From Sphingomonas sp. AR_OL41 (GTDB lineage: Bacteria; Pseudomonadota; Alphaproteobacteria; Sphingomonadales; Sphingomonadaceae): 64,000 bases of DNA. A program made the position numbers and the translations under genes. Under the pieces are notes generated by a model. That model was not told where the DNA came from. It saw nothing but the letters and a program-made list of their open reading frames with translations, and ran no database searches. Below, piece after piece: positions 1 through 64,000 of this stretch; position 1 is the first letter of the stretch, and each line of letters starts with the position of its first letter. The DNA is taken from the NCBI RefSeq assembly GCF_029911635.1, contig NZ_JARYTI010000007.1, positions 62,001 through 126,000 on the forward strand. Direction: 5' to 3'.

Positions 1-1
1 G

Positions 2-61
2 CAGCGCGACACCCCGCGCCAGCCCCGCTTTGCCCCGAATCATCCTGTGGTCGCGCTTCAT
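2..61 (-). CDS. N-terminus of a leftward gene cut by the window edge (possible signal peptide)
   Basis: Reading leftward from an ATG at position 61, the frame stays open to the window edge and encodes about 20 residues beginning MKRDHRMIRGKAG. Basic residues followed by the start of a hydrophobic stretch look like the beginning of an export signal, as in many sphingomonad outer-membrane or secreted proteins. A second in-frame ATG at 43 is an equally possible start. Too little is present to name the protein. It is divergent from the ABC transporter gene pair, with about 220 bp of shared upstream DNA. Confidence 0.35.
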   Translation of the reverse strand, partial: MKRDHRMIRGKAGLARGVAL

Positions 62-279
62 GTCTGCCATCATCCCGGAACGTAGGTTGGTTGTCTGCCA
101 CCCCGCGCCTCGACCTAATCTGAACGAGGCACCGAACGCCAGTGCCGGCAGGCGAAATTTCGTCGCCGCCGCTCCAACCGGCACCATATCCGTGATTTTT
201 CCGTCCATTTGCCATGTTTTTTGTCTGCTGCATTCGCGCCGCATCATGCCTAAAACCGGCGACGGGTCGGGAGGTGACG

Positions 280-1302
280 ATGACGAACAGGGCGGGGGAG
301 AAGCGGGCGACCGACCTGTTCCTGTACGATGCGACGATCATCCGCAACGAGGCCCACGCCGCCTTCCCCAACTGGAGCGACCGCTTGCTCGGGCTCGCCT
401 TGCTGGTCGTCGCACTTGCCGTGGCGCGCGCCGCGCTGGAGGACCGCGCCTTCATCGTCGCCGCCACCGCGGTCGCTGCCCTCGCCCTCCTGATCGGTGC
501 GGCAACGGCGCGGCTGATCGAACGCCGCCTCGCCTTTCACGCCTATGATGGCGTGCTCGCCGCTGACGCGCTGATACCGGCAAGCCGTCGATACTATGCC
601 CTCGCCTGCCACGCCGCTGCGCTGGCCGGGGCCACCCTCGCGTCGCTCATCGCCCGGCCCACGCTGCTCGCAATCGCCATCGCGGGTTATCTGGTCGGCG
701 CGACAATCCGCCATCTGGGATCGTTTCTGGCACGGCGTTTCGTCACCCGGCGATTTACTGGCCTGCGCGCGTTCGACAGCAGGGCGCTATGGCGCTGGCT
801 GGAGCAGCCCTTGGCCGGGGCAACCGGTGCAATCCCGCTGCTGCTCGTCCTCGTCGCCACGGCGCACGGCGAAGCCGCCGCCGCCCCGGTGCTCGCGGCG
901 CTGGTGACGTCGATCGCCGTGCTGGCGCTGACCGCGCTCGACGACGGCGTGGTGCGGTTCATGACGCTGTCGGGCCATCCGGCATGGGCGATCATCGCGC
1001 GGCGCGCCCGCGCCACGCTCGTCTTGACCCTGCTCGCCGTGCCGATCTGCCTCGCGACGTCGACGCCACTCGTTGCCGGCCTCGTCGGCGTGGCGGTGGC
1101 GGCTGGGCTGTTGCTGATGGCGACGCGCATCCTCGCCTATCGCATCCATCCCCGGCGCACCGCCGATCTCGTCGTCGGCAGCTGCGCGATGGTCGTCATC
1201 GTCACCGGTGCGGCCATGCCCATGCTGCTGCCGTTCGTCGCGGCGGCGATCCTGTGGCAGCTGTCGCGCCGCGCCGCCGCGATGACGTGGCTGCTGCGAT
1301 GA
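280..1302 (+). CDS. multi-pass membrane protein, probable ABC transporter permease
   Basis: A 340-residue protein made largely of hydrophobic segments: a soluble N-terminal stretch of about 35 residues, then roughly eight to ten membrane spans ending close to the C-terminus. The ATG at 280 follows a GGGAGG ribosome site by a few bases and is preferred to an in-frame ATG at 214 with no such site. The stop overlaps the start of the ATPase gene in ATGA, so the two are probably translated together and form one transporter. I recognise no permease signature that gives a substrate; the permease role is inferred from topology and from the ATPase partner. Confidence 0.6.
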   Translation: MTNRAGEKRATDLFLYDATIIRNEAHAAFPNWSDRLLGLALLVVALAVARAALEDRAFIVAATAVAALALLIGAATARLIERRLAFHAYDGVLAADALIPASRRYYALACHAAALAGATLASLIARPTLLAIAIAGYLVGATIRHLGSFLARRFVTRRFTGLRAFDSRALWRWLEQPLAGATGAIPLLLVLVATAHGEAAAAPVLAALVTSIAVLALTALDDGVVRFMTLSGHPAWAIIARRARATLVLTLLAVPICLATSTPLVAGLVGVAVAAGLLLMATRILAYRIHPRRTADLVVGSCAMVVIVTGAAMPMLLPFVAAAILWQLSRRAAAMTWLLR

Positions 1303-2027
1303 CTGCGGCCATCCTCATCGAAGGCGCGTCGGTCGATCGCGGCGGGACGCGGGTCGTCAGCGATGTCGGCTTCACCATTCCGCGCGCAAGCTGGTTCGGG
1401 CTGATCGGCGCCAATGGCTCGGGCAAGACCAGCCTGCTGCGCGCGCTGGCCGGCCGGCTGCCCTTCGCTGCCGGCCGCTGCCTGATCGACGACCGCGATC
1501 TCGCCACCGATCGCACCGCTCTCGCCGCGTGCTTCGGCTTCGCCCCACCCGCCGATCGCCTTCCCGAGGCCTTGCGCGTGCGCGACCTGCTCGCTTTGGC
1601 CGGCGCGGATCGCGACACCGCGCGCGACCGCCTCGGCGCGATCGGCGTGGCACTGGGCATCGATCAGTTGCGCGATCGCTGGATCGGCGACTGTTCCGCC
1701 GGTATGCGCCAGCGTGCCGCCATCGCGCTGGCCTTTGCCGGCGGCAACACTCATGTCATCCTCGATGAGCCGTTCAACTGGCTCGATCCGGTCGCCGCGT
1801 TCGATCTTCGCCAGGCGCTCCGCGCGCGCGTCGATCAGGGGCTGACGCTGGTCACGGCACTGCACGACCTCGGCACCCTGACCACGGCCTGTGACGAAGG
1901 GTTGATGCTGGCCGATGGCCGCGTCGCGCTGGTGATCGACCGCGCGATGCTCGCCGAGGCGGCACGCGCGCCGCAGGACTTCGAGCGCCGGACGATCGAC
2001 CTGCTGCGTTCCACCGCGCGCGCCTGA
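1299..2027 (+). CDS. ABC transporter ATP-binding protein
   Basis: A 242-residue ABC ATPase. Visible motifs are the Walker A loop GANGSGKT near residue 35, a signature loop CSAGMRQR in place of the usual LSGGQ, Walker B VILDEP followed by the D-loop region, and a switch histidine in ALHDLG. It should power the membrane protein encoded just upstream, whose stop codon it overlaps. The family includes exporters as well as importers, and no binding-protein gene is adjacent, which makes export or a two-component membrane complex more likely. The substrate is unknown. Confidence 0.9.
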   Translation: MTAAILIEGASVDRGGTRVVSDVGFTIPRASWFGLIGANGSGKTSLLRALAGRLPFAAGRCLIDDRDLATDRTALAACFGFAPPADRLPEALRVRDLLALAGADRDTARDRLGAIGVALGIDQLRDRWIGDCSAGMRQRAAIALAFAGGNTHVILDEPFNWLDPVAAFDLRQALRARVDQGLTLVTALHDLGTLTTACDEGLMLADGRVALVIDRAMLAEAARAPQDFERRTIDLLRSTARA

Positions 2028-2045
2028 CCGCGGGCGCCGCGCCGC

Positions 2046-2321
2046 TCAGGGTCGCGCGAGCAGGTAACCGACCAGTGCGCCGACCTGCCCCATGGCGATC
2101 AGCAACAGCAAGGTCGAAAAAGGCTCCTTGCGGGTCTTGTGCCGAAACAGGCGGCGCGCGAGCAGCGCCCCCGGCGAACCGCCGACCAATGCCAGCGCCA
2201 ACAGGTCTGATTCGGGAATGCGCCACGCGCCGGCGATGGCACGGTGCTTGTCCTGCCAGAACCGCAGCACGGTAAAGGCATTGATCAGCAACAGGACGGG
2301 TACCGCAAGGAGCAGCAGCAT
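2046..2321 (-). CDS. DUF1294 small membrane protein
   Basis: A 91-residue protein with a hydrophobic N-terminal span, a loop containing WRIPE and GGSPGAL, a short basic stretch RLFRHKTRK, and a second hydrophobic span near the C-terminus. The WRIPE...L...GG-PGA...R..HKT pattern is typical of the DUF1294 family of unknown function. The ATG at 2321 is chosen because the family normally begins directly with the first membrane span; an upstream in-frame ATG at 2375 would add 18 non-hydrophobic residues. It is convergent with the ABC ATPase gene and stands alone. Confidence 0.75.
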   Translation of the reverse strand: MLLLLAVPVLLLINAFTVLRFWQDKHRAIAGAWRIPESDLLALALVGGSPGALLARRLFRHKTRKEPFSTLLLLIAMGQVGALVGYLLARP

Positions 2322-2470
2322 GCGCCGGCAATAGGTCTCGGCGCCTTTCGGTGCGGTAAACGAGCCGATCAGCACTTTCTTACAGAAACACAGAGGAAAT
2401 TGCTGAATTTGTTTACGTCTTTTGGCGATGTGACGGCGTCGCGTCGTTTCACCGGGTCATGGAAAGCAAC

Positions 2471-2881
2471 ATGGGAAGCCTGCACCGAACCATCGCCTTG
2501 CTCGGCTTCGACGGTGACGATCTCGACCCCGCCGAGATCACTGCCCGCCTCGGTGCCGCCCCGACGGTCGCGGTGAGCAAGGGCGGCAAGTGGTTGACCT
2601 CGGCGACGACCGCGGAAATCGCCACCACCGGGCGGTGGCGTCTCGATGCAGATGGCAATGATTCGATCAATCTCGACGGACAGATTATCGCATTGTTCGC
2701 GACGCTGTCGGGCGATCTGGCGGCATGGCGCGCGCTGTCGGCGTGTTACAATGGTCGCGTGTTTTGCGGCCTGTTTCTCGCGACGGGCAATGAGGGCGTG
2801 ATCCTGCAACCATCGACGCTGTTGCAGATCGGCGAGCGCGGTCTGCTACTCGATCTCGACATCTATGCACGCGATGCATGA
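2471..2881 (+). CDS. DUF4279 domain-containing protein
   Basis: A small soluble protein of 136 residues. It carries the DUF4279 layout: an opening strand ending in GFDGDDLDP, then EITARLG, a G-rich WRL segment mid-protein, and a closing pair of strands with ILQPSTLLQIGERGLLLDLDIY. The family is uncharacterised and has been found near contact-dependent inhibition and immunity genes, but nothing of that sort is adjacent here. The ATG at 2471 has a GGAAAG sequence just upstream; an in-frame ATG at 2459 would add four residues. It is convergent with the LysR gene. Confidence 0.65.
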   Translation: MGSLHRTIALLGFDGDDLDPAEITARLGAAPTVAVSKGGKWLTSATTAEIATTGRWRLDADGNDSINLDGQIIALFATLSGDLAAWRALSACYNGRVFCGLFLATGNEGVILQPSTLLQIGERGLLLDLDIYARDA

Positions 2882-2905
2882 TCGGGCTGCCCGTCGGCCG
2901 CGCGG

Positions 2906-3805
2906 TCAGCCCGCGTCGTCTTCCACGAGCCGCGCCGCGAAACGCGCGATCAGCCAGCTGCGCACCAGGCTGATCGTCGGGTCGGAAAGGTCCTCGGGGC
3001 GCAGCTTGAGATAATAACCAAAGCCGTCATCGATGACGGTATCGTAGGGCGCGCACAGCCGGCCGGCGGCAATCTCGGGCGCGAACATGTCGATATCGGC
3101 CAGCGCCACGCCGTCGCCGTTCATCGCATAGCTGACCGCGAGCGAGGCGGTGTCGAAGGCCAGCCCGCGATCGGTGTCGAAGTCGATCCGGCACTGGCGC
3201 GCGAAGATGCTCCACAACAGCCCGCGCGGCTCACCCTCCAGCTTGACATGGAGCAGGTCGTTGTCGGCGAGGAACTGCGCCAGCGGCTTGCCCTCATGCC
3301 GCGCCGCAGTCGCGGGAGAACAGACCGGCGCGACGCGCACCATCCACAACAGATCGGTCACGCGATCGTCGATATTGGGCCGGTCGAACACGATCGCCAT
3401 GTCGGTTTCGGCGCTCGGCAGGCCGGTCACGCCTGAACTCGAAATGTCGATGCGGATGTCGGGATGTTCGGCATGGAACGCCTGGATCATCGGCATCACC
3501 ACCTGTTGCAGCAGCGAGGGCGGGATATGGATGCGGATCGGGCGGCTGGCATTGGGGTTGATGCTGATCGCGTTCATCGTCTGCTCGAGCCGGTCGAACG
3601 ACTTGCTCACCTCGGGCAATAGCGCGCGGCCGGCGGCGGTCAGCACCAGCGTCGGGCCCGAGCGATCGAACAATTTGTGCCCGAGCAATTCCTCGAGGCT
3701 GATGACATGGCGGCTGACCGCGCTCTGCGAGACGTTGAGCGACTGGGCGCCGGCGGTAAAGCTCAGCCGCTGCCCGACTGCATCGAACGCGCGCAACGCG
3801 TTCAA
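2906..3805 (-). CDS. LysR-family transcriptional regulator (GcvA-like)
   Basis: A regulator of about 299 residues. The N-terminal winged helix (about residues 1-60) reads NALRAFDAVGQRLSFTAGAQSLNVSQSAVSRHV, here given in pieces: NALRAFDAV, then LNVSQSAVSRHV. The rest is the periplasmic-binding-like effector domain. PLNALRAF is typical of GcvA-like regulators. The start is uncertain: TTG at 3805 is the nearest usable codon, yet the frame stays open upstream through VNRRWLP, so the true start may lie slightly further out. It is divergent from the Rieske oxygenase gene and is the natural candidate to control the demethylation cluster in response to its substrate. Confidence 0.85.
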   Translation of the reverse strand: MNALRAFDAVGQRLSFTAGAQSLNVSQSAVSRHVISLEELLGHKLFDRSGPTLVLTAAGRALLPEVSKSFDRLEQTMNAISINPNASRPIRIHIPPSLLQQVVMPMIQAFHAEHPDIRIDISSSGVTGLPSAETDMAIVFDRPNIDDRVTDLLWMVRVAPVCSPATAARHEGKPLAQFLADNDLLHVKLEGEPRGLLWSIFARQCRIDFDTDRGLAFDTASLAVSYAMNGDGVALADIDMFAPEIAAGRLCAPYDTVIDDGFGYYLKLRPEDLSDPTISLVRSWLIARFAARLVEDDAG

Positions 3806-4019
3806 TGGCAGCCAGCGGCGGTTGACGGGTGATGCGCGTCCTATCGAAAGCTCCCTGCAAGCAACGGCTATGCCCTTTTGTCATAACAAGCGCGTTTTTT
3901 CAGGTCGCGCAACGTCGCCGCGTCGCAGTTGCAGCTTTTGGCATGCAATCATGCGCAAATGCGATTTCAGCCCGCCCCGACGCCATGCCACTCACGCGAT
4001 CGATCAGTGGAGACGTGGA

Positions 4020-5225
4020 TTGCAACTTGGGGACATTTCGGCGTTGCTGCGCGCGCGCCCGGCGGGCCATTCGCTGCCCCAGGGACTTTACACCAGCGCG
4101 GCCGCTTTCGACTTCGATCTGAAGGCTATTTTCGGCACGTCGTGGCTGCTCGCCGGGTTCGAGACCGAACTGCGCGCGCCGGGCGACTATCTCTCCTTCA
4201 TGGTCGGCAGCTGGCCGGTCATCGTGCTCCATGGCCGTGACGGCGAGTTGCGCGCCTTCCACAACAGCTGCCGCCATCGCGGCTCGATCCTGTGCAAGAC
4301 CGGCCACGGCAATGCCGCGCGGCTGATCTGCCCCTATCACCGCTGGACCTATGGTCTCGACGGGCGCCTGCTTGCTGCCGGGCGCATGCCGGAGGATTTC
4401 CAGAAGAGCGAGCATGGCCTGAAGCCCCTGCATCTCGAGCGCGTCGCCGGCGCGATCTTCATCTGCATGGCCGAGACACCGCCTGACATCAGCACGCTGC
4501 GCCGCGACCTCACACCGCTGCTCGCGCCGCACGACCTCAAGCACGCCAAGGTCGCCTTCCAGTCGACGCTGGTCGAATATGCCAATTGGAAGCTGGTGAT
4601 GGAAAATGGCCGCGAATGTTATCATTGCGCCACCGGCCATCCCGAACTGTCGCGCACCTTCCCGGTCAACGCGGCGGAATATTTCGATCTGGATGGTGAA
4701 CAGGCACGCGCCTTCGCCCGGCGGATGGGCGAACTCGATCTGCCAATGGGCCCGGTCGGCGAGGACTGGTGGCAGGCGGTGCGCTTCCCGCTCAACCCCG
4801 GCACCGTGGCGATGACCACCGACGGCCAGTTCAACGTCAAGAAGCTGATGGTCGAGGCCGGCGGCGGCGATGTCGGCTCGCTGCGCTGGGCGGTCGAACC
4901 GAACAATTTCTGCCATTCGACCAGCGAATATACCTTCGCCTTCACCGCAATCCCTGTCTCGCCGACCGAGACGCACGTCGTGGCCAAGTGGCTGGTGCAT
5001 GAGGATGCGGTCGAGGGCGTCGACTATGACGTCGATGCGCTGACCGATCTGTGGACGCGCACCAATTTGCAGGACAAGGAACTGGCCGAGAACAATCAGG
5101 CCGGCATCAACTCGCCGGGCTATTCCCCCGGCCCGTACAGCCCCGAAGCGGAGTCGCTGACCTTGCGTTTCGTCGACTGGTATTGCGACCGCGCCGCCGA
5201 TTATATCGAGCGCGCGGCGGCATGA
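4020..5225 (+). CDS. Rieske [2Fe-2S] aromatic-ring-hydroxylating-type oxygenase alpha subunit (betaine demethylase-like)
   Basis: A 401-residue terminal oxygenase. The Rieske motif is C84-x-H86-x17-C104-x2-H107, and the mononuclear iron site is visible downstream as ECYHCATGH in the catalytic domain. Size and context fit the N-demethylating branch (GbcA, Stc2 and CntA-like enzymes acting on glycine betaine, stachydrine or carnitine) rather than true ring dioxygenases, which need a beta subunit that is absent here. The start chosen is TTG at 4020, seven bases after GGAG; an ATG at 3951 would add 23 residues with no homologous look. It is the first gene of the cluster and overlaps the PLP enzyme in ATGA. 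No matching ferredoxin reductase (GbcB type) is encoded nearby. The exact substrate is unknown. Confidence 0.85.
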   Translation: MQLGDISALLRARPAGHSLPQGLYTSAAAFDFDLKAIFGTSWLLAGFETELRAPGDYLSFMVGSWPVIVLHGRDGELRAFHNSCRHRGSILCKTGHGNAARLICPYHRWTYGLDGRLLAAGRMPEDFQKSEHGLKPLHLERVAGAIFICMAETPPDISTLRRDLTPLLAPHDLKHAKVAFQSTLVEYANWKLVMENGRECYHCATGHPELSRTFPVNAAEYFDLDGEQARAFARRMGELDLPMGPVGEDWWQAVRFPLNPGTVAMTTDGQFNVKKLMVEAGGGDVGSLRWAVEPNNFCHSTSEYTFAFTAIPVSPTETHVVAKWLVHEDAVEGVDYDVDALTDLWTRTNLQDKELAENNQAGINSPGYSPGPYSPEAESLTLRFVDWYCDRAADYIERAAA

Positions 5226-6481
5226 GCGCTCACGACGATCCGAACTGGCGCCCCGAAACGCTCGCCGTCCGCGCCGGCTATGACCCGGCAAGCGGCAACA
5301 AGGCCGCCAAGCCGCCCATCTACATGACGACGACCTTCGCCTATGCCTCGGCGCAACAGGCGAAGGACATTCACGAGGCCTATTTCGACGGCACCGGCCC
5401 CGAGGTTGGCGGCGCGGGCCATATCTATGCGCGGCTCAGCCACCCCGGCCTCGACATGGTCGAGACGCGGCTCGCGGCGCTGGACGGCGCGGAAAGCGCG
5501 GCGGTGTTCAACAGCGGCATGGCGACGCACAGCGCCATCGCGCTGGCGCATCTGCGGCCCGGCGACAGCGTGGTGTTCAGCCGGCCGATCTATGGCGGCA
5601 CCAACGGGCTCTATACGATGTTGATGCCCGGGTTCGGCGTCCACCAGACGTCGTTCGCCGACGGCTGCGACGAGGACAGCATCATGGCAGCAGTCGATGC
5701 CGCGCTGGCGCACGGGCCGCTCAAGCTGATCGTCATCGAGAGCCCGGCGAACCCGACCGCGGCGATCGTCGATATCGCGCTTGTCGTGGCGATCGCGGAT
5801 GCGGTCGGCACGGCGACCGGGCTGCGTCCGCTGGTGGTGGTGGACAACACGCTGCTTGGGCCAATGATGCAGCGGCCGATCGCGCTCGGCGCCGATCTGT
5901 GCATGACCTCGCTGACCAAATATTGTGGCGGCCACAGCGACCTGATGGCCGGCGGCGTCACCGGCAAGGCAGCGCTGATCGCGCCGCTGCGGCTGCTGCG
6001 CACCACGCTCGGCAGCCATCTCGACCCCTATAATTGCTGGCTGCTGCTGCGCTCTATGGAGACGGTGCATCTCCGCGTCGATCGCGCGATGGACAATGCC
6101 CGGACCATCGCCGAATTCCTGCGCGATCACCCCAAGGTCGTCGGCATAACCTATCTCGGCTTCCTCGCCGCCGGCACGCCGCAGCGCGCCGTCTATGACC
6201 GGCAATGCCGCGCCGGCGGATCGACCTTTTCCTTCGCGGTGGCCGGCGACGAGGCGGCGGCGTTTCGTTTCCTCGATCGGTTGCGGCTGCTGCGCTTCGC
6301 GGTCAGCCTTGGCGGGTCGGAGACGCTGATCACCCATCCGGCGACCACCACCCATTATGCCCTGACCCCGGAGGAGCGGGCGATCGGCGGCATCACGCCG
6401 GCGACGCTGCGGCTGTCGGTCGGCATCGAGCATGTCGATGATCTGATCGCCGACCTCGCTCAGGCGCTGGAGGCGGTGTGA
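5222..6481 (+). CDS. Cys/Met metabolism PLP-dependent enzyme (trans-sulfuration family)
   Basis: A 419-residue fold-type I PLP enzyme of the cystathionine gamma-synthase/gamma-lyase/sulfhydrylase family. The PLP lysine is K233 in SLTKYCGGHSD, the cofactor aspartate is D208 in VVVDNT, and the phosphate-binding Tyr is in RPIYGGT (Y124). Methionine gamma-lyase has a Cys where this protein has the second Gly of YGGT, so a simple methionine gamma-lyase assignment is not supported. A C-terminal SLGGSETLI loop binds the substrate carboxylate in this family. It overlaps the genes on both sides, so it is part of the demethylation operon. Beta- or gamma-elimination, or replacement, on a demethylated amino-acid intermediate is the inferred role. 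Confidence 0.85.
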   Translation: MSAHDDPNWRPETLAVRAGYDPASGNKAAKPPIYMTTTFAYASAQQAKDIHEAYFDGTGPEVGGAGHIYARLSHPGLDMVETRLAALDGAESAAVFNSGMATHSAIALAHLRPGDSVVFSRPIYGGTNGLYTMLMPGFGVHQTSFADGCDEDSIMAAVDAALAHGPLKLIVIESPANPTAAIVDIALVVAIADAVGTATGLRPLVVVDNTLLGPMMQRPIALGADLCMTSLTKYCGGHSDLMAGGVTGKAALIAPLRLLRTTLGSHLDPYNCWLLLRSMETVHLRVDRAMDNARTIAEFLRDHPKVVGITYLGFLAAGTPQRAVYDRQCRAGGSTFSFAVAGDEAAAFRFLDRLRLLRFAVSLGGSETLITHPATTTHYALTPEERAIGGITPATLRLSVGIEHVDDLIADLAQALEAV

Positions 6482-7896
6482 GCGGGCACGACGTTCACGC
6501 GATCGACGGCAAGCTCCCCGCCCCCGACGCTTTTTTCGATGTCGTCGTGGTCGGCGCCGGGGCCGCCGGCACCGCCGCCGCGATCGAGGCGGCGCAGGAC
6601 GGTGCTTCGGTGCTGCTGCTCGACGAAAACCCCGTTCCCGGCGCATTGATCGGCACCGACGTGCCGCTGTTCTTCGGCGGGCGAATGACGGCGGCGGTGC
6701 AGCAGCCGGGGCGCATGCTCGAACAGGTCTTCGCCAGCAACCCGGCGCTCGAGACCGCGTTCGAGGCCGGCGTCGATGTACGGCTCGGCACCTGTGCCTG
6801 GGGGCTGTACGTCAACGGCCCGGCGATGCGCGCGCTCGCCGCCCCTGTGCTCGGCATCGCCGATTCCGAAAGCGCGACGATGATCGGTTTCGGGCGGCTG
6901 ATCCTCGCCACCGGCGCACGCGACCTCGTGCTCGGCTTTGCCGGCTGGAACCAGCCCGGCGTGATCGGCGCGCAGGCCTTCGCCTCCTTGTTGACGCGCT
7001 ACGACGCGCTGGCGACGCGGCGCGTGCTGGTCGTCGGGTCGGACAAGCTCGGGCTGGAGACGGCGCTGCTCGCACTGTCGGCCGGGATCGCAGTCGCCGG
7101 CGTGGTCGAGATCGCCGATGCCGTGCAGGGACCGGCCGAGCTGGCGGCGCGCGTCCGCGACGCGGGCATCGACATCCATCTCGACCACACCATCGCATCC
7201 GCCTCGGGCGGCATCGACGGCGTAGAGCGCGCGATGCTCGTCTCCCTCGCCGGCGGCGAACCCTTCGCGCTGGACTGCGACACCATCTGTCTTGCAATCG
7301 GCGCCCGCCCGGCGACCGAATTGCTCGACGCCGCCGGCGCGTCACCGGGCGACATCATCACCCTGGTCGGCGACTGCGCCACGCTCCGGCGACCCGCCGC
7401 CGAGCGCATCGCGGCCTGGGCGGCGGCGCTAGGCGCGCATGCCCCAGCCGACACGATCGTCTGCCAGTGCGAGGAAGTGACGCGCGGCGACCTGCTCGGC
7501 GTGCAGCCGCCGCACTATCTCGACCGGCCCGAAAAGATGGCCGCGCGCTCGCTGTCGAGCCTGCTCAATGACGGGCCGGCGCATCCCGACCAGATCAAGC
7601 GCCTGACCCGCGCCGGCATGGGCGCGTGCCAGGGCCGGCGCTGCCGCGATCAGGTCGCCTGCCTGCTCGCGCAGGAGCAGGGCGTGCCGCTGAGCACCGT
7701 GCCGGTGGCGAGCTTCCGCGCGCCGGTCCGCCCCGTCCCGCTCGGCATTCTCGCCGACTGGCAGGAAAGCGACGCGATGGCGGCGGGCTGGGACGTGTGG
7801 TTCGGCATCCCGACGCAGTGGACGCCCTATGCGGTGATCGGCACCGCGGAAGAGGCCGACCATGTCGCCGGTCTTGGCGGCAACATGCATGTCTGA
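6478..7896 (+). CDS. FAD/NAD(P)-binding oxidoreductase with C-terminal BFD-type [2Fe-2S] domain (opine oxidase A / HcnB-like)
   Basis: A 472-residue flavoprotein starting at a GTG that overlaps the previous stop. It has an N-terminal FAD dinucleotide fold VVVVGAGAAG, a second nucleotide-binding fold around LVVGSDKLGLE, and a C-terminal bacterioferritin-associated-ferredoxin-like domain with CQC near residue 327 and GMGACQGRRC near residue 380. This is the layout of the A subunit of octopine/nopaline oxidase, hydrogen cyanide synthase and D-hydroxyproline dehydrogenase. Those enzymes pair it with a D-amino-acid-oxidase-type subunit, and the next gene encodes one. The small ferredoxin-like third subunit found in some relatives is not present. 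Confidence 0.8.
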   Translation: MSGHDVHAIDGKLPAPDAFFDVVVVGAGAAGTAAAIEAAQDGASVLLLDENPVPGALIGTDVPLFFGGRMTAAVQQPGRMLEQVFASNPALETAFEAGVDVRLGTCAWGLYVNGPAMRALAAPVLGIADSESATMIGFGRLILATGARDLVLGFAGWNQPGVIGAQAFASLLTRYDALATRRVLVVGSDKLGLETALLALSAGIAVAGVVEIADAVQGPAELAARVRDAGIDIHLDHTIASASGGIDGVERAMLVSLAGGEPFALDCDTICLAIGARPATELLDAAGASPGDIITLVGDCATLRRPAAERIAAWAAALGAHAPADTIVCQCEEVTRGDLLGVQPPHYLDRPEKMAARSLSSLLNDGPAHPDQIKRLTRAGMGACQGRRCRDQVACLLAQEQGVPLSTVPVASFRAPVRPVPLGILADWQESDAMAAGWDVWFGIPTQWTPYAVIGTAEEADHVAGLGGNMHV

Positions 7897-9037
7897 TCCG
7901 GTCGTTCCAACAGGCGCGTCGGTCGTGGTGATCGGCGCCGGCGTCACCGGGCTCAGCGCGGCATGGTGGCTGGCGCGCTCGGGCGTCGATGTCGTGGTGA
8001 TCGACAAGGGTATCGTCGGCTGGGAGGCTTCGGGCCGCAACGGCGGCGGCGCCTCGCATTATCAGAGCCCGCTGTTCGCCGAGGAACAGCGCATGTGGCC
8101 GATGATGGACGAGCTGCTCGGCTATCCCACCGAATATCGCCGCGAGCGCATCATCATCCAGCGCGACCCCGACCTGCTCGACCATTACCGCGCGGTAGGG
8201 CGGATGTGCACCGCGATGGGCTATCCGGTCGACGATCTCGATTCACGCCAGGCGCAGGAGATGGTGCCGCTGACCGACGCGACCTGCCTCGGCGGCATCC
8301 ATCTGCGTTTCGGCGGGCATGCCAACCCGCAGCGCACCGTCCAGGCCTATGCCTGGGCGTTGCAGGATCTCGGCGGGCACATCCTGCAGCATTGCCCGGC
8401 GCTTTCGATCGAAACGGCCGGGGGCAAGGTCGTCGCGGTCGAGACCCCGCGCGGACGGATCGCCTGCGACGCTTTGGTCGTCGCGGCGGGGCCGCAGAGC
8501 GGCATGCTGCTTGCGCCGCTCGGCGTCGATTTCCCGCTCGCCGCCGCGCGCGCCGAGATGATCGTCACCGAGCCCGCGCCGCTGATGGCGATCGGCGGCG
8601 TTGACGGCAACGGCCTGTACGGACGCCAGACGCTGCGCGGCAATCTCGCCTTTGGCGGCGGACCGCACGAATGGATCCCGACGACGCCGACCGGCCCGTT
8701 CGCGCGCCCGACTTCGCCGCTGGTGCGCAACCTCGCCCGCCGCGTCGCCGAGATGTTCCCCAAGGCGGCGCAGCTCAACGTCATCCGTTCCTGGGCCGGG
8801 GTGATCGAGAACACCCCCGACGGCCGCCCGATCATCGACCGGCTCGACAATCCCGGCAACGTCACCGTCGCGACCATGTCGGGGGTCGGCTTCGGCCTGT
8901 CGCCGGCCAGCGGCCATGCGATCCGCGATCTCGTGCTCGACGGCAGCTGTTCGTTCGCCGACATCGCGAAGCTCGGCCTGGCGCGCTTCGCCGGGCTCGA
9001 ACCCGACTGGCGCGAACAGCGCGGCTGGGCAGCATGA
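7889..9037 (+). CDS. FAD-dependent amine/amino-acid oxidoreductase (DAO family)
   Basis: A 382-residue flavoprotein of the D-amino-acid-oxidase/glycine-oxidase group. The FAD motif VVVIGAGVTGLSAAWWLA lies at the N-terminus, ASGRNGGG is a typical FAD-adjacent loop, and the C-terminal TPDGRPIID...GFGLSPASG segment closes the FAD site. ATG at 7889 is preferred because the protein then begins just before the dinucleotide fold; it overlaps the upstream gene by 8 bp. An in-frame ATG at 7862 would give a longer overlap. It probably forms a complex with the preceding BFD-containing subunit and dehydrogenates a secondary or tertiary amine. Confidence 0.82.
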   Translation: MSDPVVPTGASVVVIGAGVTGLSAAWWLARSGVDVVVIDKGIVGWEASGRNGGGASHYQSPLFAEEQRMWPMMDELLGYPTEYRRERIIIQRDPDLLDHYRAVGRMCTAMGYPVDDLDSRQAQEMVPLTDATCLGGIHLRFGGHANPQRTVQAYAWALQDLGGHILQHCPALSIETAGGKVVAVETPRGRIACDALVVAAGPQSGMLLAPLGVDFPLAAARAEMIVTEPAPLMAIGGVDGNGLYGRQTLRGNLAFGGGPHEWIPTTPTGPFARPTSPLVRNLARRVAEMFPKAAQLNVIRSWAGVIENTPDGRPIIDRLDNPGNVTVATMSGVGFGLSPASGHAIRDLVLDGSCSFADIAKLGLARFAGLEPDWREQRGWAA

Positions 9038-10290
9038 CGCGCTATTCCGCGCTGGCATTGCTGAAGGCGGGCCTGACCGGGCAACGTCACTGGCCGCGCG
9101 CCTGGCGCGATCCCGAACCGCGCAAGCATTATGACGTCATCATCATCGGCGGCGGCGGCCACGGCCTGTCGACGGCCTATTACCTCGCCAAGGTGCACGG
9201 CTTCAAGTCGATCGCGGTGCTCGAAAAGGGCTGGATCGGCGGCGGCAATACCGGGCGCAACACGACGATCGTCCGTTCCAACTACCGCCAGCCCGCGCTC
9301 CACAACCTCTTCGATTTTGCGCTCGGCCTGTGGGAGGGGATGAGCGACGAGCTCAACTACAATGTCATGTTCAGCCCGCGCGGCGCGCTGTTCCTCGGCC
9401 ATTCGGATTCGGACATGACCCGGCTCGCCGAGCGCGGCGATGCGCTGCGCTGCAACGGGATCGATGCCGAATTGCTCACCCGCGCGCAGGTGCAAAGCCT
9501 CGTGCCGCTGCTCGACATGTCGCCCGACGCGCGCTTCCCGATCCATGGCGGGATGATCCAGCGGCGCGGCGGCACCGCGCGCCACGACGCGGTCGCCTGG
9601 GGCTATGCCCGCGCCGCAGACCTGCTCGGCGTCGACGTGATCCAGCAATGCGAGGTCACCGGCATCACCATGGCGGGCGGGCGCGTGACCGGGGTCGAGA
9701 CCAGTCGCGGCGCCATCGGCGCGGGGCGCGTCGGCATCTGCGTCGCGGGCAATAGCGGACCGGTCGCGGCGCTGGCCGGCATCACGCTGCCGATCGAGGC
9801 GCAGACGCTGCAGGCCTTCGTCACCGAGCCGGTCAAGCCGATGATCGACACCGTGATCATGTCGCAGTCGCTGCACTGCTATATCAGCCAGTCGGACAAG
9901 GGCGGTATCGTGCTCGGCGGTGATCCCGACCAGTTCCCCAGCTACGCGCAGCGCGGCCTGCCGGCCCGGCTCGAAAAGGCCGCCGCCGAGGCGATCGCGC
10001 TGGTTCCCGCGCTGTCGCGGCTGCGCATGGTGCGTTGCTGGTCGGGCACCACCGATATGAGCTTCGACGGCTCGCCGATCATCTCGGCACTGCCGGTCGA
10101 TGGGCTCCATCTCAATGGCGGCTGGTGCTATGGCGGCTTCAAGGCCACGCCGGGTTCTGGCTGGTGCTACGCGCACCTACTGGCGACCGGCGAAGCGCAT
10201 CCGCTCGCCGCGCCATTCACCTTCGGCCGCTTCGCCGAGGGCGCGACGATCGACGAGGCGGGGGTCGGCTTCATGCCGCAGCTGCGCTGA
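9034..10290 (+). CDS. soxB: sarcosine oxidase beta subunit
   Basis: A 418-residue subunit of heterotetrameric sarcosine oxidase. It shows the soxB N-terminus (RYSALALLKAGLTG, then HYDVIIIGGGGHGLSTAYYLA), the GWIGGGNTGRNTTIVRSNY loop in which family members attach FMN or FAD, and a C-terminal GGWCYGGFKATPGSGW segment. The beta subunit holds covalent FMN and non-covalent FAD and carries out oxidative demethylation of sarcosine-like secondary amines. It overlaps its neighbours in ATGA on both sides and is followed in standard order by D, A and G subunit genes. Confidence 0.93.
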   Translation: MTRYSALALLKAGLTGQRHWPRAWRDPEPRKHYDVIIIGGGGHGLSTAYYLAKVHGFKSIAVLEKGWIGGGNTGRNTTIVRSNYRQPALHNLFDFALGLWEGMSDELNYNVMFSPRGALFLGHSDSDMTRLAERGDALRCNGIDAELLTRAQVQSLVPLLDMSPDARFPIHGGMIQRRGGTARHDAVAWGYARAADLLGVDVIQQCEVTGITMAGGRVTGVETSRGAIGAGRVGICVAGNSGPVAALAGITLPIEAQTLQAFVTEPVKPMIDTVIMSQSLHCYISQSDKGGIVLGGDPDQFPSYAQRGLPARLEKAAAEAIALVPALSRLRMVRCWSGTTDMSFDGSPIISALPVDGLHLNGGWCYGGFKATPGSGWCYAHLLATGEAHPLAAPFTFGRFAEGATIDEAGVGFMPQLR

Positions 10291-10553
10291 TGATGCGGAT
10301 CGACTGCCCCTTTTGCGGCCCGCGCGCGCAGATCGAGTTCACCTATCAGCGCACGCTCGATTCGATCGTGACGCTCGACATGCCAGCCGAGGAGGCGGTG
10401 ACGCGGCTCTACGCGCGGGCCAATCCACGCGGGCTGGACGATGAATTATGGCAGCACATATTCGGCTGTCGCCAGTGGCTGGTGCTGCGCCGCCACCGTA
10501 CGACCCATGACATAATTAGCGTCGCTTCCTTCGACCCGGCGGTGCACGAATGA
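10290..10553 (+). CDS. soxD: sarcosine oxidase delta subunit
   Basis: An 87-residue subunit with the CPFCGPR start (C6, C9) and a later HIFGCRQW stretch. Together these supply the Cys and His ligands for the zinc ion of the delta subunit. The family has no catalytic role of its own and stabilises the alpha subunit. Two tandem ATG codons (10290 and 10293) are possible starts, the first overlapping the soxB stop. The gene is embedded in the B-D-A-G order seen in sarcosine and stachydrine catabolic operons. Confidence 0.92.
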   Translation: MMRIDCPFCGPRAQIEFTYQRTLDSIVTLDMPAEEAVTRLYARANPRGLDDELWQHIFGCRQWLVLRRHRTTHDIISVASFDPAVHE

Positions 10554-13318
10554 GGATCGACGGACAGGCCGAGGCGACCTTGCGCTTCACCTTCGACGGC
10601 GTCGCGCTGCGCGCGCGGCCCGGCGAGACGCTGGCGGCGGCCTTGCTCGCCAACGGTGTCGGGCTGGTCGCACGCAGCTTCAAATATCACCGCCCGCGCG
10701 GGATCATGGCGGCGGGGGTCGAGGAACCCAATGCGCTGGTCACGGTCGGAGCGGGCGGGCGCACCGAGCCCAACACGCGCGCGACCGACCTGTTCGTCTA
10801 TGACGGGCTCGTCGCGACCAGCCAGAATCGCTGGCCGAGCCTCGCGGTCGATCTCGGCGCGATCAACGGACTCGCCGCGCCGTTCTTTGCCGCCGGCTTC
10901 TACTACAAGACTTTCTTCGGCCCGCCCTCGCGCTGGATGCTGTACGAAAAGCTGATCCGCCGCGCCGCCGGCCTCGGCAAGGCGCCGACCGAGGCCGACC
11001 CCGACCGCCACGAGCACCGCGCCGCCTTTTGCGACGTACTCGTCGTCGGCGCCGGCCCGGCCGGGCTCGCGGCGGCAGCCGAGGCGGCGAAAGCCGGCGA
11101 GCGCGTCATGCTGGTCGAGCAGGACCGCGAGCTTGGCGGCAGCGCGCTGCGCGACGGCACGCCACTGCCGGTGACAGCTGACGCGCTGACGGCGGCGGGC
11201 GTGCGTATCCTGACCCGCACCACCGCATCGGGGCTGTGGGATCACGGCTTTGCCACGCTGGCGCAGAAGCTGGTCGAGCCGGGCGAGGCCCCTGACCCGG
11301 GCCAGCCGGTGCAGCGGCTATGGCATGTCCATGCCCGGCGCATCATCCTTGCGACCGGTGCGATCGAGCGGCCGCTGACCTTTGCCGGCAACGACCGGCC
11401 CGGCGTGATGCTGTCGCAGGCGGTGCGCAGCTATATCCGCCGCTTCGGCGTGCTGCCGGGCCGCCGCGTGGTGATCGCGACCAACAATGACGATGCCTAT
11501 ACCACCGCCGATGCCGTCGCCGAGGCCGGTGGTACGGTCGTCACGATCCTTGACGCGCGTCCCGAGCTCAGCGCCGTCGCGCGTGACGCGAAGGCGCGGT
11601 ATGAGGTCTACACCAACGCCTTTCCGCTAGCGACCACGGGCAGCCGGCACGGCCTCAGCAAGGTCGACGCGGACATCTGGACCGAACAAAGGTCGTTCGA
11701 CGCGGACTTGCTCGCCATGTCGGGCGGCTTCACGCCGGTCGTCCACCTGCACAGCCAGGCCGGCGGCAAGCTCGACTGGCGTGCCGACATCCAGGCGTTC
11801 GTGCCCGGCGCGACGCTCCAGGCGATCAGCAGTGTCGGTGCCGCCGCCGGCGAGGTCGAGCCGATCGCGGCTGACGTCGCGGCGCTGCCCGACCCCAAGC
11901 ACGCCTTTATCGATTTCCAGAATGACGTCACCGCCGCCGATGTCGATCTCGCCTGGCGCGAGGGCTATCGCTCGGTCGAGCACCTCAAGCGCTACACCAC
12001 GCTGGGCATGGCGACCGACCAGGGCAAGACCAGCAATATGGCGGCGCTGGCGCGGCTGGCGGGCGCGGCCGGGGTGGCGATCCCGCAGGCCGGGCTGACC
12101 ACCTTCCGCCCGCCCTACACACCGCTGACGCTGGGCACTCTCGCTGGTGCCGATGGCGGTGGCCATGCCGCGCCCAATCGCCAGTTGGCGCTGTACGAGC
12201 GCCACCAGCGCCACGACCCGCTGTGGCAGCCGCTCGGTTACTGGCACCGCCCGCGCGCCTATCCGCTGGCCGGCGAGACGCTGCACGACGCCGCGCTACG
12301 CGAGGCACGCGCGGTACGGACGGCCGCCGGGATCGTCGATGTCTCGACCCTGGCCAAGTTCGCGGTAACCGGCCCCGATGCGGCGGCGCTGCTCGAGATC
12401 GTCTGCGCGACGGGCATCGCCAGGCTGGCGGTGGGGCGCGGCCGCTACACCTTCATGCTGCGCGAAGACGGCATGGTGATGGACGATGGCACGGTGTGGC
12501 GGCTCGGCGAACAGCGCTATCTGCTGACCAGCTCGACCGGCGGCGCCGACCGGATGGAGGCGCATCTCGGCTATGCCCGCCGCGTGCTGGCGCCGCAGCT
12601 CAGGGTCTCGGTCGTCGCGCAGCAGGAGCATTATGCCGGCATCGCGCTGGCCGGGCCGCAGGCGCGCGATATCCTGACGCGGCTGACCGGGGCCGAACCG
12701 CCCGCGCATATGGGGCTGGCCGAGGCGCGCATCGCCGGGGTGCCGGTGCTGATCCTCGCGGCAAGCTATAGCGGCGAGCGCGCGTTCGAGGTCTATGCCA
12801 GCGGCGACGCCGCCCTGCCGGTATGGGACGCGCTCGACGGTGCGACACGCGACCGTGGCGGTTGCCCTTACGGCCTCGAAGCGCTCGAATATCTGCGCAT
12901 CGAGAAGGGCCATATCGTGATCGGTGCCGAGGCCGATGGCCGCACCACGCCGCACGACCTGCGGCTCGAGCGCATGCTGCGCAAGGGCGGCGGCTATATC
13001 GGCGCGGCCGGGCTGACGCGGCCAGCGCTGGCGGCAGCGGGCCGCCTGCAGCTCGTCGGGCTGACCGCGAGCGGCGGCGCCATCCCCGAGGGCGCGATGC
13101 TCGTCGCGAGCCATGGCCAGCCGGTCGAGGGCCATGTCACCTCCGCCGCACGCCAGGTGCTGGGCGAGGGATCGATCGCACTGGCGCTGCTCGCCGGCGG
13201 ACGGACGCGCGGCGGCGAGACGCTGCTCGCCACCTCGCCGACGCGCGGGCAGCAGGTGGCGGTGACTGTGACCGAGCCGGTGTTCTACGATGCAGAAGGA
13301 GCGCGCTATCGTGACTGA
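10550..13318 (+). CDS. soxA: sarcosine oxidase alpha subunit
   Basis: A 922-residue protein. The N-terminal domain resembles a [2Fe-2S] fold and carries FKYHRPRGIMAAGVEEPNAL; it is followed by an NAD-binding fold VLVVGAGPAGLAAAAEA near residue 165. A linker contains the YTTLGMATDQGKTSN motif, and the C-terminal third resembles glycine-cleavage T protein, where tetrahydrofolate accepts the one-carbon unit. This domain turns released formaldehyde into 5,10-methylene-THF, which ties the enzyme to purU downstream. The length is slightly below the roughly 960-1000 residues common in the family, but no domain is missing. Confidence 0.93.
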   Translation: MRIDGQAEATLRFTFDGVALRARPGETLAAALLANGVGLVARSFKYHRPRGIMAAGVEEPNALVTVGAGGRTEPNTRATDLFVYDGLVATSQNRWPSLAVDLGAINGLAAPFFAAGFYYKTFFGPPSRWMLYEKLIRRAAGLGKAPTEADPDRHEHRAAFCDVLVVGAGPAGLAAAAEAAKAGERVMLVEQDRELGGSALRDGTPLPVTADALTAAGVRILTRTTASGLWDHGFATLAQKLVEPGEAPDPGQPVQRLWHVHARRIILATGAIERPLTFAGNDRPGVMLSQAVRSYIRRFGVLPGRRVVIATNNDDAYTTADAVAEAGGTVVTILDARPELSAVARDAKARYEVYTNAFPLATTGSRHGLSKVDADIWTEQRSFDADLLAMSGGFTPVVHLHSQAGGKLDWRADIQAFVPGATLQAISSVGAAAGEVEPIAADVAALPDPKHAFIDFQNDVTAADVDLAWREGYRSVEHLKRYTTLGMATDQGKTSNMAALARLAGAAGVAIPQAGLTTFRPPYTPLTLGTLAGADGGGHAAPNRQLALYERHQRHDPLWQPLGYWHRPRAYPLAGETLHDAALREARAVRTAAGIVDVSTLAKFAVTGPDAAALLEIVCATGIARLAVGRGRYTFMLREDGMVMDDGTVWRLGEQRYLLTSSTGGADRMEAHLGYARRVLAPQLRVSVVAQQEHYAGIALAGPQARDILTRLTGAEPPAHMGLAEARIAGVPVLILAASYSGERAFEVYASGDAALPVWDALDGATRDRGGCPYGLEALEYLRIEKGHIVIGAEADGRTTPHDLRLERMLRKGGGYIGAAGLTRPALAAAGRLQLVGLTASGGAIPEGAMLVASHGQPVEGHVTSAARQVLGEGSIALALLAGGRTRGGETLLATSPTRGQQVAVTVTEPVFYDAEGARYRD

Positions 13319-13784
13319 CGCGCCCGTCACGCTAGCCATGGCGCCCGCCGGCGATGTCATCGTGCTCGACCTGTGGGGCGGGACGCTGCCGGCGCTCGAC
13401 CCGGCGATCCGTGCGCTGCCGGTCGAACCACGGCGCTGGTGGCTGATCCATGCCGCACCGCATGCCGACGCCCTTGCCGCTACGATCGCCGACACGGGCA
13501 CGCTGACGCCGATCGGCGGCGGGCTGGTGCGCGCGACGCTGGCCGGGCCGGGCTGGCGTTGGTTGCTGACGGTGAGCGGCTGCTTCGACAGCGAGCATCC
13601 CGACTTCATAACGGGCCGGGTCGCGGCGACAGTGATCCACCATGTGCCGGTGTGGATCGCGGTGACCGGCGATGCCGCGTGCGAGGTCTATATGGCGGCG
13701 AGCTATGCGCCGACGCTGGCCGGCTTGTGGACGACCGCGATCGATGCCCAGCCGCCTTCCCTGCCGCGTGCGGGCAGTGCATGA
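13311..13784 (+). CDS. soxG: sarcosine oxidase gamma subunit
   Basis: A 157-residue protein in the position of soxG. The GTG at 13311 is preferred: it sits ten bases after AAGGA and overlaps the soxA stop by 8 bp. An ATG at 13290 would lengthen the overlap. Gamma subunits are poorly conserved; supporting features are the LDLWGG segment near the N-terminus and a closing WIAVTGDAACEVYMAASYAPTLAGLW stretch, quoted here as WIAVTGDA and YAPTLAGLW. It is thought to help bind the folate/alpha-subunit side of the complex. The call depends strongly on position. Confidence 0.75.
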   Translation: MTDAPVTLAMAPAGDVIVLDLWGGTLPALDPAIRALPVEPRRWWLIHAAPHADALAATIADTGTLTPIGGGLVRATLAGPGWRWLLTVSGCFDSEHPDFITGRVAATVIHHVPVWIAVTGDAACEVYMAASYAPTLAGLWTTAIDAQPPSLPRAGSA

Positions 13785-13817
13785 GGTCGCGATAACGATG
13801 CCGAGGGGGGCCACCGC

Positions 13818-15119
13818 ATGACACCGACCACACCGCGTCTCGAATCGACCCGCTGGTATGTCGTGCTGGTGCTCGGGCTGGTCTATGCGCTCAACATCGC
13901 CGACCGCTATGTCGTGTCGACCGTGCTCGAGCCGATCAGGCTGGAGTTCCACCTCTCGGACACCGGGGTCGGCTGGCTGACCGGCGTGTCGCTGGCGCTG
14001 TTCTACATCACCGTCGGCATCCCGATCTCGCAGCTCGCCGACCGCTCGAACCGCCGTAACATCGTCGCGGTGGCCATGGGGCTGTGGTCGGCGATGACCG
14101 CGCTGCTCGGGCTGACGCAGAATTTCTGGCAGTTCCTGCTGGTGCGGATCGGCGTCGGTGTCGGCGAGGCGGGGGGCACGCCGCCCTCGACCTCGATCAT
14201 CGCCGATTACTTCCCGCGCGAACGCCGCGCCTTTGCGCTGACCGTCTATGCGCTCGGCCTGCCGCTCGGCGCGTGGCTCGGATCGAACGTGGCGGGCCAG
14301 GTGGTCGACCACTTCCACAGCTGGCGCGCCGCCTTCATCGCGCTCGGCCTGCCCGGTGTGGTGTTCGGGCTGATCATCTTCCTGACGGTGCGCGAGCCGG
14401 TGCGCGGGCGCTTCGAGAAGATCGACGCCAGCGAAACCCCGCAAGCCCCGCTCGGCGACACGCTGCGCTTCCTGTGGTCGCAGCGCTCGGCCTGGCACAT
14501 CAACGCGGCGGGCACCGTAATCTGCCTGTGGGGCTGGGGCCTGATGTACTGGACGCAGACCTTTCTCGAACGAACCTATGGCCTGACGACATCGGAAGCC
14601 GGTGCGCGGCTGGGGACGATCTACCTCTGGGCCGGCATCGCCGCGACGCTGGCGACGGGCGCGATCTGCGCCATGCCGCAAATGCGCGAGCCGCGCCGCA
14701 TCGCCTGGTTCCTCGCCGGCATCACCTTCTGTTCGACCATCCCGTCGTTCATCATCTACTGGACGCACTCGCTGGCGGTGGCGACGGCGATGCTGTGGAT
14801 CGTGGTGCCGGCGATCTACCTCTATGTCGGCCCGACCATGGCGCTGTTGCTCAACTTCCTGCCCGCCTCGATGCGCGCGCAGGGCATGGCGATCAGCCTG
14901 CTGACCGCCAATGTCGCCAACCTCATCATCGCGCCGATCGCGGTCGGCTGGATCAGCGACACGCTCGCCGGGCCGCTGCACGGCAATGCGGAATCGCTGC
15001 GTTACGCCTTGCTGGCGCTGTCACTGACCGGCTTCTGGGCGGCGTACCATTACTGGACCAGCGTGCGGACCTATGCCGAGGACGACCAGCGCATCCACCT
15101 TATCGGCGCATCGGCCTGA
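13818..15119 (+). CDS. MFS transporter (spinster-like), probable uptake carrier for the cluster substrate
   Basis: A 433-residue major facilitator with about twelve membrane spans. The motif between helices 2 and 3 is LADRSNRRN, a form of the MFS loop signature, and helix 5 contains [11 protein letters not shown], typical of the spinster-like group common in sphingomonads. An [20 protein letters not shown] segment follows. The gene begins 33 bp after soxG in the same direction and is followed by purU, so it is most simply the importer for the methylated substrate. Substrate preference cannot be read from the sequence. Confidence 0.85.
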
Positions 15120-15157
15120 CGCCCCGCCCCCTATCCCCAGCCCTTCAAGGAGACTTG

Positions 15158-16018
15158 ATGTCAGCGCAGCCCTTCATCCTTGCCTTGTCGTGCCAAGACC
15201 AGCCCGGCATCGTCGCCGCGGTCTCGGCGCATATCCTGGCGTGCGGCGGCAACATCACCGATTCGGGCCAGTATAACGACGCCGAGCTCGGCGGCTTCTT
15301 CATGCGCACCGCCTTCGCCATCCCGGCGGAGACCGATGCGACCCCATTACGGGCCGGCTTCGATGCGCTCGCGGCGCGCTATGGCATGGCACTGACGCTG
15401 CGCCGCGCCGATGCGCGGCAGAAGGTGCTGATCCTCGTCTCGAAGTTCGACCATTGCCTGGTCGACCTGCTCTACCGCCGGCGGATCGGCGAGTTCGACA
15501 TGGACGTGGTCGGCATCATCTCGAACCATCCGCGCGACGCGTTCGGCGCGCTCGACCTTGACGACATCCCGTTCCACCATTTGCCCGTCACGGCGGCGAC
15601 CAAGGCAGCGCAGGAGGCGCGGATCTGGGAGATCCACCAGGCGGCGGGGACCGATCTGGTCGTGCTGGCGCGCTACATGCAGATCCTGTCCGACGATCTC
15701 GCCGCCAAGTTCGCCGATCGCTGCATCAACATCCATCACAGCTTCCTGCCCGGCTTCAAGGGCGCCAAACCCTATCATCAGGCGCATGCGCGCGGCGTGA
15801 AGCTGATTGGCGCGACGGCGCATTACGTGACCGGCGACCTCGATGAGGGGCCGATCATCGAACAGGATGTCGAGCGGATCAGCCATGCCGATACCGCCGA
15901 GGATCTGGTCCGCAAGGGCCGTGACATCGAACGCCGCGTGCTGTCGCGCGCGGTGGCGCTCCACCTCAGCGGCCGCGTGCTGGCGAACGGCGCGCGGACC
16001 GTGGTGTTCCGGGATTGA
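15158..16018 (+). CDS. purU: formyltetrahydrofolate deformylase
   Basis: A 286-residue enzyme that hydrolyses 10-formyl-THF to formate and THF. An N-terminal ACT domain (residues 1-85, starting [17 protein letters not shown]) precedes the formyltransferase-like catalytic domain with [16 protein letters not shown] and [13 protein letters not shown], which contain the catalytic His and Asp. The ATG at 15158 follows AAGGAG at a normal distance. Position at the end of a sarcosine-oxidase operon matches other demethylation operons, where PurU recycles folate loaded with methyl-derived carbon. A palindromic repeat lies just downstream and may end the transcript. Confidence 0.95.
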
Positions 16019-16041
16019 GGGTGTGGTTCTCTTCTTCACTT

Positions 16042-16124
16042 AGCCCCTCCCCTTCAGGAGTGTCGGCGCAGCCCTGTCCCCCGGACAGGGCCAAGGGCGC
16101 CGACACTCCTGAAGGGGAGGGGCT
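16042..16124. repeat. 27-bp perfect inverted repeat with nested hairpin (repeat element A)
   Basis: Bases 16042-16068 are the exact reverse complement of 16098-16124, starting AGCCCCTCCCC. The 29-base centre holds a second hairpin (CCCTGTCC at 16072 with GGACAGGG at 16083). The whole can fold into one long GC-rich structure between purU and the DUF3089 gene. It may stop or stabilise the purU transcript. The GAGGGG-rich arm resembles the paired hairpins at 34.6, 38.4, 38.9 and 40.7 kb, so it is grouped with them, although its inner hairpin differs. Confidence 0.9.
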
Positions 16125-16148
16125 TAGAATGATCGCGGAGACCGACCC

Positions 16149-17300
16149 ATGACCCTCTTCCTACTCCTCGCCGCCGCCGCAGCACCCGCCCCGGCGATCG
16201 ACTACCGCCGGCCCGACACCTGGCTGTGCCGGCCGGGCCGGGTCGATGTCTGCACCGGCGACATGGCTGCGACGATCGTCGCGCCCGACGGGACGATGCG
16301 CGCGGAACCGCCCCACCCCAGGGCCGCGCCGAAGGTCGATTGCTTCTACGCCTATCCGACCACCTCGATGGACCCGACGCCGCATAGCGACATGACCCCC
16401 GATAAATCCGAATTGGGCATGGCGGCGTCGCAAGCCGGGCCGCTGCGCGATGTGTGCCGGATCTTCGCGCCGGTCTATCGCCAGGTGACGCTGCCCGCGC
16501 TGCGCGTCGCGATGGGCAAGGGCATGCGGTTGCCGGCGTCCGAATTCGACCTGCCCTATGCGGATATCCGCGCGGCGTTCCGCGACTATCTCGCACATGA
16601 CAATCGCGGGCGGCCGTTCGTACTGATCGGGCACAGCCAGGGCTCGGTGATGCTCAAGCGGCTGGTGATGGAGGAAATCGACGGCAAGCCGGTGCAGCAT
16701 CGGCTGCTCTCGGCGATCCTGCCCGGCGTCTCGGTGATGGTGCCGCACGGCAAGGACATTGGCGGCGACCTGAAGGCAATCCCGCTATGCCGCGCCGCGA
16801 CGCAGACCGGGTGCGTCGTGACCTGGGTAAGCTATCGCGACGGCAACCCGCCGCCAGCCAATGCGCTGTTCGGCCGAACCCCGCCGACGGGGAGCGCCGC
16901 CGCCGGGCTGGAGGCGGGCTGCACCAACCCGGCACAGCTCGCAGGCGGCGCGGCGCCGCTCGACCCGATCCTCGGCTTTCCCTGGTGGCGCGGCGGGGTC
17001 GCGCATTTCGCCCGGCCGGCGGTGTGGACGGCAAAGGGCGTGCCGGTGCCGACGCGCTTCGTCCGTACGCCTGGGCTGCTATCGGGCGAATGCGTGACGC
17101 GCGGCGGGTTCAGTTATCTCGCGGTCCACGTCACCCCCGGCGCCGCGAGCGACCTCGACGATGCGGTGGCCGGCCCGGCGGCGATCGGCGACAGCGACTA
17201 TCCCGACTGGGGGTTTCATGTCGTCGACCTTCAGATCGTCGAAGGTGACCTGATCGGGCTGGTCGGGCGGCAGGGCGAGGCATGGTACGGGCGACGATAG
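16149..17300 (+). CDS. DUF3089 alpha/beta-hydrolase-like exported protein
   Basis: A 383-residue protein with a short hydrophobic N-terminus ending in AAAAAPAPA, likely a signal peptide. The body matches the DUF3089 family: YRRPDTWLCRPG, then DVCTGD, DCFYAYPTTS, IFAPVYRQ and the nucleophile elbow GHSQG (S163). The C-terminal part has YGLAVHV-like and GWGFHVVDLQ-like strands typical of the fold. Members are predicted esterases or lipases of unknown substrate acting outside the cytoplasm. It stands alone after repeat element A and shows no link to the demethylation cluster beyond proximity. Confidence 0.8.
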   Translation: MTLFLLLAAAAAPAPAIDYRRPDTWLCRPGRVDVCTGDMAATIVAPDGTMRAEPPHPRAAPKVDCFYAYPTTSMDPTPHSDMTPDKSELGMAASQAGPLRDVCRIFAPVYRQVTLPALRVAMGKGMRLPASEFDLPYADIRAAFRDYLAHDNRGRPFVLIGHSQGSVMLKRLVMEEIDGKPVQHRLLSAILPGVSVMVPHGKDIGGDLKAIPLCRAATQTGCVVTWVSYRDGNPPPANALFGRTPPTGSAAAGLEAGCTNPAQLAGGAAPLDPILGFPWWRGGVAHFARPAVWTAKGVPVPTRFVRTPGLLSGECVTRGGFSYLAVHVTPGAASDLDDAVAGPAAIGDSDYPDWGFHVVDLQIVEGDLIGLVGRQGEAWYGRR

Positions 17301-17824
17301 CGCGGGTCTGACGCAGGCGCGGGAGGAGCATGTGGCGAAAAGTCGCCACGCGACCGCCACTGCGACCTGTTCTTCCTGCTCACATTTTTTTCGCGCCCGT
17401 TCGGTTGGACATTGCGCACGCCGATGTCTTGGATTTGTAACGACATGACGCGGGAAGATGTTGGTGGCGCCGCTCCAACATAACAGGTGCGGAGCAGGAC
17501 GGCGGAGCAGGCGCGAACAGGGCAGAACAGGTCCTGTTCCCGGCGCGAGCAGGACCTGCTTCGCCAGGGTTACGCCGCGAGCGGCGATGATCCTGTGACC
17601 GACGATGAGAATGAGCGGCGCGACGCGGCGCGTGGACGGGTGTAGCGAGGGGCGGCGCGGGGTTGAATCGGGACGCCATGCGGCGCGGGCGAAAAACCTT
17701 TGATGCAAAATCAAAAAGGGTCGCGAGATCTACCGTGTCCTGGAGGACGGGCCGAGCCGGCCGCTTCACATCACGCTAGATGCAGTACAGGTCCGCGCCA
17801 ATTGAGCGCACTATTACCCAACCT
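17301..17824. other. gene-free interval with paired palindromes, grading into AT-rich DNA
   Basis: No frame here has credible start, composition or family pattern; the open leftward frames are Arg/Ala-rich and look like antisense reading of GC-rich DNA. The first two thirds are GC-rich and contain the palindromes listed separately at 17525-17560. Composition shifts to AT-rich near 17770, where the small membrane protein gene begins. The interval looks like the scarred edge of an insertion. Confidence 0.5.
17525..17560. repeat. two nested palindromes forming a 9-bp stem
   Basis: GAACAGGTCCTGTTC (17525-17539) is a perfect odd palindrome about its central T. AGCAGGACCTGCT (17548-17560) is a second one about a central A. 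The two also pair with each other: CAGGTCCTG at 17528 with CAGGACCTG at 17550, leaving a 13-base loop. This could be a protein-binding site or a hairpin; no T-run follows on either strand, so a simple terminator is unlikely. Confidence 0.6.
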
Positions 17825-18058
17825 CTAGTCTTTCTTCTTATCATCAAAAGAAAGTTCGACTCCTCCTGAAATAGCAATAATAACCGATGTAGCCAAGCTC
17901 GTTATTAATATATAAACAAATAGTTGTGAATTGCTACTAAGAAATTTTGGCCTAATCTCGCTATAAATCGCAATAGGATATAATATTTGAATCGCAACAA
18001 TGAAAATATAGAGAGCATATGTCCTGATGAATATGCGCTTGTTAAATTTGATCTTCAT
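17825..18058 (-). CDS. AT-rich small two-span membrane protein, unknown
   Basis: A 77-residue protein with a basic N-terminus (MKIKFNKRIFIR), a hydrophobic segment around residues 13-32, a polar middle, a second hydrophobic segment around residues 45-64, and an acidic/basic tail FDDKKKD. Codon use is strongly AT-rich (AAA, ATA, TTT, AAT), unlike every neighbour, which points to recent transfer. It begins 3 bp after the stop of another leftward frame, as in a two-gene unit. The form would suit a small immunity or stress protein, but that is a guess. Confidence 0.55.
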   Translation of the reverse strand: MKIKFNKRIFIRTYALYIFIVAIQILYPIAIYSEIRPKFLSSNSQLFVYILITSLATSVIIAISGGVELSFDDKKKD

Positions 18059-18061
18059 TTT

Positions 18062-18235
18062 TCATTCCGATCTGCACATCCTGATATATCGCAGGCGAGC
18101 GTCCAGCGCTTTAACAACCTTGTGATCACCCTCCGACATTCCCCTTCCAAGATCAATTGACCACGTTGCCCAAAGACCGAACAACGCGCCGCGGACGGTT
18201 ATTGCTATCTCCGTTCCCAGTCTTCGGATACATGC
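18062..18235 (-). pseudogene. possible remnant of a gene upstream of the small membrane protein
   Basis: A leftward frame of about 57 codons, beginning after a TAG at 18236-18238, encodes a protein-like tail containing TVRGALFGLWATWSIDLG and ends in RYIRMCRSE, 3 bp before the next start. It has no ATG near its beginning. Another leftward frame (18153-18386) reads LDSQSIDYISWALGISVG and overlaps it, so a single frameshift near 18230 would join the two into one protein of about 100 residues. Either a frameshifted gene or chance overlap would explain this. No family is recognised. Confidence 0.3.
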
Positions 18236-18386
18236 CTACGGAAATTCCCAGGGCCCAACTTATATAGTCAATCGACTGACTATCCAAGAACGCCAAGCTC
18301 TCGGTATCGCTTTGGTGCTCGTTGCCCATGCCTTGCGGCGATGTACTTAACCCAGGCTTGGCGCTCGCGCTTGTTAGCACGTGCAA

Positions 18387-18414
18387 AGGCCCCTCCCCGT
18401 CAGGGGAAGGGCCT
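18387..18414 (-). terminator. hairpin after the TonB-dependent receptor gene
   Basis: AGGCCCCTCCCC at 18387 pairs with GGGGAAGGGCCT ending at 18414 around a GTCA loop, with one mismatch. Read leftward, the hairpin lies about 40 bp past the receptor stop codon and is followed by TTTGC, a weak T-tract. Confidence 0.6.
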
Positions 18415-18455
18415 GCATTAAGTCAAACAGTCAGTCGTGGCGGCGCGGTCCGCCG

Positions 18456-20921
18456 TCAGAACTTGACCTTGGCCCGGATGCCAATGGTGCGCGGGCGGGC
18501 GAGGGTGATGCGGTCGCCGGCCTGATAGACCTTGTAGTATGTCGCACGGCCGACATTGGTGACCTTGACGCCGTCGAACAGGTTGTTGCCGTAGACGCCG
18601 ATCTCGAACTTGCCGATGTCATAGGCCAGCGAGGCGCTGACATTGTTGGTGGCGGGGATCACCGCGTAGCTCGAGCTCGCGCCGTTGCGCGTCAACACGC
18701 CGCCGACGATCTTGGTCGCGAAGTTGTTGAAGGTCGTATATTGCTCCGACTGGTACTGGTAGCTGAGCTGCGCGTGCACGCTGCCCGACCCGACATTGCG
18801 ATCGTAGAACACCGCCGCCGACGCCGTCCAGGCCGGGAAATAGGGCGTGCGGTCGCCGTCGAACGCGCCGACTGTCGGGATGTCGCCCTTGGCCTTCGAG
18901 CTGTTGTACGATGCGCTGCCGACCAGCGTCACCTCGGGACTGGCCTTGACCATCGTCTCGAGCTCGACGCCCTTGCTGGTGATCTTGCCCTTGTTGTCGG
19001 TAAAGAAGTAGGAGCAATCGAGCCGCAGGCGCGTCTGCACGTCGGACCAGTTGATGTAATAGGCGCTGGCATTGAGCGTCACGCGGCCGCCGGCCAGCTT
19101 GGCCTTTTCACCGATCGTGTAGTTCCACAATTTGTCCGGGCCGAAGGTCAGCGGCGCGGCGGTATAGCCATAGGCCGCAAGGTTGGTCGTGCACTGGCCG
19201 GCGACCCCGGTCGAGCCTAGCGGCACGGGCTGGTTGGCGCCGCCATAGCGGAAGCCCTTGGCCGCCTCGCCATAGACCATGAAATCATCGCTGACATGGA
19301 AGGTGACGTTGGCGCGCGGGTTGACCCCGTTGGACTTGAGCGTTGCCCGCGTTTCCAGCGGCACGTGGTTGACCACGCCATAAACGCCGCCTTCGAACAG
19401 GTAATAGCTCTCCTTGAAGTTGAAGTAGCGCAGGCCGGCGGTGAGATCGACCACCGGTCCGAGATGCAGCGTGCCATCGGCATAGAGCGCGAACTGATGT
19501 TCGTTGGTGTCCTGCAGGCCCGAGAAGATGTCGTTCGACTGGAAGGCGGCATCGACCAGCTTTGAGTCATATTTCCCGCCCGGCGTCGCGAACGGGCCGT
19601 AGAAATAATTCATGTACGACAGCGTGTCGAAGCCCGGGGTCGGGATGTCCTGACGCAGGTGGCGCGTCTGCTGCTCGTAGAAAGCGCCGACGGTCCATTT
19701 GAACGGGCCACCTTCCTTTCCGACGAGCCGGAACTCGCCCATATAATCCTTCAGCTTCTGGTCGATCTGATAAAGCTCGGCCGGGATCTTGTTGGTAATC
19801 GCCTGGTTGTAGGTGGTCGGCGCCTGGAACAGCGGATAGGTCGTCGAGCTGATCGGCAGGCCGCTGCCATAATCCTGGAAGAAATAGCCGATCTGTGGCT
19901 CGGGGCTGGCGTCGAAACCGATCGCGCGATCGGTATAGGCGCCGGTGGCGATGATGTTGGCAAAGCCGGCATCGTAATCGAAGCCCAGCGTGTAGAGCCG
20001 GAAGCGATCGTCGGTACCCTCGGGACCGTTGCTCGACACGGTATAGGGCGCGAGGCCGCTCAGTCCCTGGTTGAGGCCATGCGCGACGCTGCGTTCATAG
20101 GTGAAACTGGCGTCGACGATGAGTTCGTTGACTGGCTTCCAGCGCACCGCGACACGACCCTGTGCGGTGTTGTTGCTGTTGGCGTTCTGCGTGTTGCGCA
20201 GGCCGATATTGTCGATGTAGCCGCCATCGCGACCGACATAGACATTGGCGCGCACCGCCAGCGTGTCGGACACGATCGGCAGGTTGATCATGCCGCGCAG
20301 ATTGTAGCTCGCCGCGCCATGCTCGGTCGTCGCGGCACCCACCTCGGCCGTGCCGAAGGTGGTGGCCATGCTCGGCTTGGCGGTGACGAAACGCACCGTC
20401 CCGGCCATCGAACCGGCGCCGTACAGCGTGCCCTGCGGGCCGCGCAGGATCTCGACGCGCTCGAGATCATAGACCTTGAGATCGGGGGTCTGGCCCTGCA
20501 CCGAGATCGGCGTGTCGTCGAGATAGACCGCGACGAGCGTGCGATCCGAGGTGTCCGACGAGGCATAGCCGCCCGTCGACAGGCCGCGCATGTTGAACTT
20601 GTTATAGCCCGGCGCGCCTTCGGTGATCGACAGCGAGGGGGTAAACTTGGCGAGGTCGGACAGATTGCCCTGGCCCGACTTGGTGATCTGGTCGACATTC
20701 ACCACCGACACCGCGATCGGCACCTTCTGGAGCGATTCGGCGCCCGAACGGCTGGCGGTGACGACGACGTCGGCGAGCTGGTTGTCGGCGGCGGGCGGTG
20801 GCGGCGTGGTCTGCGCCATGGCCGGGGTCATTGCGGCGACACTGGCGCCCGAAGCGAGCAGCAGCGCGAGCAACCGAACCCGACGACCAGCCTGGTTCGC
20901 ATCATCATGTGACTTCGTCAT
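18456..20921 (-). CDS. TonB-dependent outer-membrane receptor
   Basis: An 821-residue receptor with a basic N-terminus and signal peptide ending near PAMAQT, then the TonB-box-like DVVVTASR, the plug domain (VDQITKSGQGNLSDL, FNMRGLSTGG, VERVEILRGPQGTLYG quoted in part as LRGPQGTLYG), and a long beta barrel ending in RPRTIGIRAKVKF with the usual terminal Phe. ATG at 20921 is chosen because it precedes the signal peptide; a longer in-frame start adds 44 unlikely residues. It imports an unknown large or scarce substrate. The TPR-sulfotransferase gene lies 160 bp upstream in the same direction, a pairing frequent in sphingomonads. Confidence 0.93.
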   Translation of the reverse strand: MTKSHDDANQAGRRVRLLALLLASGASVAAMTPAMAQTTPPPPAADNQLADVVVTASRSGAESLQKVPIAVSVVNVDQITKSGQGNLSDLAKFTPSLSITEGAPGYNKFNMRGLSTGGYASSDTSDRTLVAVYLDDTPISVQGQTPDLKVYDLERVEILRGPQGTLYGAGSMAGTVRFVTAKPSMATTFGTAEVGAATTEHGAASYNLRGMINLPIVSDTLAVRANVYVGRDGGYIDNIGLRNTQNANSNNTAQGRVAVRWKPVNELIVDASFTYERSVAHGLNQGLSGLAPYTVSSNGPEGTDDRFRLYTLGFDYDAGFANIIATGAYTDRAIGFDASPEPQIGYFFQDYGSGLPISSTTYPLFQAPTTYNQAITNKIPAELYQIDQKLKDYMGEFRLVGKEGGPFKWTVGAFYEQQTRHLRQDIPTPGFDTLSYMNYFYGPFATPGGKYDSKLVDAAFQSNDIFSGLQDTNEHQFALYADGTLHLGPVVDLTAGLRYFNFKESYYLFEGGVYGVVNHVPLETRATLKSNGVNPRANVTFHVSDDFMVYGEAAKGFRYGGANQPVPLGSTGVAGQCTTNLAAYGYTAAPLTFGPDKLWNYTIGEKAKLAGGRVTLNASAYYINWSDVQTRLRLDCSYFFTDNKGKITSKGVELETMVKASPEVTLVGSASYNSSKAKGDIPTVGAFDGDRTPYFPAWTASAAVFYDRNVGSGSVHAQLSYQYQSEQYTTFNNFATKIVGGVLTRNGASSSYAVIPATNNVSASLAYDIGKFEIGVYGNNLFDGVKVTNVGRATYYKVYQAGDRITLARPRTIGIRAKVKF

Positions 20922-21081
20922 TACGTCCCCCCATTTAAACCACGCTCCCTCGGCCCCGCGCCAGCCCTTGTTCCGGGCTTCTGCAGCGATGGGACCTTCG
21001 GGCGTTTCCCGATTGACGCGAAGGTCACCCGATTCCGACCAGCCGGGAAGCAAAATTATCGGATGGGGGCATGCAATATAG

Positions 21082-23079
21082 TCATCGATCTGAAACGTCG
21101 ATGCCCTGCGATGGCGTGGCCAGTGCCCTTTCGAGCGGCGCCAGCCAGGGCGCGAAATGGCGCCATTGATCGAGCCCGTCGCGGAAGATTGGCCGGCGCA
21201 CCTGCTCCGAACTCGGCGTCCGCACGGCGCGCGCAGCGGTGTGGAAGGTCAGACAGGCTGGCTCGAAGGCGAGCTCGACATGGTCAAGCAAGCGGCGCGT
21301 TTCACCTTCGGCATCTTCGACCAGCGCCTCGTAGGAGACACGCAGCACCCGGCCCGGCAGCACCCGGTCGACATGCGCCATCAGCGCGACATAGTCGGCA
21401 TAATAGCGGCCGAGATCGGCGAGATCGTAGCTGTAAGCCTGGCCGCGCGCGAAATTCTGCTTGAACAACGACAGACAACAGCCGCGGGGATCGCGTCGGA
21501 CATCGATGATCCGCGCGTTGGGCAGCATCAGGTGGATGAGCCCGACATGCAGGAAATTGCCGGGAAACTTGTCGACGAAAAAGGCGCGGCGCTCGGGGCG
21601 GTGGATCGCCGCCCGGTCGAGATAGTCGGCACCGGCAGCGGCGAAGTCGGCCGACGGGAGATCGGCGAGCACTTCCGGATAAGGCCGGTCGTGCCCGCCG
21701 CGTGCCGCCAGCGCGCGGGCGATCGCGGTGACATAGGGCAGTTCTGAGGCGCCCTCGACCGCGCTGTGGCTGGCGAGAATTTGCTCGACCAAGGTCGAGC
21801 CCGAGCGCGGCATGCCGAGCACGAAGATCGGATCGGGCGCCGTCACCCCCGCACCAGCGCGTGCGGCGAAGAACGGCGCGTCGAAGGTCGCGATCGTCCG
21901 CCGGATGAAGGCGCCATGCGCATCGGCATCGTGCGGGGCGAGCGCGCGGCGGGTTTCGTTGGCGTGGCGATAATGTGCGAAGGATTCGGCATAGTCCCGC
22001 TCGTCCTCCAGAGCCTTGCCGAGCGCGAAAAGCAGGCAGGCGCGATCCTCCGGCGCCGGGTCGGCGGCTAGCGCGGACCGCATCGCCTCGATATCGCCCG
22101 GGGCGAAGCGCCACGTCTTGAGGTTGGCGAGGCTCCACCATGGTTCGCCGAAGCCGGGCGCGAGCGCCAGCGCCCGGCGATAGGCGGCGACCGCCTCTGC
22201 TTGCCGGCCGAGCGCGCGCAGGGCGTGGCCATGACTGTGCCACAAGGCGGCATTGTCGGGGTCGAGCTTGAGCGCTGCGGCATAATCATCGATCGCCGCC
22301 GCTTCCTGCCCGATCTGCAGGCGGATCGCGGCGCGCAGCGCGTGGTGGGCAGCGACATCGGGGTGAGATGCGAGCAGCGGCTCGATCGTGTCGTGCGCTA
22401 CGCCGCCGCGATCGAGCAGATGCAGCGCGGCGGCGAGATGATAGCGCGCCGCGGCGAAGGCGGGCGCTGCGGCGACGGCGCGCGCGAGCAACGCGGCGGC
22501 CGCTTCGGGGCGATCCAGCCGCAGGGCGATATCGGCCAGCAGGCGCGTCGCTGCGACATCGTTGACATCGAGCCCGAAGCGATCGCCGAGCGCGGTTGCC
22601 GCGGCGGGATCTTCGGTATCGAACCACCGCGCCGCGACCTTGGCCAGCACGGGGTCCCCTGCCCCGGCTGCCAGCGCATGACGATGCGCCGCCGCCGCGT
22701 GCGCGTCCTGGCCGAGCGTCGCATGCTGATCGCCGAGCGCGTGCCATGCCAGCCAGGAGCGCGGATTGGCCCGCGTCGCGCGTTCCAGCGCCGCGACCGC
22801 CGCTGCGCCATCGCCGAAAGCGGCGAGCGCCATGCCATGCTCATAATGCAGCCCCCAGGCTGATGGGTGCGCGGCGGCGAGCGGCGCCAGCACCGCCAGC
22901 GCCTCATCCAGGCGACCGATGCGGCGCAGCGCCGCGCCGAGAATGAACGATACTTCGAGCGCGCCGGGCGCGTGTCCGGCGATCTTGCGCGCATGCCTGG
23001 CCGCCGCCGCCGGATCGATGCGCAGCAGGCGCCGCGCCTCTGCGGTTGCCGCCGCCATGTCGAAAGGAGCCCCTGCCAT
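21082..23079 (-). CDS. TPR-repeat sulfotransferase
   Basis: A 665-residue protein. Roughly residues 1-370 are tandem tetratricopeptide-like helices (repeats such as ALWHSHGHALRALGRQAEAV followed by AYRRALALAPGF). The C-terminal 270 residues are a sulfotransferase: the PAPS-binding loop reads FVLGMPRSGSTLVEQILASH, a DKFPGNFLH segment follows, then IDVRRDPRGCCLS with the 3'-phosphate-binding Arg. The ATG at 23079 follows AGGAC; ATG at 23058 is an alternative. It should transfer sulfate from PAPS to an unknown acceptor, perhaps a protein or polysaccharide. The CysN/C and CysD genes that make PAPS lie within 6 kb. Confidence 0.88.
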   Translation of the reverse strand: MAGAPFDMAAATAEARRLLRIDPAAAARHARKIAGHAPGALEVSFILGAALRRIGRLDEALAVLAPLAAAHPSAWGLHYEHGMALAAFGDGAAAVAALERATRANPRSWLAWHALGDQHATLGQDAHAAAAHRHALAAGAGDPVLAKVAARWFDTEDPAAATALGDRFGLDVNDVAATRLLADIALRLDRPEAAAALLARAVAAAPAFAAARYHLAAALHLLDRGGVAHDTIEPLLASHPDVAAHHALRAAIRLQIGQEAAAIDDYAAALKLDPDNAALWHSHGHALRALGRQAEAVAAYRRALALAPGFGEPWWSLANLKTWRFAPGDIEAMRSALAADPAPEDRACLLFALGKALEDERDYAESFAHYRHANETRRALAPHDADAHGAFIRRTIATFDAPFFAARAGAGVTAPDPIFVLGMPRSGSTLVEQILASHSAVEGASELPYVTAIARALAARGGHDRPYPEVLADLPSADFAAAGADYLDRAAIHRPERRAFFVDKFPGNFLHVGLIHLMLPNARIIDVRRDPRGCCLSLFKQNFARGQAYSYDLADLGRYYADYVALMAHVDRVLPGRVLRVSYEALVEDAEGETRRLLDHVELAFEPACLTFHTAARAVRTPSSEQVRRPIFRDGLDQWRHFAPWLAPLERALATPSQGIDVSDR

Positions 23080-23224
23080 GTTCGCGGTCCTAGCAACGCC
23101 GCGTGCGTTTTGCATGCCGCACGCGCGTCGCACGGCGAAATGCGATGGCGGGATGGCAAAAAGGCATTGGCGGCGGGATAAGCGGGTCCGCACGCTGGCA
23201 TCCGCCACGGGAGAAGGAGTGATC

Positions 23225-25294
23225 ATGCCGGGTTCGCGCCGCGATTTTCTTGCCGCCGCCGTCACGGGCGTCGCGCTGGGCCATGGCTCGGTCGCGCGGG
23301 CCGGGGCGGCGCCGGGCTGGGCGTTGCCGGCCAAACAGGGGGTGAAGCGCATCGATGTGGTGCGCATCAAGATGCATGACGGGGTCGAACTGTGCGGGCG
23401 GCTATGGTTGCCGGCCGATGCGGACAGCAAGCCGGCGCCGGTCGTGCTCGAATATATCCCCTATCGCACGCGCGATGCCTACAGCGCGGCCGACGATTAT
23501 TGGGGCGACACGCTGGCCAGCCACGGCATCGGCTTTGCGCGGATCGACATTCGCGGCTCGGGGGATTCGGGCGGGTTGCTGCACGACGAATATCTGGCGA
23601 GCGAACAGGACGATGCGGTCGAGATCATCGCCTGGCTGGCGCGCCAGCCCTGGTCGAATGGCGCGGTCGGCATGCGCGGCATTTCCTGGGGCGGCTTTTC
23701 GACGTTGCAGACCGCGATGCGCCGGCCGCCGGCGCTCAAGGCAATCATGCCGATGGCCTGTTCGGATCGCCGCTACACCGACGATGCGCATTATGTCGGC
23801 GGGTGCCTCGGCCTGACCAATGTCAAATGGGGGGCGAACTTCAAGGGCGTGATGGCCGCGCCGCCCGACCCCGCCATCGCCGGGCCGGGCTGGGAGACGA
23901 TGTGGCGCGAACGGCTCGAGGCGTCACCGCCGATCATCGCGCGCTGGACCGGGCACCAGCGCGAGGATGATTATTGGCGGCACGGCTCGCTGCGCTTCGA
24001 TTATAGCGCAATTCAATGCCCGACCTATGTCGTGGGCGGCTGGGCCGATGCCTATGTCCATTCGGTGCCGCGGCTGCTCGAAGGGCTGACCTGCCCGCGC
24101 AAGGCGTTGGTCGGGCCATGGGGCCACACCTATGCCTGGCTGGGCGGGCCGGGGCCGGCGCTCGACTGGGCCTATGAGGAAATCCGCTGGTGGTCGCACT
24201 GGCTGCTTGGGAAGGCCACCGGCATCATGGACGAGCCGATACTGCGCTTCTACCTGCCGAGCGCAACGCCGGCACAGTCGGCGCCGGGCGAGACACCGGG
24301 GCGATGGGCGGCGGAAAGCGCCTGGCCGACGCGCAACGTGCGCATGCGCGCCTATCACCTGACCGATGGCGGGCTGTCGCCGGTGCCGGGACCGGCGACG
24401 ATCCGCCGGCACAGGTCGGACAACGCCGTCGGGCTGGCGACGCCGGAATGGGTTCCGTTCGGGCAGCAGGAAATGCCCGGCGACCAGCAGACCGACGACC
24501 GGATGTCGCTAAGCTATGATCTGCCCGCACTGGAGGCCGATGCCGAGCTGCTCGGCGTGCCGGCGGTCCGGCTGCGGCTGGCGGCGGACAAGCCGGTGGC
24601 GCAGGTCGCAGTGCGGCTGTGCAAGGTGTTGCCCGACGGGCGATCGTGGCGGCTGGCCTACGGCCTGCTCAACCTGACGCACCGCGACGGGCATGATGCG
24701 CCGAAGCCGCTGGTGCCGGGCATGGCCTATGACGTGACGGTTCCGCTCGGTTTCATCGCGCAGCAGTTGAAGGCGGGCGAGCGGTTGCGGCTGGCGATTT
24801 CCGAAGGGTTGTGGCCGCTGGTCTGGCCCTCGCCCGACAGCCCGACGCTGACGCTGCACGCCGCCGACTGCCGGCTCGAGCTGCCGATGCGCGTCGCGCC
24901 GGCGGTCGAACCCGCCATGCCGATCACCAGCGTGCCGATCGCGCCCGACAAGGGCGATGTCGTGGTGACGACGACCAGCGAGCATGGCGTGATGACGGTG
25001 ACCGGCAGCTGGCCCGACAAGCCGCGCAGCTGCGCCAACGGAACGGTGCTGTCGGGCTATGGCCCCAACACGGTGGCGCGGATCACCGCCGGTGCGCCGA
25101 ACAGCGGCATGTGGTCGGGCCAGCGCGTGAGCCGTTATCGCCGCGACGGGTGGAACTGCGAACTGCATATCGACTTCACGGTGCGATCGACCAAGACGCG
25201 CTTCGAAGTGGCGGAGTCGATCACCGCCTTCAAGGACGGCGCGCAGATCTTCACGCGGGCGACGACGCAGTCGATCAGGCGGGATCTGGTGTGA
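23225..25294 (+). CDS. CocE/NonD-family serine hydrolase with Tat signal
   Basis: A 689-residue protein. The N-terminus has a twin-arginine motif SRRDFLAAAVTGVAL and an Ala-rich cleavage region, so it is probably exported folded. The alpha/beta-hydrolase domain carries the nucleophile S154 in RGISWGGFST, after the DIRGSGDSGG motif of the X-Pro dipeptidyl-peptidase (S15)/cocaine esterase family. The C-terminal half is the family's jelly-roll domain. ATG at 23225 follows AAGGAG. It is divergent from the sulfotransferase gene and may act on the ester or amide imported with help from the nearby receptor; the substrate is not predictable. Confidence 0.88.
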   Translation: MPGSRRDFLAAAVTGVALGHGSVARAGAAPGWALPAKQGVKRIDVVRIKMHDGVELCGRLWLPADADSKPAPVVLEYIPYRTRDAYSAADDYWGDTLASHGIGFARIDIRGSGDSGGLLHDEYLASEQDDAVEIIAWLARQPWSNGAVGMRGISWGGFSTLQTAMRRPPALKAIMPMACSDRRYTDDAHYVGGCLGLTNVKWGANFKGVMAAPPDPAIAGPGWETMWRERLEASPPIIARWTGHQREDDYWRHGSLRFDYSAIQCPTYVVGGWADAYVHSVPRLLEGLTCPRKALVGPWGHTYAWLGGPGPALDWAYEEIRWWSHWLLGKATGIMDEPILRFYLPSATPAQSAPGETPGRWAAESAWPTRNVRMRAYHLTDGGLSPVPGPATIRRHRSDNAVGLATPEWVPFGQQEMPGDQQTDDRMSLSYDLPALEADAELLGVPAVRLRLAADKPVAQVAVRLCKVLPDGRSWRLAYGLLNLTHRDGHDAPKPLVPGMAYDVTVPLGFIAQQLKAGERLRLAISEGLWPLVWPSPDSPTLTLHAADCRLELPMRVAPAVEPAMPITSVPIAPDKGDVVVTTTSEHGVMTVTGSWPDKPRSCANGTVLSGYGPNTVARITAGAPNSGMWSGQRVSRYRRDGWNCELHIDFTVRSTKTRFEVAESITAFKDGAQIFTRATTQSIRRDLV

Positions 25295-25320
25295 AGAGAT
25301 AGGCTGAGTTCAGATATTTC

Positions 25321-25424
25321 CTTCCCCGGCGAAGGCCGGGGTCCAGTTGGAATCGCCTAAATAACAAGGCGCTCCGGCCGTTACAAAAGCCTTCCCAGCT
25401 GGGCCCCGGCCTTCGCCGGGGAAG
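25321..25424. repeat. 21-bp perfect inverted repeat between convergent genes
   Basis: CTTCCCCGGCGAAGGCCGGGG at 25321-25341 is the exact reverse complement of 25404-25424. Each arm also contains a short hairpin of its own (CCCCGGC/GCCGGGG-like). About 60 bases separate the arms. It lies between the convergent hydrolase and cysN/C genes and probably acts as a two-way terminator. It resembles a dispersed intergenic element rather than a simple terminator, because the arms are long and there is no adjacent T-run. Confidence 0.85.
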
Positions 25425-25447
25425 CAAAAGGGGGAACGCTGCGCCCC

Positions 25448-27355
25448 TCAATCCCCCAGGAACAGCCGGTCGACGATCAGCGCCGCCGCCTGTTCCGGCG
25501 TCATCGCCGTGGTGTCGATGCGGATGTCGGGATTGGCCGGCGCCTCATAGGGCGAGTCGATCCCGGTGAAGTTCTTGAGCTTGCCCTCACGCGCCTTGGC
25601 GTAGAGGCCCTTGACGTCGCGTCGCTCGGCCTCGGCCAGCGGCGTGTCGATATGGATCTCGATGAACTCGCCCGGCGCCATCATCGCGCGCACCATGTCG
25701 CGCTCGGCGCGGAACGGCGAGATGAAGGCGGTGATGACGATCAGTCCGGCATCGGTCATCAGCTTGGCGACCTCGCCGACGCGGCGGATATTCTCGACGC
25801 GGTCGGCATCGGTGAAGCCGAGATCGCGGTTGAGCCCGTGGCGGACATTGTCGCCGTCGAGCAGGAAAGTGTGGCGGTTCATCAGCACCAGCCGCTTCTC
25901 GACCAGATTGGCGATGGTCGACTTGCCCGCGCCCGACAGGCCGGTGAACCACAACACCGCGGGCTTCTGGTTCTTGAGATCGGCGTGCTTTTCGCGGGAG
26001 ACGTCGAGCGCCTGCCAGTGGACATTCTGCGCGCGGCGCAGCGAGAAGTTGAGCATGCCCGCCGCGACGGTGGCATTGGTCAGCTTGTCGACAAGGATGA
26101 AGCCGCCCAGCGTGCGGTTGTCGGCATAGGGCTCGAACACCAGCGGCTTGTCGGTGGCGAGCGTCGCAACGCCGATGCCATTGAGTTCGAGCGTCTTGGC
26201 GGCAAGCTGCTCCATCGTATTGACGTTGATCTGATATTTGGGCGGCTGGATCGTCGCGGTGGCGCGCTGCGTGGCGAGCTTGAGCCAATAGGGCCGGCCG
26301 GGGAGCAGCGGCTCGTCGGCCATCCACACCAAAGTCGCCTCGAACTGGTCGGCGACCTGCGGCGGTGCCTCGGCGGCGGCGATGACGTCGCCGCGGCTGC
26401 AATCGACCTCGTCGGCGAGCGTCAGCGTCACCGCCTGGCCCGCCACCGCAACGTCGAGATCGCCACCAGCGGTGACGATCCGCGCGACGCTGGACGTGCG
26501 ACCCGAGGGCAGCACGCGGATCGCATCGCCGGGCCGCACCGTGCCGCTGGCGATCAAGCCAGCAAAACCGCGGAAATCGAGATCGGGCCGGTTGACCCAT
26601 TGCACCGGCAGGCGGAACGGCCGCGCGGCGTCGGCCTCGGCATCGACGGTGACCTGTTCGAGATGCTCGATCAGCGTCGGGCCGCTATACCACGGCATAT
26701 GCTCGCTGGGCGTCGCGACATTGTCACCCTTGAAGCCCGAGATCGGCAGCGCGAGGAAATCGGTGATGCCGAGATCGCTGGCAAAGGCGCGATAGGCCAG
26801 GCGGATACGGTCGAAGATCGACTGATCGTAGCCGACCAGATCCATCTTGTTCACCGCCAGCACGATGTGGCGGATGCCGAGCAGATGCGCGAGGAAGGTG
26901 TGGCGCCGCGTCTGCGTCAGCACGCCCTTGCGTGCATCGACGAGGATCACGGCAAGATCGGCGGTCGAGGCGCCGGTGACCATGTTGCGGGTATATTGTT
27001 CGTGTCCGGGCGTGTCGGCGACGATGAACTTGCGTTTCTCGGTCGCGAAGAAGCGGTACGCGACGTCGATCGTGATGCCCTGTTCGCGTTCGGCGGCGAG
27101 GCCGTCGACGAGCAGCGCGAAGTCGATTTCCTGCCCCTGCGTGCCGATGCGCTTGCTGTCGGCCTCGAGCGCCGACAGCTGATCCTCGAAGATCATCTTC
27201 GAATCGTACAGCAATCGGCCGATCAGCGTCGACTTGCCGTCATCGACCGAGCCGCAGGTGATGAAGCGCAGCAACGTCTTGTCGCGATGCGCGGCGAGAT
27301 AGGCGTCGATGTCCGAGGCGATCAACGCATCGGTCTGGTAGATGGTGTCCGTCAT
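25448..27355 (-). CDS. cysNC: bifunctional sulfate adenylyltransferase subunit 1 / adenylylsulfate kinase
   Basis: A 635-residue fusion. The N-terminal part is the CysN GTPase: P-loop GSVDDGKST near residue 35, [12 protein letters not shown], and beta-barrel domains. The C-terminal part, from about residue 455, is APS kinase: [10 protein letters not shown]-loop, [15 protein letters not shown] and the [10 protein letters not shown] segment. With CysD it makes APS from sulfate and ATP, then phosphorylates APS to PAPS. It is downstream of cysD in the same direction, separated by about 106 bp that hold a palindromic repeat and a GAA tract. The nearby sulfotransferase is a possible consumer of the PAPS, besides sulfur assimilation. 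Confidence 0.96.
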
Positions 27356-27366
27356 GCGCCAACACG

Positions 27367-27429
27367 CTCCGCGTCTCCGCGTCTCCGCGTGAAAAAGATT
27401 GGTTCGCGCGGAGGCGCGGAGGCGCGGAG
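27367..27429. repeat. palindromic array of 8-mers, copy R1
   Basis: Three direct copies of a CTCCGCGT-type unit (27367-27390) face three inverted GCGCGGAG-type units (27405-27429) across an AT-rich loop of about 15 bases. The whole can form one hairpin of about 24 bp. Reversed, it is nearly identical to the copy at 41630-41695, the main difference being a few loop bases. It lies between cysD and cysN/C, so it would be part of their mRNA. Confidence 0.85.
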
Positions 27430-27452
27430 AAGAAGAAGAAGAAGAAGAAGAA
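27429..27452. repeat. (GAA)8 microsatellite between cysD and cysN/C
   Basis: Eight uninterrupted GAA units lie directly next to the R1 palindrome, ending about 10 bp from the cysD stop. On the transcribed strand this is a pyrimidine-rich UUC tract between the two cistrons. Such tracts change length by slippage. It is outside any coding frame I accept. Confidence 0.95.
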
Positions 27453-27461
27453 GAGCAAACA

Positions 27462-28397
27462 TCAAAAATACCCCTCCTGCTTCTTCTTCTCCATGCTGGC
27501 CGCCTGGTCGTGATCGATCGCCCTGCCCTGCCGTTCCGACGTTGTGGTGAGCAGCATTTCCTGGATGATCCCTGACAGCGTGTCGGCCTCGCTCTCGACC
27601 GCGCCGGTCAACGGATAGCAGCCGAGCGTGCGGAAGCGGATCGAGCGTTCGACCGGGGTCTCGCCGTCGCGGAGTGGGAAGCGTTCGTCGTCGACCATCA
27701 GCAGCATGCCGTCGCGCTCGACCGTCGGGCGCTTCGCCGCGAAATAGAGCGGGACGATCGGGATCGTCTCGGCCTGGATATATTGCCAGATGTCGAGCTC
27801 GGTCCAGTTCGAGATCGGGAAGACGCGGATGCTCTCGCCCGGCGCTTTCATGGCGTTGTAGAGGTTCCACAATTCGGGGCGCTGGTTCTTCGGGTCCCAG
27901 CGATGCGAGACGCTGCGGAAGGAGAAGACGCGCTCCTTGGCGCGGCTCTTCTCCTCGTCGCGCCGAGCGCCGCCGAACGCCGCGTCGAAGCCATATTTGT
28001 CGAGCGCCTGTTTGAGCCCTTCGGTCTTCCAGACATCGGTATGATAAGCCGAGCCATGGTCGAACGGGTTGATCCCGCGCGCCAGCGCGTCGGGGTTGCG
28101 ATGGACCAGCAGTTCCATCCCCGCCTCGCGCGCCATGCGGTCGCGCAGGTCGTACATCGCCTTGAACTTCCACGTCGTGTCGACATGCAGCAGCGGAAAG
28201 GGCGGCGGCGCGGGATAAAAGGCCTTGCGCGCGAGATGCAGCATCACCGCGCTGTCCTTGCCGACCGAATAGAGCATCACCGGGCGCTCGGCCTCGGCGA
28301 CGACCTCGCGCATGATATGGATGCTCTCCGCCTCGAGCCGGTCGAGGTGGGTGAGGCGCGGTCGCGTCGGGCGGGGGTCGGGTGCGTTAGCTGTCAT
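27462..28397 (-). CDS. cysD: sulfate adenylyltransferase subunit 2
   Basis: A 311-residue ATP-sulfurylase small subunit of the PAPS reductase-like fold. The pyrophosphate-binding loop is [14 protein letters not shown], followed by the [18 protein letters not shown] region, [21 protein letters not shown] (quoted here in two pieces, [14 protein letters not shown] and RVFSFR), and the C-terminal QEGYF that touches CysN. It works with the GTPase CysN to form APS. It is the first gene of the cysD-cysNC pair; the promoter should lie in the 126 bp between it and the M13 peptidase gene. Confidence 0.96.
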
Positions 28398-28523
28398 GGG
28401 GCCGATCGGTCGAATTTATGGCCCCATGCCATGCGCGCGGCAATCCTCGCCGCAAGGAAATGTCATGCGGCGCAAAGCTCGCTTTGGCCGCCGCGCGCAT
28501 CGCGGCGCGCGGCAGCTGGTAGA

Positions 28524-30578
28524 TCACCAGATATGGACGCGCGCGGTTGGCGCGAGATAGAGCTTCTGCCCCGGCTTCACCGCGAACGCCTGGTACCAGG
28601 CATCGAGGTTGCGCACCGTCTGCACGCGCCACATCGCAGGCGCGTGGACGTCGGTCGCGATGCGGCCGCGCAGCGACTTGTCACGCATCTTGGTGCGCCA
28701 GCTCTGCGCAAAGGCGAGGAAGAAACGCTGATCGCCGGTCAGCCCGTCGATCACCGGCGCCGGGCGCCCGCCGAGCGAGGCGTGATAGGCTTCATAGGCG
28801 GCGGTCAGCCCGGCGACGTCGGCGATGTTCTCGCCCAGTTCCTGCGTGCCGTTGAGGTGCAGCCCGGGCAGCGCCTCATAGCCGTCATATTGCGCGACCA
28901 GTGCCTTGCCCGCATCGTCGAAATGCTTGAAATCGCTCTTGGTCCACCAATTGTGCAGCCGGCCGGTCGAATCGAAATCGGCGCCGAGATTGTCGAAGCT
29001 GTGGCTGACCTCATGGCCGATCACCGCGCCGATTGCGCCGTAATTGGCGGCCGCATCGAACTTCGCATCGAAATAGGGCGTTTCAAGGATCGCGGCGGGG
29101 AAGTTGAGCGCGTTCTGCACCGGCAGGTTGACGGCGTTGACGGTCTGCGGCGTCATCCACCATTCGCGGCGATCGACCGGCTTGCCGATCTTGCCGATCT
29201 GGTGGCGATATTCGAACAGCCGCGCGCGCTGGAGATTGCCGACCGGATCGTCGGCGTTGATCGCCAGCGTTCCATAGTTGCGCCACGTCTCGGGGTAACC
29301 GACGCCGACGATCAGCACCTTGAGCTTGCGCCGCGCCTCGGCCTTGGTCGCCGGGGCGAGCCAAGGCAGGCCGGTGAGGCGATGGTCGAACGCCGCGACG
29401 ATGTTTTTCACCATGCCCTGGATTTCGAGCTTGGACGAGGCGGGGAAATATTTGCCGGCGTAGATCTTGCCGACTGCGTCGCCGAGCGCGCCGTTGACCG
29501 CGGCGATCGCGCGCTTGTCGCGCGGCTGCTGCTGCGGCGTGCCGTTGAGCGTGTGGCCGTAGAAATCGAACGAGGCGGCATCGATCGCCTTGGGCAGCGC
29601 TGCCGTCACCTGGTTGATGGTGTGGAAAGCCAGCCAGTCCTGCCAGCTCTGCAACGGCTCGCTGGCGACGAGCGCCGACAGGCCGGTGATCGCCTCGGGC
29701 TGCCACACGCTGAACTGCTGCTGGCGCGGCAGGCCGGCGGCGGTCCAATAGGCGTTCCAGTCGATCCCCGGCGCCTTGGCGGCGAACTGGCCGCGCGACC
29801 AGCTCTGCGCCTTGTGCGCATCTTGGCTGGCGACGATGTCGTAATGCGCGCGGGCGATCTTCATCTCCAGCGCGACGATGCTGTCGGCACGGGCGCCCGC
29901 CTCGCTCGCCCCGGCCAGCGTTAGCAGTTTCTCGACATAGCCGCGATAGGCGGTGCGCAGCTCGACCATGTCGGGCTTGTCCGAGGTGTAGTAATCGCGA
30001 TCGGGCAGGCCGAGCCCGCCCTGCATCAGATAGGGCACCGTCACGGTCGGATGGTTGAGATCCTGCGTGACGAACAGTCCGAACAGATTCTCGGTGTGGA
30101 AGTTGCTGGCGTTGAGCGGATCGGTATCGGCGCGCATCGAGGCGCCGAGCGCGGCCGACAGCGCCGCCTTGTCGTGGATCGCGGCGATTGCCGAGAGCTG
30201 GCCGGCGAGCGGCGCCATGCCGCGCGCCTCAATCGCGGCGGTGTCGGTGAAGGCGTCATAATAGTCGGCGATGCGGCGCGGGTCGCTGCCGGGCGCTGCC
30301 CTGCCCTCGGCCGCCCCCTTGATGATCGCGGCATTGCGTGCCTCGGCGACCTTGAACACGTCATAGCCGACGCCGACGCTCGACCGGTCGGCGGGAATTT
30401 CGGTGCGCGCCGCCCAGGTTCCGCTGGCATATCCGTTGAAGTCGTCGCCCGGCTTGACCGCGCGATCGACCAGCGCCGGGTCGACGCCGGAAAGCTTGCG
30501 CGCGGACGGTCCGGCGACCGACGCCTGGGTGGTGAGCGCGGTGGCGAGCAACAAAGTGAGCAGCAGCGGACGCTTCAT
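28524..30578 (-). CDS. M13-family (neprilysin/PepO-like) zinc metallopeptidase, exported
   Basis: A 684-residue protein with a signal peptide (MKRPLLLTLLLATALTTQASVA). The zinc site is HEVSH within VIGHEVSHSFD, the third ligand Glu is in ENIADVAGL, and the C-terminus ends in a short tryptophan-bearing tail (VHIW), as in the family. M13 enzymes cut oligopeptides in the periplasm or outside the cell. ATG at 30578 begins exactly at the signal peptide. No catalytic residue is missing. The gene is leftward like cysD but separated by 126 bp and probably has its own promoter in the repeat-bearing region beyond 30580. Confidence 0.95.
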   Translation of the reverse strand: MKRPLLLTLLLATALTTQASVAGPSARKLSGVDPALVDRAVKPGDDFNGYASGTWAARTEIPADRSSVGVGYDVFKVAEARNAAIIKGAAEGRAAPGSDPRRIADYYDAFTDTAAIEARGMAPLAGQLSAIAAIHDKAALSAALGASMRADTDPLNASNFHTENLFGLFVTQDLNHPTVTVPYLMQGGLGLPDRDYYTSDKPDMVELRTAYRGYVEKLLTLAGASEAGARADSIVALEMKIARAHYDIVASQDAHKAQSWSRGQFAAKAPGIDWNAYWTAAGLPRQQQFSVWQPEAITGLSALVASEPLQSWQDWLAFHTINQVTAALPKAIDAASFDFYGHTLNGTPQQQPRDKRAIAAVNGALGDAVGKIYAGKYFPASSKLEIQGMVKNIVAAFDHRLTGLPWLAPATKAEARRKLKVLIVGVGYPETWRNYGTLAINADDPVGNLQRARLFEYRHQIGKIGKPVDRREWWMTPQTVNAVNLPVQNALNFPAAILETPYFDAKFDAAANYGAIGAVIGHEVSHSFDNLGADFDSTGRLHNWWTKSDFKHFDDAGKALVAQYDGYEALPGLHLNGTQELGENIADVAGLTAAYEAYHASLGGRPAPVIDGLTGDQRFFLAFAQSWRTKMRDKSLRGRIATDVHAPAMWRVQTVRNLDAWYQAFAVKPGQKLYLAPTARVHIW

Positions 30579-30687
30579 AAGGGGGGCCTCTCTTGTCGGT
30601 GTATGAGGTGGCGGATACACCGCGCCAACCGGTTACGCCAGATACCAGTTGGCCGTGCTGCTTGGAGCATCGAGCGGCAAATTTTTA

Positions 30688-30770
30688 CCGTTCGTGCTGA
30701 GCTTGTCGAAGCACTGTTCTTTCTACCGTTGCAAAGCAGAGCAGCCCTTCGACAAGCTCAGGGCGAACGG
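30688..30770. repeat. 24-bp inverted repeat of the GAGCTTGTCGAAG type
   Basis: CCGTTCGTGCTGAGCTTGTCGAAG at 30688-30711, given here as CCGTTCGTGCTG plus AGCTTGTCGAAG, is the reverse complement of 30747-30770 except at two central bases. The motif CTTCGACAAGCTCAGG is a well-known high-copy intergenic repeat in Sphingomonas and related genera. It lies in the 225 bp between the M13 peptidase and LysR genes and may act as an mRNA end or simply be a REP-like repeat. Confidence 0.85.
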
Positions 30771-30803
30771 AAATAGGGTGCTTCAGACTCAACGCACGAG
30801 GCT

Positions 30804-31688
30804 CTACCCTGCTGCAACGGGTTCCTTCAGCGTGCGCAGCAACGCCTGGACGACCTCGCTGCCCGCAAACGCGGCGGAATCGGCGTGCGCCGCCGGCACG
30901 ATGCCGATCGTCCGGGTGAAGGTGAAATCGGCCAGCGCCGGCCGCACCACGCCGGGGTGGCGGAAGCAATCGGGCATCACCGTCACGCCAAGACCGCGGC
31001 GGACGAGCGCCAGCGCGCGGTCCTCGCTCGTCGTGCGCGCGGCGAAAAAGGGGCGCACGCCGTGGCTGGTGAAATAACGGCTCGTCTCGGACAGCAATTC
31101 GCAGTGCCGGCGCACGATCATGACATTGTCGGCGAGCTGGCCCGGCGCGATCACCGGCAGATGCGCCAGCGGGTGATCGGCCGCCATCGCCAGCGCATAG
31201 CCTTCGGTGAACAGCGGCATGGCCGACGATCGATCGCGCTCGCCGCGCAGGATGGTGACGGCGGCATCGACGCGGCCGCGCGCGAGGCGTTCGTTGAGAT
31301 CGCGCTCGCTCGCCTCGACGAGTTCGAGCCGGGTCGTCGCCCCCGCGCGCCGCAGGTCGATCAACACCGCCTCGATCAGCGGGGTCGGAATTGTCGCCAG
31401 CACGCCGAGGCGAAAGGTCGCGCGCCCCGGCGATTCGTCGGCGGCACGTTCGGCGACGAGGAATTCCGCCTCGATCCGCCGGGCGTGCGCGGCAAAGTGC
31501 GCGCCCGCCTCGGTCAGCTCGACGCGGCGGCTGGTGCGACGCAGCAGCACCCGGCCGAGTTCGCGCTCCAGCTTGGCGATGCCGACCGACAGCGTCGGCT
31601 GCGACACGCCGCAGGCATCGGCCGCGCGCGAGAAATTGCCCTGGTCGATGACGGCCAAAAGATAACGCAGCAGATAGCGGTCAATCAT
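30804..31688 (-). CDS. LysR-family regulator divergent from the leucine-catabolism operon
   Basis: A 294-residue LysR regulator beginning MIDRYLLRYLLAVIDQ, with the helix-turn-helix ACGVSQPTLSVGIAKLE in the first 50 residues and the effector-binding domain after about residue 90. ATG at 31688 is chosen because family members begin a few residues before the first helix; an ATG at 31697 is in frame. A 15-bp palindrome covers both starts, as expected of an autoregulated LysR gene. Divergence from ivd suggests control of isovaleryl-CoA and methylcrotonyl-CoA breakdown, a role usually filled by the MerR-type LiuR or a TetR regulator. Confidence 0.88.
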   Translation of the reverse strand: MIDRYLLRYLLAVIDQGNFSRAADACGVSQPTLSVGIAKLERELGRVLLRRTSRRVELTEAGAHFAAHARRIEAEFLVAERAADESPGRATFRLGVLATIPTPLIEAVLIDLRRAGATTRLELVEASERDLNERLARGRVDAAVTILRGERDRSSAMPLFTEGYALAMAADHPLAHLPVIAPGQLADNVMIVRRHCELLSETSRYFTSHGVRPFFAARTTSEDRALALVRRGLGVTVMPDCFRHPGVVRPALADFTFTRTIGIVPAAHADSAAFAGSEVVQALLRTLKEPVAAG

Positions 31689-31701
31689 AGATGTCATCTA
31701 T
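31687..31701. promoter_or_regulatory. 15-bp palindrome with a LysR-type T-N11-A core, covering the lysR start
   Basis: ATAGATGTCATCTAT is a perfect palindrome about a central T. It contains the T-N11-A arrangement favoured by LysR proteins. It overlaps the start codons of the leftward regulator and lies about 80 bp before the ivd start, so a bound regulator could repress its own gene and act on ivd. Confidence 0.5.
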
Positions 31702-31779
31702 AGCATGGCCGCAAGAGGTTCAATTTTTCCCACGCAGTCCGACGTGCTATCGCCCTAGCAGGATTGGGTGGAGAGACTG

Positions 31780-32931
31780 ATGGCCATGACCCTGGATTTC
31801 GCCCTGGGCGAAACCGCCGACATGATCCGCGACACGACGCAACGCTTCGCGACCGACAAGATCGCGCCGCTCGCCGCGAAGATCGACGCCGAGGACTGGT
31901 TCCCGCGCGAACTGTGGCCGGCGATGGGCGAGCTCGGCCTGCACGGCATCACCGTCGCGGAAGAAGATGGCGGGCTCGGCCTCGGTTATCTCGAGCATGT
32001 CATCGCCTGCGAGGAAGTCAGCCGCGCCTCGGCCTCGATCGGGCTGAGTTATGGCGCGCACTCCAATCTGTGCATCAACCAGATCGCCCGCTGGGCCAAC
32101 CCCGAGCAGAAGGCCAAATATCTTCCCAAGCTGATCTCGGGCGAACATGTCGGCAGCCTCGCCATGTCGGAAAGCGGCGCCGGTTCCGACGTCGTGTCGA
32201 TGAAGCTGCGCGCCGAGCCGGTGCAGGGCGGCTATGTCCTCAACGGCACCAAATTCTGGATCACCAACGCGCCTTATGCCGACACCTTGGTGGTCTATGC
32301 CAAGACCGGGGACGGATCGCGCGGCATCACCACCTTCCTGATCGAGAAGGACATGCCCGGCTTCGCGATCGGCCAGAAGATCGACAAGATGGGAATGCGC
32401 GGCTCGCCGACCGCCGAGCTGGTGTTCACCGATTGCGAGGTGCCCGAGGAGAATGTCATGGGGCCGACCAATGGCGGCGTCGGCGTGCTGATGAGCGGGC
32501 TCGATTATGAGCGCACCGTGCTCGCCGGTATCCAGCTCGGCATCATGCAGGCGTGCCTCGATGTCGTGTTGCCCTATGTCCGCGAGCGCCAGCAGTTCGG
32601 CAAGCCGATCGGTGCGTTCCAGCTGATGCAGGCCAAGATCGCCGACATGTATGTCGCGCTCAATTCGGCGCGCGCCTATGTCTATGCGGTCGCGCGCGCC
32701 TGCGACGCGGGCAAGACGACGCGCTTCGATGCCGCCGGCGCGATCCTGCTGGCGAGCGAGAATGCCTTCAAGGTCGCCGGCGAGGCGGTGCAGGCGCTGG
32801 GCGGCGCGGGCTACACCAAGGACTGGCCGGTCGAACGTTTCCTGCGCGACGCCAAGCTGCTCGACATCGGCGCCGGGACCAACGAGATACGGCGCATGCT
32901 GATCGGCCGCGAACTGATCGGAGCCGCATGA
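31780..32931 (+). CDS. ivd: isovaleryl-CoA dehydrogenase
   Basis: A 383-residue acyl-CoA dehydrogenase that turns isovaleryl-CoA into 3-methylcrotonyl-CoA. It carries [21 protein letters not shown], and the catalytic glutamate E244 in [11 protein letters not shown]. Placement of the catalytic Glu in this helix, rather than near the C-terminus, is the mark of isovaleryl-CoA dehydrogenase among acyl-CoA dehydrogenases. ATG at 31780 is preferred to a GTG at 31768. Its stop overlaps the mccB start, so the products of consecutive pathway steps are co-translated. Confidence 0.95.
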
Positions 32932-34529
32932 GCGCGCCGGTCCTCGAAACCCGCCTGTCGTCCGACAGCGAGACCTTCCGCGCCAATGCCGCGCACAATC
33001 GCGCGCTGGCAGAGAAGCTTCGCGCCGATGTCGCGCAGGCCGCGCTGGGCGGCAACGATAAGAGCCGCGAGCGCCACACCAGCCGCGGCAAGCTGCTGCC
33101 GCGCGATCGGGTCGAGCGGCTGCTCGATCCCGGCAGCCCGTTCCTTGAAATCGGCCAGCTCGCCGCCAACGACCTGTATGACGGCGAGGTGCCCGGCGCG
33201 GGGATGATCGCCGGCATCGGTCGCGTCTCGGGGCGGCAATGCATGATCGTGTGCAACGACGCGACGGTGAAGGGCGGCACTTATTATCCGATGACGGTCA
33301 AGAAGCACCTCCGCGCGCAGGAGATCGCCGAGGCCAACCTTCTGCCGTGCATCTATCTGGTCGACTCCGGCGGGGCGAACCTGCCGCACCAGGCCGAGGT
33401 GTTCCCCGACCGCGACCATTTCGGGCGGATCTTCTTCAACCAGGCCAATATGTCGGCCAAGGGCATCCCGCAGATCGCCTGCGTGATGGGCAGCTGCACC
33501 GCGGGCGGCGCCTATGTCCCTGCCATGTCCGACGAGACGATCATCGTGCGCGGCCAGGGCACGATCTTTCTTGCCGGCCCGCCGCTGGTCAAGGCGGCGA
33601 CCGGCGAGGTGATCTCGGCCGAGGAACTGGGCGGCGCCGATACGCATGGCCGCAGGTCGGGCGTGGTCGACCATGTCGCCGAGAATGACGAGCATGCGCT
33701 GACCATCGTGCGCGACATCGTCTCGACGCTCCAGCCGCAGGTCATGGCGGGCGCCAACCTGAAGGAGCCGCGCCCGCCGAAATTCGACACCGAGGAACTG
33801 TACGGCATCGTGCCGCAGGACGTGCGCGCGCCCTACGACGTGCACGAGGTGATCGCGCGGCTGGTCGATGACAGCGAGTTTCACGAGTTCAAGGCGCTCT
33901 ACGGCACAAGCCTGGTGTGCGGTTTTGCGCATATCTGGGGGCTGCCGGTGGCGATCCTCGCCAATAACGGCGTGCTGTTCAGCGAGAGCGCGGTGAAGGG
34001 TGCGCATTTCATCGAGCTCGCCTGCCAGCGGCGTATCCCGTTGCTGTTCCTGCAGAACATTTCGGGCTTCATGGTCGGCGGCCGCTATGAGGCGGAAGGC
34101 ATTGCCAAGCATGGCGCCAAGCTCGTCACCGCCGTCGCCACCGCGACCGTGCCGAAAATCACCGTGCTGATCGGCGGCAGCTTCGGCGCGGGCAATTACG
34201 GCATGTGCGGCCGCGCCTTCGGCCCGCGTTTCCTGTTCAGCTGGCCGAACTCGCGCATCTCGGTGATGGGCGGCGAACAGGCCGCCGCGGTGCTGGCCAC
34301 CGTCCACCGCGACGCCGATGGCTGGAGCGAGGAACAGGCCGAGGCCTTCAAGGCCCCGATCCGCCAGCGCTATGAGGACGAGGGCAATCCGTGGCACGCC
34401 ACCGCGCGGCTGTGGGACGACGGCATCATCGACCCGGCACAGACGCGCGATGTGCTGGGGTTGGCGTTTGCCGCGACGCTCAACGCGCCGATCCCGGAGC
34501 GTCCGGCGTTCGGTGTGTTCCGGATGTGA
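32928..34529 (+). CDS. mccB: methylcrotonyl-CoA carboxylase carboxyltransferase (beta) subunit
   Basis: A 533-residue carboxyltransferase. It has the N-terminal [22 protein letters not shown] motif (in part [14 protein letters not shown]), [19 protein letters not shown], a G-rich [15 protein letters not shown] segment and a closing [14 protein letters not shown]. These assign it to the MCC/geranyl-CoA group. It moves carboxyl from biotin to 3-methylcrotonyl-CoA. The biotin carboxylase partner MccA is encoded 1.5 kb downstream, with three unrelated genes between. The reading frame is intact to its stop, which lies about 20 bp before the first arm of repeat element B. Confidence 0.95.
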
Positions 34530-34550
34530 TGCCGGAAGCGGGACCGAAAA

Positions 34551-35008
34551 TTCCTCCCCGGAACGGGGAGGGGGACCGCGCGAAGCGCGGTGGAGGGGCT
34601 GGTCGGACGCTCACCGGGCCGATGCAGACCGTCACTCGCGCACGCCGCCTGCGCCGGGAAATGACGTTGCCGGAGGTGTTGTTGTGGCAGGCATTGCGCC
34701 AAAGGCCTGCTGGCTTGAAGTTTCGTCCGCAACACCCTGCCGGCCGCTATGTTCTCGATTTTTACTGCGCGAGCGCTCGTCTTGCGATTGAAGTTGACGG
34801 CGAAGCGCATAATCGCGCCGACCAGCCGGCTCGGGATGACGCTCGCGACCGCTGGCTTGCGCGCGAAAACGTCCGCGTCCTGCGTATCCCTGCCGACCTC
34901 ATCCTCAAGGACATGGCCGCCGCGATCGCCTACATCGTGGCACAGGCTCTGCCCGACCAGCCCCTCCACCGGCCTTCGGCCGGTCCCCCTCCCCGTTCCG
35001 GGGAGGAA
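34551..35008. repeat. repeat element B: 56-bp inverted repeats enclosing a DUF559 gene
   Basis: The left arm is 34551-34606 and the right arm 34953-35008. They are reverse complements at 52 of 56 positions. All four differences lie in one internal hairpin and pair with each other: ACCGCGC/GCGCGGT in the left arm becomes ACCGGCC/GGCCGGT in the right. A second hairpin in each arm (CCTCCCC, loop, GGGGAGG) is identical. The arms bracket almost the whole DUF559 gene; the right arm encodes its last residues. The unit has the form of a mobile cassette, but no target-site duplication was established. Confidence 0.85.
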
Positions 35009-35023
35009 CTGAAAGGACAATGA
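34622..35023 (+). CDS. DUF559 endonuclease-like protein inside inverted repeats
   Basis: A 133-residue protein of the DUF559 group, a restriction-endonuclease-like fold related to the Vsr mismatch endonuclease. It shows RRLRREMTLPEVLLWQALR, KFRPQHPAGRYVLDFYC, the acidic catalytic-looking LAIEVDGEAH, and RWLARENVRVLRIPADLIL. The D in VLDFYC and E/D in IEVDGE suit a PD-(D/E)xK-type site. The final 24 or so residues (from ALPDQPLHRPSAG on) are encoded by the right repeat arm. The gene sits between mccB and an NTF2-like gene inside what should be one leucine operon. Function is not established for the family; a role in moving the flanking repeat is my inference. Confidence 0.85.
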   Translation: MQTVTRARRLRREMTLPEVLLWQALRQRPAGLKFRPQHPAGRYVLDFYCASARLAIEVDGEAHNRADQPARDDARDRWLARENVRVLRIPADLILKDMAAAIAYIVAQALPDQPLHRPSAGPPPRSGEELKGQ

Positions 35024-35499
35024 TGATCCTCCCGCTCCTCCTCCTCGCCGCGCAGATCACCCCGGTCCAGCCGATCGTGAAGGGCACCGCTTTGCCCCCG
35101 CCCGGCAGCGAGGAAGCCGGCGTGATGGTGCCGGTCAACGGGCTGCTCGCGGGCATTGCCGCGCGCGATGGCCAGGCGATGGCGAAATATCTGCGCCCCG
35201 ACGGCAACGCCACGGTCGCGACCGAGAAGCCCGACGGCACGCGCACCGTCACGCATATCAGCGCCGCCGACCTCCTCGCCCGCTTCACGCCGGGGCCGGA
35301 AAAATATGACGAGCGCCTGACCGACCCGGCGATCGAGATCAACGGCGACATTGCAATGGTGTGGTCGCCCTACACCTTCGCGATCGACGGCAAGGTGCAT
35401 CATTGCGGCGTCGACCATTTCTCGCTCGTTCGCGAAGCCGGCAGCTGGAAAATCGCCAATCTGAGCTGGTCATCGCGCACCACCGGCTGCGCCGGCTGA
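35020..35499 (+). CDS. NTF2-like (SnoaL/lumazine-binding-like) exported protein
   Basis: A 159-residue protein whose N-terminal MMILPLLLLAAQ is a probable signal peptide. The rest has the cone-shaped NTF2-like pattern: a helix with LAGIAARDGQAMAKYL, then strands ending in IAMVWSPYTFAIDGK, HHCGVDHFSLVREAGSWKIANLSW. GSWKI followed by W is the usual last strand. ATG at 35020 overlaps the DUF559 stop and follows GAAAGGA. Such proteins bind small ligands or act as simple enzymes, but no specific role is evident. It probably joined or was carried by the same transcript as mccB-mccA. Confidence 0.7.
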   Translation: MMILPLLLLAAQITPVQPIVKGTALPPPGSEEAGVMVPVNGLLAGIAARDGQAMAKYLRPDGNATVATEKPDGTRTVTHISAADLLARFTPGPEKYDERLTDPAIEINGDIAMVWSPYTFAIDGKVHHCGVDHFSLVREAGSWKIANLSWSSRTTGCAG

Positions 35500-36035
35500 T
35501 GCGTCCGGCGCTCGTCCTGCTCGCGCTTGTGCTTGCGCAGGCCGCGCACGCGGCGCCGGATCGCTACAAGCCGATGCCGTCGATATCATACGAGCGCTAC
35601 GAGAGGCTGATCAACCGGTTGATTGCGCACCCGCCGAGGCTGAGCAAGGCCCGGTTACCGGAGGGGTTCAAGATCGGCCGGTGTCTACTTGTGGTCGATG
35701 GGCGAACCCTGATCTCGGGCCCGTGCAGCTATTCCATCGCTACGCACGCGAACATACCAATGCCGCCCGGCGACTTCGAGTTTCACGGCCCGCACCAGGT
35801 CTATGCCGGCATCGATTATCCAGAGCCCGAAATCTATGCGGAGCACATCTCGACCGACTATTTCGTACAGGTCGATCATGCGCTGCTGGACGACGGGTCG
35901 ACCGGCACCGGCTGGGAAGCGCACTGGAACGAGGACAGGCACGCGACGCACGCCCAATCCGAACTCGGCCCCGTGACGCGCAAGGGCGCCTGTTACAGCA
36001 ATGCGAGGACCAGGATTTGTCTGTGGAAAAAATGA
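35499..36035 (+). CDS. unknown exported protein in the leucine operon
   Basis: A 178-residue protein with a clear signal peptide (MRPALVLLALVLAQAAHAAP, cleavage after AHA). The mature part has no family I recognise. It includes two pairs of cysteines (CLLVV...GPC and GACYSNARTRIC) that could form disulfides in the periplasm, and a Tyr/His-rich middle (EFHGPHQVYAGIDYPEPEIYAEHI, in part YAGIDYPEPEIY). It overlaps both neighbours by 1-4 bp, so it is co-translated with the NTF2-like gene and mccA. It has no obvious place in leucine breakdown. Confidence 0.65.
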   Translation: MRPALVLLALVLAQAAHAAPDRYKPMPSISYERYERLINRLIAHPPRLSKARLPEGFKIGRCLLVVDGRTLISGPCSYSIATHANIPMPPGDFEFHGPHQVYAGIDYPEPEIYAEHISTDYFVQVDHALLDDGSTGTGWEAHWNEDRHATHAQSELGPVTRKGACYSNARTRICLWKK

Positions 36036-37969
36036 TCCAGTCCGTGCTTATCGCCAATCGCGGCGAGATCGCCTGCCGCATCATCCGCACCGCGCGGAAG
36101 ATGGGGATTCGGACCGTCGCGGTCTATTCGGATGCCGATGCGAAGGCGCTGCACGTCCGCCAGGCCGACGATGCGGTGCATATCGGCCCCTCGCCGGCGC
36201 GCGAGAGCTATCTCGTCGGCGAGAAGATCATTGCGGCGGCGAATGCGACCGGCGCCGAGGCGATCCATCCCGGCTATGGCTTCCTGTCGGAGAATGCCGA
36301 TTTCGCGCAGAGCGTGATCGATGCCGGGCTGATCTGGGTCGGCCCGCGACCCGACAGCATCCGCGCCATGGGGCTGAAGGACGCCGCCAAGGAGCGCATG
36401 ATCGCCGCCGGCGTGCCAGTGACGCCGGGCTATCTCGGCGCCAACCAGGACCCGGCGCACCTCCAGGCCGAGGCGGACAAGATCGGTTATCCGGTGCTGA
36501 TCAAGGCGGTCGCCGGCGGCGGCGGCAAGGGCATGCGGCGCGTCGATGCGGCGGCGGATTTCGCCGACGCGCTGCTGTCGTGCCAGCGCGAGGCGGCCGC
36601 GTCGTTCGGCGACGAGCGCGTGCTGATCGAGAAATACATCCTGAGCCCGCGCCATATCGAGGTGCAGGTGTTCGGCGACAGCCATGGCAATGTCGTCCAC
36701 CTGTTCGAGCGCGATTGCAGCCTGCAGCGCCGCCACCAGAAGGTGATCGAGGAAGCCCCTGCCCCCGGCATGGACGAGGTAACCCGAGAGGCGATTTGCA
36801 ACGCCGCAGTGCGCGCGGCCAAGGCGGTCGATTATGTCGGCGCCGGCACGATCGAGTTCATCGCCGATGCGAGCGAGGGCCTGCGCGCCGACCGCATCTG
36901 GTTTATGGAGATGAACACCCGGCTGCAGGTCGAGCATCCGGTGACCGAGGAGATTACCGGCCAGGATCTGGTCGAGTGGCAGCTGCGCGTGGCGAGTGGG
37001 GAGGTGCTGCCGAAGCGGCAGGATGAGCTCGCGATCGATGGTTGGGCGATCGAGGCACGGCTTTATGCGGAGGATCCGTCGAAGGGGTTTCTGCCCTCGA
37101 TCGGCCGACTCGACTTTTTCGATATTGGCGAGAGCCACATTGTCCGCATCGAAACCGGCGTCGGGCTCGGCAGCGAGATTTCACCCTATTATGATCCGAT
37201 GATCGCCAAGATCGTCACTAAAGGTCGCACACGCGACCGCGCCGTTTATCAACTGGCTGCGGCTTGCCGGAATTCGATCATCGCACCGGTCAAGACCAAC
37301 GCGGCCTTCCTCGCGCGGGCGCTTTCCCATCCGGATTTTGCCGCCGCCAATATTGATACCGGCTTCATCGCCAAGCACGAGGCGGAACTTGTCCCTGACG
37401 GCAAGCCGTCACACGATGTCATCGATTCCGCCGCGATGGCGGTGCTGCACGCCGAGATGGGCGATGCGGAGTCGGTGCAGCTGTGGCGTTACGAAAGCCG
37501 CCGCGCGCCTCAGCCCTATGTCGGGTCGGTGTGGCGCTCGCTGGCCGGGTTTCGGCTGGCAGCCGAGGACCACATGCGGATCGCGCTCAGCCGCGATGGA
37601 GAGACCTTCGTCGTCGACCGTCCGATCGACAAGCCGGCGATGCTGTCGACGATCATCAAGGACGACCAGATCCTCGTGGCGGACATGGGCGAGAGCTTCC
37701 TTTTCACGCGCGCGCGTCCGTCGGGCGCCACCGCCGGCACCGCCGCCGACGGCGCAATCCTCTCCCCCATGCCGGGCCGCATCATCGCCGTCGCGGTCGC
37801 GGCCGGCGATGTCGTCACCAAGGGCCAGAAACTCGTCACGCTCGAGGCGATGAAGATGGAGCATTCGCTGACCGCGCCCTTCGACGGCACCATCGCCGAA
37901 CTCGATGCCGAGACCGGCGCGCAGGTCAGCGAGGGCAAGATGCTGGTGCGCGTGGAGAAGGCGGCCTGA
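36032..37969 (+). CDS. mccA: methylcrotonyl-CoA carboxylase biotin-carrying (alpha) subunit
   Basis: A 645-residue biotin carboxylase. The N-terminal half has the ATP-grasp domain: VLIANRGEIACRIIRTAR, GGGGKGMRR, RDCSLQRRHQKVIEEAPAP (in part RDCSLQRRHQK) and FMEMNTRLQVEHPVTE. A linker domain follows, then the biotinyl domain with the carrier lysine in LEAMKMEHS near the C-terminus. It carboxylates its own biotin, which MccB uses. ATG at 36032 overlaps the preceding stop. The downstream acetyltransferase frame begins inside the stop codon. Confidence 0.95.
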   Translation: MIQSVLIANRGEIACRIIRTARKMGIRTVAVYSDADAKALHVRQADDAVHIGPSPARESYLVGEKIIAAANATGAEAIHPGYGFLSENADFAQSVIDAGLIWVGPRPDSIRAMGLKDAAKERMIAAGVPVTPGYLGANQDPAHLQAEADKIGYPVLIKAVAGGGGKGMRRVDAAADFADALLSCQREAAASFGDERVLIEKYILSPRHIEVQVFGDSHGNVVHLFERDCSLQRRHQKVIEEAPAPGMDEVTREAICNAAVRAAKAVDYVGAGTIEFIADASEGLRADRIWFMEMNTRLQVEHPVTEEITGQDLVEWQLRVASGEVLPKRQDELAIDGWAIEARLYAEDPSKGFLPSIGRLDFFDIGESHIVRIETGVGLGSEISPYYDPMIAKIVTKGRTRDRAVYQLAAACRNSIIAPVKTNAAFLARALSHPDFAAANIDTGFIAKHEAELVPDGKPSHDVIDSAAMAVLHAEMGDAESVQLWRYESRRAPQPYVGSVWRSLAGFRLAAEDHMRIALSRDGETFVVDRPIDKPAMLSTIIKDDQILVADMGESFLFTRARPSGATAGTAADGAILSPMPGRIIAVAVAAGDVVTKGQKLVTLEAMKMEHSLTAPFDGTIAELDAETGAQVSEGKMLVRVEKAA

Positions 37970-38457
37970 GCGCGCTCGCCATCCGCGAGGCCATACGCGA
38001 CGACCTACCGGCGATCGTCGCGCTGCTCGCCGACGATGTGAACGGCGCGAAGCGCGAGGATGCCAGCCTGCCGCTCGCCCCCGGCTATAGCGCCGCGTTC
38101 GACGCGATCCAGGCCGACCCCAACCAGATGCTCATCGTCGCCGAGCGTGACGGTCGCGTCATCGGCACGCTGCAACTCTCCTTCCTGCCGGGCCTGTCGC
38201 ATCGCGGCGCGTGGCGCGGGCAGATCGAGGCGGTGCGCATCGCCAGCGACCTGCGCGGCCAGGGGCTGGGCGCGGAGCTGATCGCCTGGGCGGTGGAGCA
38301 ATGTCGCGCGCGGGGGTGCCGGATGGCGCAGCTGACCTCGAAGAGCGATCGGGTGGATGCGCATCGCTTCTATGAGCGGCTCGGCTGGGACAAAAGTCAC
38401 GCCGGGTTCAAACTCTCCCTCTCCCCCTTGGGGGAGAGGGTCGGGGAGAGGGGGTAG
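37966..38457 (+). CDS. GNAT-family N-acetyltransferase with repeat-encoded tail
   Basis: A protein of about 163 residues with the GNAT pattern: REAIRDDLPAIVALLADD at the start, LSFLPGLSHRGAWRGQIEAVRI and the acetyl-CoA loop RGQGLGAELI, then CRMAQLTSKSDRVDAHRFYERLGW. No ATG, GTG or TTG stands in frame near the domain start; the only nearby in-frame candidate is CTG at 37966, overlapping the mccA stop. The last 13 or so residues (LSPLGERVGERG) are encoded by repeat element C, which has extended the natural end after GFKLS. The substrate is unknown. Confidence 0.75.
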   Translation: MSALAIREAIRDDLPAIVALLADDVNGAKREDASLPLAPGYSAAFDAIQADPNQMLIVAERDGRVIGTLQLSFLPGLSHRGAWRGQIEAVRIASDLRGQGLGAELIAWAVEQCRARGCRMAQLTSKSDRVDAHRFYERLGWDKSHAGFKLSLSPLGERVGERG

Positions 38458-38524
38458 CGCCAAACGCAACGTCCGCGTGACTGCCCCTCTCCCCTACCCT
38501 CTCCCCGCAAGCGGGGAGAGGGAG
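38415..38524. repeat. repeat element C: paired GAGAGGG hairpins in inverted orientation
   Basis: The left arm (38415-38452) and right arm (38484-38524) are reverse complements apart from the hairpin loop and a few bases. Each arm has a hairpin (CTCTCCCC with GGGGAGAG) followed by a GG-GGGGAGAGGGG tail. The left arm lies within the end of the acetyltransferase gene; the right one just before the sufA stop on the other strand. It may separate the convergent transcripts. Confidence 0.85.
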
Positions 38525-38531
38525 AAATAGT

Positions 38532-38897
38532 TCAGACCGTGAAGCTCTCGCCGCAACCGCAGGCGCCCTTGGCGTTGGGGTTGTTGAACACGAAGCCGGC
38601 GGCGAAATCGTCCTCGACCCAGTTCATCGTCGAACCGACCAGATAGAGGATCGACCCGCCATCGACGAACAGCGTGCCGCCAGGCGTGTCGATGCGCTCG
38701 TCGAACGGCTTGGCCTCGCTGACATAGTCGACCGAATAGGCCAGCCCCGAACAGCCGCGCTTGGGCGTCGACAGCTTGACGCCGACCGCGCCCTCGGGCG
38801 CGCGCGCCATGAGGTCGGCAATGCGCGCCTCGGCCGAAGGCGTGAGGATCAGCGCGGCGGGGCGCGGGCGGCGGGTCGTGGTCGTGGTCGTGGTCAT
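38532..38897 (-). CDS. sufA: SufA/IscA-type Fe-S carrier protein
   Basis: A 121-residue A-type carrier. A Thr-rich N-terminus (MTTTTTTTRRP) precedes ILTPSAEARIADL and the three ligand cysteines: one in RGCSGLAYSVDY and two in CGCGESF near the C-terminus. ATG at 38897 has AAGGAACGG upstream; longer in-frame reading runs into repeat element D and is rejected. It is the last gene of the leftward suf operon and passes assembled clusters to apo-proteins. Confidence 0.93.
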   Translation of the reverse strand: MTTTTTTTRRPRPAALILTPSAEARIADLMARAPEGAVGVKLSTPKRGCSGLAYSVDYVSEAKPFDERIDTPGGTLFVDGGSILYLVGSTMNWVEDDFAAGFVFNNPNAKGACGCGESFTV

Positions 38898-38911
38898 TTC
38901 CGTTCCTTCCT

Positions 38912-39021
38912 CCCCTCCCGCCTGCGGGAGGGGACCGAGGGGTGGGCGCCCGGTTACTACAAGCGATGCGCTCGTGGAGAGCGGGAGCCCACCCCCAACC
39001 CCCTCCCGTAAACGGGAGGGG
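38912..39021. repeat. repeat element D: paired GGGAGGGG hairpins in inverted orientation
   Basis: The left arm 38912-38951 and right arm 38982-39021 are imperfect reverse complements. Each has a hairpin CCCTCCCG/CGGGAGGG-type with a four-base loop, followed by GAGGGGTGGGC-like or GGGGGTGGGC-like tail. It fills the space between the DUF59 gene and sufA, so it is transcribed in the suf mRNA and may lower or protect sufA expression. Confidence 0.8.
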
Positions 39022-39031
39022 GCAAAATTGC

Positions 39032-39532
39032 TTACAGCATCCCCAGTTCGAGCCGCGCCTCGTCGGTCATCTTGGCCGGGTCCCAGGGCGGATCCCATAC
39101 CAGGTTGACGTCGGCGGTGGCGATGCCGGGCACGGTGCTGACGCGCAGCTCGACCTCACCCGGCATCGATTCGGCCACCGGGCAATGCGGCGTGGTCAGC
39201 GTCATGGTGACGGTGGCATGGCCCTCGTCGGTGACGTCGACGCCGTAGATCAGCCCGAGATCGTAAATGTTGACCGGGATTTCCGGGTCGTAAATGTCCT
39301 TCAGCGCCTCGACCACGCCCTCGTACAGCGCGCCGCCCGGGCCGCTCGCCGATTCGACCACCGGCTTCTGCGCGAGGAAACCTTCGAGATAGTCCCGCTT
39401 GCGTTCGAAGCTTTCGGTCACGCTCGCCGATTTTTCGGCATGAGCGTCAACAAGGGCGGCCTCGACGCGCGCCTTGGGCGGCGCCTCGACCGACGTGACT
39501 TCCTCGACTTCAATCTTGCGTTCTTCGTTCAT
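39032..39532 (-). CDS. sufT: DUF59/MIP18-family SUF-associated protein
   Basis: A 166-residue protein. The first 60 residues are charged and low-complexity; the rest is the DUF59 domain with VVEALKDIYDPEIPVNIYDLGLIY, TMTLTTPHCP (conserved Cys) and NLVWDPPWDPAKMTDEARLELGM. Such proteins accompany SUF systems and take part in Fe-S cluster maturation. ATG at 39532 starts 9 bp after the sufS stop. SUF operons in alphaproteobacteria often have this gene between sufS and sufA. Confidence 0.88.
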   Translation of the reverse strand: MNEERKIEVEEVTSVEAPPKARVEAALVDAHAEKSASVTESFERKRDYLEGFLAQKPVVESASGPGGALYEGVVEALKDIYDPEIPVNIYDLGLIYGVDVTDEGHATVTMTLTTPHCPVAESMPGEVELRVSTVPGIATADVNLVWDPPWDPAKMTDEARLELGML

Positions 39533-39540
39533 GCCGAACC

Positions 39541-40869
39541 CTACCCGAAAATCCGTGTGACGCGTTCGATGCCCGCGACCAGCGCGTCGATGTCGGCCGC
39601 CTCGTTGTACACCCCGAAACTCGCCCGCGCCGTCGCCGGCACGCCGAGCACGTCCATCAGCGGCTGCGCGCAATGATGCCCGGCGCGGATCGCCACGCCC
39701 GCCTCGTCCAGGATGGTGCCGATGTCGTGCGGATGCACCCCTTCGATCGCGAAGCTGACGATCCCGGCTGATTCCGCCGGCCCGAACAAGGTGACCGAAT
39801 TGATCCGCCCGAGCGCCTCGCGCGCCTGGGCGACCAGCGCGTTCTCGTGCGCATGGATGCGTTCCAGCCCCAGCCCCTCGACATAGTCGATCGCCGCGGC
39901 CAGCCCGAGCGCGCCGACGATATGCGGCGTGCCGGCCTCGAACCGCGCCGGCGGCGGGGCGTAGGTCGTTTTGGCGAAGGTCACGCGGTCGATCATCGCG
40001 CCGCCGCCCTGCCAGGGCGGCATTGCGTCGAGCAGCTCCGCTTTGCCCCACAGCACACCGATGCCGGTCGGGCCGTAAAGCTTGTGGCCGGAGAAGACGT
40101 AGAAATCGCAGCCGATCTCGGCGACATCGACCGGCAGCCGCGCCACGGCCTGGCAGCCATCGAGCAGGATCTTCGCGCCGACACCATGCGCAATCTGCGT
40201 CGCGCGCTTGGCGTCGAGCATCGAGCCGAGCACGTTCGAGACATGCGCAAGCGCGACGAGCTTGTGCGCCGGGGTGATCATCGCCGCCATCGCGTCGAGA
40301 TCGATGCGCTGGTCGGTCGTCAGCGGCACGACGTCGATGACCGCACCGACGCGTTCGGCGACCAGCTGCCACGGCACGATGTTGCTGTGATGCTCGAGCG
40401 TCGAGAGCAGGATGCGGTCGCCGGCCTTGAGTTGCGTGCCAGCCCAGCATTGCGCGACGAGGTTGATCGCCTCGGTCGCGCCGCGCACGAAGACGATCTC
40501 TCGGCTGTCGGCGCCGATGAACTTGGCGGTCTTCGCGCGCGCCGCTTCGAACGCCAGCGTCATGTCGGCCGAGCGCTGATACACGCCGCGATGCACCGTG
40601 GCATAGGACGTGTCATAACCGCGCGTGATCGCGTCGATCACGACCTGCGGCTTCTGCGCGGTCGCAGCGGTGTCGAGATACGACCAGCCGGCGGGGATGG
40701 CGGGGAAGTCGGCGCGGACGTCGAGCAGCGCGCTATTGCTCCCCTCCCGCTTGCGGGAGGGGCTGGGGGAGGGCTCGCGCTCACCTGCGACGATGGTGCC
40801 GGTAGAGGTTGCGTGCCCTCCCCCGACCCCTCCCGCAAGCGGGAGGGGAGAAGAAAGATCGCCACTCAC
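39541..40869 (-). CDS. sufS: cysteine desulfurase with repeat-derived N-terminal extension
   Basis: A 442-residue group II cysteine desulfurase. The conserved protein starts at about residue 48 (LLDVRADFPAI), with WSYLDTAATAQKP, the PLP lysine K263 in FSGHKLYGPTG, and the sulfur-accepting C400 in RAGHHCAQPLMD. It takes sulfur from cysteine for cluster assembly on SufBCD. The GTG at 40869 overlaps the sufD stop. Residues 7-44 (SPLPLAGGVGGG and PSPSPSRKREG) come from repeat element E. No ATG, GTG or TTG is seen between the repeat and the conserved domain, so the extension is probably translated. Confidence 0.95.
   Translation of the reverse strand: MSGDLSSPLPLAGGVGGGHATSTGTIVAGEREPSPSPSRKREGSNSALLDVRADFPAIPAGWSYLDTAATAQKPQVVIDAITRGYDTSYATVHRGVYQRSADMTLAFEAARAKTAKFIGADSREIVFVRGATEAINLVAQCWAGTQLKAGDRILLSTLEHHSNIVPWQLVAERVGAVIDVVPLTTDQRIDLDAMAAMITPAHKLVALAHVSNVLGSMLDAKRATQIAHGVGAKILLDGCQAVARLPVDVAEIGCDFYVFSGHKLYGPTGIGVLWGKAELLDAMPPWQGGGAMIDRVTFAKTTYAPPPARFEAGTPHIVGALGLAAAIDYVEGLGLERIHAHENALVAQAREALGRINSVTLFGPAESAGIVSFAIEGVHPHDIGTILDEAGVAIRAGHHCAQPLMDVLGVPATARASFGVYNEAADIDALVAGIERVTRIFG
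40739..40850. repeat. repeat element E: 36-bp inverted repeat within the sufS coding start
   Basis: Arms 40739-40774 and 40815-40850 are reverse complements except for a two-base swap (CT against TC). Each contains CTCCCGCTTGCGGGAG, a 6-bp stem, and a GGGGGAGGGC tail. Its length keeps the sufS frame open and gives a Pro/Gly/Ser/Arg-rich peptide. Confidence 0.9.
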
Positions 40870-41618
40870 AACAACCGCTCCAGCGCGGCCTGCGCCGCTG
40901 CCTCGACTCGCTCGCGCTCGACCTGATCCTCGATCCCGTCGAACACCGAACCGATAAAGGCGCGCAGCAACAGCGCCTTGGCCTCCGCCGGCGGCAACCC
41001 CCGGCTCGCCAAATAGAACAAAGCCTGCGCGTCAAGCTCACCGACCGTCGCGCCGTGCGCGCATTTCACGTCGTCGGCGAATATCTCGAGTTCGGGCTTG
41101 GCGTTGGCGGTGGCGGTGCGCGTCAGCAGCATCGCCTTGACCGACTGGCCGGCGTCGGTCTTCTGCGCATCGCGCGCCACTGCGACCTTGCCGAGATAGG
41201 AGCCGGTCGCCATGCCGCCGAGCACCGAGCGCACGACCTGGTTGCTGGTCGCATTGGGTTGGATATGGTTGAGCGTGGTGACGATCTCCAGCGTCTGCTC
41301 GCCGCCGCCGAGAATCGCGCCGCCAAGCTCGAAATGCGATCCTTCATGGCAAGTCACGTCAATCGCCACGCGGCCATATTTGCCGCCGATGTTGAGCACA
41401 TGGAATGTCGCGGTCGCGCCGGCGTGGAGTACGACGCGGAAATCACGGATCGCAACGGCATCGAGCGCGGCATCCTGGACAATAACGCGCGTCAGCGACT
41501 CGCCCGCGGCAACCTCGATCAGCTCGGCCGCCGGCACCGGCCACACCGAGGCGACCGCCGCCAGATCGGCATAACGCCACGCCTCGTCGCGCCGCGTGGG
41601 AAGGGCAAGCGCCGTCAC
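40866..41618 (-). CDS. sufD: SufD, Fe-S cluster scaffold subunit
   Basis: A 250-residue protein, short for the family (usually about 400), with a compact N-terminus that starts TALALPTRRDEAWRYADL. The C-terminal half carries the family's TLNHIQPNATSNQVVRSVLGG-like strands (in part NHIQPNATSNQ), EIFADDVKCAHGATVGELD with the conserved Cys, and FYLASRGLP-EAKALLLRAF. It forms the SufBC2D scaffold. The GTG at 41618 is the only start next to the conserved beginning. It is separated from sufC by 184 bp containing repeats R2 and R3. Confidence 0.93.
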   Translation of the reverse strand: MTALALPTRRDEAWRYADLAAVASVWPVPAAELIEVAAGESLTRVIVQDAALDAVAIRDFRVVLHAGATATFHVLNIGGKYGRVAIDVTCHEGSHFELGGAILGGGEQTLEIVTTLNHIQPNATSNQVVRSVLGGMATGSYLGKVAVARDAQKTDAGQSVKAMLLTRTATANAKPELEIFADDVKCAHGATVGELDAQALFYLASRGLPPAEAKALLLRAFIGSVFDGIEDQVERERVEAAAQAALERLL

Positions 41619-41629
41619 AGCCGCATACC

Positions 41630-41695
41630 CTCCGCGCCTCCGCGCCTCCGCGCGAACAAATTATCTTTCTCACGCGGAGACGCGGAGACGCGGAG
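41630..41695. repeat. palindromic array of 8-mers, copy R2
   Basis: Three CTCCGCGC-type units face three GCGGAGAC-type units across an AT-rich loop (AACAAATTATCTTTCT). It is almost the exact reverse of copy R1 between cysD and cysN/C, with differences confined mostly to the loop. It can form a hairpin of about 24 bp in the suf mRNA. Confidence 0.88.
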
Positions 41696-41707
41696 ACGTG
41701 AAGTGCG

Positions 41708-41770
41708 CTTCGCGCCTTCGCGACTTCGCGTGAATCCATTTTTCTCACGCGAAGCCGCGAAGGCGCGAAG
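41708..41770. repeat. palindromic array of 8-mers, copy R3 (TTCGCG variant)
   Basis: The same plan as R1 and R2 but the unit is CTTCGCGC instead of CTCCGCGC: three units, the loop AATCCATTTTTCT, and three inverted GCGAAG units. It lies 12 bp from R2, so sufC and sufD are separated by two strong hairpins in a row. Confidence 0.85.
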
Positions 41771-41802
41771 GAAAAGCGATGCGCCTGCGGCGCGAAGATC
41801 GA

Positions 41803-42529
<727 letters not shown>

Positions 42530-42546
<17 letters not shown>

Positions 42547-42894
42547 TGGGGACTTTTCCGGCTTTCTCATAGGCAGCGATGTCAGCGCGGATCTTCACCG
42601 CCATCACCTGATCACTGTGGTGCAAAAGATCTTCCGCTTCGGCGTTCGCTCGCGTCGCGTCCATGCCCATATTTTTGAAGTGCTCGGCGATCGCAGCGGC
42701 AGCGACCTGGCGTCGGGGCAGGCAGGTCTTGAAAGCTCCCTCGACCGCGTAATCGACCGAGTGCCAAAGGCCGTTTAACGCCGCGGTCCTTCCAAGACAT
42801 TCTGCATAGCTGCGCGCCGCCTCCAAACCCGGGACTGGCGGAGCGCTGACATCAGCAGCCTGAAGCACCAACGGCAATATTACGGCCAGCGCAA

Positions 42895-42898
<4 letters not shown>
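42530..42898 (-). CDS. small exported protein of unknown function between sufB and sufC
   Basis: A 122-residue protein with a short hydrophobic N-terminus ([21 protein letters not shown]) resembling a signal peptide. The mature part is alpha-helical and has two cysteines (AECLGRT and KTCLPRR) that could form a disulfide, and a conserved-looking C-terminal helix with [24 protein letters not shown] (in part [13 protein letters not shown]). It overlaps sufB by 4 bp and sufC by 17 bp, so it must be translated in the operon. A periplasm-facing protein inside the cytosolic SUF pathway is unusual. No family is recognised. Confidence 0.75.
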
Positions 42899-44357
<1,459 letters not shown>

Positions 44358-44358
<1 letters not shown>

Positions 44359-44813
44359 TATGCCGGCACTCCCAAACTGACGTCGCTCTTCGCCGCGACT
44401 GCGGCGCCCGGAAGGCGGGAAAGGGTAGCGAGCGAAACCCCGGCCAGCGCCCCGCGCACCGCGCCGTTAACGGCGTTCCAGTGCGGCTTGACGCGGCAAT
44501 TGCCCTCGACCACGCAATCATGGCTGCCGGCATCGACACAGGCCGTCAGCGCGATCGGCCCCTCGATCGCCTCGACGATATCGGCGAGGCTGATCGTCGC
44601 CGGCGGCCGCGCGAGGCGAAAACCACCGCCGGTGCCGCGCGAGCTTTCGATCAGCCCGGCGGTCGATAGCTTGCTGACCAGCTTCTGCACCGTCGGCAAC
44701 GGCAGCCCCGTCTCTTCCGCCAGCAACGTGGCGTTGAGCCGCGTCGCACCGCAGACGCGGGCGGCGGCGGACATCATCACCACGGCATAGTCGGCAAGAC
44801 TGGAAAGACGCAT
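44358..44813 (-). CDS. Rrf2-family Fe-S-responsive regulator of the suf operon
   Basis: A 151-residue Rrf2 regulator. The helix-turn-helix covers residues 25-60 ([20 protein letters not shown], then [10 protein letters not shown]). Three cysteines, C92, C100 and C106, are spaced as in IscR-type cluster ligands. It is the first gene of the operon and the last codon overlaps the sufB start, the arrangement of the SUF regulator in alphaproteobacteria. It should sense cluster supply and repress or activate its own operon through the inverted repeat just upstream. Confidence 0.92.
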
Positions 44814-44820
44814 CGACCCT

Positions 44821-44845
44821 CAATCGGACAGAAATGATCCGATTG
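44821..44845. promoter_or_regulatory. 8-bp inverted repeat upstream of the suf operon, probable Rrf2 operator
   Basis: CAATCGGA (44821-44828) and TCCGATTG (44838-44845) form an inverted repeat with a 9-base spacer, 8 bp before the leftward regulator start. Size and place suit an autoregulatory operator overlapping the promoter or ribosome site. Confidence 0.6.
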
Positions 44846-44918
44846 CCATGTGGGCGCTGCACGCCGATGGGTCAACCCACTTCTTATAACTCCCCGGCAC
44901 GGGGAGGTATCGAGAAAG

Positions 44919-45776
44919 TCAGGTCCGGCTCACCAGCGGACTCACCCGATCGCCCAGCGCGGTGCGTTGCGCGGTGACGAGCTGCGACAACAATGTCGGC
45001 TCGGCGTGGAACTGGCGCGGCGTCATGCCGGTGAACTGCTTGACCTCGCGGATCATGTGCGACTGGTCGTAAAAGCCGCGCTCGATCACATCGTCCAGCG
45101 TCTCGACTTCGGAAGCGAGCGCCACCGCCGCCTTGAGCGCACGATATTTGCGCGCCAGCATCTTGGGCGGCGCGCCGTACATCGCCTTGCACTTGCGCTC
45201 GACCTGGCGCCGCGACAGCCCGGTGATCGCGATCAGATCGTCCATCGCCGGCGAGGGCGAATCGGCCAACCAGCCATCGACCTGACGCACAAAGCGCAGC
45301 GCGCCGGTGCAGCGTTCCTGAATCAGATAGCGCACCAGCGGCTCGGCGATCGCGGCGCATTGCTCGACCGTCGTCGCCTGGTCGAACGCCCCATAAGCCG
45401 CGCGCAGGCGAGCAGCGCCGAACAGACCGATCGCATCGACGGTACGATTGAGCATGCTCGACGCGTCGATGCCGAGCATCGCGGTCCACCCCGCCGCCGT
45501 CAGCCCCATGCCGAACAGCCGCAGCGGCCCGATCGCCCGACCCTTGACCGGCCCGCAGGTCGGCCCGAGCACATGAATCTCGGTCGATGGCTGCACCACC
45601 CCGTCGGCAAAGGCATATTGCGATGCGCCCGGCGAAAGACGGAAACGCAATTGCGCATAGTCGGCGCGCTCGACGTCCTCGAATATGGGAACATCGGCAC
45701 GGAAGTAATAGAAAAGCGTGATATATTCGGTCAGGTCTGCGGCCGGGACCGCATAGTCCAGCTGGATATCGACCAC
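44919..45776 (-). CDS. AraC-family transcriptional regulator
   Basis: A regulator of about 285 residues. The C-terminal AraC/XylS DNA-binding domain is seen in GLSRRQVERKCKAMYGAPPKMLARKYRALKAAVAL (in part GLSRRQVERKCKAMYG) and the second helix-turn-helix FYDQSHMIREVKQFTGMTPRQF. The N-terminal part is a cupin-like sensing domain. The start is uncertain: GTG at 45776 gives MVDIQLDYAVPAADL, the usual family opening, while longer in-frame starts (45857, 45911) would read through a strong hairpin. It is divergent from pyrD. The target genes are unknown. Confidence 0.85.
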   Translation of the reverse strand: MVDIQLDYAVPAADLTEYITLFYYFRADVPIFEDVERADYAQLRFRLSPGASQYAFADGVVQPSTEIHVLGPTCGPVKGRAIGPLRLFGMGLTAAGWTAMLGIDASSMLNRTVDAIGLFGAARLRAAYGAFDQATTVEQCAAIAEPLVRYLIQERCTGALRFVRQVDGWLADSPSPAMDDLIAITGLSRRQVERKCKAMYGAPPKMLARKYRALKAAVALASEVETLDDVIERGFYDQSHMIREVKQFTGMTPRQFHAEPTLLSQLVTAQRTALGDRVSPLVSRT

Positions 45777-45838
45777 GATGAGCGCCCCGTTCTTTTCTAT
45801 GCGACACAGACTAACCTGTTTAGCCGCCAAAGAAAAGT

Positions 45839-45864
45839 GGCCCGGATGGTTACCCATCCGGGCC
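45839..45864. terminator. strong hairpin in the AraC-pyrD intergenic region
   Basis: GGCCCGGATGG pairs with CCATCCGGGCC around a short GTTAC loop. Leftward it is followed by ACTTTTCTTT, a fair T-tract, so it could end a short leftward transcript that starts somewhere before 45990, or act as an attenuator in the AraC leader. No protein or tRNA fits the 140 bp beyond it. Confidence 0.5.
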
Positions 45865-46008
45865 AAAGTGAAAGAGCCTCCCGTCAGGGAACCTCTTCGG
45901 GTCGCAAGCATGGTCTAGCCCCGGTCCGACCTGCTGTATTGGATGAAAACGCCAAGATCGCGCAGATCGCTTTGACCCGCCGCACCACGGCTGGCAGGGG
46001 AGCGCGCG

Positions 46009-47049
46009 ATGGTTTTTCCGATGATCCGCCCCGCGCTGTTCGCGCTCGATGCCGAGCGCGCACACGGCCTGACGATCGCCGCGCTGGCCGCTTGGGGCGG
46101 GCGCGGCGCCGCCGGCCCGGTTAACCATCCACGGCTCGCAACCACCGTCGCGGGCCTGGATTTCGCCAATCCGGTCGGCCTCGCCGCCGGGGTCGACAAG
46201 GACGGCCGCGCGATCGACGGCTTTTTCGGGCTGGGTTTCGGCAGCGTCGAGATCGGCACGCTCACCCCGCTGCCGCAACCCGGCAACCCGCAACCGCGGC
46301 TGTTCCGGCTGGTCGAGGATGCCGCAGTGATCAACCGCATGGGCTTCAACAATGGCGGCCTCGCCGCCGCGCTGCCGCGCGCGCTCGCCGCGAAACGCCG
46401 CGGGCGGCTCGGCATCAATGTCGGCGCCAACAAGCACGCCACCGATCGCATCGCCGACTATGTCGCCGGGGTCGAGCAGGCGGCGCGGATCGCCGACTAT
46501 GTCACGATCAACATCAGTTCGCCCAACACGCCGGGCCTGCGTGACCTGCAGCACGGCGCCGCGCTCGCCGAGCTGCTTGCCGCCGCCGATGCCGCGCGGC
46601 GCCTGCCGATCCAGCGCCCGCCGCTGTTCCTCAAGGTTGCCCCCGATCTCGCACCGGCCGAGATCGATTCGATCGCCCGCACCGCGATCGAACATGGCGT
46701 CGACGCGCTGATCATCGGCAACACCACCGTCTCGCGCCCTGCGCTCCACTCATCGCTCGCCGATGAAACCGGTGGACTGTCGGGCGCACCGCTCGCTCGG
46801 CTGGCACGCCAGCGGCTGGCCGATTTTCGCACCGCGACCGGCGGCGACATCGCGCTGATCGCCGTCGGCGGGATCGATTCGGGAGCCGAGGCCTATGCCC
46901 GCATCCGCGCCGGGGCGAGCCTGGTGCAGCTTTACAGCGCTTTGGTGTTCCACGGCCCGGGCCTGGCGCGGCGCATTGCGCACGATCTGTCGGCGCTGCT
47001 GGCGCGCGACGGCTTCGCCAATGTCGCCGACGCGGTCGGCACCGGTTGA
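46009..47049 (+). CDS. pyrD: dihydroorotate dehydrogenase, quinone type
   Basis: A 346-residue class 2 enzyme of pyrimidine synthesis that oxidises dihydroorotate at the membrane using quinone. It has the N-terminal helix that docks to the membrane (PALFALDAERAHGLTI), FANPVGLAAGVDKDG, GFGSVEIGTLTP, FNNGG, NISSPNTPGLRDLQ (with the catalytic Ser in the loop), LKVAPDL and IIGNTTVSRP. ATG at 46009 or 46021 may be the start. The product is complete. It is followed by ggt, 32 bp on. Confidence 0.96.
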   Translation: MVFPMIRPALFALDAERAHGLTIAALAAWGGRGAAGPVNHPRLATTVAGLDFANPVGLAAGVDKDGRAIDGFFGLGFGSVEIGTLTPLPQPGNPQPRLFRLVEDAAVINRMGFNNGGLAAALPRALAAKRRGRLGINVGANKHATDRIADYVAGVEQAARIADYVTINISSPNTPGLRDLQHGAALAELLAAADAARRLPIQRPPLFLKVAPDLAPAEIDSIARTAIEHGVDALIIGNTTVSRPALHSSLADETGGLSGAPLARLARQRLADFRTATGGDIALIAVGGIDSGAEAYARIRAGASLVQLYSALVFHGPGLARRIAHDLSALLARDGFANVADAVGTG

Positions 47050-47081
47050 CGTAGCGGCCTCCCCCGCTACGCTTTACGACG

Positions 47082-48800
47082 ATGATCACCCGCTTCTTCG
47101 CTTTCGCCCTGCTCATGCTGTTCCCGCTGGCCGTCCAGGCGCAGGGCATGGTCAGTTCCGCCGATCCGCGCGCCAGCGCCGCCGGCGTCGAGATCCTCAA
47201 GGCCGGCGGCAGCGCGACCGATGCCGCGATCGCAACGATGCTCGCACTGAACGTGGTCGAGCCACAGAGTTCGGGCATCGGCGGCGGCGCCTTCATCGTC
47301 CATCATGACGGCAAGCGCGGCACACTGGCGACCTTCGACGGCCGCGAGGCCGCCCCCAAGGCCGCCGACACGCACTGGTTCTATGGCCCCGACGGTAAAC
47401 CGCTGACGATCTTCACCGCCGTGCCCGGCGGCCGCAGCGCCGGCGTGCCGGGCGATCTGCGCGCCATGGCGCTTGCGCATCAGCGCTATGGCCGCCTGCC
47501 CTGGGCGCGGCTGTTCGCCCCGGCGATCCGCCTTGCGCGTGACGGTTTTGCCGTGACACCTCGGCTGCACAATATCATCGGCAATTTCAGCCGGCACGTC
47601 GATCCCTGGGCACAGGGCCACTTCCTTGGCGCCGATGGCCAGCCGCTGCCGGTCGGCGCGATCCTGAAAAGCCCCGAACAGGCGGCGCTTTTCACCCGCA
47701 TCGCGCGGCGTGGTCCGACCGCCTTCTATACCGGCCCAACCGCGCAGCGACTCGTCGCCGCAGTCAATGGCGCAACGCATAACCCGTCCAAGATGACGCT
47801 GGCCGATCTCGCCGGCTACCGCGCGAAGGAACGCGCGCCCGTCTGCGGGACCTATCGCAACTATCGCATCTGCGGCATGGGCCCGCCCTCCTCGGGCGGC
47901 GTCGCGGTGCTGCAGATTCTCAAGCAGCTCGAACGCTTCGACATGGCAGCGCTGGGCAAGGACAGCCCGGTCGCCTGGCACCTGTTCGCCGAGTCCGAGC
48001 GCCTCGCTTATGCCGATCGCGACATGTATCTCGGCGATCCCGATCATGTCACGGTGCCGGTCAAGGGTTTGATCGACCCGCACTATCTTGCCGCGCGCTC
48101 GGCGCTGATCTCGCCCGACGCGACGATGGCGACGGTCACCGCCGGGTCGCCCGCGGGTGCCCCGCCGCGCGTCAAGGCACCGAACGCCGATGTGCCCGGT
48201 ACGACCGATCTGGTCGCGGTCGATCGCCGGGGCAATGTCGCAGAAGTGACGACCACGATCGAAAGCCCGTTCGGCTCGGGCCTGTCGGTCGATGGCGTGA
48301 TGCTCAACAACGAGCTGACCGATTTCGACTTCGTGCCCGAGCGCGACGGCTATCTCGTCGCCAACCGCGTGCAGGGCGGCAAGCGCCCGCGCAGCTCGAT
48401 GTCGCCGACGATCGTCTACGACGCCAGGGGCAAGGTGCGCATCGCCCTCGGCGCGGCGGGCGGCTCGACGATCATCGCGCAGGTATCCAAGGCGCTGGTC
48501 GCCGTGCTCGACTGGAACATGTCGGCGCAGGATGCCATCGCGCTCGGGCTGCTCTATGCGCCGGGCCACACTGCGGTCGCCGAGAAGGGCACCCAGCTCG
48601 AAGCGATGGTGCCTGCACTACGACAACTCGGCGAATCAGTGCAGATTGCCCCGCTCGGGCTAAAGGCCAATGCGATCGAGCGCGTCGGCGGCCGCTGGGT
48701 CGGCGCCGCCGACCCACGCAGCGAGGGCGTTGCGATCGGTGAGGACGGCAGCGTCACGACCATCGTCCGCGCCGGTGCGCAGATCCGCCCGCCCGAATGA
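47082..48800 (+). CDS. ggt: gamma-glutamyltransferase
   Basis: A 572-residue periplasmic enzyme with a signal peptide (ITRFFAFALLMLFPLAVQA). The autocatalytic cleavage site is before T374 in PGTTDLVAVD, which becomes the nucleophile of the small subunit. Upstream are GIGGGAFIV and DGREAAP, which bind the gamma-glutamyl group, and downstream SPFGSGLSVDGVMLNNELTDF (in part GVMLNNELTDF) and the GAAGGSTII loop. It breaks down glutathione and other gamma-glutamyl compounds. It follows pyrD by 32 bp and may share its transcript. Confidence 0.95.
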   Translation: MITRFFAFALLMLFPLAVQAQGMVSSADPRASAAGVEILKAGGSATDAAIATMLALNVVEPQSSGIGGGAFIVHHDGKRGTLATFDGREAAPKAADTHWFYGPDGKPLTIFTAVPGGRSAGVPGDLRAMALAHQRYGRLPWARLFAPAIRLARDGFAVTPRLHNIIGNFSRHVDPWAQGHFLGADGQPLPVGAILKSPEQAALFTRIARRGPTAFYTGPTAQRLVAAVNGATHNPSKMTLADLAGYRAKERAPVCGTYRNYRICGMGPPSSGGVAVLQILKQLERFDMAALGKDSPVAWHLFAESERLAYADRDMYLGDPDHVTVPVKGLIDPHYLAARSALISPDATMATVTAGSPAGAPPRVKAPNADVPGTTDLVAVDRRGNVAEVTTTIESPFGSGLSVDGVMLNNELTDFDFVPERDGYLVANRVQGGKRPRSSMSPTIVYDARGKVRIALGAAGGSTIIAQVSKALVAVLDWNMSAQDAIALGLLYAPGHTAVAEKGTQLEAMVPALRQLGESVQIAPLGLKANAIERVGGRWVGAADPRSEGVAIGEDGSVTTIVRAGAQIRPPE

Positions 48801-48846
48801 TTCACGACATGCGCAGCCGAACACGGCGCGCCCCTCCCCGGGAGAG

Positions 48847-50637
48847 ATGACTTTGCGAACGCTCGAACACTTCCCCAATCTCGTCACCATGTTCCTCACG
48901 CGCGCGCGGGAAAAGGGCGATGCGCCGTTCCTGTGGCACAAGGCCGGCGGCAGCTGGGTCTCGACCAGCTGGGCCGAGGCGGCACACCAGGTGGCAAGCC
49001 TCGCCACGGGTCTGAAGGCAATCGGCCTGGCGCCGGGCGACCGCGTCATGCTGGTCAGCGAGAACCGGCCCGAATGGTGCATCAGCGATCTCGCGATTAT
49101 GGCTGCCGGCTGCATCACCGTGCCCACCTACACCACCAACACCGAGCGCGACCACGCCCACATCATCGAGAACAGCGGTGCCAAGGCGGTGATCGTGTCG
49201 ACCGCCAAGCTCGCGCGGACGCTCCTGCCTGCGGCGATCCGCGCCTCCGACGCCAAGATCGTGATCGGCATGGAGGATCTGCGCATTGGCCAGAGCGGCA
49301 GCCTCGACGTTCATGGCTGGGGCAAGCTGATCGCCGACCACGCCACCGACCCATCGGCGCTGGTGATTACCGCGACACGCGAGGACACGGCGTGCATCAT
49401 CTACACCTCGGGCACGGGCGGCGCGCCGCGCGGCGTGATGCAACATCACGGTGCGATCCTGCACAATGTCAACGGCTGCTGCACCGTTATCTCGGAGGAT
49501 TTCGGCTGGGACGACGAGGTCTTCCTGTCGTTCCTCCCATTGAGCCACGCCTATGAACATAGCGGCGGCCAGCACTTCCCGATCGGGCTCGGCGGGCAGA
49601 TCTATTATGCGGAAGGGCTCGACAAGCTCGCCGCCAATATCGAGGAAACGCGCCCGACGATCATGGTCGTGGTGCCGCGCCTGTTCGAGGTGCTGCGCAC
49701 ACGCATCACCAAGTCGGTCGAAAAGCAGGGCAAGCTCTCCAGCTACCTGCTCGACCAGGCGCAGCGCGTCGGCGCCAAGGCCTATGACGGCAAGCTCTCG
49801 CTGCGCGACCAGCCGATGCGGCTGCTGGTCAATGCGACGCTCAAGCCCAAGATCCAGCAACGCTTTGGCGGGCGGATCAAGGCGATGGTGTCGGGCGGCG
49901 CGCCGTTGACGCCCGAGGTCGGCATCTTCTTCCAGTCGCTTGGTCTGACGTTCCTGCAGGGCTATGGCCAGACCGAGGCAGCGCCGGTCATCTCGTGCAA
50001 CCGTCCCTCGGTCGGCCTGCGCATGGACACCGTCGGCCCGCCGCTCGTCAATACCGAGGTGCGCATCGCCGAGGACGGCGAGATCCTCGTGCGCGGCGAA
50101 CTGGTGATGCACGGCTATTGGAACAACCAGGCCGAGACTGACCGCGTGCTGAAGGACGGCTGGCTGCACACGGGCGATATCGGGTTGATCGACGACAAGG
50201 GCCGGATCAAGATCACCGACCGCAAGAAGGACATCATCGTCAACGACAAGGGCGACAATGTCGCGCCGCAAAAGGTCGAGGGCATGCTGACGCTGCAGCC
50301 CGAGATCGTCCAGGCGATGATCTATGGCGATCGCAAGCCCTATATGGTCGCGGTGTTGGTGCCCGATCCCGAATGGACGCAGGAATGGTGCGCGAAGAAC
50401 GGCGATGCCTGCGACTTCAAGCGGTTGGCGGAGAACAGCGAATACCGCACCGAACTCGGCCACGCGGTCGAACGCGTCAACAATGACCTGTCGGTGACCG
50501 AGCGGATCCGGCGCTTCATCCTCGCCGATGGTCCGTTCACGATCGAGAACGAGCAGCTGACGCCCAGCCTCAAGATCCGTCGCCACATCCTGAAAGAGGT
50601 TTACGGGCCTAGACTGGACGCCCTGTACAAGGGCTGA
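48847..50637 (+). CDS. AMP-dependent long-chain acyl-CoA synthetase
   Basis: A 596-residue AMP-forming ligase of the FAA1 type. It has the phosphate loop YTSGTGGAPRGVMQHHG, where the third residue after TSGT is G rather than the usual T-G-x-P-K, then LPLSHAYEHSGG, GYGQTEAAPVISCNRP, WLHTGDIGLIDDKGRIKITDRKKD (in part HTGDIGLIDDKGR), and the C-terminal lysine region ENEQLTPSLKIRR. It activates fatty acids to acyl-CoA. ATG at 48847 follows GGGAGAG. The gene stands alone between ggt and a terminator. Confidence 0.93.
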   Translation: MTLRTLEHFPNLVTMFLTRAREKGDAPFLWHKAGGSWVSTSWAEAAHQVASLATGLKAIGLAPGDRVMLVSENRPEWCISDLAIMAAGCITVPTYTTNTERDHAHIIENSGAKAVIVSTAKLARTLLPAAIRASDAKIVIGMEDLRIGQSGSLDVHGWGKLIADHATDPSALVITATREDTACIIYTSGTGGAPRGVMQHHGAILHNVNGCCTVISEDFGWDDEVFLSFLPLSHAYEHSGGQHFPIGLGGQIYYAEGLDKLAANIEETRPTIMVVVPRLFEVLRTRITKSVEKQGKLSSYLLDQAQRVGAKAYDGKLSLRDQPMRLLVNATLKPKIQQRFGGRIKAMVSGGAPLTPEVGIFFQSLGLTFLQGYGQTEAAPVISCNRPSVGLRMDTVGPPLVNTEVRIAEDGEILVRGELVMHGYWNNQAETDRVLKDGWLHTGDIGLIDDKGRIKITDRKKDIIVNDKGDNVAPQKVEGMLTLQPEIVQAMIYGDRKPYMVAVLVPDPEWTQEWCAKNGDACDFKRLAENSEYRTELGHAVERVNNDLSVTERIRRFILADGPFTIENEQLTPSLKIRRHILKEVYGPRLDALYKG

Positions 50638-50647
50638 AACCTCCTCC

Positions 50648-50665
50648 CCCCCGGCGTGCCGGGGG
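50648..50665. terminator. hairpin between convergent acyl-CoA synthetase and M16 protease genes
   Basis: CCCCCGG and CCGGGGG flank a CGTG loop, 10 bp after the synthetase stop and 14 bp from the protease stop. It can serve both strands; no long T-run is present. Confidence 0.7.
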
Positions 50666-50678
50666 TAGGAAATCAGGG

Positions 50679-53555
50679 TTATTTCGCCTTCGGGACGACC
50701 TGCATCGTCCAGTCGTTCTCGGGCTTGAGATATTTGGCGGCGGTCGCCTGCAAGTCCGCGGCGGTCGCCGCGGCAACGTCCTGGTAAACGCTGCGGACTG
50801 CCTGGATCCGCGCCGGGTCGAAGGTCGCCCCGGCGAGCTGGTTCATCCAGAACTGGTTGCCGGTCGACTGGCGCAGGATCAGCTGCGTCATCGGCCCAAT
50901 CGTGCGCTTCAGTTCGTCGTCGCTGACCGGATGGGCAACGAGATCGGCGGCAATCTCACGAGCCAGCTTGAAGAACAGCGGCAGGTTCTCCGGCGCTACC
51001 TGGCCGATCGCGACCATGCGACCGCCGGCGGGCGAACCGACCGGCCAATCGTTGGAGACGTTCGGGCTGTAACTCGCGCCAGCCTCGGAGCGGAGCCGAT
51101 CGAACAGCCGGTCGGAGAAGATGTTGGCGAGAATCTCGAGCCGGCGCGATTCATCGATCCCGCCGATGCCGCCACCCGTCGGCCAGGCGATCACGGCGAC
51201 CGCGCGATCCTTCGCGCCGTCATGCGTGCGCACCACCGGCGTCGTGACATGTGCCGGGAACCGCACCGGCGGTGGTGCCATGTTGCTGCCGGTTCGCGCC
51301 GGCAGGGCGCCGAAACTCTTCGCTACCGCCTCGACCGTCTTGTCGGCGTTGATGTCACCGAACACCGAAACCTCGATCGGCCCGCTGGCCAGCAACGGCG
51401 CCCATAGCGCCTTGAACGCTTCGGGCGTGGCGGCAGCGATGTCCGCGCGCGGCGGCGTGCCCCAGCGCGGATCGCCATCATGCAGCAATGATTCGAGATC
51501 GCGTCCGAGCACCTGATCGGGCGACGAATCGAGCGAGTCATAGGTCGACGACAGATAGGTCCGCGCCCGCAGCACCGGGTTGGGGTCCCAGCCCGGCACC
51601 GCCAGTTTCGCCGCGAACAGCCGCAGCTGATCCTCGAGATCGGCCGGCGAGGTCATCGCCCCCATCGTGAAGGCGTCGTCGTCGATCGCGAAGTCGAAGC
51701 CCATCCGGCGCCCGGCGGTCATCTGGTCGAGGTCGCCCTGCTTGAGCGCTCCGATGCCGCTCTGCATCAGCGCGAGCGGGGCCGGCCAGATCGGCGAGCG
51801 CCGATCGGCCGGCAGCGCGCCATAGCCGCCGCCGAAGCGCACGCGGACATAGACGCGGCTCGCTTCGGAACTCGAACTGTTGAGCAATAGCCGCACGCCA
51901 TTGGCAAAGGTGACGCGCTCCAGCTTGAGCTCGAACAGGTCGAGCTTCTCGCGGCTGGCGACGACGCCCGGCTTGCCGAGCTTTGGCAATTTGGAGAAGC
52001 CGACCGACGCCTGCGCAGCACGCGCGCCGCTGCCCTTGACGGTGCCGTTGATCGCGGCGGCCAGCTTCGTCGCAAGACCGTCGGCTGGCGTGTGGACGTT
52101 CAGCACGGCACGCGTCGTCACGCCCTTGAACACGCGCTGCGTCGCCGCGAAAACGCGCGCCGGCGAGAACATGCCCTTGCGCTTGGCATCGAGGAACACG
52201 CCGTTGATCGTCGCGGCCGATGTCGTGGTTTCGCGGATGTCGACCGCCTGGACCATGTCGTCGGCGAGCTTCGACCCGGCATCGACCTGCGCGGTCTGCA
52301 TCATGGTGCGGAACGACTGGCCGCGCTCGGCCAGCTCCTGGTCGATCTCGGCCTTGGATGGCGGTGCGGACAGCGCATCGGCAATGACCGCGCGCGCGTC
52401 CTTCAGCGCGGCTTCCCAATCGTCGCCGACCGGCTGGACCGACAGGAAGGTGCCGTTGATCGAGCGCGCAAGATCGTCGAGCGAGACCTGCGCAACGAGA
52501 TAGCTGGCACCGGCACGGGCGCGGCGCTCGAGCCGGCGATTGATCACGTCGAGCGCAACCTGGTCGACGAGCCGGTCCTGGTTGAAGATCACCGTGTCGT
52601 CATTGTACTTCCACGGGCGCAGCGTGACCGAGCGTACGAGCACCGGCAGGCCGGGTTCGACGACCGCCGCAGTCGACGGCTCGACCGGCGCGGGTTTGCC
52701 GAAATCGGGTTCCGCCGGCTTGGGGCCAATGCCCTGCCAGCCACCGAAATGCTGCGCGACGAGCTTTTCGAACAATGCCGGATCCATGTCGCCGGACACG
52801 ACGACCACGGCACGCTCGGGCCGGTACCAGCGGTCGTGGAAGGCACGTACCGTATCGGCGGTGGCGGCGTTGAGCGTCTCCAGCGTACCGATCGGCTGGC
52901 GCTGCGACAGCGGCTGGCCGGCAAACAGGGTGGAGAACATCGTATCGCCGAAATGCGTCTGCGGCCCGAGGCTCTCGCGCCGCTCGGCCAGCACCGCGGG
53001 CCGCTCGGCATTGAGCGCCGCCGATGTGATATTGGGTTTGGTGACCATGCCGGCGAGAATCTTCATGCTCTCGTCGAGTCCGCCCTCGGTCGCGCTGGGC
53101 AGGTCGAGCTTGTAGGTCGTACCGGTAAAGGTCGTCTCGGCATTATTGTCCGAGCCGAAGGTCGCGCCGAAACGCTGCCAGATGCGCTTGGCCTCGCCAT
53201 CCGGCACATATTCGGAGCCGCGGAACGAGAGATGCTCGATGAGATGGGCGTAGCCGCGCTCGCCATCGGTCTCCATCAAGGAGCCGGCGTCGATGCGGAC
53301 ACGGATCGAAACCTGCCCCGGCGGCACGCCGTTGCGGCGTACGGCATAGCGCACGCCATTGCTGAGCGTGCCGAAGCGCCATGCCGGATCGGGCGCGATG
53401 TCGCTGCCGCGGTAGAGCCACGCGCTGCGATCGACGATGTAGCGCTCGGCGGCGCCATGGGCGGCGGCACCCTCCTGGCCAATTGCCTGGGGCGCGATGG
53501 CGACGAGCAGCGGGGCGGCGAGAAGGACGCGGAATACGCGAGAGGCAAGGTTCAT
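50679..53555 (-). CDS. M16-family zinc protease with duplicated halves, exported
   Basis: A 958-residue protein with a signal peptide (NLASRVFRVLLAAPLLVAI). The inverted zinc motif HxxEH is H104-LI-E107-H108 in GYAHLIEHLSFRG, with the distal Glu in the following DNNAETTF stretch. A second, degenerate M16 half follows from about residue 540, lacking HxxEH, as in PqqL/YhjJ-like proteins. The leftward gene is 120 bp from its neighbours and probably monocistronic. It likely degrades peptides in the periplasm. Confidence 0.93.
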   Translation of the reverse strand: MNLASRVFRVLLAAPLLVAIAPQAIGQEGAAAHGAAERYIVDRSAWLYRGSDIAPDPAWRFGTLSNGVRYAVRRNGVPPGQVSIRVRIDAGSLMETDGERGYAHLIEHLSFRGSEYVPDGEAKRIWQRFGATFGSDNNAETTFTGTTYKLDLPSATEGGLDESMKILAGMVTKPNITSAALNAERPAVLAERRESLGPQTHFGDTMFSTLFAGQPLSQRQPIGTLETLNAATADTVRAFHDRWYRPERAVVVVSGDMDPALFEKLVAQHFGGWQGIGPKPAEPDFGKPAPVEPSTAAVVEPGLPVLVRSVTLRPWKYNDDTVIFNQDRLVDQVALDVINRRLERRARAGASYLVAQVSLDDLARSINGTFLSVQPVGDDWEAALKDARAVIADALSAPPSKAEIDQELAERGQSFRTMMQTAQVDAGSKLADDMVQAVDIRETTTSAATINGVFLDAKRKGMFSPARVFAATQRVFKGVTTRAVLNVHTPADGLATKLAAAINGTVKGSGARAAQASVGFSKLPKLGKPGVVASREKLDLFELKLERVTFANGVRLLLNSSSSEASRVYVRVRFGGGYGALPADRRSPIWPAPLALMQSGIGALKQGDLDQMTAGRRMGFDFAIDDDAFTMGAMTSPADLEDQLRLFAAKLAVPGWDPNPVLRARTYLSSTYDSLDSSPDQVLGRDLESLLHDGDPRWGTPPRADIAAATPEAFKALWAPLLASGPIEVSVFGDINADKTVEAVAKSFGALPARTGSNMAPPPVRFPAHVTTPVVRTHDGAKDRAVAVIAWPTGGGIGGIDESRRLEILANIFSDRLFDRLRSEAGASYSPNVSNDWPVGSPAGGRMVAIGQVAPENLPLFFKLAREIAADLVAHPVSDDELKRTIGPMTQLILRQSTGNQFWMNQLAGATFDPARIQAVRSVYQDVAAATAADLQATAAKYLKPENDWTMQVVPKAK

Positions 53556-53835
53556 GACGCGCAACCTAGGGGGGTGGTCGGAGACTGGCAACGCCCGTGA
53601 GACACGCGTCTTGCTTTCGCGCGGCTGAACCGGGTTTGCGACGGTCTCGCGGCATATGCGTACATCACCGGAGAGATCGCGCAGACAGGGTCGGATATTC
53701 CCATCTTCCCGCCATGATTTCGACCAACTGTCGGGCTAGCCCCGGGACAGTCATCTTGGACAAGTTCTAGCAACGGTGGCCGGCGCCGGGTTACGCGGAG
53801 GGGGAAGGCTCGGCCCGGGGTGTGTGGAGGCAATA

Positions 53836-54687
53836 GTGAACGCAGTGAAAACCAGGAACGGCGCGACGGGATTGCGGCATGATTCGGGCGCGCACCAGCG
53901 CATCCCCGACGTGACGGCGGTCTCCGGCGCGCCGCATCCCGACGCAGAACTCAAGGCGGAAAGCGGCCGCCCGCTGGTCCTGCGCATCGGCAAACACCTG
54001 CGCGGCTTCTTCGATGCGTTGATCTCGTCTTCGTCGCTCGTCACCAACGACCCCGTGCTCGACATGCGCGACTTTGCCTGGACGCAGCTGCTGCGCGACC
54101 AGTGGGAAGCGATCCGCGACGAGGCGGTGTCGGTCGCGCTCCAGCCCGAAGCGGCGCCGAGCCTGGCGACGATCTCGCCCGACCACCGCGCGATCGCCAA
54201 GGTCAATATGTGGCGCTCGTTCTTTTTGTGGGGCTATGGTTACCCGGTCGATGAGAATCTCGCGCGCTGCCCGGCGACCACGAAGGTGATCCAGCAGATT
54301 CCAGGGCTGAACACGGCCTTCTTCTCGATCCTCGCACCCGGCACGCACATTCCCGACCATCGCGGCGTCACCAAGGCACTGATCACCTGCCATCTCGGCC
54401 TGATCGTGCCCAGGGACGGCGACGTGCGAATGCGCGTCGACGACCGTATACTGCGTTGGGGCGAGGGCGAGACCTTGGTGTTCGACGACACCTATCAGCA
54501 CGAGGTGTGGAACGACACGGAGAATACCCGCGTCGTGTTGCTGATTCAGTTCGCCCGCCCGCTGCGCAACCCCGGCAAATGGATCGCCGACACCTTCCTC
54601 AAGCTGATCCGTCGCACCGCCTTCGTCAAGGAAGCGCGCGACAACGTGCTCGCCTGGAACGCGGCGGTGAAGCAAATGGATGTCTGA
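53836..54687 (+). CDS. aspartyl/asparaginyl beta-hydroxylase family dioxygenase
   Basis: A 283-residue protein of the Asp/Asn beta-hydroxylase cupin family. It contains KVNMWRSFFLWGYGYP, the first His-containing iron motif HIPDHRG, then HLGLIVP, WGEGETLVFDDTYQHEVWN with the second His, and the 2-oxoglutarate-binding Arg in TRVVLLIQFARP. The start is GTG at 53836, five bases after GGAGG; an ATG at 53776 in frame has no such site. It probably hydroxylates a lipid or a peptide side chain, as other bacterial members do. It is convergent with the diguanylate cyclase gene. Confidence 0.88.
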   Translation: MNAVKTRNGATGLRHDSGAHQRIPDVTAVSGAPHPDAELKAESGRPLVLRIGKHLRGFFDALISSSSLVTNDPVLDMRDFAWTQLLRDQWEAIRDEAVSVALQPEAAPSLATISPDHRAIAKVNMWRSFFLWGYGYPVDENLARCPATTKVIQQIPGLNTAFFSILAPGTHIPDHRGVTKALITCHLGLIVPRDGDVRMRVDDRILRWGEGETLVFDDTYQHEVWNDTENTRVVLLIQFARPLRNPGKWIADTFLKLIRRTAFVKEARDNVLAWNAAVKQMDV

Positions 54688-54812
54688 CCCGGCCTGACCT
54701 CCGCGCCGGCGCGAACCGCCCCGTCGACGGCCTTCGTCATGGGTCGCCTGGCATGGGTGCGGGCGATCCGTCAGCCTGCCTCGCATGATCCAGGGGCCGG
54801 CCTTGTCGCACC

Positions 54813-56081
54813 CTAGGCGGCGACGGATTCCTGCACGGCATCACGCGGTCCGATGGCCCGGTTGCGGCCTGCAGCCTTGGCTTCGTAGAGCCTGAGGTCG
54901 GCCGCCTTGATTGCCTCGGCAAAGCCGCTGTCGGAATCGAGCAGCGAGATCCCGGCACTCGCCGTCACCGGCCAGCCGAGTCCGGCAACCTCCCGCGCGA
55001 CCGCCTGCGTCACCCGGCGACGCAACATCTCCGCCTCCTGCTGCGGCTGGTCGCCATAAAGCAGCAGCGCGAATTCCTCGCCGCCAAGCCGCGCGACATA
55101 GCTCCGCTCGGAACGCAGCGCGCCGGCGACGGCGACGATCACGCGATCACCGACATCATGGCCGAAATCGTCATTGACCCGCTTGAACAGATCGATGTCG
55201 ACGATCGCCACCGCGCGCGGCCGCCGCGCGGCGAAGCGCACCGCCAGCCCGCGCCGATTGTCGAGTCCGGTAAGCGGATCGGTATGCGCCATGATCGCCA
55301 GCGCGGCCGCACTCGCCCGCGCCTCGTCATGCTGATGCTTGAGTCGCATCAGGCGATCGCCGATGCCGACCGAGGTCAGCAGCATTTCGAGCGCGAGCGC
55401 GGCGAACAGCGCGTAGAGGAACAGCGCGAAGGGCCGGCCCAGCACGATATCGTGATAAAGGCTGGTCGCCCCCACGGCGATCAGGCACGACCAGGCGGCG
55501 GTCTGGAAGCGCGCCATGCGGCTACCGCGCGCGATCGCCTGGCCGAGCGCGAAGCATAACAGCAACAACACGCCGACCAGCACGGCGTTGCGCAACGCCA
55601 TGAAGAGCGGCGGACAGGGGTGGAGCAGCATCGCCGGGCTGGTCAGCGCTACCAGCCAGACCTGATGGCCGAGCAAACGATAGACCCGCGGTGAAATCAC
55701 GCCCGGTTCCAGCAGGCTGCGCAGGAACAGCCCGATGATGGCGATGGCGGAGTCGAACAGCAGGTCGCCCAGCACCTGCCGCGCGAAGCCATGGCGCGGA
55801 AACCATGGGTCGAGCGGCAGCGACGACAGCGTGATCGTCAACGCGATAAGGATCAGCACACGCGCGCCCTGCCAAATCAGGAAACGTTCGCGCAGAATCA
55901 GGAAGAAGGCGATATTATAGGCGACCGGCAGCAGCAGGAAGCCGAGGAACGCGCCCGTCAGGACACCAGACCAGTCGAGCGGCGTATGATCGGCAAAGCT
56001 CGATTGGGCCGCGGCAGGGGTGGCACTAAGCAGCAAAGCGACCGCGAGCGGCCACCAATGCCTGCATCTCTGCCCTGTCAT
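54813..56081 (-). CDS. membrane-bound diguanylate cyclase (7TM + GGDEF)
   Basis: A 422-residue protein. A signal-like start (LAVALLLSATPAAAQ) is followed by about seven membrane spans (residues 35-245), then a coiled linker (RLMRLKHQHDEARA) and a GGDEF domain starting HTDPLTGLDNRRG. The catalytic motif reads GGEEF within RLGGEEFALLL, an active variant, with no upstream RxxD product-inhibition site seen clearly. It makes cyclic di-GMP in response to an unknown signal. It is convergent with the beta-hydroxylase gene. Confidence 0.9.
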   Translation of the reverse strand: MTGQRCRHWWPLAVALLLSATPAAAQSSFADHTPLDWSGVLTGAFLGFLLLPVAYNIAFFLILRERFLIWQGARVLILIALTITLSSLPLDPWFPRHGFARQVLGDLLFDSAIAIIGLFLRSLLEPGVISPRVYRLLGHQVWLVALTSPAMLLHPCPPLFMALRNAVLVGVLLLLCFALGQAIARGSRMARFQTAAWSCLIAVGATSLYHDIVLGRPFALFLYALFAALALEMLLTSVGIGDRLMRLKHQHDEARASAAALAIMAHTDPLTGLDNRRGLAVRFAARRPRAVAIVDIDLFKRVNDDFGHDVGDRVIVAVAGALRSERSYVARLGGEEFALLLYGDQPQQEAEMLRRRVTQAVAREVAGLGWPVTASAGISLLDSDSGFAEAIKAADLRLYEAKAAGRNRAIGPRDAVQESVAA

Positions 56082-56265
56082 CGTTGTGCGCCCATCCGGG
56101 AAAGTACCTAAGCAAGCGGTTCTGATTTTTGGTTAAGGGCGCCGCATTCCTGCGCTCAGATCGCGCCGCGCACGTCGTGGTCGACATTCGTGACGGGATC
56201 CCGGGAGGAAACGGAAACCCGTCGTTTCGCGATCCCTGCTTGATCCGCGCCGTCCGGCAGCCCAC

Positions 56266-56847
56266 ATGACGCGCATGTTGATCGAGACCGAAACCACGCC
56301 CAACCCCGCAACGCTGAAATTCCTGCCCGGTCGGGCGGTGATGCCATCGGGCACGCGCGACTTCGCCACACCGGAAGAGGCCGATGCCTCGCCGCTGGCG
56401 GAGGCGCTGTTCGGGCTCGGCGACGTGACCGGCGTTTTCTTCGGCAGTGACTTCGTTTCGGTGACCGCGGCACCGGGCGTGGCCTGGGCGAGTCTGAAGC
56501 CCGATGTGCTGACGACACTGCTCGACCATTTCTCGGCCGATATGCCGCTGTTCAAGCCGGCCAGCGCAGGGTTCGCGGTCGGCGGCGGCGAGGAAAGCTT
56601 CGCCGACGACCCCGCCGATGCCGACATCGTCGCGCAGATCCGCGAGCTGATCGAAACGCGCGTGCGGCCGGCGGTCGCCAATGACGGTGGCGACATCGTT
56701 TATCGCGGCTTCGACAAGGGCAAGGTGTTCCTCCAGTTGCAGGGCGCCTGCTCGGGTTGCCCATCGTCCAGCGCGACGCTGAAGAACGGCATCGAACAAC
56801 TTCTCAAACATTATGTCCCCGAAGTGACCGAGGTGCGCGCGATCTGA
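56266..56847 (+). CDS. nfu: NifU-like Fe-S scaffold protein (Nfu)
   Basis: A 193-residue protein with an N-terminal Nfu_N domain (TETTPNPATLKFLPG) and a C-terminal NifU domain with the cluster-binding CSGCPS (C162 and C165) preceded by RPAVANDGGDI. It delivers clusters to targets late in assembly. ATG at 56266 or 56275 may be the start. The gene heads the rightward housekeeping run and is followed by rutE-like, tsaB and rimI genes, as in many Sphingomonadales genomes. Confidence 0.95.
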   Translation: MTRMLIETETTPNPATLKFLPGRAVMPSGTRDFATPEEADASPLAEALFGLGDVTGVFFGSDFVSVTAAPGVAWASLKPDVLTTLLDHFSADMPLFKPASAGFAVGGGEESFADDPADADIVAQIRELIETRVRPAVANDGGDIVYRGFDKGKVFLQLQGACSGCPSSSATLKNGIEQLLKHYVPEVTEVRAI

Positions 56848-56902
56848 TCGCTGCGCGCCCGGTTCTCCACGTCTTTCCACGTCCACAGCCAAGGTAACCG
56901 CC

Positions 56903-57493
56903 ATGGGCAAGCCGCTCGATGACGCCGCACTCGACACGATCTTCCGCGCCGCACGGAGCTATAACGGCTATACCGATCAGCCCGTCGCGGAGAGCGAACT
57001 GCACGCGATCTGGGACCTGATGAAATGGGGCCCGACCTCGGCGAACCAACTACCGGCGCGGCTGATCTGGTGTGTGAGCGAGGAAGCCAAGGCGAAGCTC
57101 GCGGCGTGCTCCAGCGCGCAGAATGCGCCCAAGATCCTCAAGGCGCCGGTCACCGTGATCATCGGCATGGACCGCGACTTTCACGAACATCTGCCCGAGT
57201 TCTTTCCCCATGTCGACGCGCGGCCATGGTTCGCGGACCCGGCGGCACGCGAGGTCTCGGCCTTTCGTAATGCGACCCTGCAGGGCGCCTATTTCATCAT
57301 CGCCGCCCGCGCGCTGGGACTAGACACCGGGCCAATGTCGGGGTTCGACAACAAGGCGGTCGACGCAGCGTTCTTCGCCGAAACGCCCAACGTGACGTCG
57401 AACTTCATCGCGACGCTCGGCCATGGCGATCCGGCCACGATCTTCGGCCGGCTGCCGCGCCCGGCGTTCGAGAAGTTCAACACGATCGCTTGA
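56903..57493 (+). CDS. malonic semialdehyde reductase / nitroreductase-family protein (RutE-like)
   Basis: A 196-residue nitroreductase-fold flavoprotein. It opens with FRAARSYNGYTDQPVAES, contains LMKWGPTSANQLPARL, the FMN-contact Arg region VSAFRNATLQGAYFIIAARALGLDTGPMSGFD (in part NATLQGAYFIIAARALG), and closes with GHGDPATIFGRLPRP. That pattern matches the RutE group (3-hydroxypropionic/malonic semialdehyde reductase in pyrimidine catabolism). No other rut genes are present, so a general reductase role is as likely. It lies 55 bp after nfu in the same direction. Confidence 0.88.
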   Translation: MGKPLDDAALDTIFRAARSYNGYTDQPVAESELHAIWDLMKWGPTSANQLPARLIWCVSEEAKAKLAACSSAQNAPKILKAPVTVIIGMDRDFHEHLPEFFPHVDARPWFADPAAREVSAFRNATLQGAYFIIAARALGLDTGPMSGFDNKAVDAAFFAETPNVTSNFIATLGHGDPATIFGRLPRPAFEKFNTIA

Positions 57494-57554
57494 AATACTT
57501 GCGGCATGGCGCAGCGGCAGTAAGCAACGTCGCCGTGGTCCAGGGCCCCCCTTC

Positions 57555-58178
57555 ATGCTGACACTGGTCATCGAAACCGCGACGGCGGCATGCTCGGTCG
57601 CGCTCATTGCCGACGGTGCGATCGTCGCCGCGCGTCACGAGGTCGTCGGGCGTGGGCATGCCGAGCGACTGCTGCCGATGATCGCCGAACTGCCGGGTGG
57701 CGGGCGCGCCGGCCATATTCTCGTCGATGTCGGGCCGGGCAGCTTTACGGGCATCCGCGTCGGCATCGCGGCAGCACGCGGCCTCGCGCTGGGATGGCAT
57801 GCCGGCATATCGGGCTACTCGTCGCTCGCCCTGATCGCGGCGGCGGGTTTCACGGCAGAACCTGACAGCGAGTCGCTTGCGGTGGTGCTCGAAGGTGGGC
57901 ATGGCGAGGTCTTCATGCAGCCCTTCGTCGCCCGTCCGCTTGCGCCGATCGCGCCGCTCGCCTCGCTTCGGCCCGAGGCGGCAGTGGCAGCGCTCGGCGA
58001 CCGCGTCGCGATCGGCAACGGCATCCGATTCCTTACCGCGATCGTTCCCGGCATCGCCGCGCGCGAGACGTTGCCGCGTGCCAGCGACGCGTTGCTGCTG
58101 CCGCCGGACTTCTCGCTCCTTGATCCGACGCCGATCTATGGTCGCGCGCCGGACGCGACGCCCATCGCTGCGCAATGA
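57555..58178 (+). CDS. tsaB: tRNA threonylcarbamoyladenosine biosynthesis protein TsaB
   Basis: A 207-residue ASKHA-fold protein, the partner of TsaD in making the t6A base of ANN-decoding tRNAs. It begins LTLVIETATAACSVAL, then HAERLLPMI, GPGSFTGIRVGIAAARGLALG and a shorter C-terminal half than TsaD. ATG at 57555 is clear. Its end overlaps rimI by 4 bp, a common pairing in bacteria. Confidence 0.94.
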   Translation: MLTLVIETATAACSVALIADGAIVAARHEVVGRGHAERLLPMIAELPGGGRAGHILVDVGPGSFTGIRVGIAAARGLALGWHAGISGYSSLALIAAAGFTAEPDSESLAVVLEGGHGEVFMQPFVARPLAPIAPLASLRPEAAVAALGDRVAIGNGIRFLTAIVPGIAARETLPRASDALLLPPDFSLLDPTPIYGRAPDATPIAAQ

Positions 58179-58660
58179 ACACGGTGTTCAACATGGTCGA
58201 GCTGCGCGTCGGCGGGGTCGGCGATCTGGCGCTGCTCGAAACCATCATGACGGAAGCCTTTGAGCCACGCTTTGGTGAGGCATGGACACGTGGCCAATGT
58301 CTGGGGATCCTTGCCATGCCGGGGGTGTGGTTGACGATCGCGATGGTCGATGGCGAAGCAGCCGGCTTTGCCTTGTCGCGCAGCGTTGCCGACGAGGCGG
58401 AGTTGTTGTTGCTGGCGGTAAGACCGGCGCGACGTCGGCGCGGCGTTGGCGCCGCGTTGTTGCGCGCGATGATGACACAGGCGCGGGCGACGGGCGCCGC
58501 GCATGTCCATCTGGAAGTGCGCGAGGGCAATGAAGCCGTCAAATTGTACCATGCGACAGGTTTCGCCAAGGTCGGCGAGCGGCGCAATTACTATCGAGGA
58601 GCTTCGGGGCAAACATTCAATGCCCTGACCTACCGCCGTGATATTGCTGTGGAACAATAG
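58175..58660 (+). CDS. rimI: ribosomal-protein-alanine N-acetyltransferase
   Basis: A 161-residue GNAT with LLLLAVRPARRRRGVGAALLRAMM carrying the acetyl-CoA loop, HLEVREGNEAVKLYHATGF and RRNYYRGASGQTFNALTY near the C-terminus. NAxxLYxxxGF and RxxYY are RimI hallmarks; the enzyme acetylates the N-terminus of ribosomal protein S18. ATG at 58175 overlaps the tsaB stop. The call also rests on position after tsaB. Confidence 0.93.
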   Translation: MNTVFNMVELRVGGVGDLALLETIMTEAFEPRFGEAWTRGQCLGILAMPGVWLTIAMVDGEAAGFALSRSVADEAELLLLAVRPARRRRGVGAALLRAMMTQARATGAAHVHLEVREGNEAVKLYHATGFAKVGERRNYYRGASGQTFNALTYRRDIAVEQ

Positions 58661-58756
58661 CCCGCGATAAAAATGGTTGCCCGGCCCCGCGAAAAGCGCG
58701 ATAGAACCATAATGGCTTGAATTTGAGCCAGCCGGCTGGGGGACGAAAGGTCAAAA

Positions 58757-59170
58757 ATGGATAATAGTGACGAAATGCAGGAAACCTTGATCACGCTGAC
58801 CGCGGATATTGTCGCAGCGCATGTCAGCAACAACAGCGTCGCGGTCTCCGACCTGCCGCTGCTGATCAACAATGTGCACGGCGCGCTCGCCGGCCTCGGT
58901 GGCCCGGCCCCGGTGGTCGAAGTGAAGCAGGAACCTGCCGTTTCGATCCGCTCCTCGATCAAGCCCGACTTCATCGTCTGCCTGGAAGACGGCAAGAAGC
59001 TCAAGATGCTCAAGCGCCACCTGATGACGCATTACCAGATGACCCCTGACCAGTATCGCGCCAAGTGGAACCTGCCGGCCGAATATCCGATGGTCGCCCC
59101 CAACTATGCCGAGCAGCGTCGTACGCTGGCCAAGAAGATCGGCCTGGGTACCAAGCGCCGCAAGCGCTGA
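58757..59170 (+). CDS. mucR: MucR/Ros-family zinc-finger regulator
   Basis: A 137-residue alphaproteobacterial regulator. The zinc finger is C75-x2-D78-x9-H88-x3-H92, so an Asp replaces the second Cys of the classic C2H2 site, a form known in Ros/MucR relatives. It is followed by the conserved [24 protein letters not shown]. Family members bind AT-rich promoter DNA and control envelope, polysaccharide and motility genes. The 96-bp upstream gap is comparatively AT-rich, as expected of autoregulation. A strong terminator follows. Confidence 0.95.
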
Positions 59171-59192
59171 GCGCTAACGCCGCGAGGCATTG

Positions 59193-59230
59193 AAACGCCG
59201 CTGGCGACCCTGTGTCGCCGGCGGCGTTTT
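59193..59230 (+). terminator. intrinsic terminator after mucR
   Basis: AAACGCCGC-TGGCGAC pairs with GTCGCC-GGCGGCGTTT across a CCTGT loop and is followed by TTTT on the plus strand. The stem is about 15 bp, placed 22 bp after the mucR stop. Confidence 0.9.
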
Positions 59231-59289
59231 CGCGCTCCGCCGGTCACTCTTTCCTTTATCAACAAGCTGCGAGGGCCTACATCGTCCCG

Positions 59290-59712
59290 ATGGCACGCAA
59301 GATCGACCTCGAAGCCTTGTGCAATGAAAAGGGGCTGCGCATCACCGAGCAGCGTCGCGTGATCGCGCGCGTGCTGTCCGAAGCCGACGATCATCCCGAT
59401 GTCGAGAAGGTCTATGAGCGCGCCTCGGCGATCGATCCGGGTATTTCGATCGCCACGGTTTACCGGACGGTGCGTCTGTTCGAAGAGGCGGGTATTCTCG
59501 ACCGGCATGATTTCGGCGACGGCCGCTCGCGCTACGAACCTGCGCCGGAGGCACATCACGATCATCTGATCGACGTCGAGACCGGCAAGGTGATCGAGTT
59601 CGTCGATCCGGAGCTGGAGCAACTGCAAAAGGCCATTGCCGAGAAGCTCGGCTTCCGCCTCGTCGACCACCGCATGGAATTATATGGCGTCTCTCTCGAC
59701 CGCAAAGGTTAG
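59290..59712 (+). CDS. fur: Fur-family metal-dependent regulator
   Basis: A 140-residue regulator with the Fur winged helix (GLRITEQRRVIARVL, DVEKVYERASAIDPGISIATVYRTVRLFEEAG in part ISIATVYRTV) and the dimerisation/metal-binding domain with HHDHLIDVETGK. There is no CxxC structural-zinc pair; the only cysteine is near the N-terminus (LEALCNEKG). That is usual among alphaproteobacterial Fur/Mur proteins, which respond to iron or manganese. ATG at 59290 is chosen. The plsC start overlaps the end by 29 bp. Confidence 0.92.
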   Translation: MARKIDLEALCNEKGLRITEQRRVIARVLSEADDHPDVEKVYERASAIDPGISIATVYRTVRLFEEAGILDRHDFGDGRSRYEPAPEAHHDHLIDVETGKVIEFVDPELEQLQKAIAEKLGFRLVDHRMELYGVSLDRKG

Positions 59713-60595
59713 GACGCTGGGGGCGATCGATCCCGTCGCCCGCGCAGAAGCGGCCGCCGGCATCGCCGCGCCGGTCGATGCGATGGGCTGGATCCGGATC
59801 GGGTTGCGCGCGACGGGCCTGGCGCTCTCGCTCCTGCTGGCGATCCCGCTGCACTATCTGTGGCGCCTGCTGCACATCGGTTCGCCCTGGCCGCGCATCT
59901 ATCTCAGCTGGGCGGCACGTCTGGCGGGTGCACGGGTGACGCGGATTGGCGTGCCGCTGCGGCGCGACGTGTTCTACATCTCCAATCATCTAAGCTGGAT
60001 CGACATCCTCGCCATCGCCGGACAGAGCGGCACCGCCTTCGTCGCCAAGGAAGAGTTGCGCGACGCGCCGGTGGTCGGCTGGCTGGCGACGCTGAATCGC
60101 ACTGTATTCGTCAAGCGCGAGAACCGCATGGGCGTGGCCGAACAGATCAACGCGTTGCGCGACGCGTTGACCGAGAACTGGTCCGTCACCGTCTTTCCCG
60201 AAGGCACGACCACCGACGGCCGCTCGCTGCTGCCGTTCAAGACGCCGATGCTGCGCGTGCTCGAACCGCCGCCGCCTGGCGTGCTCGTCCAGCCGGTGCT
60301 GCTGGAATATGGCAAGGTCGGCGAGGAGATTGGCTGGATCGGAGTCGAGGCCGGCATCGACAATGCCAAGCGCATCCTGTCGCGGCGCGGCAGCTTCCCG
60401 CTCAAGGTGCACTTTCTCGAGCCCTTCCACCCGCGCGACTTTCCCGGTCGCAAGGCGATCGCGGCCGAGAGCCGGCGGCGGATCGAGACCGCGCTGATCG
60501 CGGTGCTGGGCGAGCCGCTCCGCCCGTTCGCGTTCGACGTCGCACCGGTACGCTATGAGAGCCCGGCCGCTGCGACGGCAGAGGGACTTAATTAA
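59684..60595 (+). CDS. plsC: 1-acyl-sn-glycerol-3-phosphate acyltransferase
   Basis: A protein of about 303 residues. A membrane span (GLALSLLLAIPLHYLW) is followed by the acyltransferase motifs NHLSWID (H-x4-D), KRENRMGVAEQ and FPEGTTTDGRSLLPFK. It makes phosphatidic acid in phospholipid synthesis. ATG at 59684 overlaps fur; ATG at 59783 just before the membrane span is possible and would leave an intergenic gap. The stop lies 27 bp before miaB. Confidence 0.92.
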   Translation: MASLSTAKVRTLGAIDPVARAEAAAGIAAPVDAMGWIRIGLRATGLALSLLLAIPLHYLWRLLHIGSPWPRIYLSWAARLAGARVTRIGVPLRRDVFYISNHLSWIDILAIAGQSGTAFVAKEELRDAPVVGWLATLNRTVFVKRENRMGVAEQINALRDALTENWSVTVFPEGTTTDGRSLLPFKTPMLRVLEPPPPGVLVQPVLLEYGKVGEEIGWIGVEAGIDNAKRILSRRGSFPLKVHFLEPFHPRDFPGRKAIAAESRRRIETALIAVLGEPLRPFAFDVAPVRYESPAAATAEGLN

Positions 60596-60622
60596 GCGCC
60601 GCGCTTCCGTTATAGCGCCGCG

Positions 60623-61945
60623 ATGACCCGTTCCCCCAAGACCCTCCCAAAGACCTATCACGTCAAGTCGTTCGGCTGCCAGATGAACGTCTATGACGGC
60701 GAGCGCATGGCCGAGCTGATGGGCGCGCAAGGGCTGACCGCGACCGACGACGCCAACACCGCCGACCTCGTCATCCTCAACACCTGCCACATCCGCGAGC
60801 GCGCGACCGAGAAGGTCTATTCCGACATCGGCCGGCTGCGCAAACATGGCAGCGACCCGATGATCGCGGTCGCCGGCTGCGTCGCGCAGGCCGAAGGCGC
60901 CGAGATCGTCCGGCGCGCCAGGGTCGATGTCGTGGTCGGACCGCAAGCGTATCACAACCTGCCCGCGCTGGTGGCGCAGGCGGCGGCGGGCACCGCGGCG
61001 CTCGACACCGACATGCCGCTGGCCAACAAGTTCGGCGCGCTGCCGGCGCGCCGCAAGGTCGGGCCGACCGCCTTCCTGACGGTGCAGGAAGGGTGCGACA
61101 AGTTCTGCACCTATTGCGTGGTGCCCTATACGCGCGGCGCCGAGGTCAGCCGGCCGTTCGCCGCGATTGTCGATGAAGCGAAGGCGCTGGTCGACGCCGG
61201 CGCACGCGAGATCACGCTGCTCGGCCAGAACGTCAACGCCTGGGTCGATGCCGACGGGCGCGGGCTCGATCACCTGATCCGCGCGCTCGACCGGATCGCG
61301 GGGCTCAAGCGCATCCGCTACACCACCAGCCACCCCAACGACATGACGCAAGGCCTGATCGACGCACACCGCGACGTCGAGAGCCTGATGCCGTTCCTCC
61401 ATTTGCCGGTGCAGTCGGGCAGCGACCGCGTGCTGAAGGCGATGAACCGCAGCCACAGCACCGACTCATATCTGCGCGTGCTCGACCGGGTGCGCGCGGC
61501 GCGGCCCGACATCGCACTGTCGGGCGATTTCATCGTCGGCTTCCCGGGCGAGAGCGACGAAGAGTTCGCGGATACGCTGCGGCTGGTCGATACGGTCGGC
61601 TATGCACAGGCTTTCAGCTTCAAATACTCGCCCCGCCCGGGCACGCCGGCGGCCGAGATGGACGGCCAGATCGCGGCGGATGTGATGGACGAGCGACTGC
61701 AGCGGCTGCAGGCGGCGATCAACCGCGACCAGGCGGCGTTCAATGCCGCGACGGTTGGCCGGACCTGCGACGTGCTGATCGAGCGCCATGGCAAGCTGCC
61801 CGGGCAGATGCTCGGCAAGTCGCCCTGGCTGCACTCGGTCCATCTCATCACCGACGCGATGATCGGCGACCTGCTGCGGGTCGAGATCACCGCAGCGGGC
61901 CCCAATTCGGTCAGCGCAGTCGAGCGGCTGCGGATTGCTGCGTAG
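60623..61945 (+). CDS. miaB: tRNA-2-methylthio-N6-dimethylallyladenosine synthase
   Basis: A 440-residue radical-SAM methylthiotransferase that adds the methylthio group to A37 of tRNAs. It has the N-terminal cluster domain ([10 protein letters not shown] with C19, [15 protein letters not shown]), the radical-SAM cysteines in [16 protein letters not shown], and a C-terminal TRAM domain ([19 protein letters not shown] in part [13 protein letters not shown]). The gene precedes phoH and ybeY, the standard order in many proteobacteria. Confidence 0.97.
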
Positions 61946-62032
61946 CGACGGGTGTGGCGTTTGCGGCACGCCGACGCATTGAAGTAGCGGGATCGACGAT
62001 TTTTTCCTGTCGCGGTCGCACGCTTCCTGTCA

Positions 62033-62048
62033 CATTCGCATGCGAATG
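62033..62048. promoter_or_regulatory. 16-bp perfect palindrome upstream of phoH
   Basis: CATTCGCATGCGAATG is its own reverse complement and lies in the 210-bp gap between miaB and phoH, about 110 bp before the phoH start. It is long for a chance palindrome and has the form of a dimeric regulator site; the binding protein is unknown. Confidence 0.4.
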
Positions 62049-62155
62049 ATGCGTGCCCGCCCAGCCGTTGCACATCGCGGAGCGATCCGCCTGCCGCACC
62101 GTTCACCCTCGTCCCGCTACCGTCGCCCGTCCCTCGCTTCAGTCAAAGGAGCCGC

Positions 62156-63154
62156 ATGAGCCGCAAACCTGTCCCCGCCCAGATCGGTGATCGCAGCCGC
62201 GTCGAGCTGCTGTTCGACAAGCCGCAACTCCTCGCCCAGCTGTTCGGCCAATATGACCAGAACCTCGTGGCGCTGGAGAACAGGCTCGGCGTCTACATCA
62301 CGGCGCGCGGCAACAAGGTCGGGCTGGAAGGGTCGGCCGAACAGGTGGCGATGGCGCGCGACGTGCTCAACGATCTCTACAAGCGCATCCAGCGCGGCGA
62401 GGATGTCGATACCGGGCTGGTCGATGCGTCGATCGCGATGGCGGCCGAGCCGATGCTGACCGGAATCGTCCGCGCCGACGGCTCGTCCGCGCCCGGCATC
62501 ATGATCCGCACGCGCAAGAAGACGATCGTGCCGCGCACCCCGGCACAGGCGCATTACATGCAGCAGCTGGTGTCCAACGACATGATCTTCGCGCTCGGTC
62601 CGGCGGGCACCGGCAAGACCTATATCGCGGTGGCGCAGGCGGTGGCGCAGCTGATCACCGGCAGCGTGCAGCGGCTGATCCTGTCGCGGCCTGCGGTCGA
62701 GGCGGGCGAGAAGCTGGGCTTCCTGCCCGGCGATATGAAGGAGAAGGTCGATCCCTATCTTCGCCCCCTCTACGACGCGCTGTACGATTGCCTGCCGGCC
62801 GAGCAGGTGGAGCGGCGCATCGCCTCGGGCGAGATCGAGATCGCGCCGATCGCCTTCATGCGCGGCCGCACGCTGGCCGATGCCTTCATCATCCTCGACG
62901 AGGCGCAGAACACCACGCCGGGGCAGATGAAGATGTTCCTGACGCGCTTCGGCGAGAACAGCCGGATGGTGATCTGCGGTGACCCCAACCAGACCGATCT
63001 GCCCGGCGGCGTCGGCTCGTCGGGGCTCGCCGATGCGACGATGCGCCTCGAAGGGGTCGAGGGCATCGCGCTGGCGCGCTTCACCGCCAAAGACGTGGTG
63101 CGCCACCCGATCGTCGGGCGGATCGTCGAAGCCTATGAGGGGCAGGAGGCTTGA
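62156..63154 (+). CDS. phoH: PhoH-like ATPase
   Basis: A 332-residue protein. The N-terminal KH-like RNA-binding part (ALENRLGVYITARGNKVGLEG) precedes the ATPase domain with GPAGTGKTYIAVAQA, LSRPAVEAGEKLGFLPGD, FIILDEAQNT and GDPNQTDLPGG. It is thought to act as an RNA-associated ATPase linked with YbeY. It is followed by a toxin-antitoxin pair instead of directly by ybeY. Confidence 0.95.
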   Translation: MSRKPVPAQIGDRSRVELLFDKPQLLAQLFGQYDQNLVALENRLGVYITARGNKVGLEGSAEQVAMARDVLNDLYKRIQRGEDVDTGLVDASIAMAAEPMLTGIVRADGSSAPGIMIRTRKKTIVPRTPAQAHYMQQLVSNDMIFALGPAGTGKTYIAVAQAVAQLITGSVQRLILSRPAVEAGEKLGFLPGDMKEKVDPYLRPLYDALYDCLPAEQVERRIASGEIEIAPIAFMRGRTLADAFIILDEAQNTTPGQMKMFLTRFGENSRMVICGDPNQTDLPGGVGSSGLADATMRLEGVEGIALARFTAKDVVRHPIVGRIVEAYEGQEA

Positions 63155-63159
63155 TGGGC

Positions 63160-63190
63160 GGGATATCCTTTCATATATGAGGGATATCCC
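63160..63190. promoter_or_regulatory. inverted GGATATCC sites, probable VapB operator
   Basis: GGGATATCC (63160-63168) and GGATATCCC (63182-63190) are inverted copies around an AT-rich centre with CATATATG. They end 12 bp before the antitoxin start, the normal place of a VapBC autoregulatory operator. Confidence 0.65.
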
Positions 63191-63201
63191 GGGAGGACGC
63201 G

Positions 63202-63453
63202 ATGGCATCCCTTTTCATCAAGGATAGCGAGACGGCGGCGCTCGCGACCGAACTGGCGGCGAAGCTCGGCAAGACCAAGACCGAGGTGGTCCGCGACCTG
63301 TTGCGCGAGCGCAAGGCTGAACTCGCCAAGCTGGAGCCGCAGGACGACATCATCGCGAAGCTGAATGCCTGGCGCGCTGCCAATCCCTTGCCGCCGCCGA
63401 CGGGTCTGAAAGCCGACAAGGCATTTTTCGACGAGTTGTGGGGCGAAGTGTGA
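63202..63453 (+). CDS. vapB: VapB-type antitoxin
   Basis: An 83-residue protein with a ribbon-helix-helix-like start (ASLFIKDSETAALATELAAKLGKTKTEVVRDLLRE in part LAAKLGKTKTEVVRDLL) as in PSK/Rv0623-type antitoxins, then a flexible Pro-rich linker (ANPLPPPTG) and the C-terminal FFDELWGE that would block the toxin. The end overlaps the toxin gene by 4 bp. It should repress its own operon through the GGATATCC sites just upstream. Confidence 0.9.
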   Translation: MASLFIKDSETAALATELAAKLGKTKTEVVRDLLRERKAELAKLEPQDDIIAKLNAWRAANPLPPPTGLKADKAFFDELWGEV

Positions 63454-63845
63454 CGCTCCTTCTCGACGCTTCGGCGCTGGTCGCGATCATCGCCAGGGAA
63501 GCGGAGCGCGAGGATTTCGTCCAAGCAGTACGGAGTGCCGGCGACCGCCTGTGGTCGCCCATGTCGTGCTGGGAGACGGTATCGAGCCTCCGTCGCTCCT
63601 ATGACATGACCATCGAAGCGGCGCGCCGGGAGGTTGATATGCTCGCCGAGACGCTGGCATTGCGCCTGGTGCCGGTCGGCGAACGCGAACTGACCCTCGC
63701 GCTCGATGCTTACCAGACCTATGGCAAAGGCCGGCACCCGGCAAAGCTCAACATGGGCGACTGTTTCGCCTATGCCTGCGCCAAGACCAATGATGCGCGC
63801 CTGCTCTACAAGGGCGATGACTTCGCCAGGACGGACCTTGCCTGA
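63450..63845 (+). CDS. vapC: VapC-type PIN-domain toxin
   Basis: A 131-residue PIN ribonuclease. The acidic metal-binding residues are D6 (LLLDASALV), E42 (SCWETVSSL), D104 (NMGDCFAYA) and D123 (LLYKGDDF). All four are intact, so the toxin is probably active unless held by VapB. The GTG at 63450 overlaps the antitoxin stop. The toxin stop overlaps the ybeY start, so both are translated on one message. The pair is inserted between phoH and ybeY. Confidence 0.92.
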   Translation: MTLLLDASALVAIIAREAEREDFVQAVRSAGDRLWSPMSCWETVSSLRRSYDMTIEAARREVDMLAETLALRLVPVGERELTLALDAYQTYGKGRHPAKLNMGDCFAYACAKTNDARLLYKGDDFARTDLA

Positions 63846-64000
63846 TGCTTGAAATTGCCCTCTCCTATGTCGAACCCTGGCCCGAACAGGACTGGGAGGC
63901 GCTCGCCAAGCGCGCGTCGCACGCCGCGCTCGCGCTCAGCGCGCAGGGCGAGATGCTGACCAGCGCGGCGACGATCGAGATCTCGATCCGGCTGACCGAT
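63845..64000 (+). CDS. ybeY: endoribonuclease YbeY, N-terminal fragment cut by the window edge
   Basis: The frame reads LEIALSYVEPWPEQDWEALAKRASHAALALSAQGEML, in part LEIALSYVEPW, as is usual at the start of YbeY, and is open to the window end after about 52 codons. The catalytic HGxLHLxGxDH zinc motif lies beyond the edge. YbeY matures 16S rRNA and normally sits directly after phoH; here VapBC lies between and the start ATG overlaps the vapC stop. Confidence 0.8.
   Translation, partial: MLEIALSYVEPWPEQDWEALAKRASHAALALSAQGEMLTSAATIEISIRLTD

Follow-up and report, generated by a model that had tools for sequence, protein, structure and literature searches.

Here we show that the DUF559 gene and inverted arms found in the stretch of DNA analysed here (64,000 nucleotides; hereafter the window, meaning that whole stretch) can be placed, with a probability of roughly three in four, in a widespread family of mobile elements in which a Vsr-fold DUF559 nuclease is the sole protein, the ends are triplex-forming and non-autonomous derivatives occur, cleavage and movement being the parts of this reading that we infer. 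The proposed unit consists of one DUF559 gene between two inverted ends, each of which would comprise a pyrimidine-purine hairpin and a purine tag that folds back as the third strand of a triplex, sometimes with a second hairpin between them. Enzyme clades would possess their own end types, and scattered gene-less end pairs would be non-autonomous derivatives moved in trans. The nuclease would recognise the folded ends, probably single-stranded at replication forks, and would nick at the folded end, with re-insertion or copying passing through host replication and repair. If true, this would provide a role for DUF559, a family still called 'unknown function', and would mean that the REP-RAYT plan had been invented a second time, independently, with a different enzyme fold.

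A sequence-only reading of the window had described 56-nt arms that match at 52 positions, and direct comparison of the two arms (Table 1) returns the same figure (52/56 complementary, 93%, with a separation of 346 nt). That reading had also taken the four differences to be two pair swaps within one internal hairpin; sequence and DNA fold agree, the differences being two C-G/G-C swaps in hairpin 2 (ACCGCGCGAAGCGCGGT versus ACCGGCCGAAGGCCGGT), so that its pairing is intact. Both arms fold as DNA into two hairpins each, better than shuffled sequence does (z -3.5 and -2.7), and the inner tag on the gene side, GGAGGGG(C), is an exact mirror of the purine 3' strand of hairpin 1, (C)GGGGAGG. On the two-arm score used below, the window element (locus L004) reaches 92. 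The right arm is read through by the DUF559 CDS, the stop of which overlaps the start of the next gene. While 34622 was taken as the likely start of the CDS, an alternative in-frame start lies at 34529, from which the left arm would be read through too.

Table 1. Features of the DUF559 element and of gene-less arm pairs in the window (positions are those of the window).
Feature	Position	Strand	Basis
Left arm: hairpin 1 outermost, then hairpin 2, mirror tag towards the gene	34551..34606	+	Repeat comparison; DNA fold
Left arm hairpin 1, triplex stem CCTCCCCG-GAA-CGGGGAGG	34553..34571	+	DNA fold
Left arm hairpin 2, sequence variable, pairing kept	34575..34591	+	DNA fold; comparison of hairpin 2 versions
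GGAGGGG, mirror tag of the left arm; candidate third strand	34592..34598	+	Sequence; family-wide covariation
DUF559 nuclease CDS, 133 aa	34622..35023	+	Pfam, conserved columns, structure model, ORF reading
Right arm, inverted copy	34953..35008	-	Repeat comparison; DNA fold
Right arm mirror tag	34961..34967	-	Sequence
Right arm hairpin 2, two compensatory swaps versus left	34968..34984	-	Sequence; DNA fold
Right arm hairpin 1	34988..35006	-	DNA fold
Gene-less pair, putative non-autonomous derivative	38418..38522		
Gene-less pair	38912..39021		
Gene-less pair	40740..40849		

Genes for an acyl-CoA dehydrogenase and a carboxyltransferase lie upstream of the element, and genes for a lumazine-binding/NTF2-like protein and a biotin carboxylase lie downstream. 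These neighbours fit a leucine-type acyl-CoA carboxylase operon, in line with the initial statement that the unit interrupts a leucine operon, the leucine role being putative. A scan of positions 34300-35300 against Rfam gave no match at cut-off, and a named RNA was dropped as an explanation. The window's genome contains four DUF559 genes, all of which, by eye, have inverted arms of one plan and differing sequences, although those of the L003 element are reduced to short matching pieces. The right arm of L003 (1865-1959 of that locus) also seems, by eye, to be split by another palindromic insert, as if a repeat had entered a repeat.

In purine-motif triplexes, G is placed on G-C pairs and A or T on A-T pairs, and the tag of the window element, as an exact mirror, follows this rule, which is also the mirror rule of the PIT/TM repeats. 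Earlier papers on PIT elements are reportedly those of Hoyne and Maher. The intrastrand triplex motif described as PIT/TM (TMECO) in PMC4666352 is, by its sequence, the same unit as the arm (hairpin, short turn and mirror purine tag), and the two share the hairpin and third strand (e.g. CCCTCGCCCCTTTGGGGAGAGGGTTAGGGAGAGGGG in E. coli), an arrangement in inverted pairs and an occurrence in many bacteria. For the E. coli motif, Holder et al. 2015 (PMC4666352) obtained a triplex in vitro, and footprinting in cells gave no stable triplex (PMC4666352). The authors of that paper state that mobility functions were never found around E. coli copies of the motif, and neither 'endonuclease' nor 'DUF' occurs in its main text. 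Whereas PMC4666352 presents these as repeats of no known source, here the repeats are the ends of DUF559 genes. The repeats are already known; a tie to DUF559 was not found in searches of open-licence papers, and may explain the spread of common but orphan triplex repeats.

Stem and tag were compared in 135 distinct asymmetric-stem units from 68 loci. Given that these units are mutually related, z is not a probability here, but the mirror match between stem and tag was 0.859 versus 0.755 with permuted tags (z 14.7), rising to 0.932 versus 0.804 when T was allowed opposite A (z 18). Reading the tag as a direct copy performed far more poorly (z 2.5 and 4.9), and unit by unit the mirror was better in 87 cases, tied in 44 and worse in 4. 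Hairpin 2 of the window type was found in 26 distinct versions that retain 90 of 110 inner pairs, the three outer pairs having been fixed by the search pattern. As judged from these alignments, stem and tag covary across the family, and the earlier suggestion of selection on the hairpins is supported family-wide, both by this covariation and by the retained pairing of hairpin 2. A stem and a third strand that change together would be evolutionary evidence that the third strand matters in cells.

The window protein matches Pfam DUF559 (PF04480) with 90.5 bits against a curated cut-off of 20.6 (E 7.8e-26), and its second match, to REase_MTES_1575, lies below the cut-off of that family; as these are the only matches of the CDS scanned, no Y1_Tnp, DDE or other known transposase was found in the 458-bp unit. 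Among 50 DUF559 proteins, seven columns show no variation, and E18, E57 and H63 are conserved in at least 90%; the window protein retains all ten but has P at R36 and N at G83, two nearly invariant positions. Its structure model (pLDDT 86) fits gonococcal NGO0050 (3HRL; Z 15.5), I-Bth0305I (Z 13.5) and Vsr (Z 10.6), with a weak fit to TnsA (Z 6.9). The protein first described as endonuclease-like is hence, by modelled fold and by conserved acidic residues that we presume to be catalytic, a Vsr-like PD-(D/E)XK nuclease, of the same family or fold as Vsr, YcjD, VsrA and NGO0050.

In the literature covered here, Vsr and DUF559 proteins are read as repair or restriction-type nucleases and not as parts of repeat elements. 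In Caulobacter, the DUF559 protein VsrA is reported to be Vsr-like, and a DNA damage response reportedly depends on it in cells that lack a methylase (PMC12907096); 'transpos' is absent from the main text of that paper. It could consequently be argued that DUF559 is a repair or genome-guard nuclease that clears triplex or mismatched structures, the repeats at its own gene being regulatory and having spread by slippage or another enzyme, and the association of triplex repeats with genome instability in E. coli (PMC4666352) is in keeping with this. We consider such a housekeeping role improbable as an account of the repeats, for reasons of number, arrangement and specificity given with the respective results below. 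Legionella has a segment in three copies that carries both a transposase and a DUF559 gene, and these copies are hotspots of mutation and recombination (PMC12308824).

The pairing of DUF559 with hairpins was surveyed at 104 loci, 34 in the genus of the window's genome and 70 drawn phylum-wide from Pseudomonadota, the latter including members of the same genus or family. These included all four loci of the window's genome (L001-L004), the best match per genome (L005-L064) and 40 of 41 further genomes (L065-L104; G288 was left out). DUF559 was present in 108 of 299 genomes, 36 of which lie outside the locus set, mostly with weaker matches. A purine-strand hairpin was found within 350 bp of 102 of the 104 genes, and on both sides of 73, an arrangement that speaks against a purely regulatory or housekeeping origin. 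For comparison, 855 fake genes placed around 40 of the 104 had a hairpin in 37 cases and hairpins on both sides in none, versus 38 and 29, respectively, for the 40 real genes of these control stretches. The two-arm score was at least 38 at 72/104 loci versus 8/2883 control positions, none of which reached 50 (taken from forty stretches, each 11-20 kb long, that surround other DUF559 genes; both control sets were drawn from L065-L104 alone). It had been anticipated that DUF559 genes elsewhere would lie within such arms, and 30 of the 34 genus-level genes do so at a score of at least 38. Among arms oriented by their tag (a hairpin alone has no strand sense), the tag points inward at 71 left and 59 right sides and outward at 16 left and 21 right sides.

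A second set of 80 loci from 13 named phyla, with phylum names taken from the titles of records that are in many cases metagenome bins, had a hairpin at 78, hairpins on both sides at 61 and arms at 46, while 431 local controls had 35, 1 and 1, arms having been sought within 350 bp in the controls and within 500 bp at the real loci. Hairpins stood beside DUF559 in 12 of the 13 named phyla, the sole Verrucomicrobiota locus of the set having none. On plasmids (nine loci, by eye), all 8 loci of Cyanobacteria and Deinococcus had hairpins of this plan and a Thermoactinomyces copy had no such hairpin; the arm score was at least 38 at 4/9. None of 30 Vsr genes had such hairpins (at two of these loci, L247 and L255, the record is cut short and the gene position misplaced), and the arms therefore belong with DUF559 and not with small Vsr-fold genes generally.

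Several explanations of the hairpins were rejected on these data. Chance or local G+C composition is contradicted by the control counts for hairpins on both sides (0/855 and 1/431), and a general property of Vsr-fold genes by the 30 Vsr loci, while a plain transcription terminator leaves inverted two-sided arms, mirror tags and enzyme-specific types unexplained. A further alternative is that a RAYT or another transposase moves the repeats and that DUF559 genes were captured by them. REP doublets moved by RAYTs are alike in plan (PMC3116915, PMC3733652), but this alternative is very improbable when DUF559 is found beside such hairpins across 12 of 13 named phyla and Vsr genes are not, when ends and enzyme diversify together (see below), and when the sole CDS scanned in the 458-bp unit is DUF559 itself.

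In E. coli K-12, RefSeq annotates ycjD as DUF559, and the triplex motif is present between fabI and ycjD. Units flank the K-12 gene on a single side, as is also the case at two loci from a family that is probably enterobacterial. It is important to note that our DUF559 family search gave no match in the E. coli control genome, despite the RefSeq annotation. Other E. coli lineages carry an RND efflux operon at the place of ycjD (PMC12817139), and no clean empty ycjD site was seen in three E. coli records, two of which have the efflux operon and one a broken ycjD. If DUF559 is the enzyme of the repeats, their origin, their spread and their link to genome instability become directly testable, E. 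coli K-12 included. As regards gene order, ycjD sits between fabI and sapF (L137, E. coli K-12; L138 and L139). Two DUF559 genes stand about 4.5 kb apart in opposite orientation in several genomes (L171, L178; places in G282 and G040), and in two such genomes fabI and, on the other side, an aroC-like gene seem to flank one copy (gene names assigned by eye). In the Synechocystis sp. B12 plasmid (L352), DUF559 is immediately upstream of a gene annotated as the BREX methyltransferase pglX.

The relationship between ends and enzyme was assessed on a tree of 57 enzymes, for which eight arm classes had been assigned by hand before the tree was built (L003, L029 and L072, with scores below 38, were classed by eye; L019, L033, L094, L171b, L173, L178b and L189 were excluded as having no clear arms). 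The classes require 10 changes on this tree, compared to a minimum of 7 and a shuffled mean of 39.5, and 0 of 200 shuffles were as low; several arm classes are often found within one genome. Arm similarity and protein similarity are correlated across 54 elements (Mantel r 0.50), and remain so when each host site contributes a single element (r 0.47, 19 sites), with 0 of 2000 permutations as high in either case. The 54 genus elements fall into 19 site clusters, 14 of them at one site, and given that so many share host sites, vertical inheritance explains part of the codiversification. Within this sequence comparison, ends and enzyme diversify together. The most heavily occupied host site, a hot spot with its 14 elements (L006, L009, L017, L022, L184 and nine others), holds two arm classes.

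A covariance-model search with the arm unit, as had been suggested from the window sequence, found between 0 and at least 115 copies per genome in 61 genomes of the genus. The repeat count rises with the DUF559 count (rho 0.66, a value that ignores kinship, with the highest counts as lower bounds of at least 114 and with genome size correlating weakly with both counts), and four DUF559-free genomes have 0, 4, 5 and 9 repeats. Repeats that increase, and do not decrease, with the number of DUF559 genes are contrary to what a nuclease that clears such structures would leave behind.

Repeat class, too, is linked to enzyme clade, which again disfavours a housekeeping role. At least three T6a repeats were found in 16/17 genomes with the T6a enzyme clade versus 7/44 without (p 2e-8), and at least three T4 repeats in 9/13 genomes with the T4 enzyme versus 13/48 without (p 0.009), where repeats were counted with exact patterns for the two classes, the genes' own arms included, enzyme clades were defined by protein searches and clade limits were fixed after the repeat counts had been seen. 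The T4 limit falls in a clear gap (at least 137 bits, the next at 117; G002, 67% identical over a shorter stretch at 108 bits, was added), while the T6a limit of 96 bits, a manual choice, separates G050 (96.8) from G038 (90.3) with no clear gap. In the crossed tests, neither enzyme was associated with the repeats of the other class (p 0.53 and 0.77). Five genomes have at least 10 T6a repeats and no T6a-clade enzyme by this limit (among them G018 with 160 and G058 with 92), and 11 genomes, the window's own included, have at least 10 T4 repeats and no T4 enzyme; loss of the enzyme after spread of the repeats would explain such cases. Judging by these counts, each of the two clades appears to predict its own repeat class and not the other's, with strong exceptions. 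The three gene-less pairs of the window (Table 1) belong to three different arm classes and lie within 6 kb downstream of the element.

Orthologous sites were compared within the genus. The distance between the flanking genes at the window's site is 7-89 bp in 10 and 493-973 bp in 15 of 25 genomes, namely those of the 61 in which both neighbours could be paired by hand on one contig; a wide gap is not always an element, as G006 has a gap of 949 bp and no DUF559 in its genome. A search for close siblings of the window's genome yielded none (71% at best on the neighbouring protein), and the window's junction is consequently not base-exact. At 29 other neighbour loci, a DUF559 motif lies between two hairpins in L108, L122, L125, L126, L127 and L132, in either orientation; two hairpins without a motif match occur in L123, L124 and L130, and a single hairpin in L114 (the motif search missed L124 and L130, in which a DUF559 reading is visible, and L119 is unoriented).

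The joined flanks of nine other elements were also searched in 295 genomes of the genus; by its design, such a query is biased towards empty sites. The L172 site is empty in 20 relatives with flanks 77-85% identical, a net 2-27 bp replacing 442, and in 11 of these 20 whose sites were inspected there is no unit of this kind; two other relatives have 693-818 bp between the flanks, and further ones have about 440 bp, the length that a filled site would give. At one locus, empty sites thereby coincide with the limits of the element, as had been expected, to within 2-27 bp. Target-site duplications were not seen, the divergence of the empty sites leaving the junction unfixed, and the limits are not base-exact. 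For L175, eight relatives with flanks 86-96% identical are occupied, two by the same gene element and six by gene-less pairs of other arm classes, while a ninth (83%) is empty. L180 has its element in one relative, a single gene-less pair in four and two pairs in a row in two. One relative has a lone hairpin at L190, L176 and L179 yielded one filled or partly aligned relative each, and the flank searches for L182, L187 and L188 in the 295 genomes gave nothing usable. In these comparisons, gene and arms are present or absent together as a unit, which is a further point against housekeeping. Both comparisons that put the nuclease-repeat cassette at risk, i.e. arms at other DUF559 genes and empty sites, left the idea standing; self-movement is the part that we infer.

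Replacement of one repeat family by another at a site suggests homing, and gains at empty sites suggest transposition. In the former case, the nuclease would cut existing triplex repeats and host repair would copy the element in, families thus replacing each other at a site. Sister species carry different arm families in each other's place at two sites, 14/54 genus elements share one host site, and the homing endonuclease I-Bth0305I is among the nearest named folds of the window protein. Homing nevertheless seems to us the less likely account of the family, since the 20 empty relatives at one site, 11 of them seen to lack a unit, mean that naive-site gains or clean losses occur, and since gene-less pairs are found at many places without a gene.

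RAYTs are Y1 HUH transposases, and TnsA acts with a DDE transposase and regulators. The I-Bth0305I family shares its Vsr-like catalytic fold with the window protein, and we know of no inverted triplex ends or gene-less derivatives in it. TnsA of Tn7 is a PD-(D/E)XK nuclease that serves transposition (PMC1189080), but its fold likeness to DUF559 is limited to Z 6.9. The likeness to REP/REPIN-RAYT systems that had been drawn at the outset holds for the plan, which includes palindromic repeats, inverted doublets, a dispersed repeat that stands in inverted copies on either side of an enzyme gene, specific pairing of repeat and enzyme and gene-less derivatives; the enzymes differ, a tyrosine transposase in RAYTs and a PD-(D/E)XK nuclease here, in accordance with the Vsr-like nuclease that had been proposed. 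Most REPs have GTAG or CGTC at one end (PMC3733652), whereas the tag of the DUF559 elements is a mirror purine tract. GTAG and CGTC are absent from the window arms on either strand, and among 243 family hairpins GTAG/CTAC was near 26 and CGTC/GACG near 38, as counted without a position test or chance expectation. With no Y1 gene in its 458 bp and no foot tag, the unit is ruled out as a REP/RAYT member, and CGTC REPs are likewise ruled out as a different repeat, the stems of which start with A-T pairs (PMC3733652).

More tentatively, and at slightly less than even odds in our estimation, these elements may form a broad bacterial class in which a lone Vsr-fold nuclease reads the triple helix at the ends, and may be the source of the intrastrand triplex repeats of bacteria. 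If so, there would be a class of transposition or copying in which a PD-(D/E)XK nuclease acts alone and a folded triplex is the site that it recognises. On Deinococcus plasmids of three species (L356-L358), DUF559 lies between three different pairs of neighbours within the same hpa operon. In the window itself, an inverted repeat of another kind (GTGCTGAGCTTGTCGAAGCAC ... CCTTCGACAAGCTCAGG) at positions 30692-30765 resembles a further dispersed repeat of the same group.
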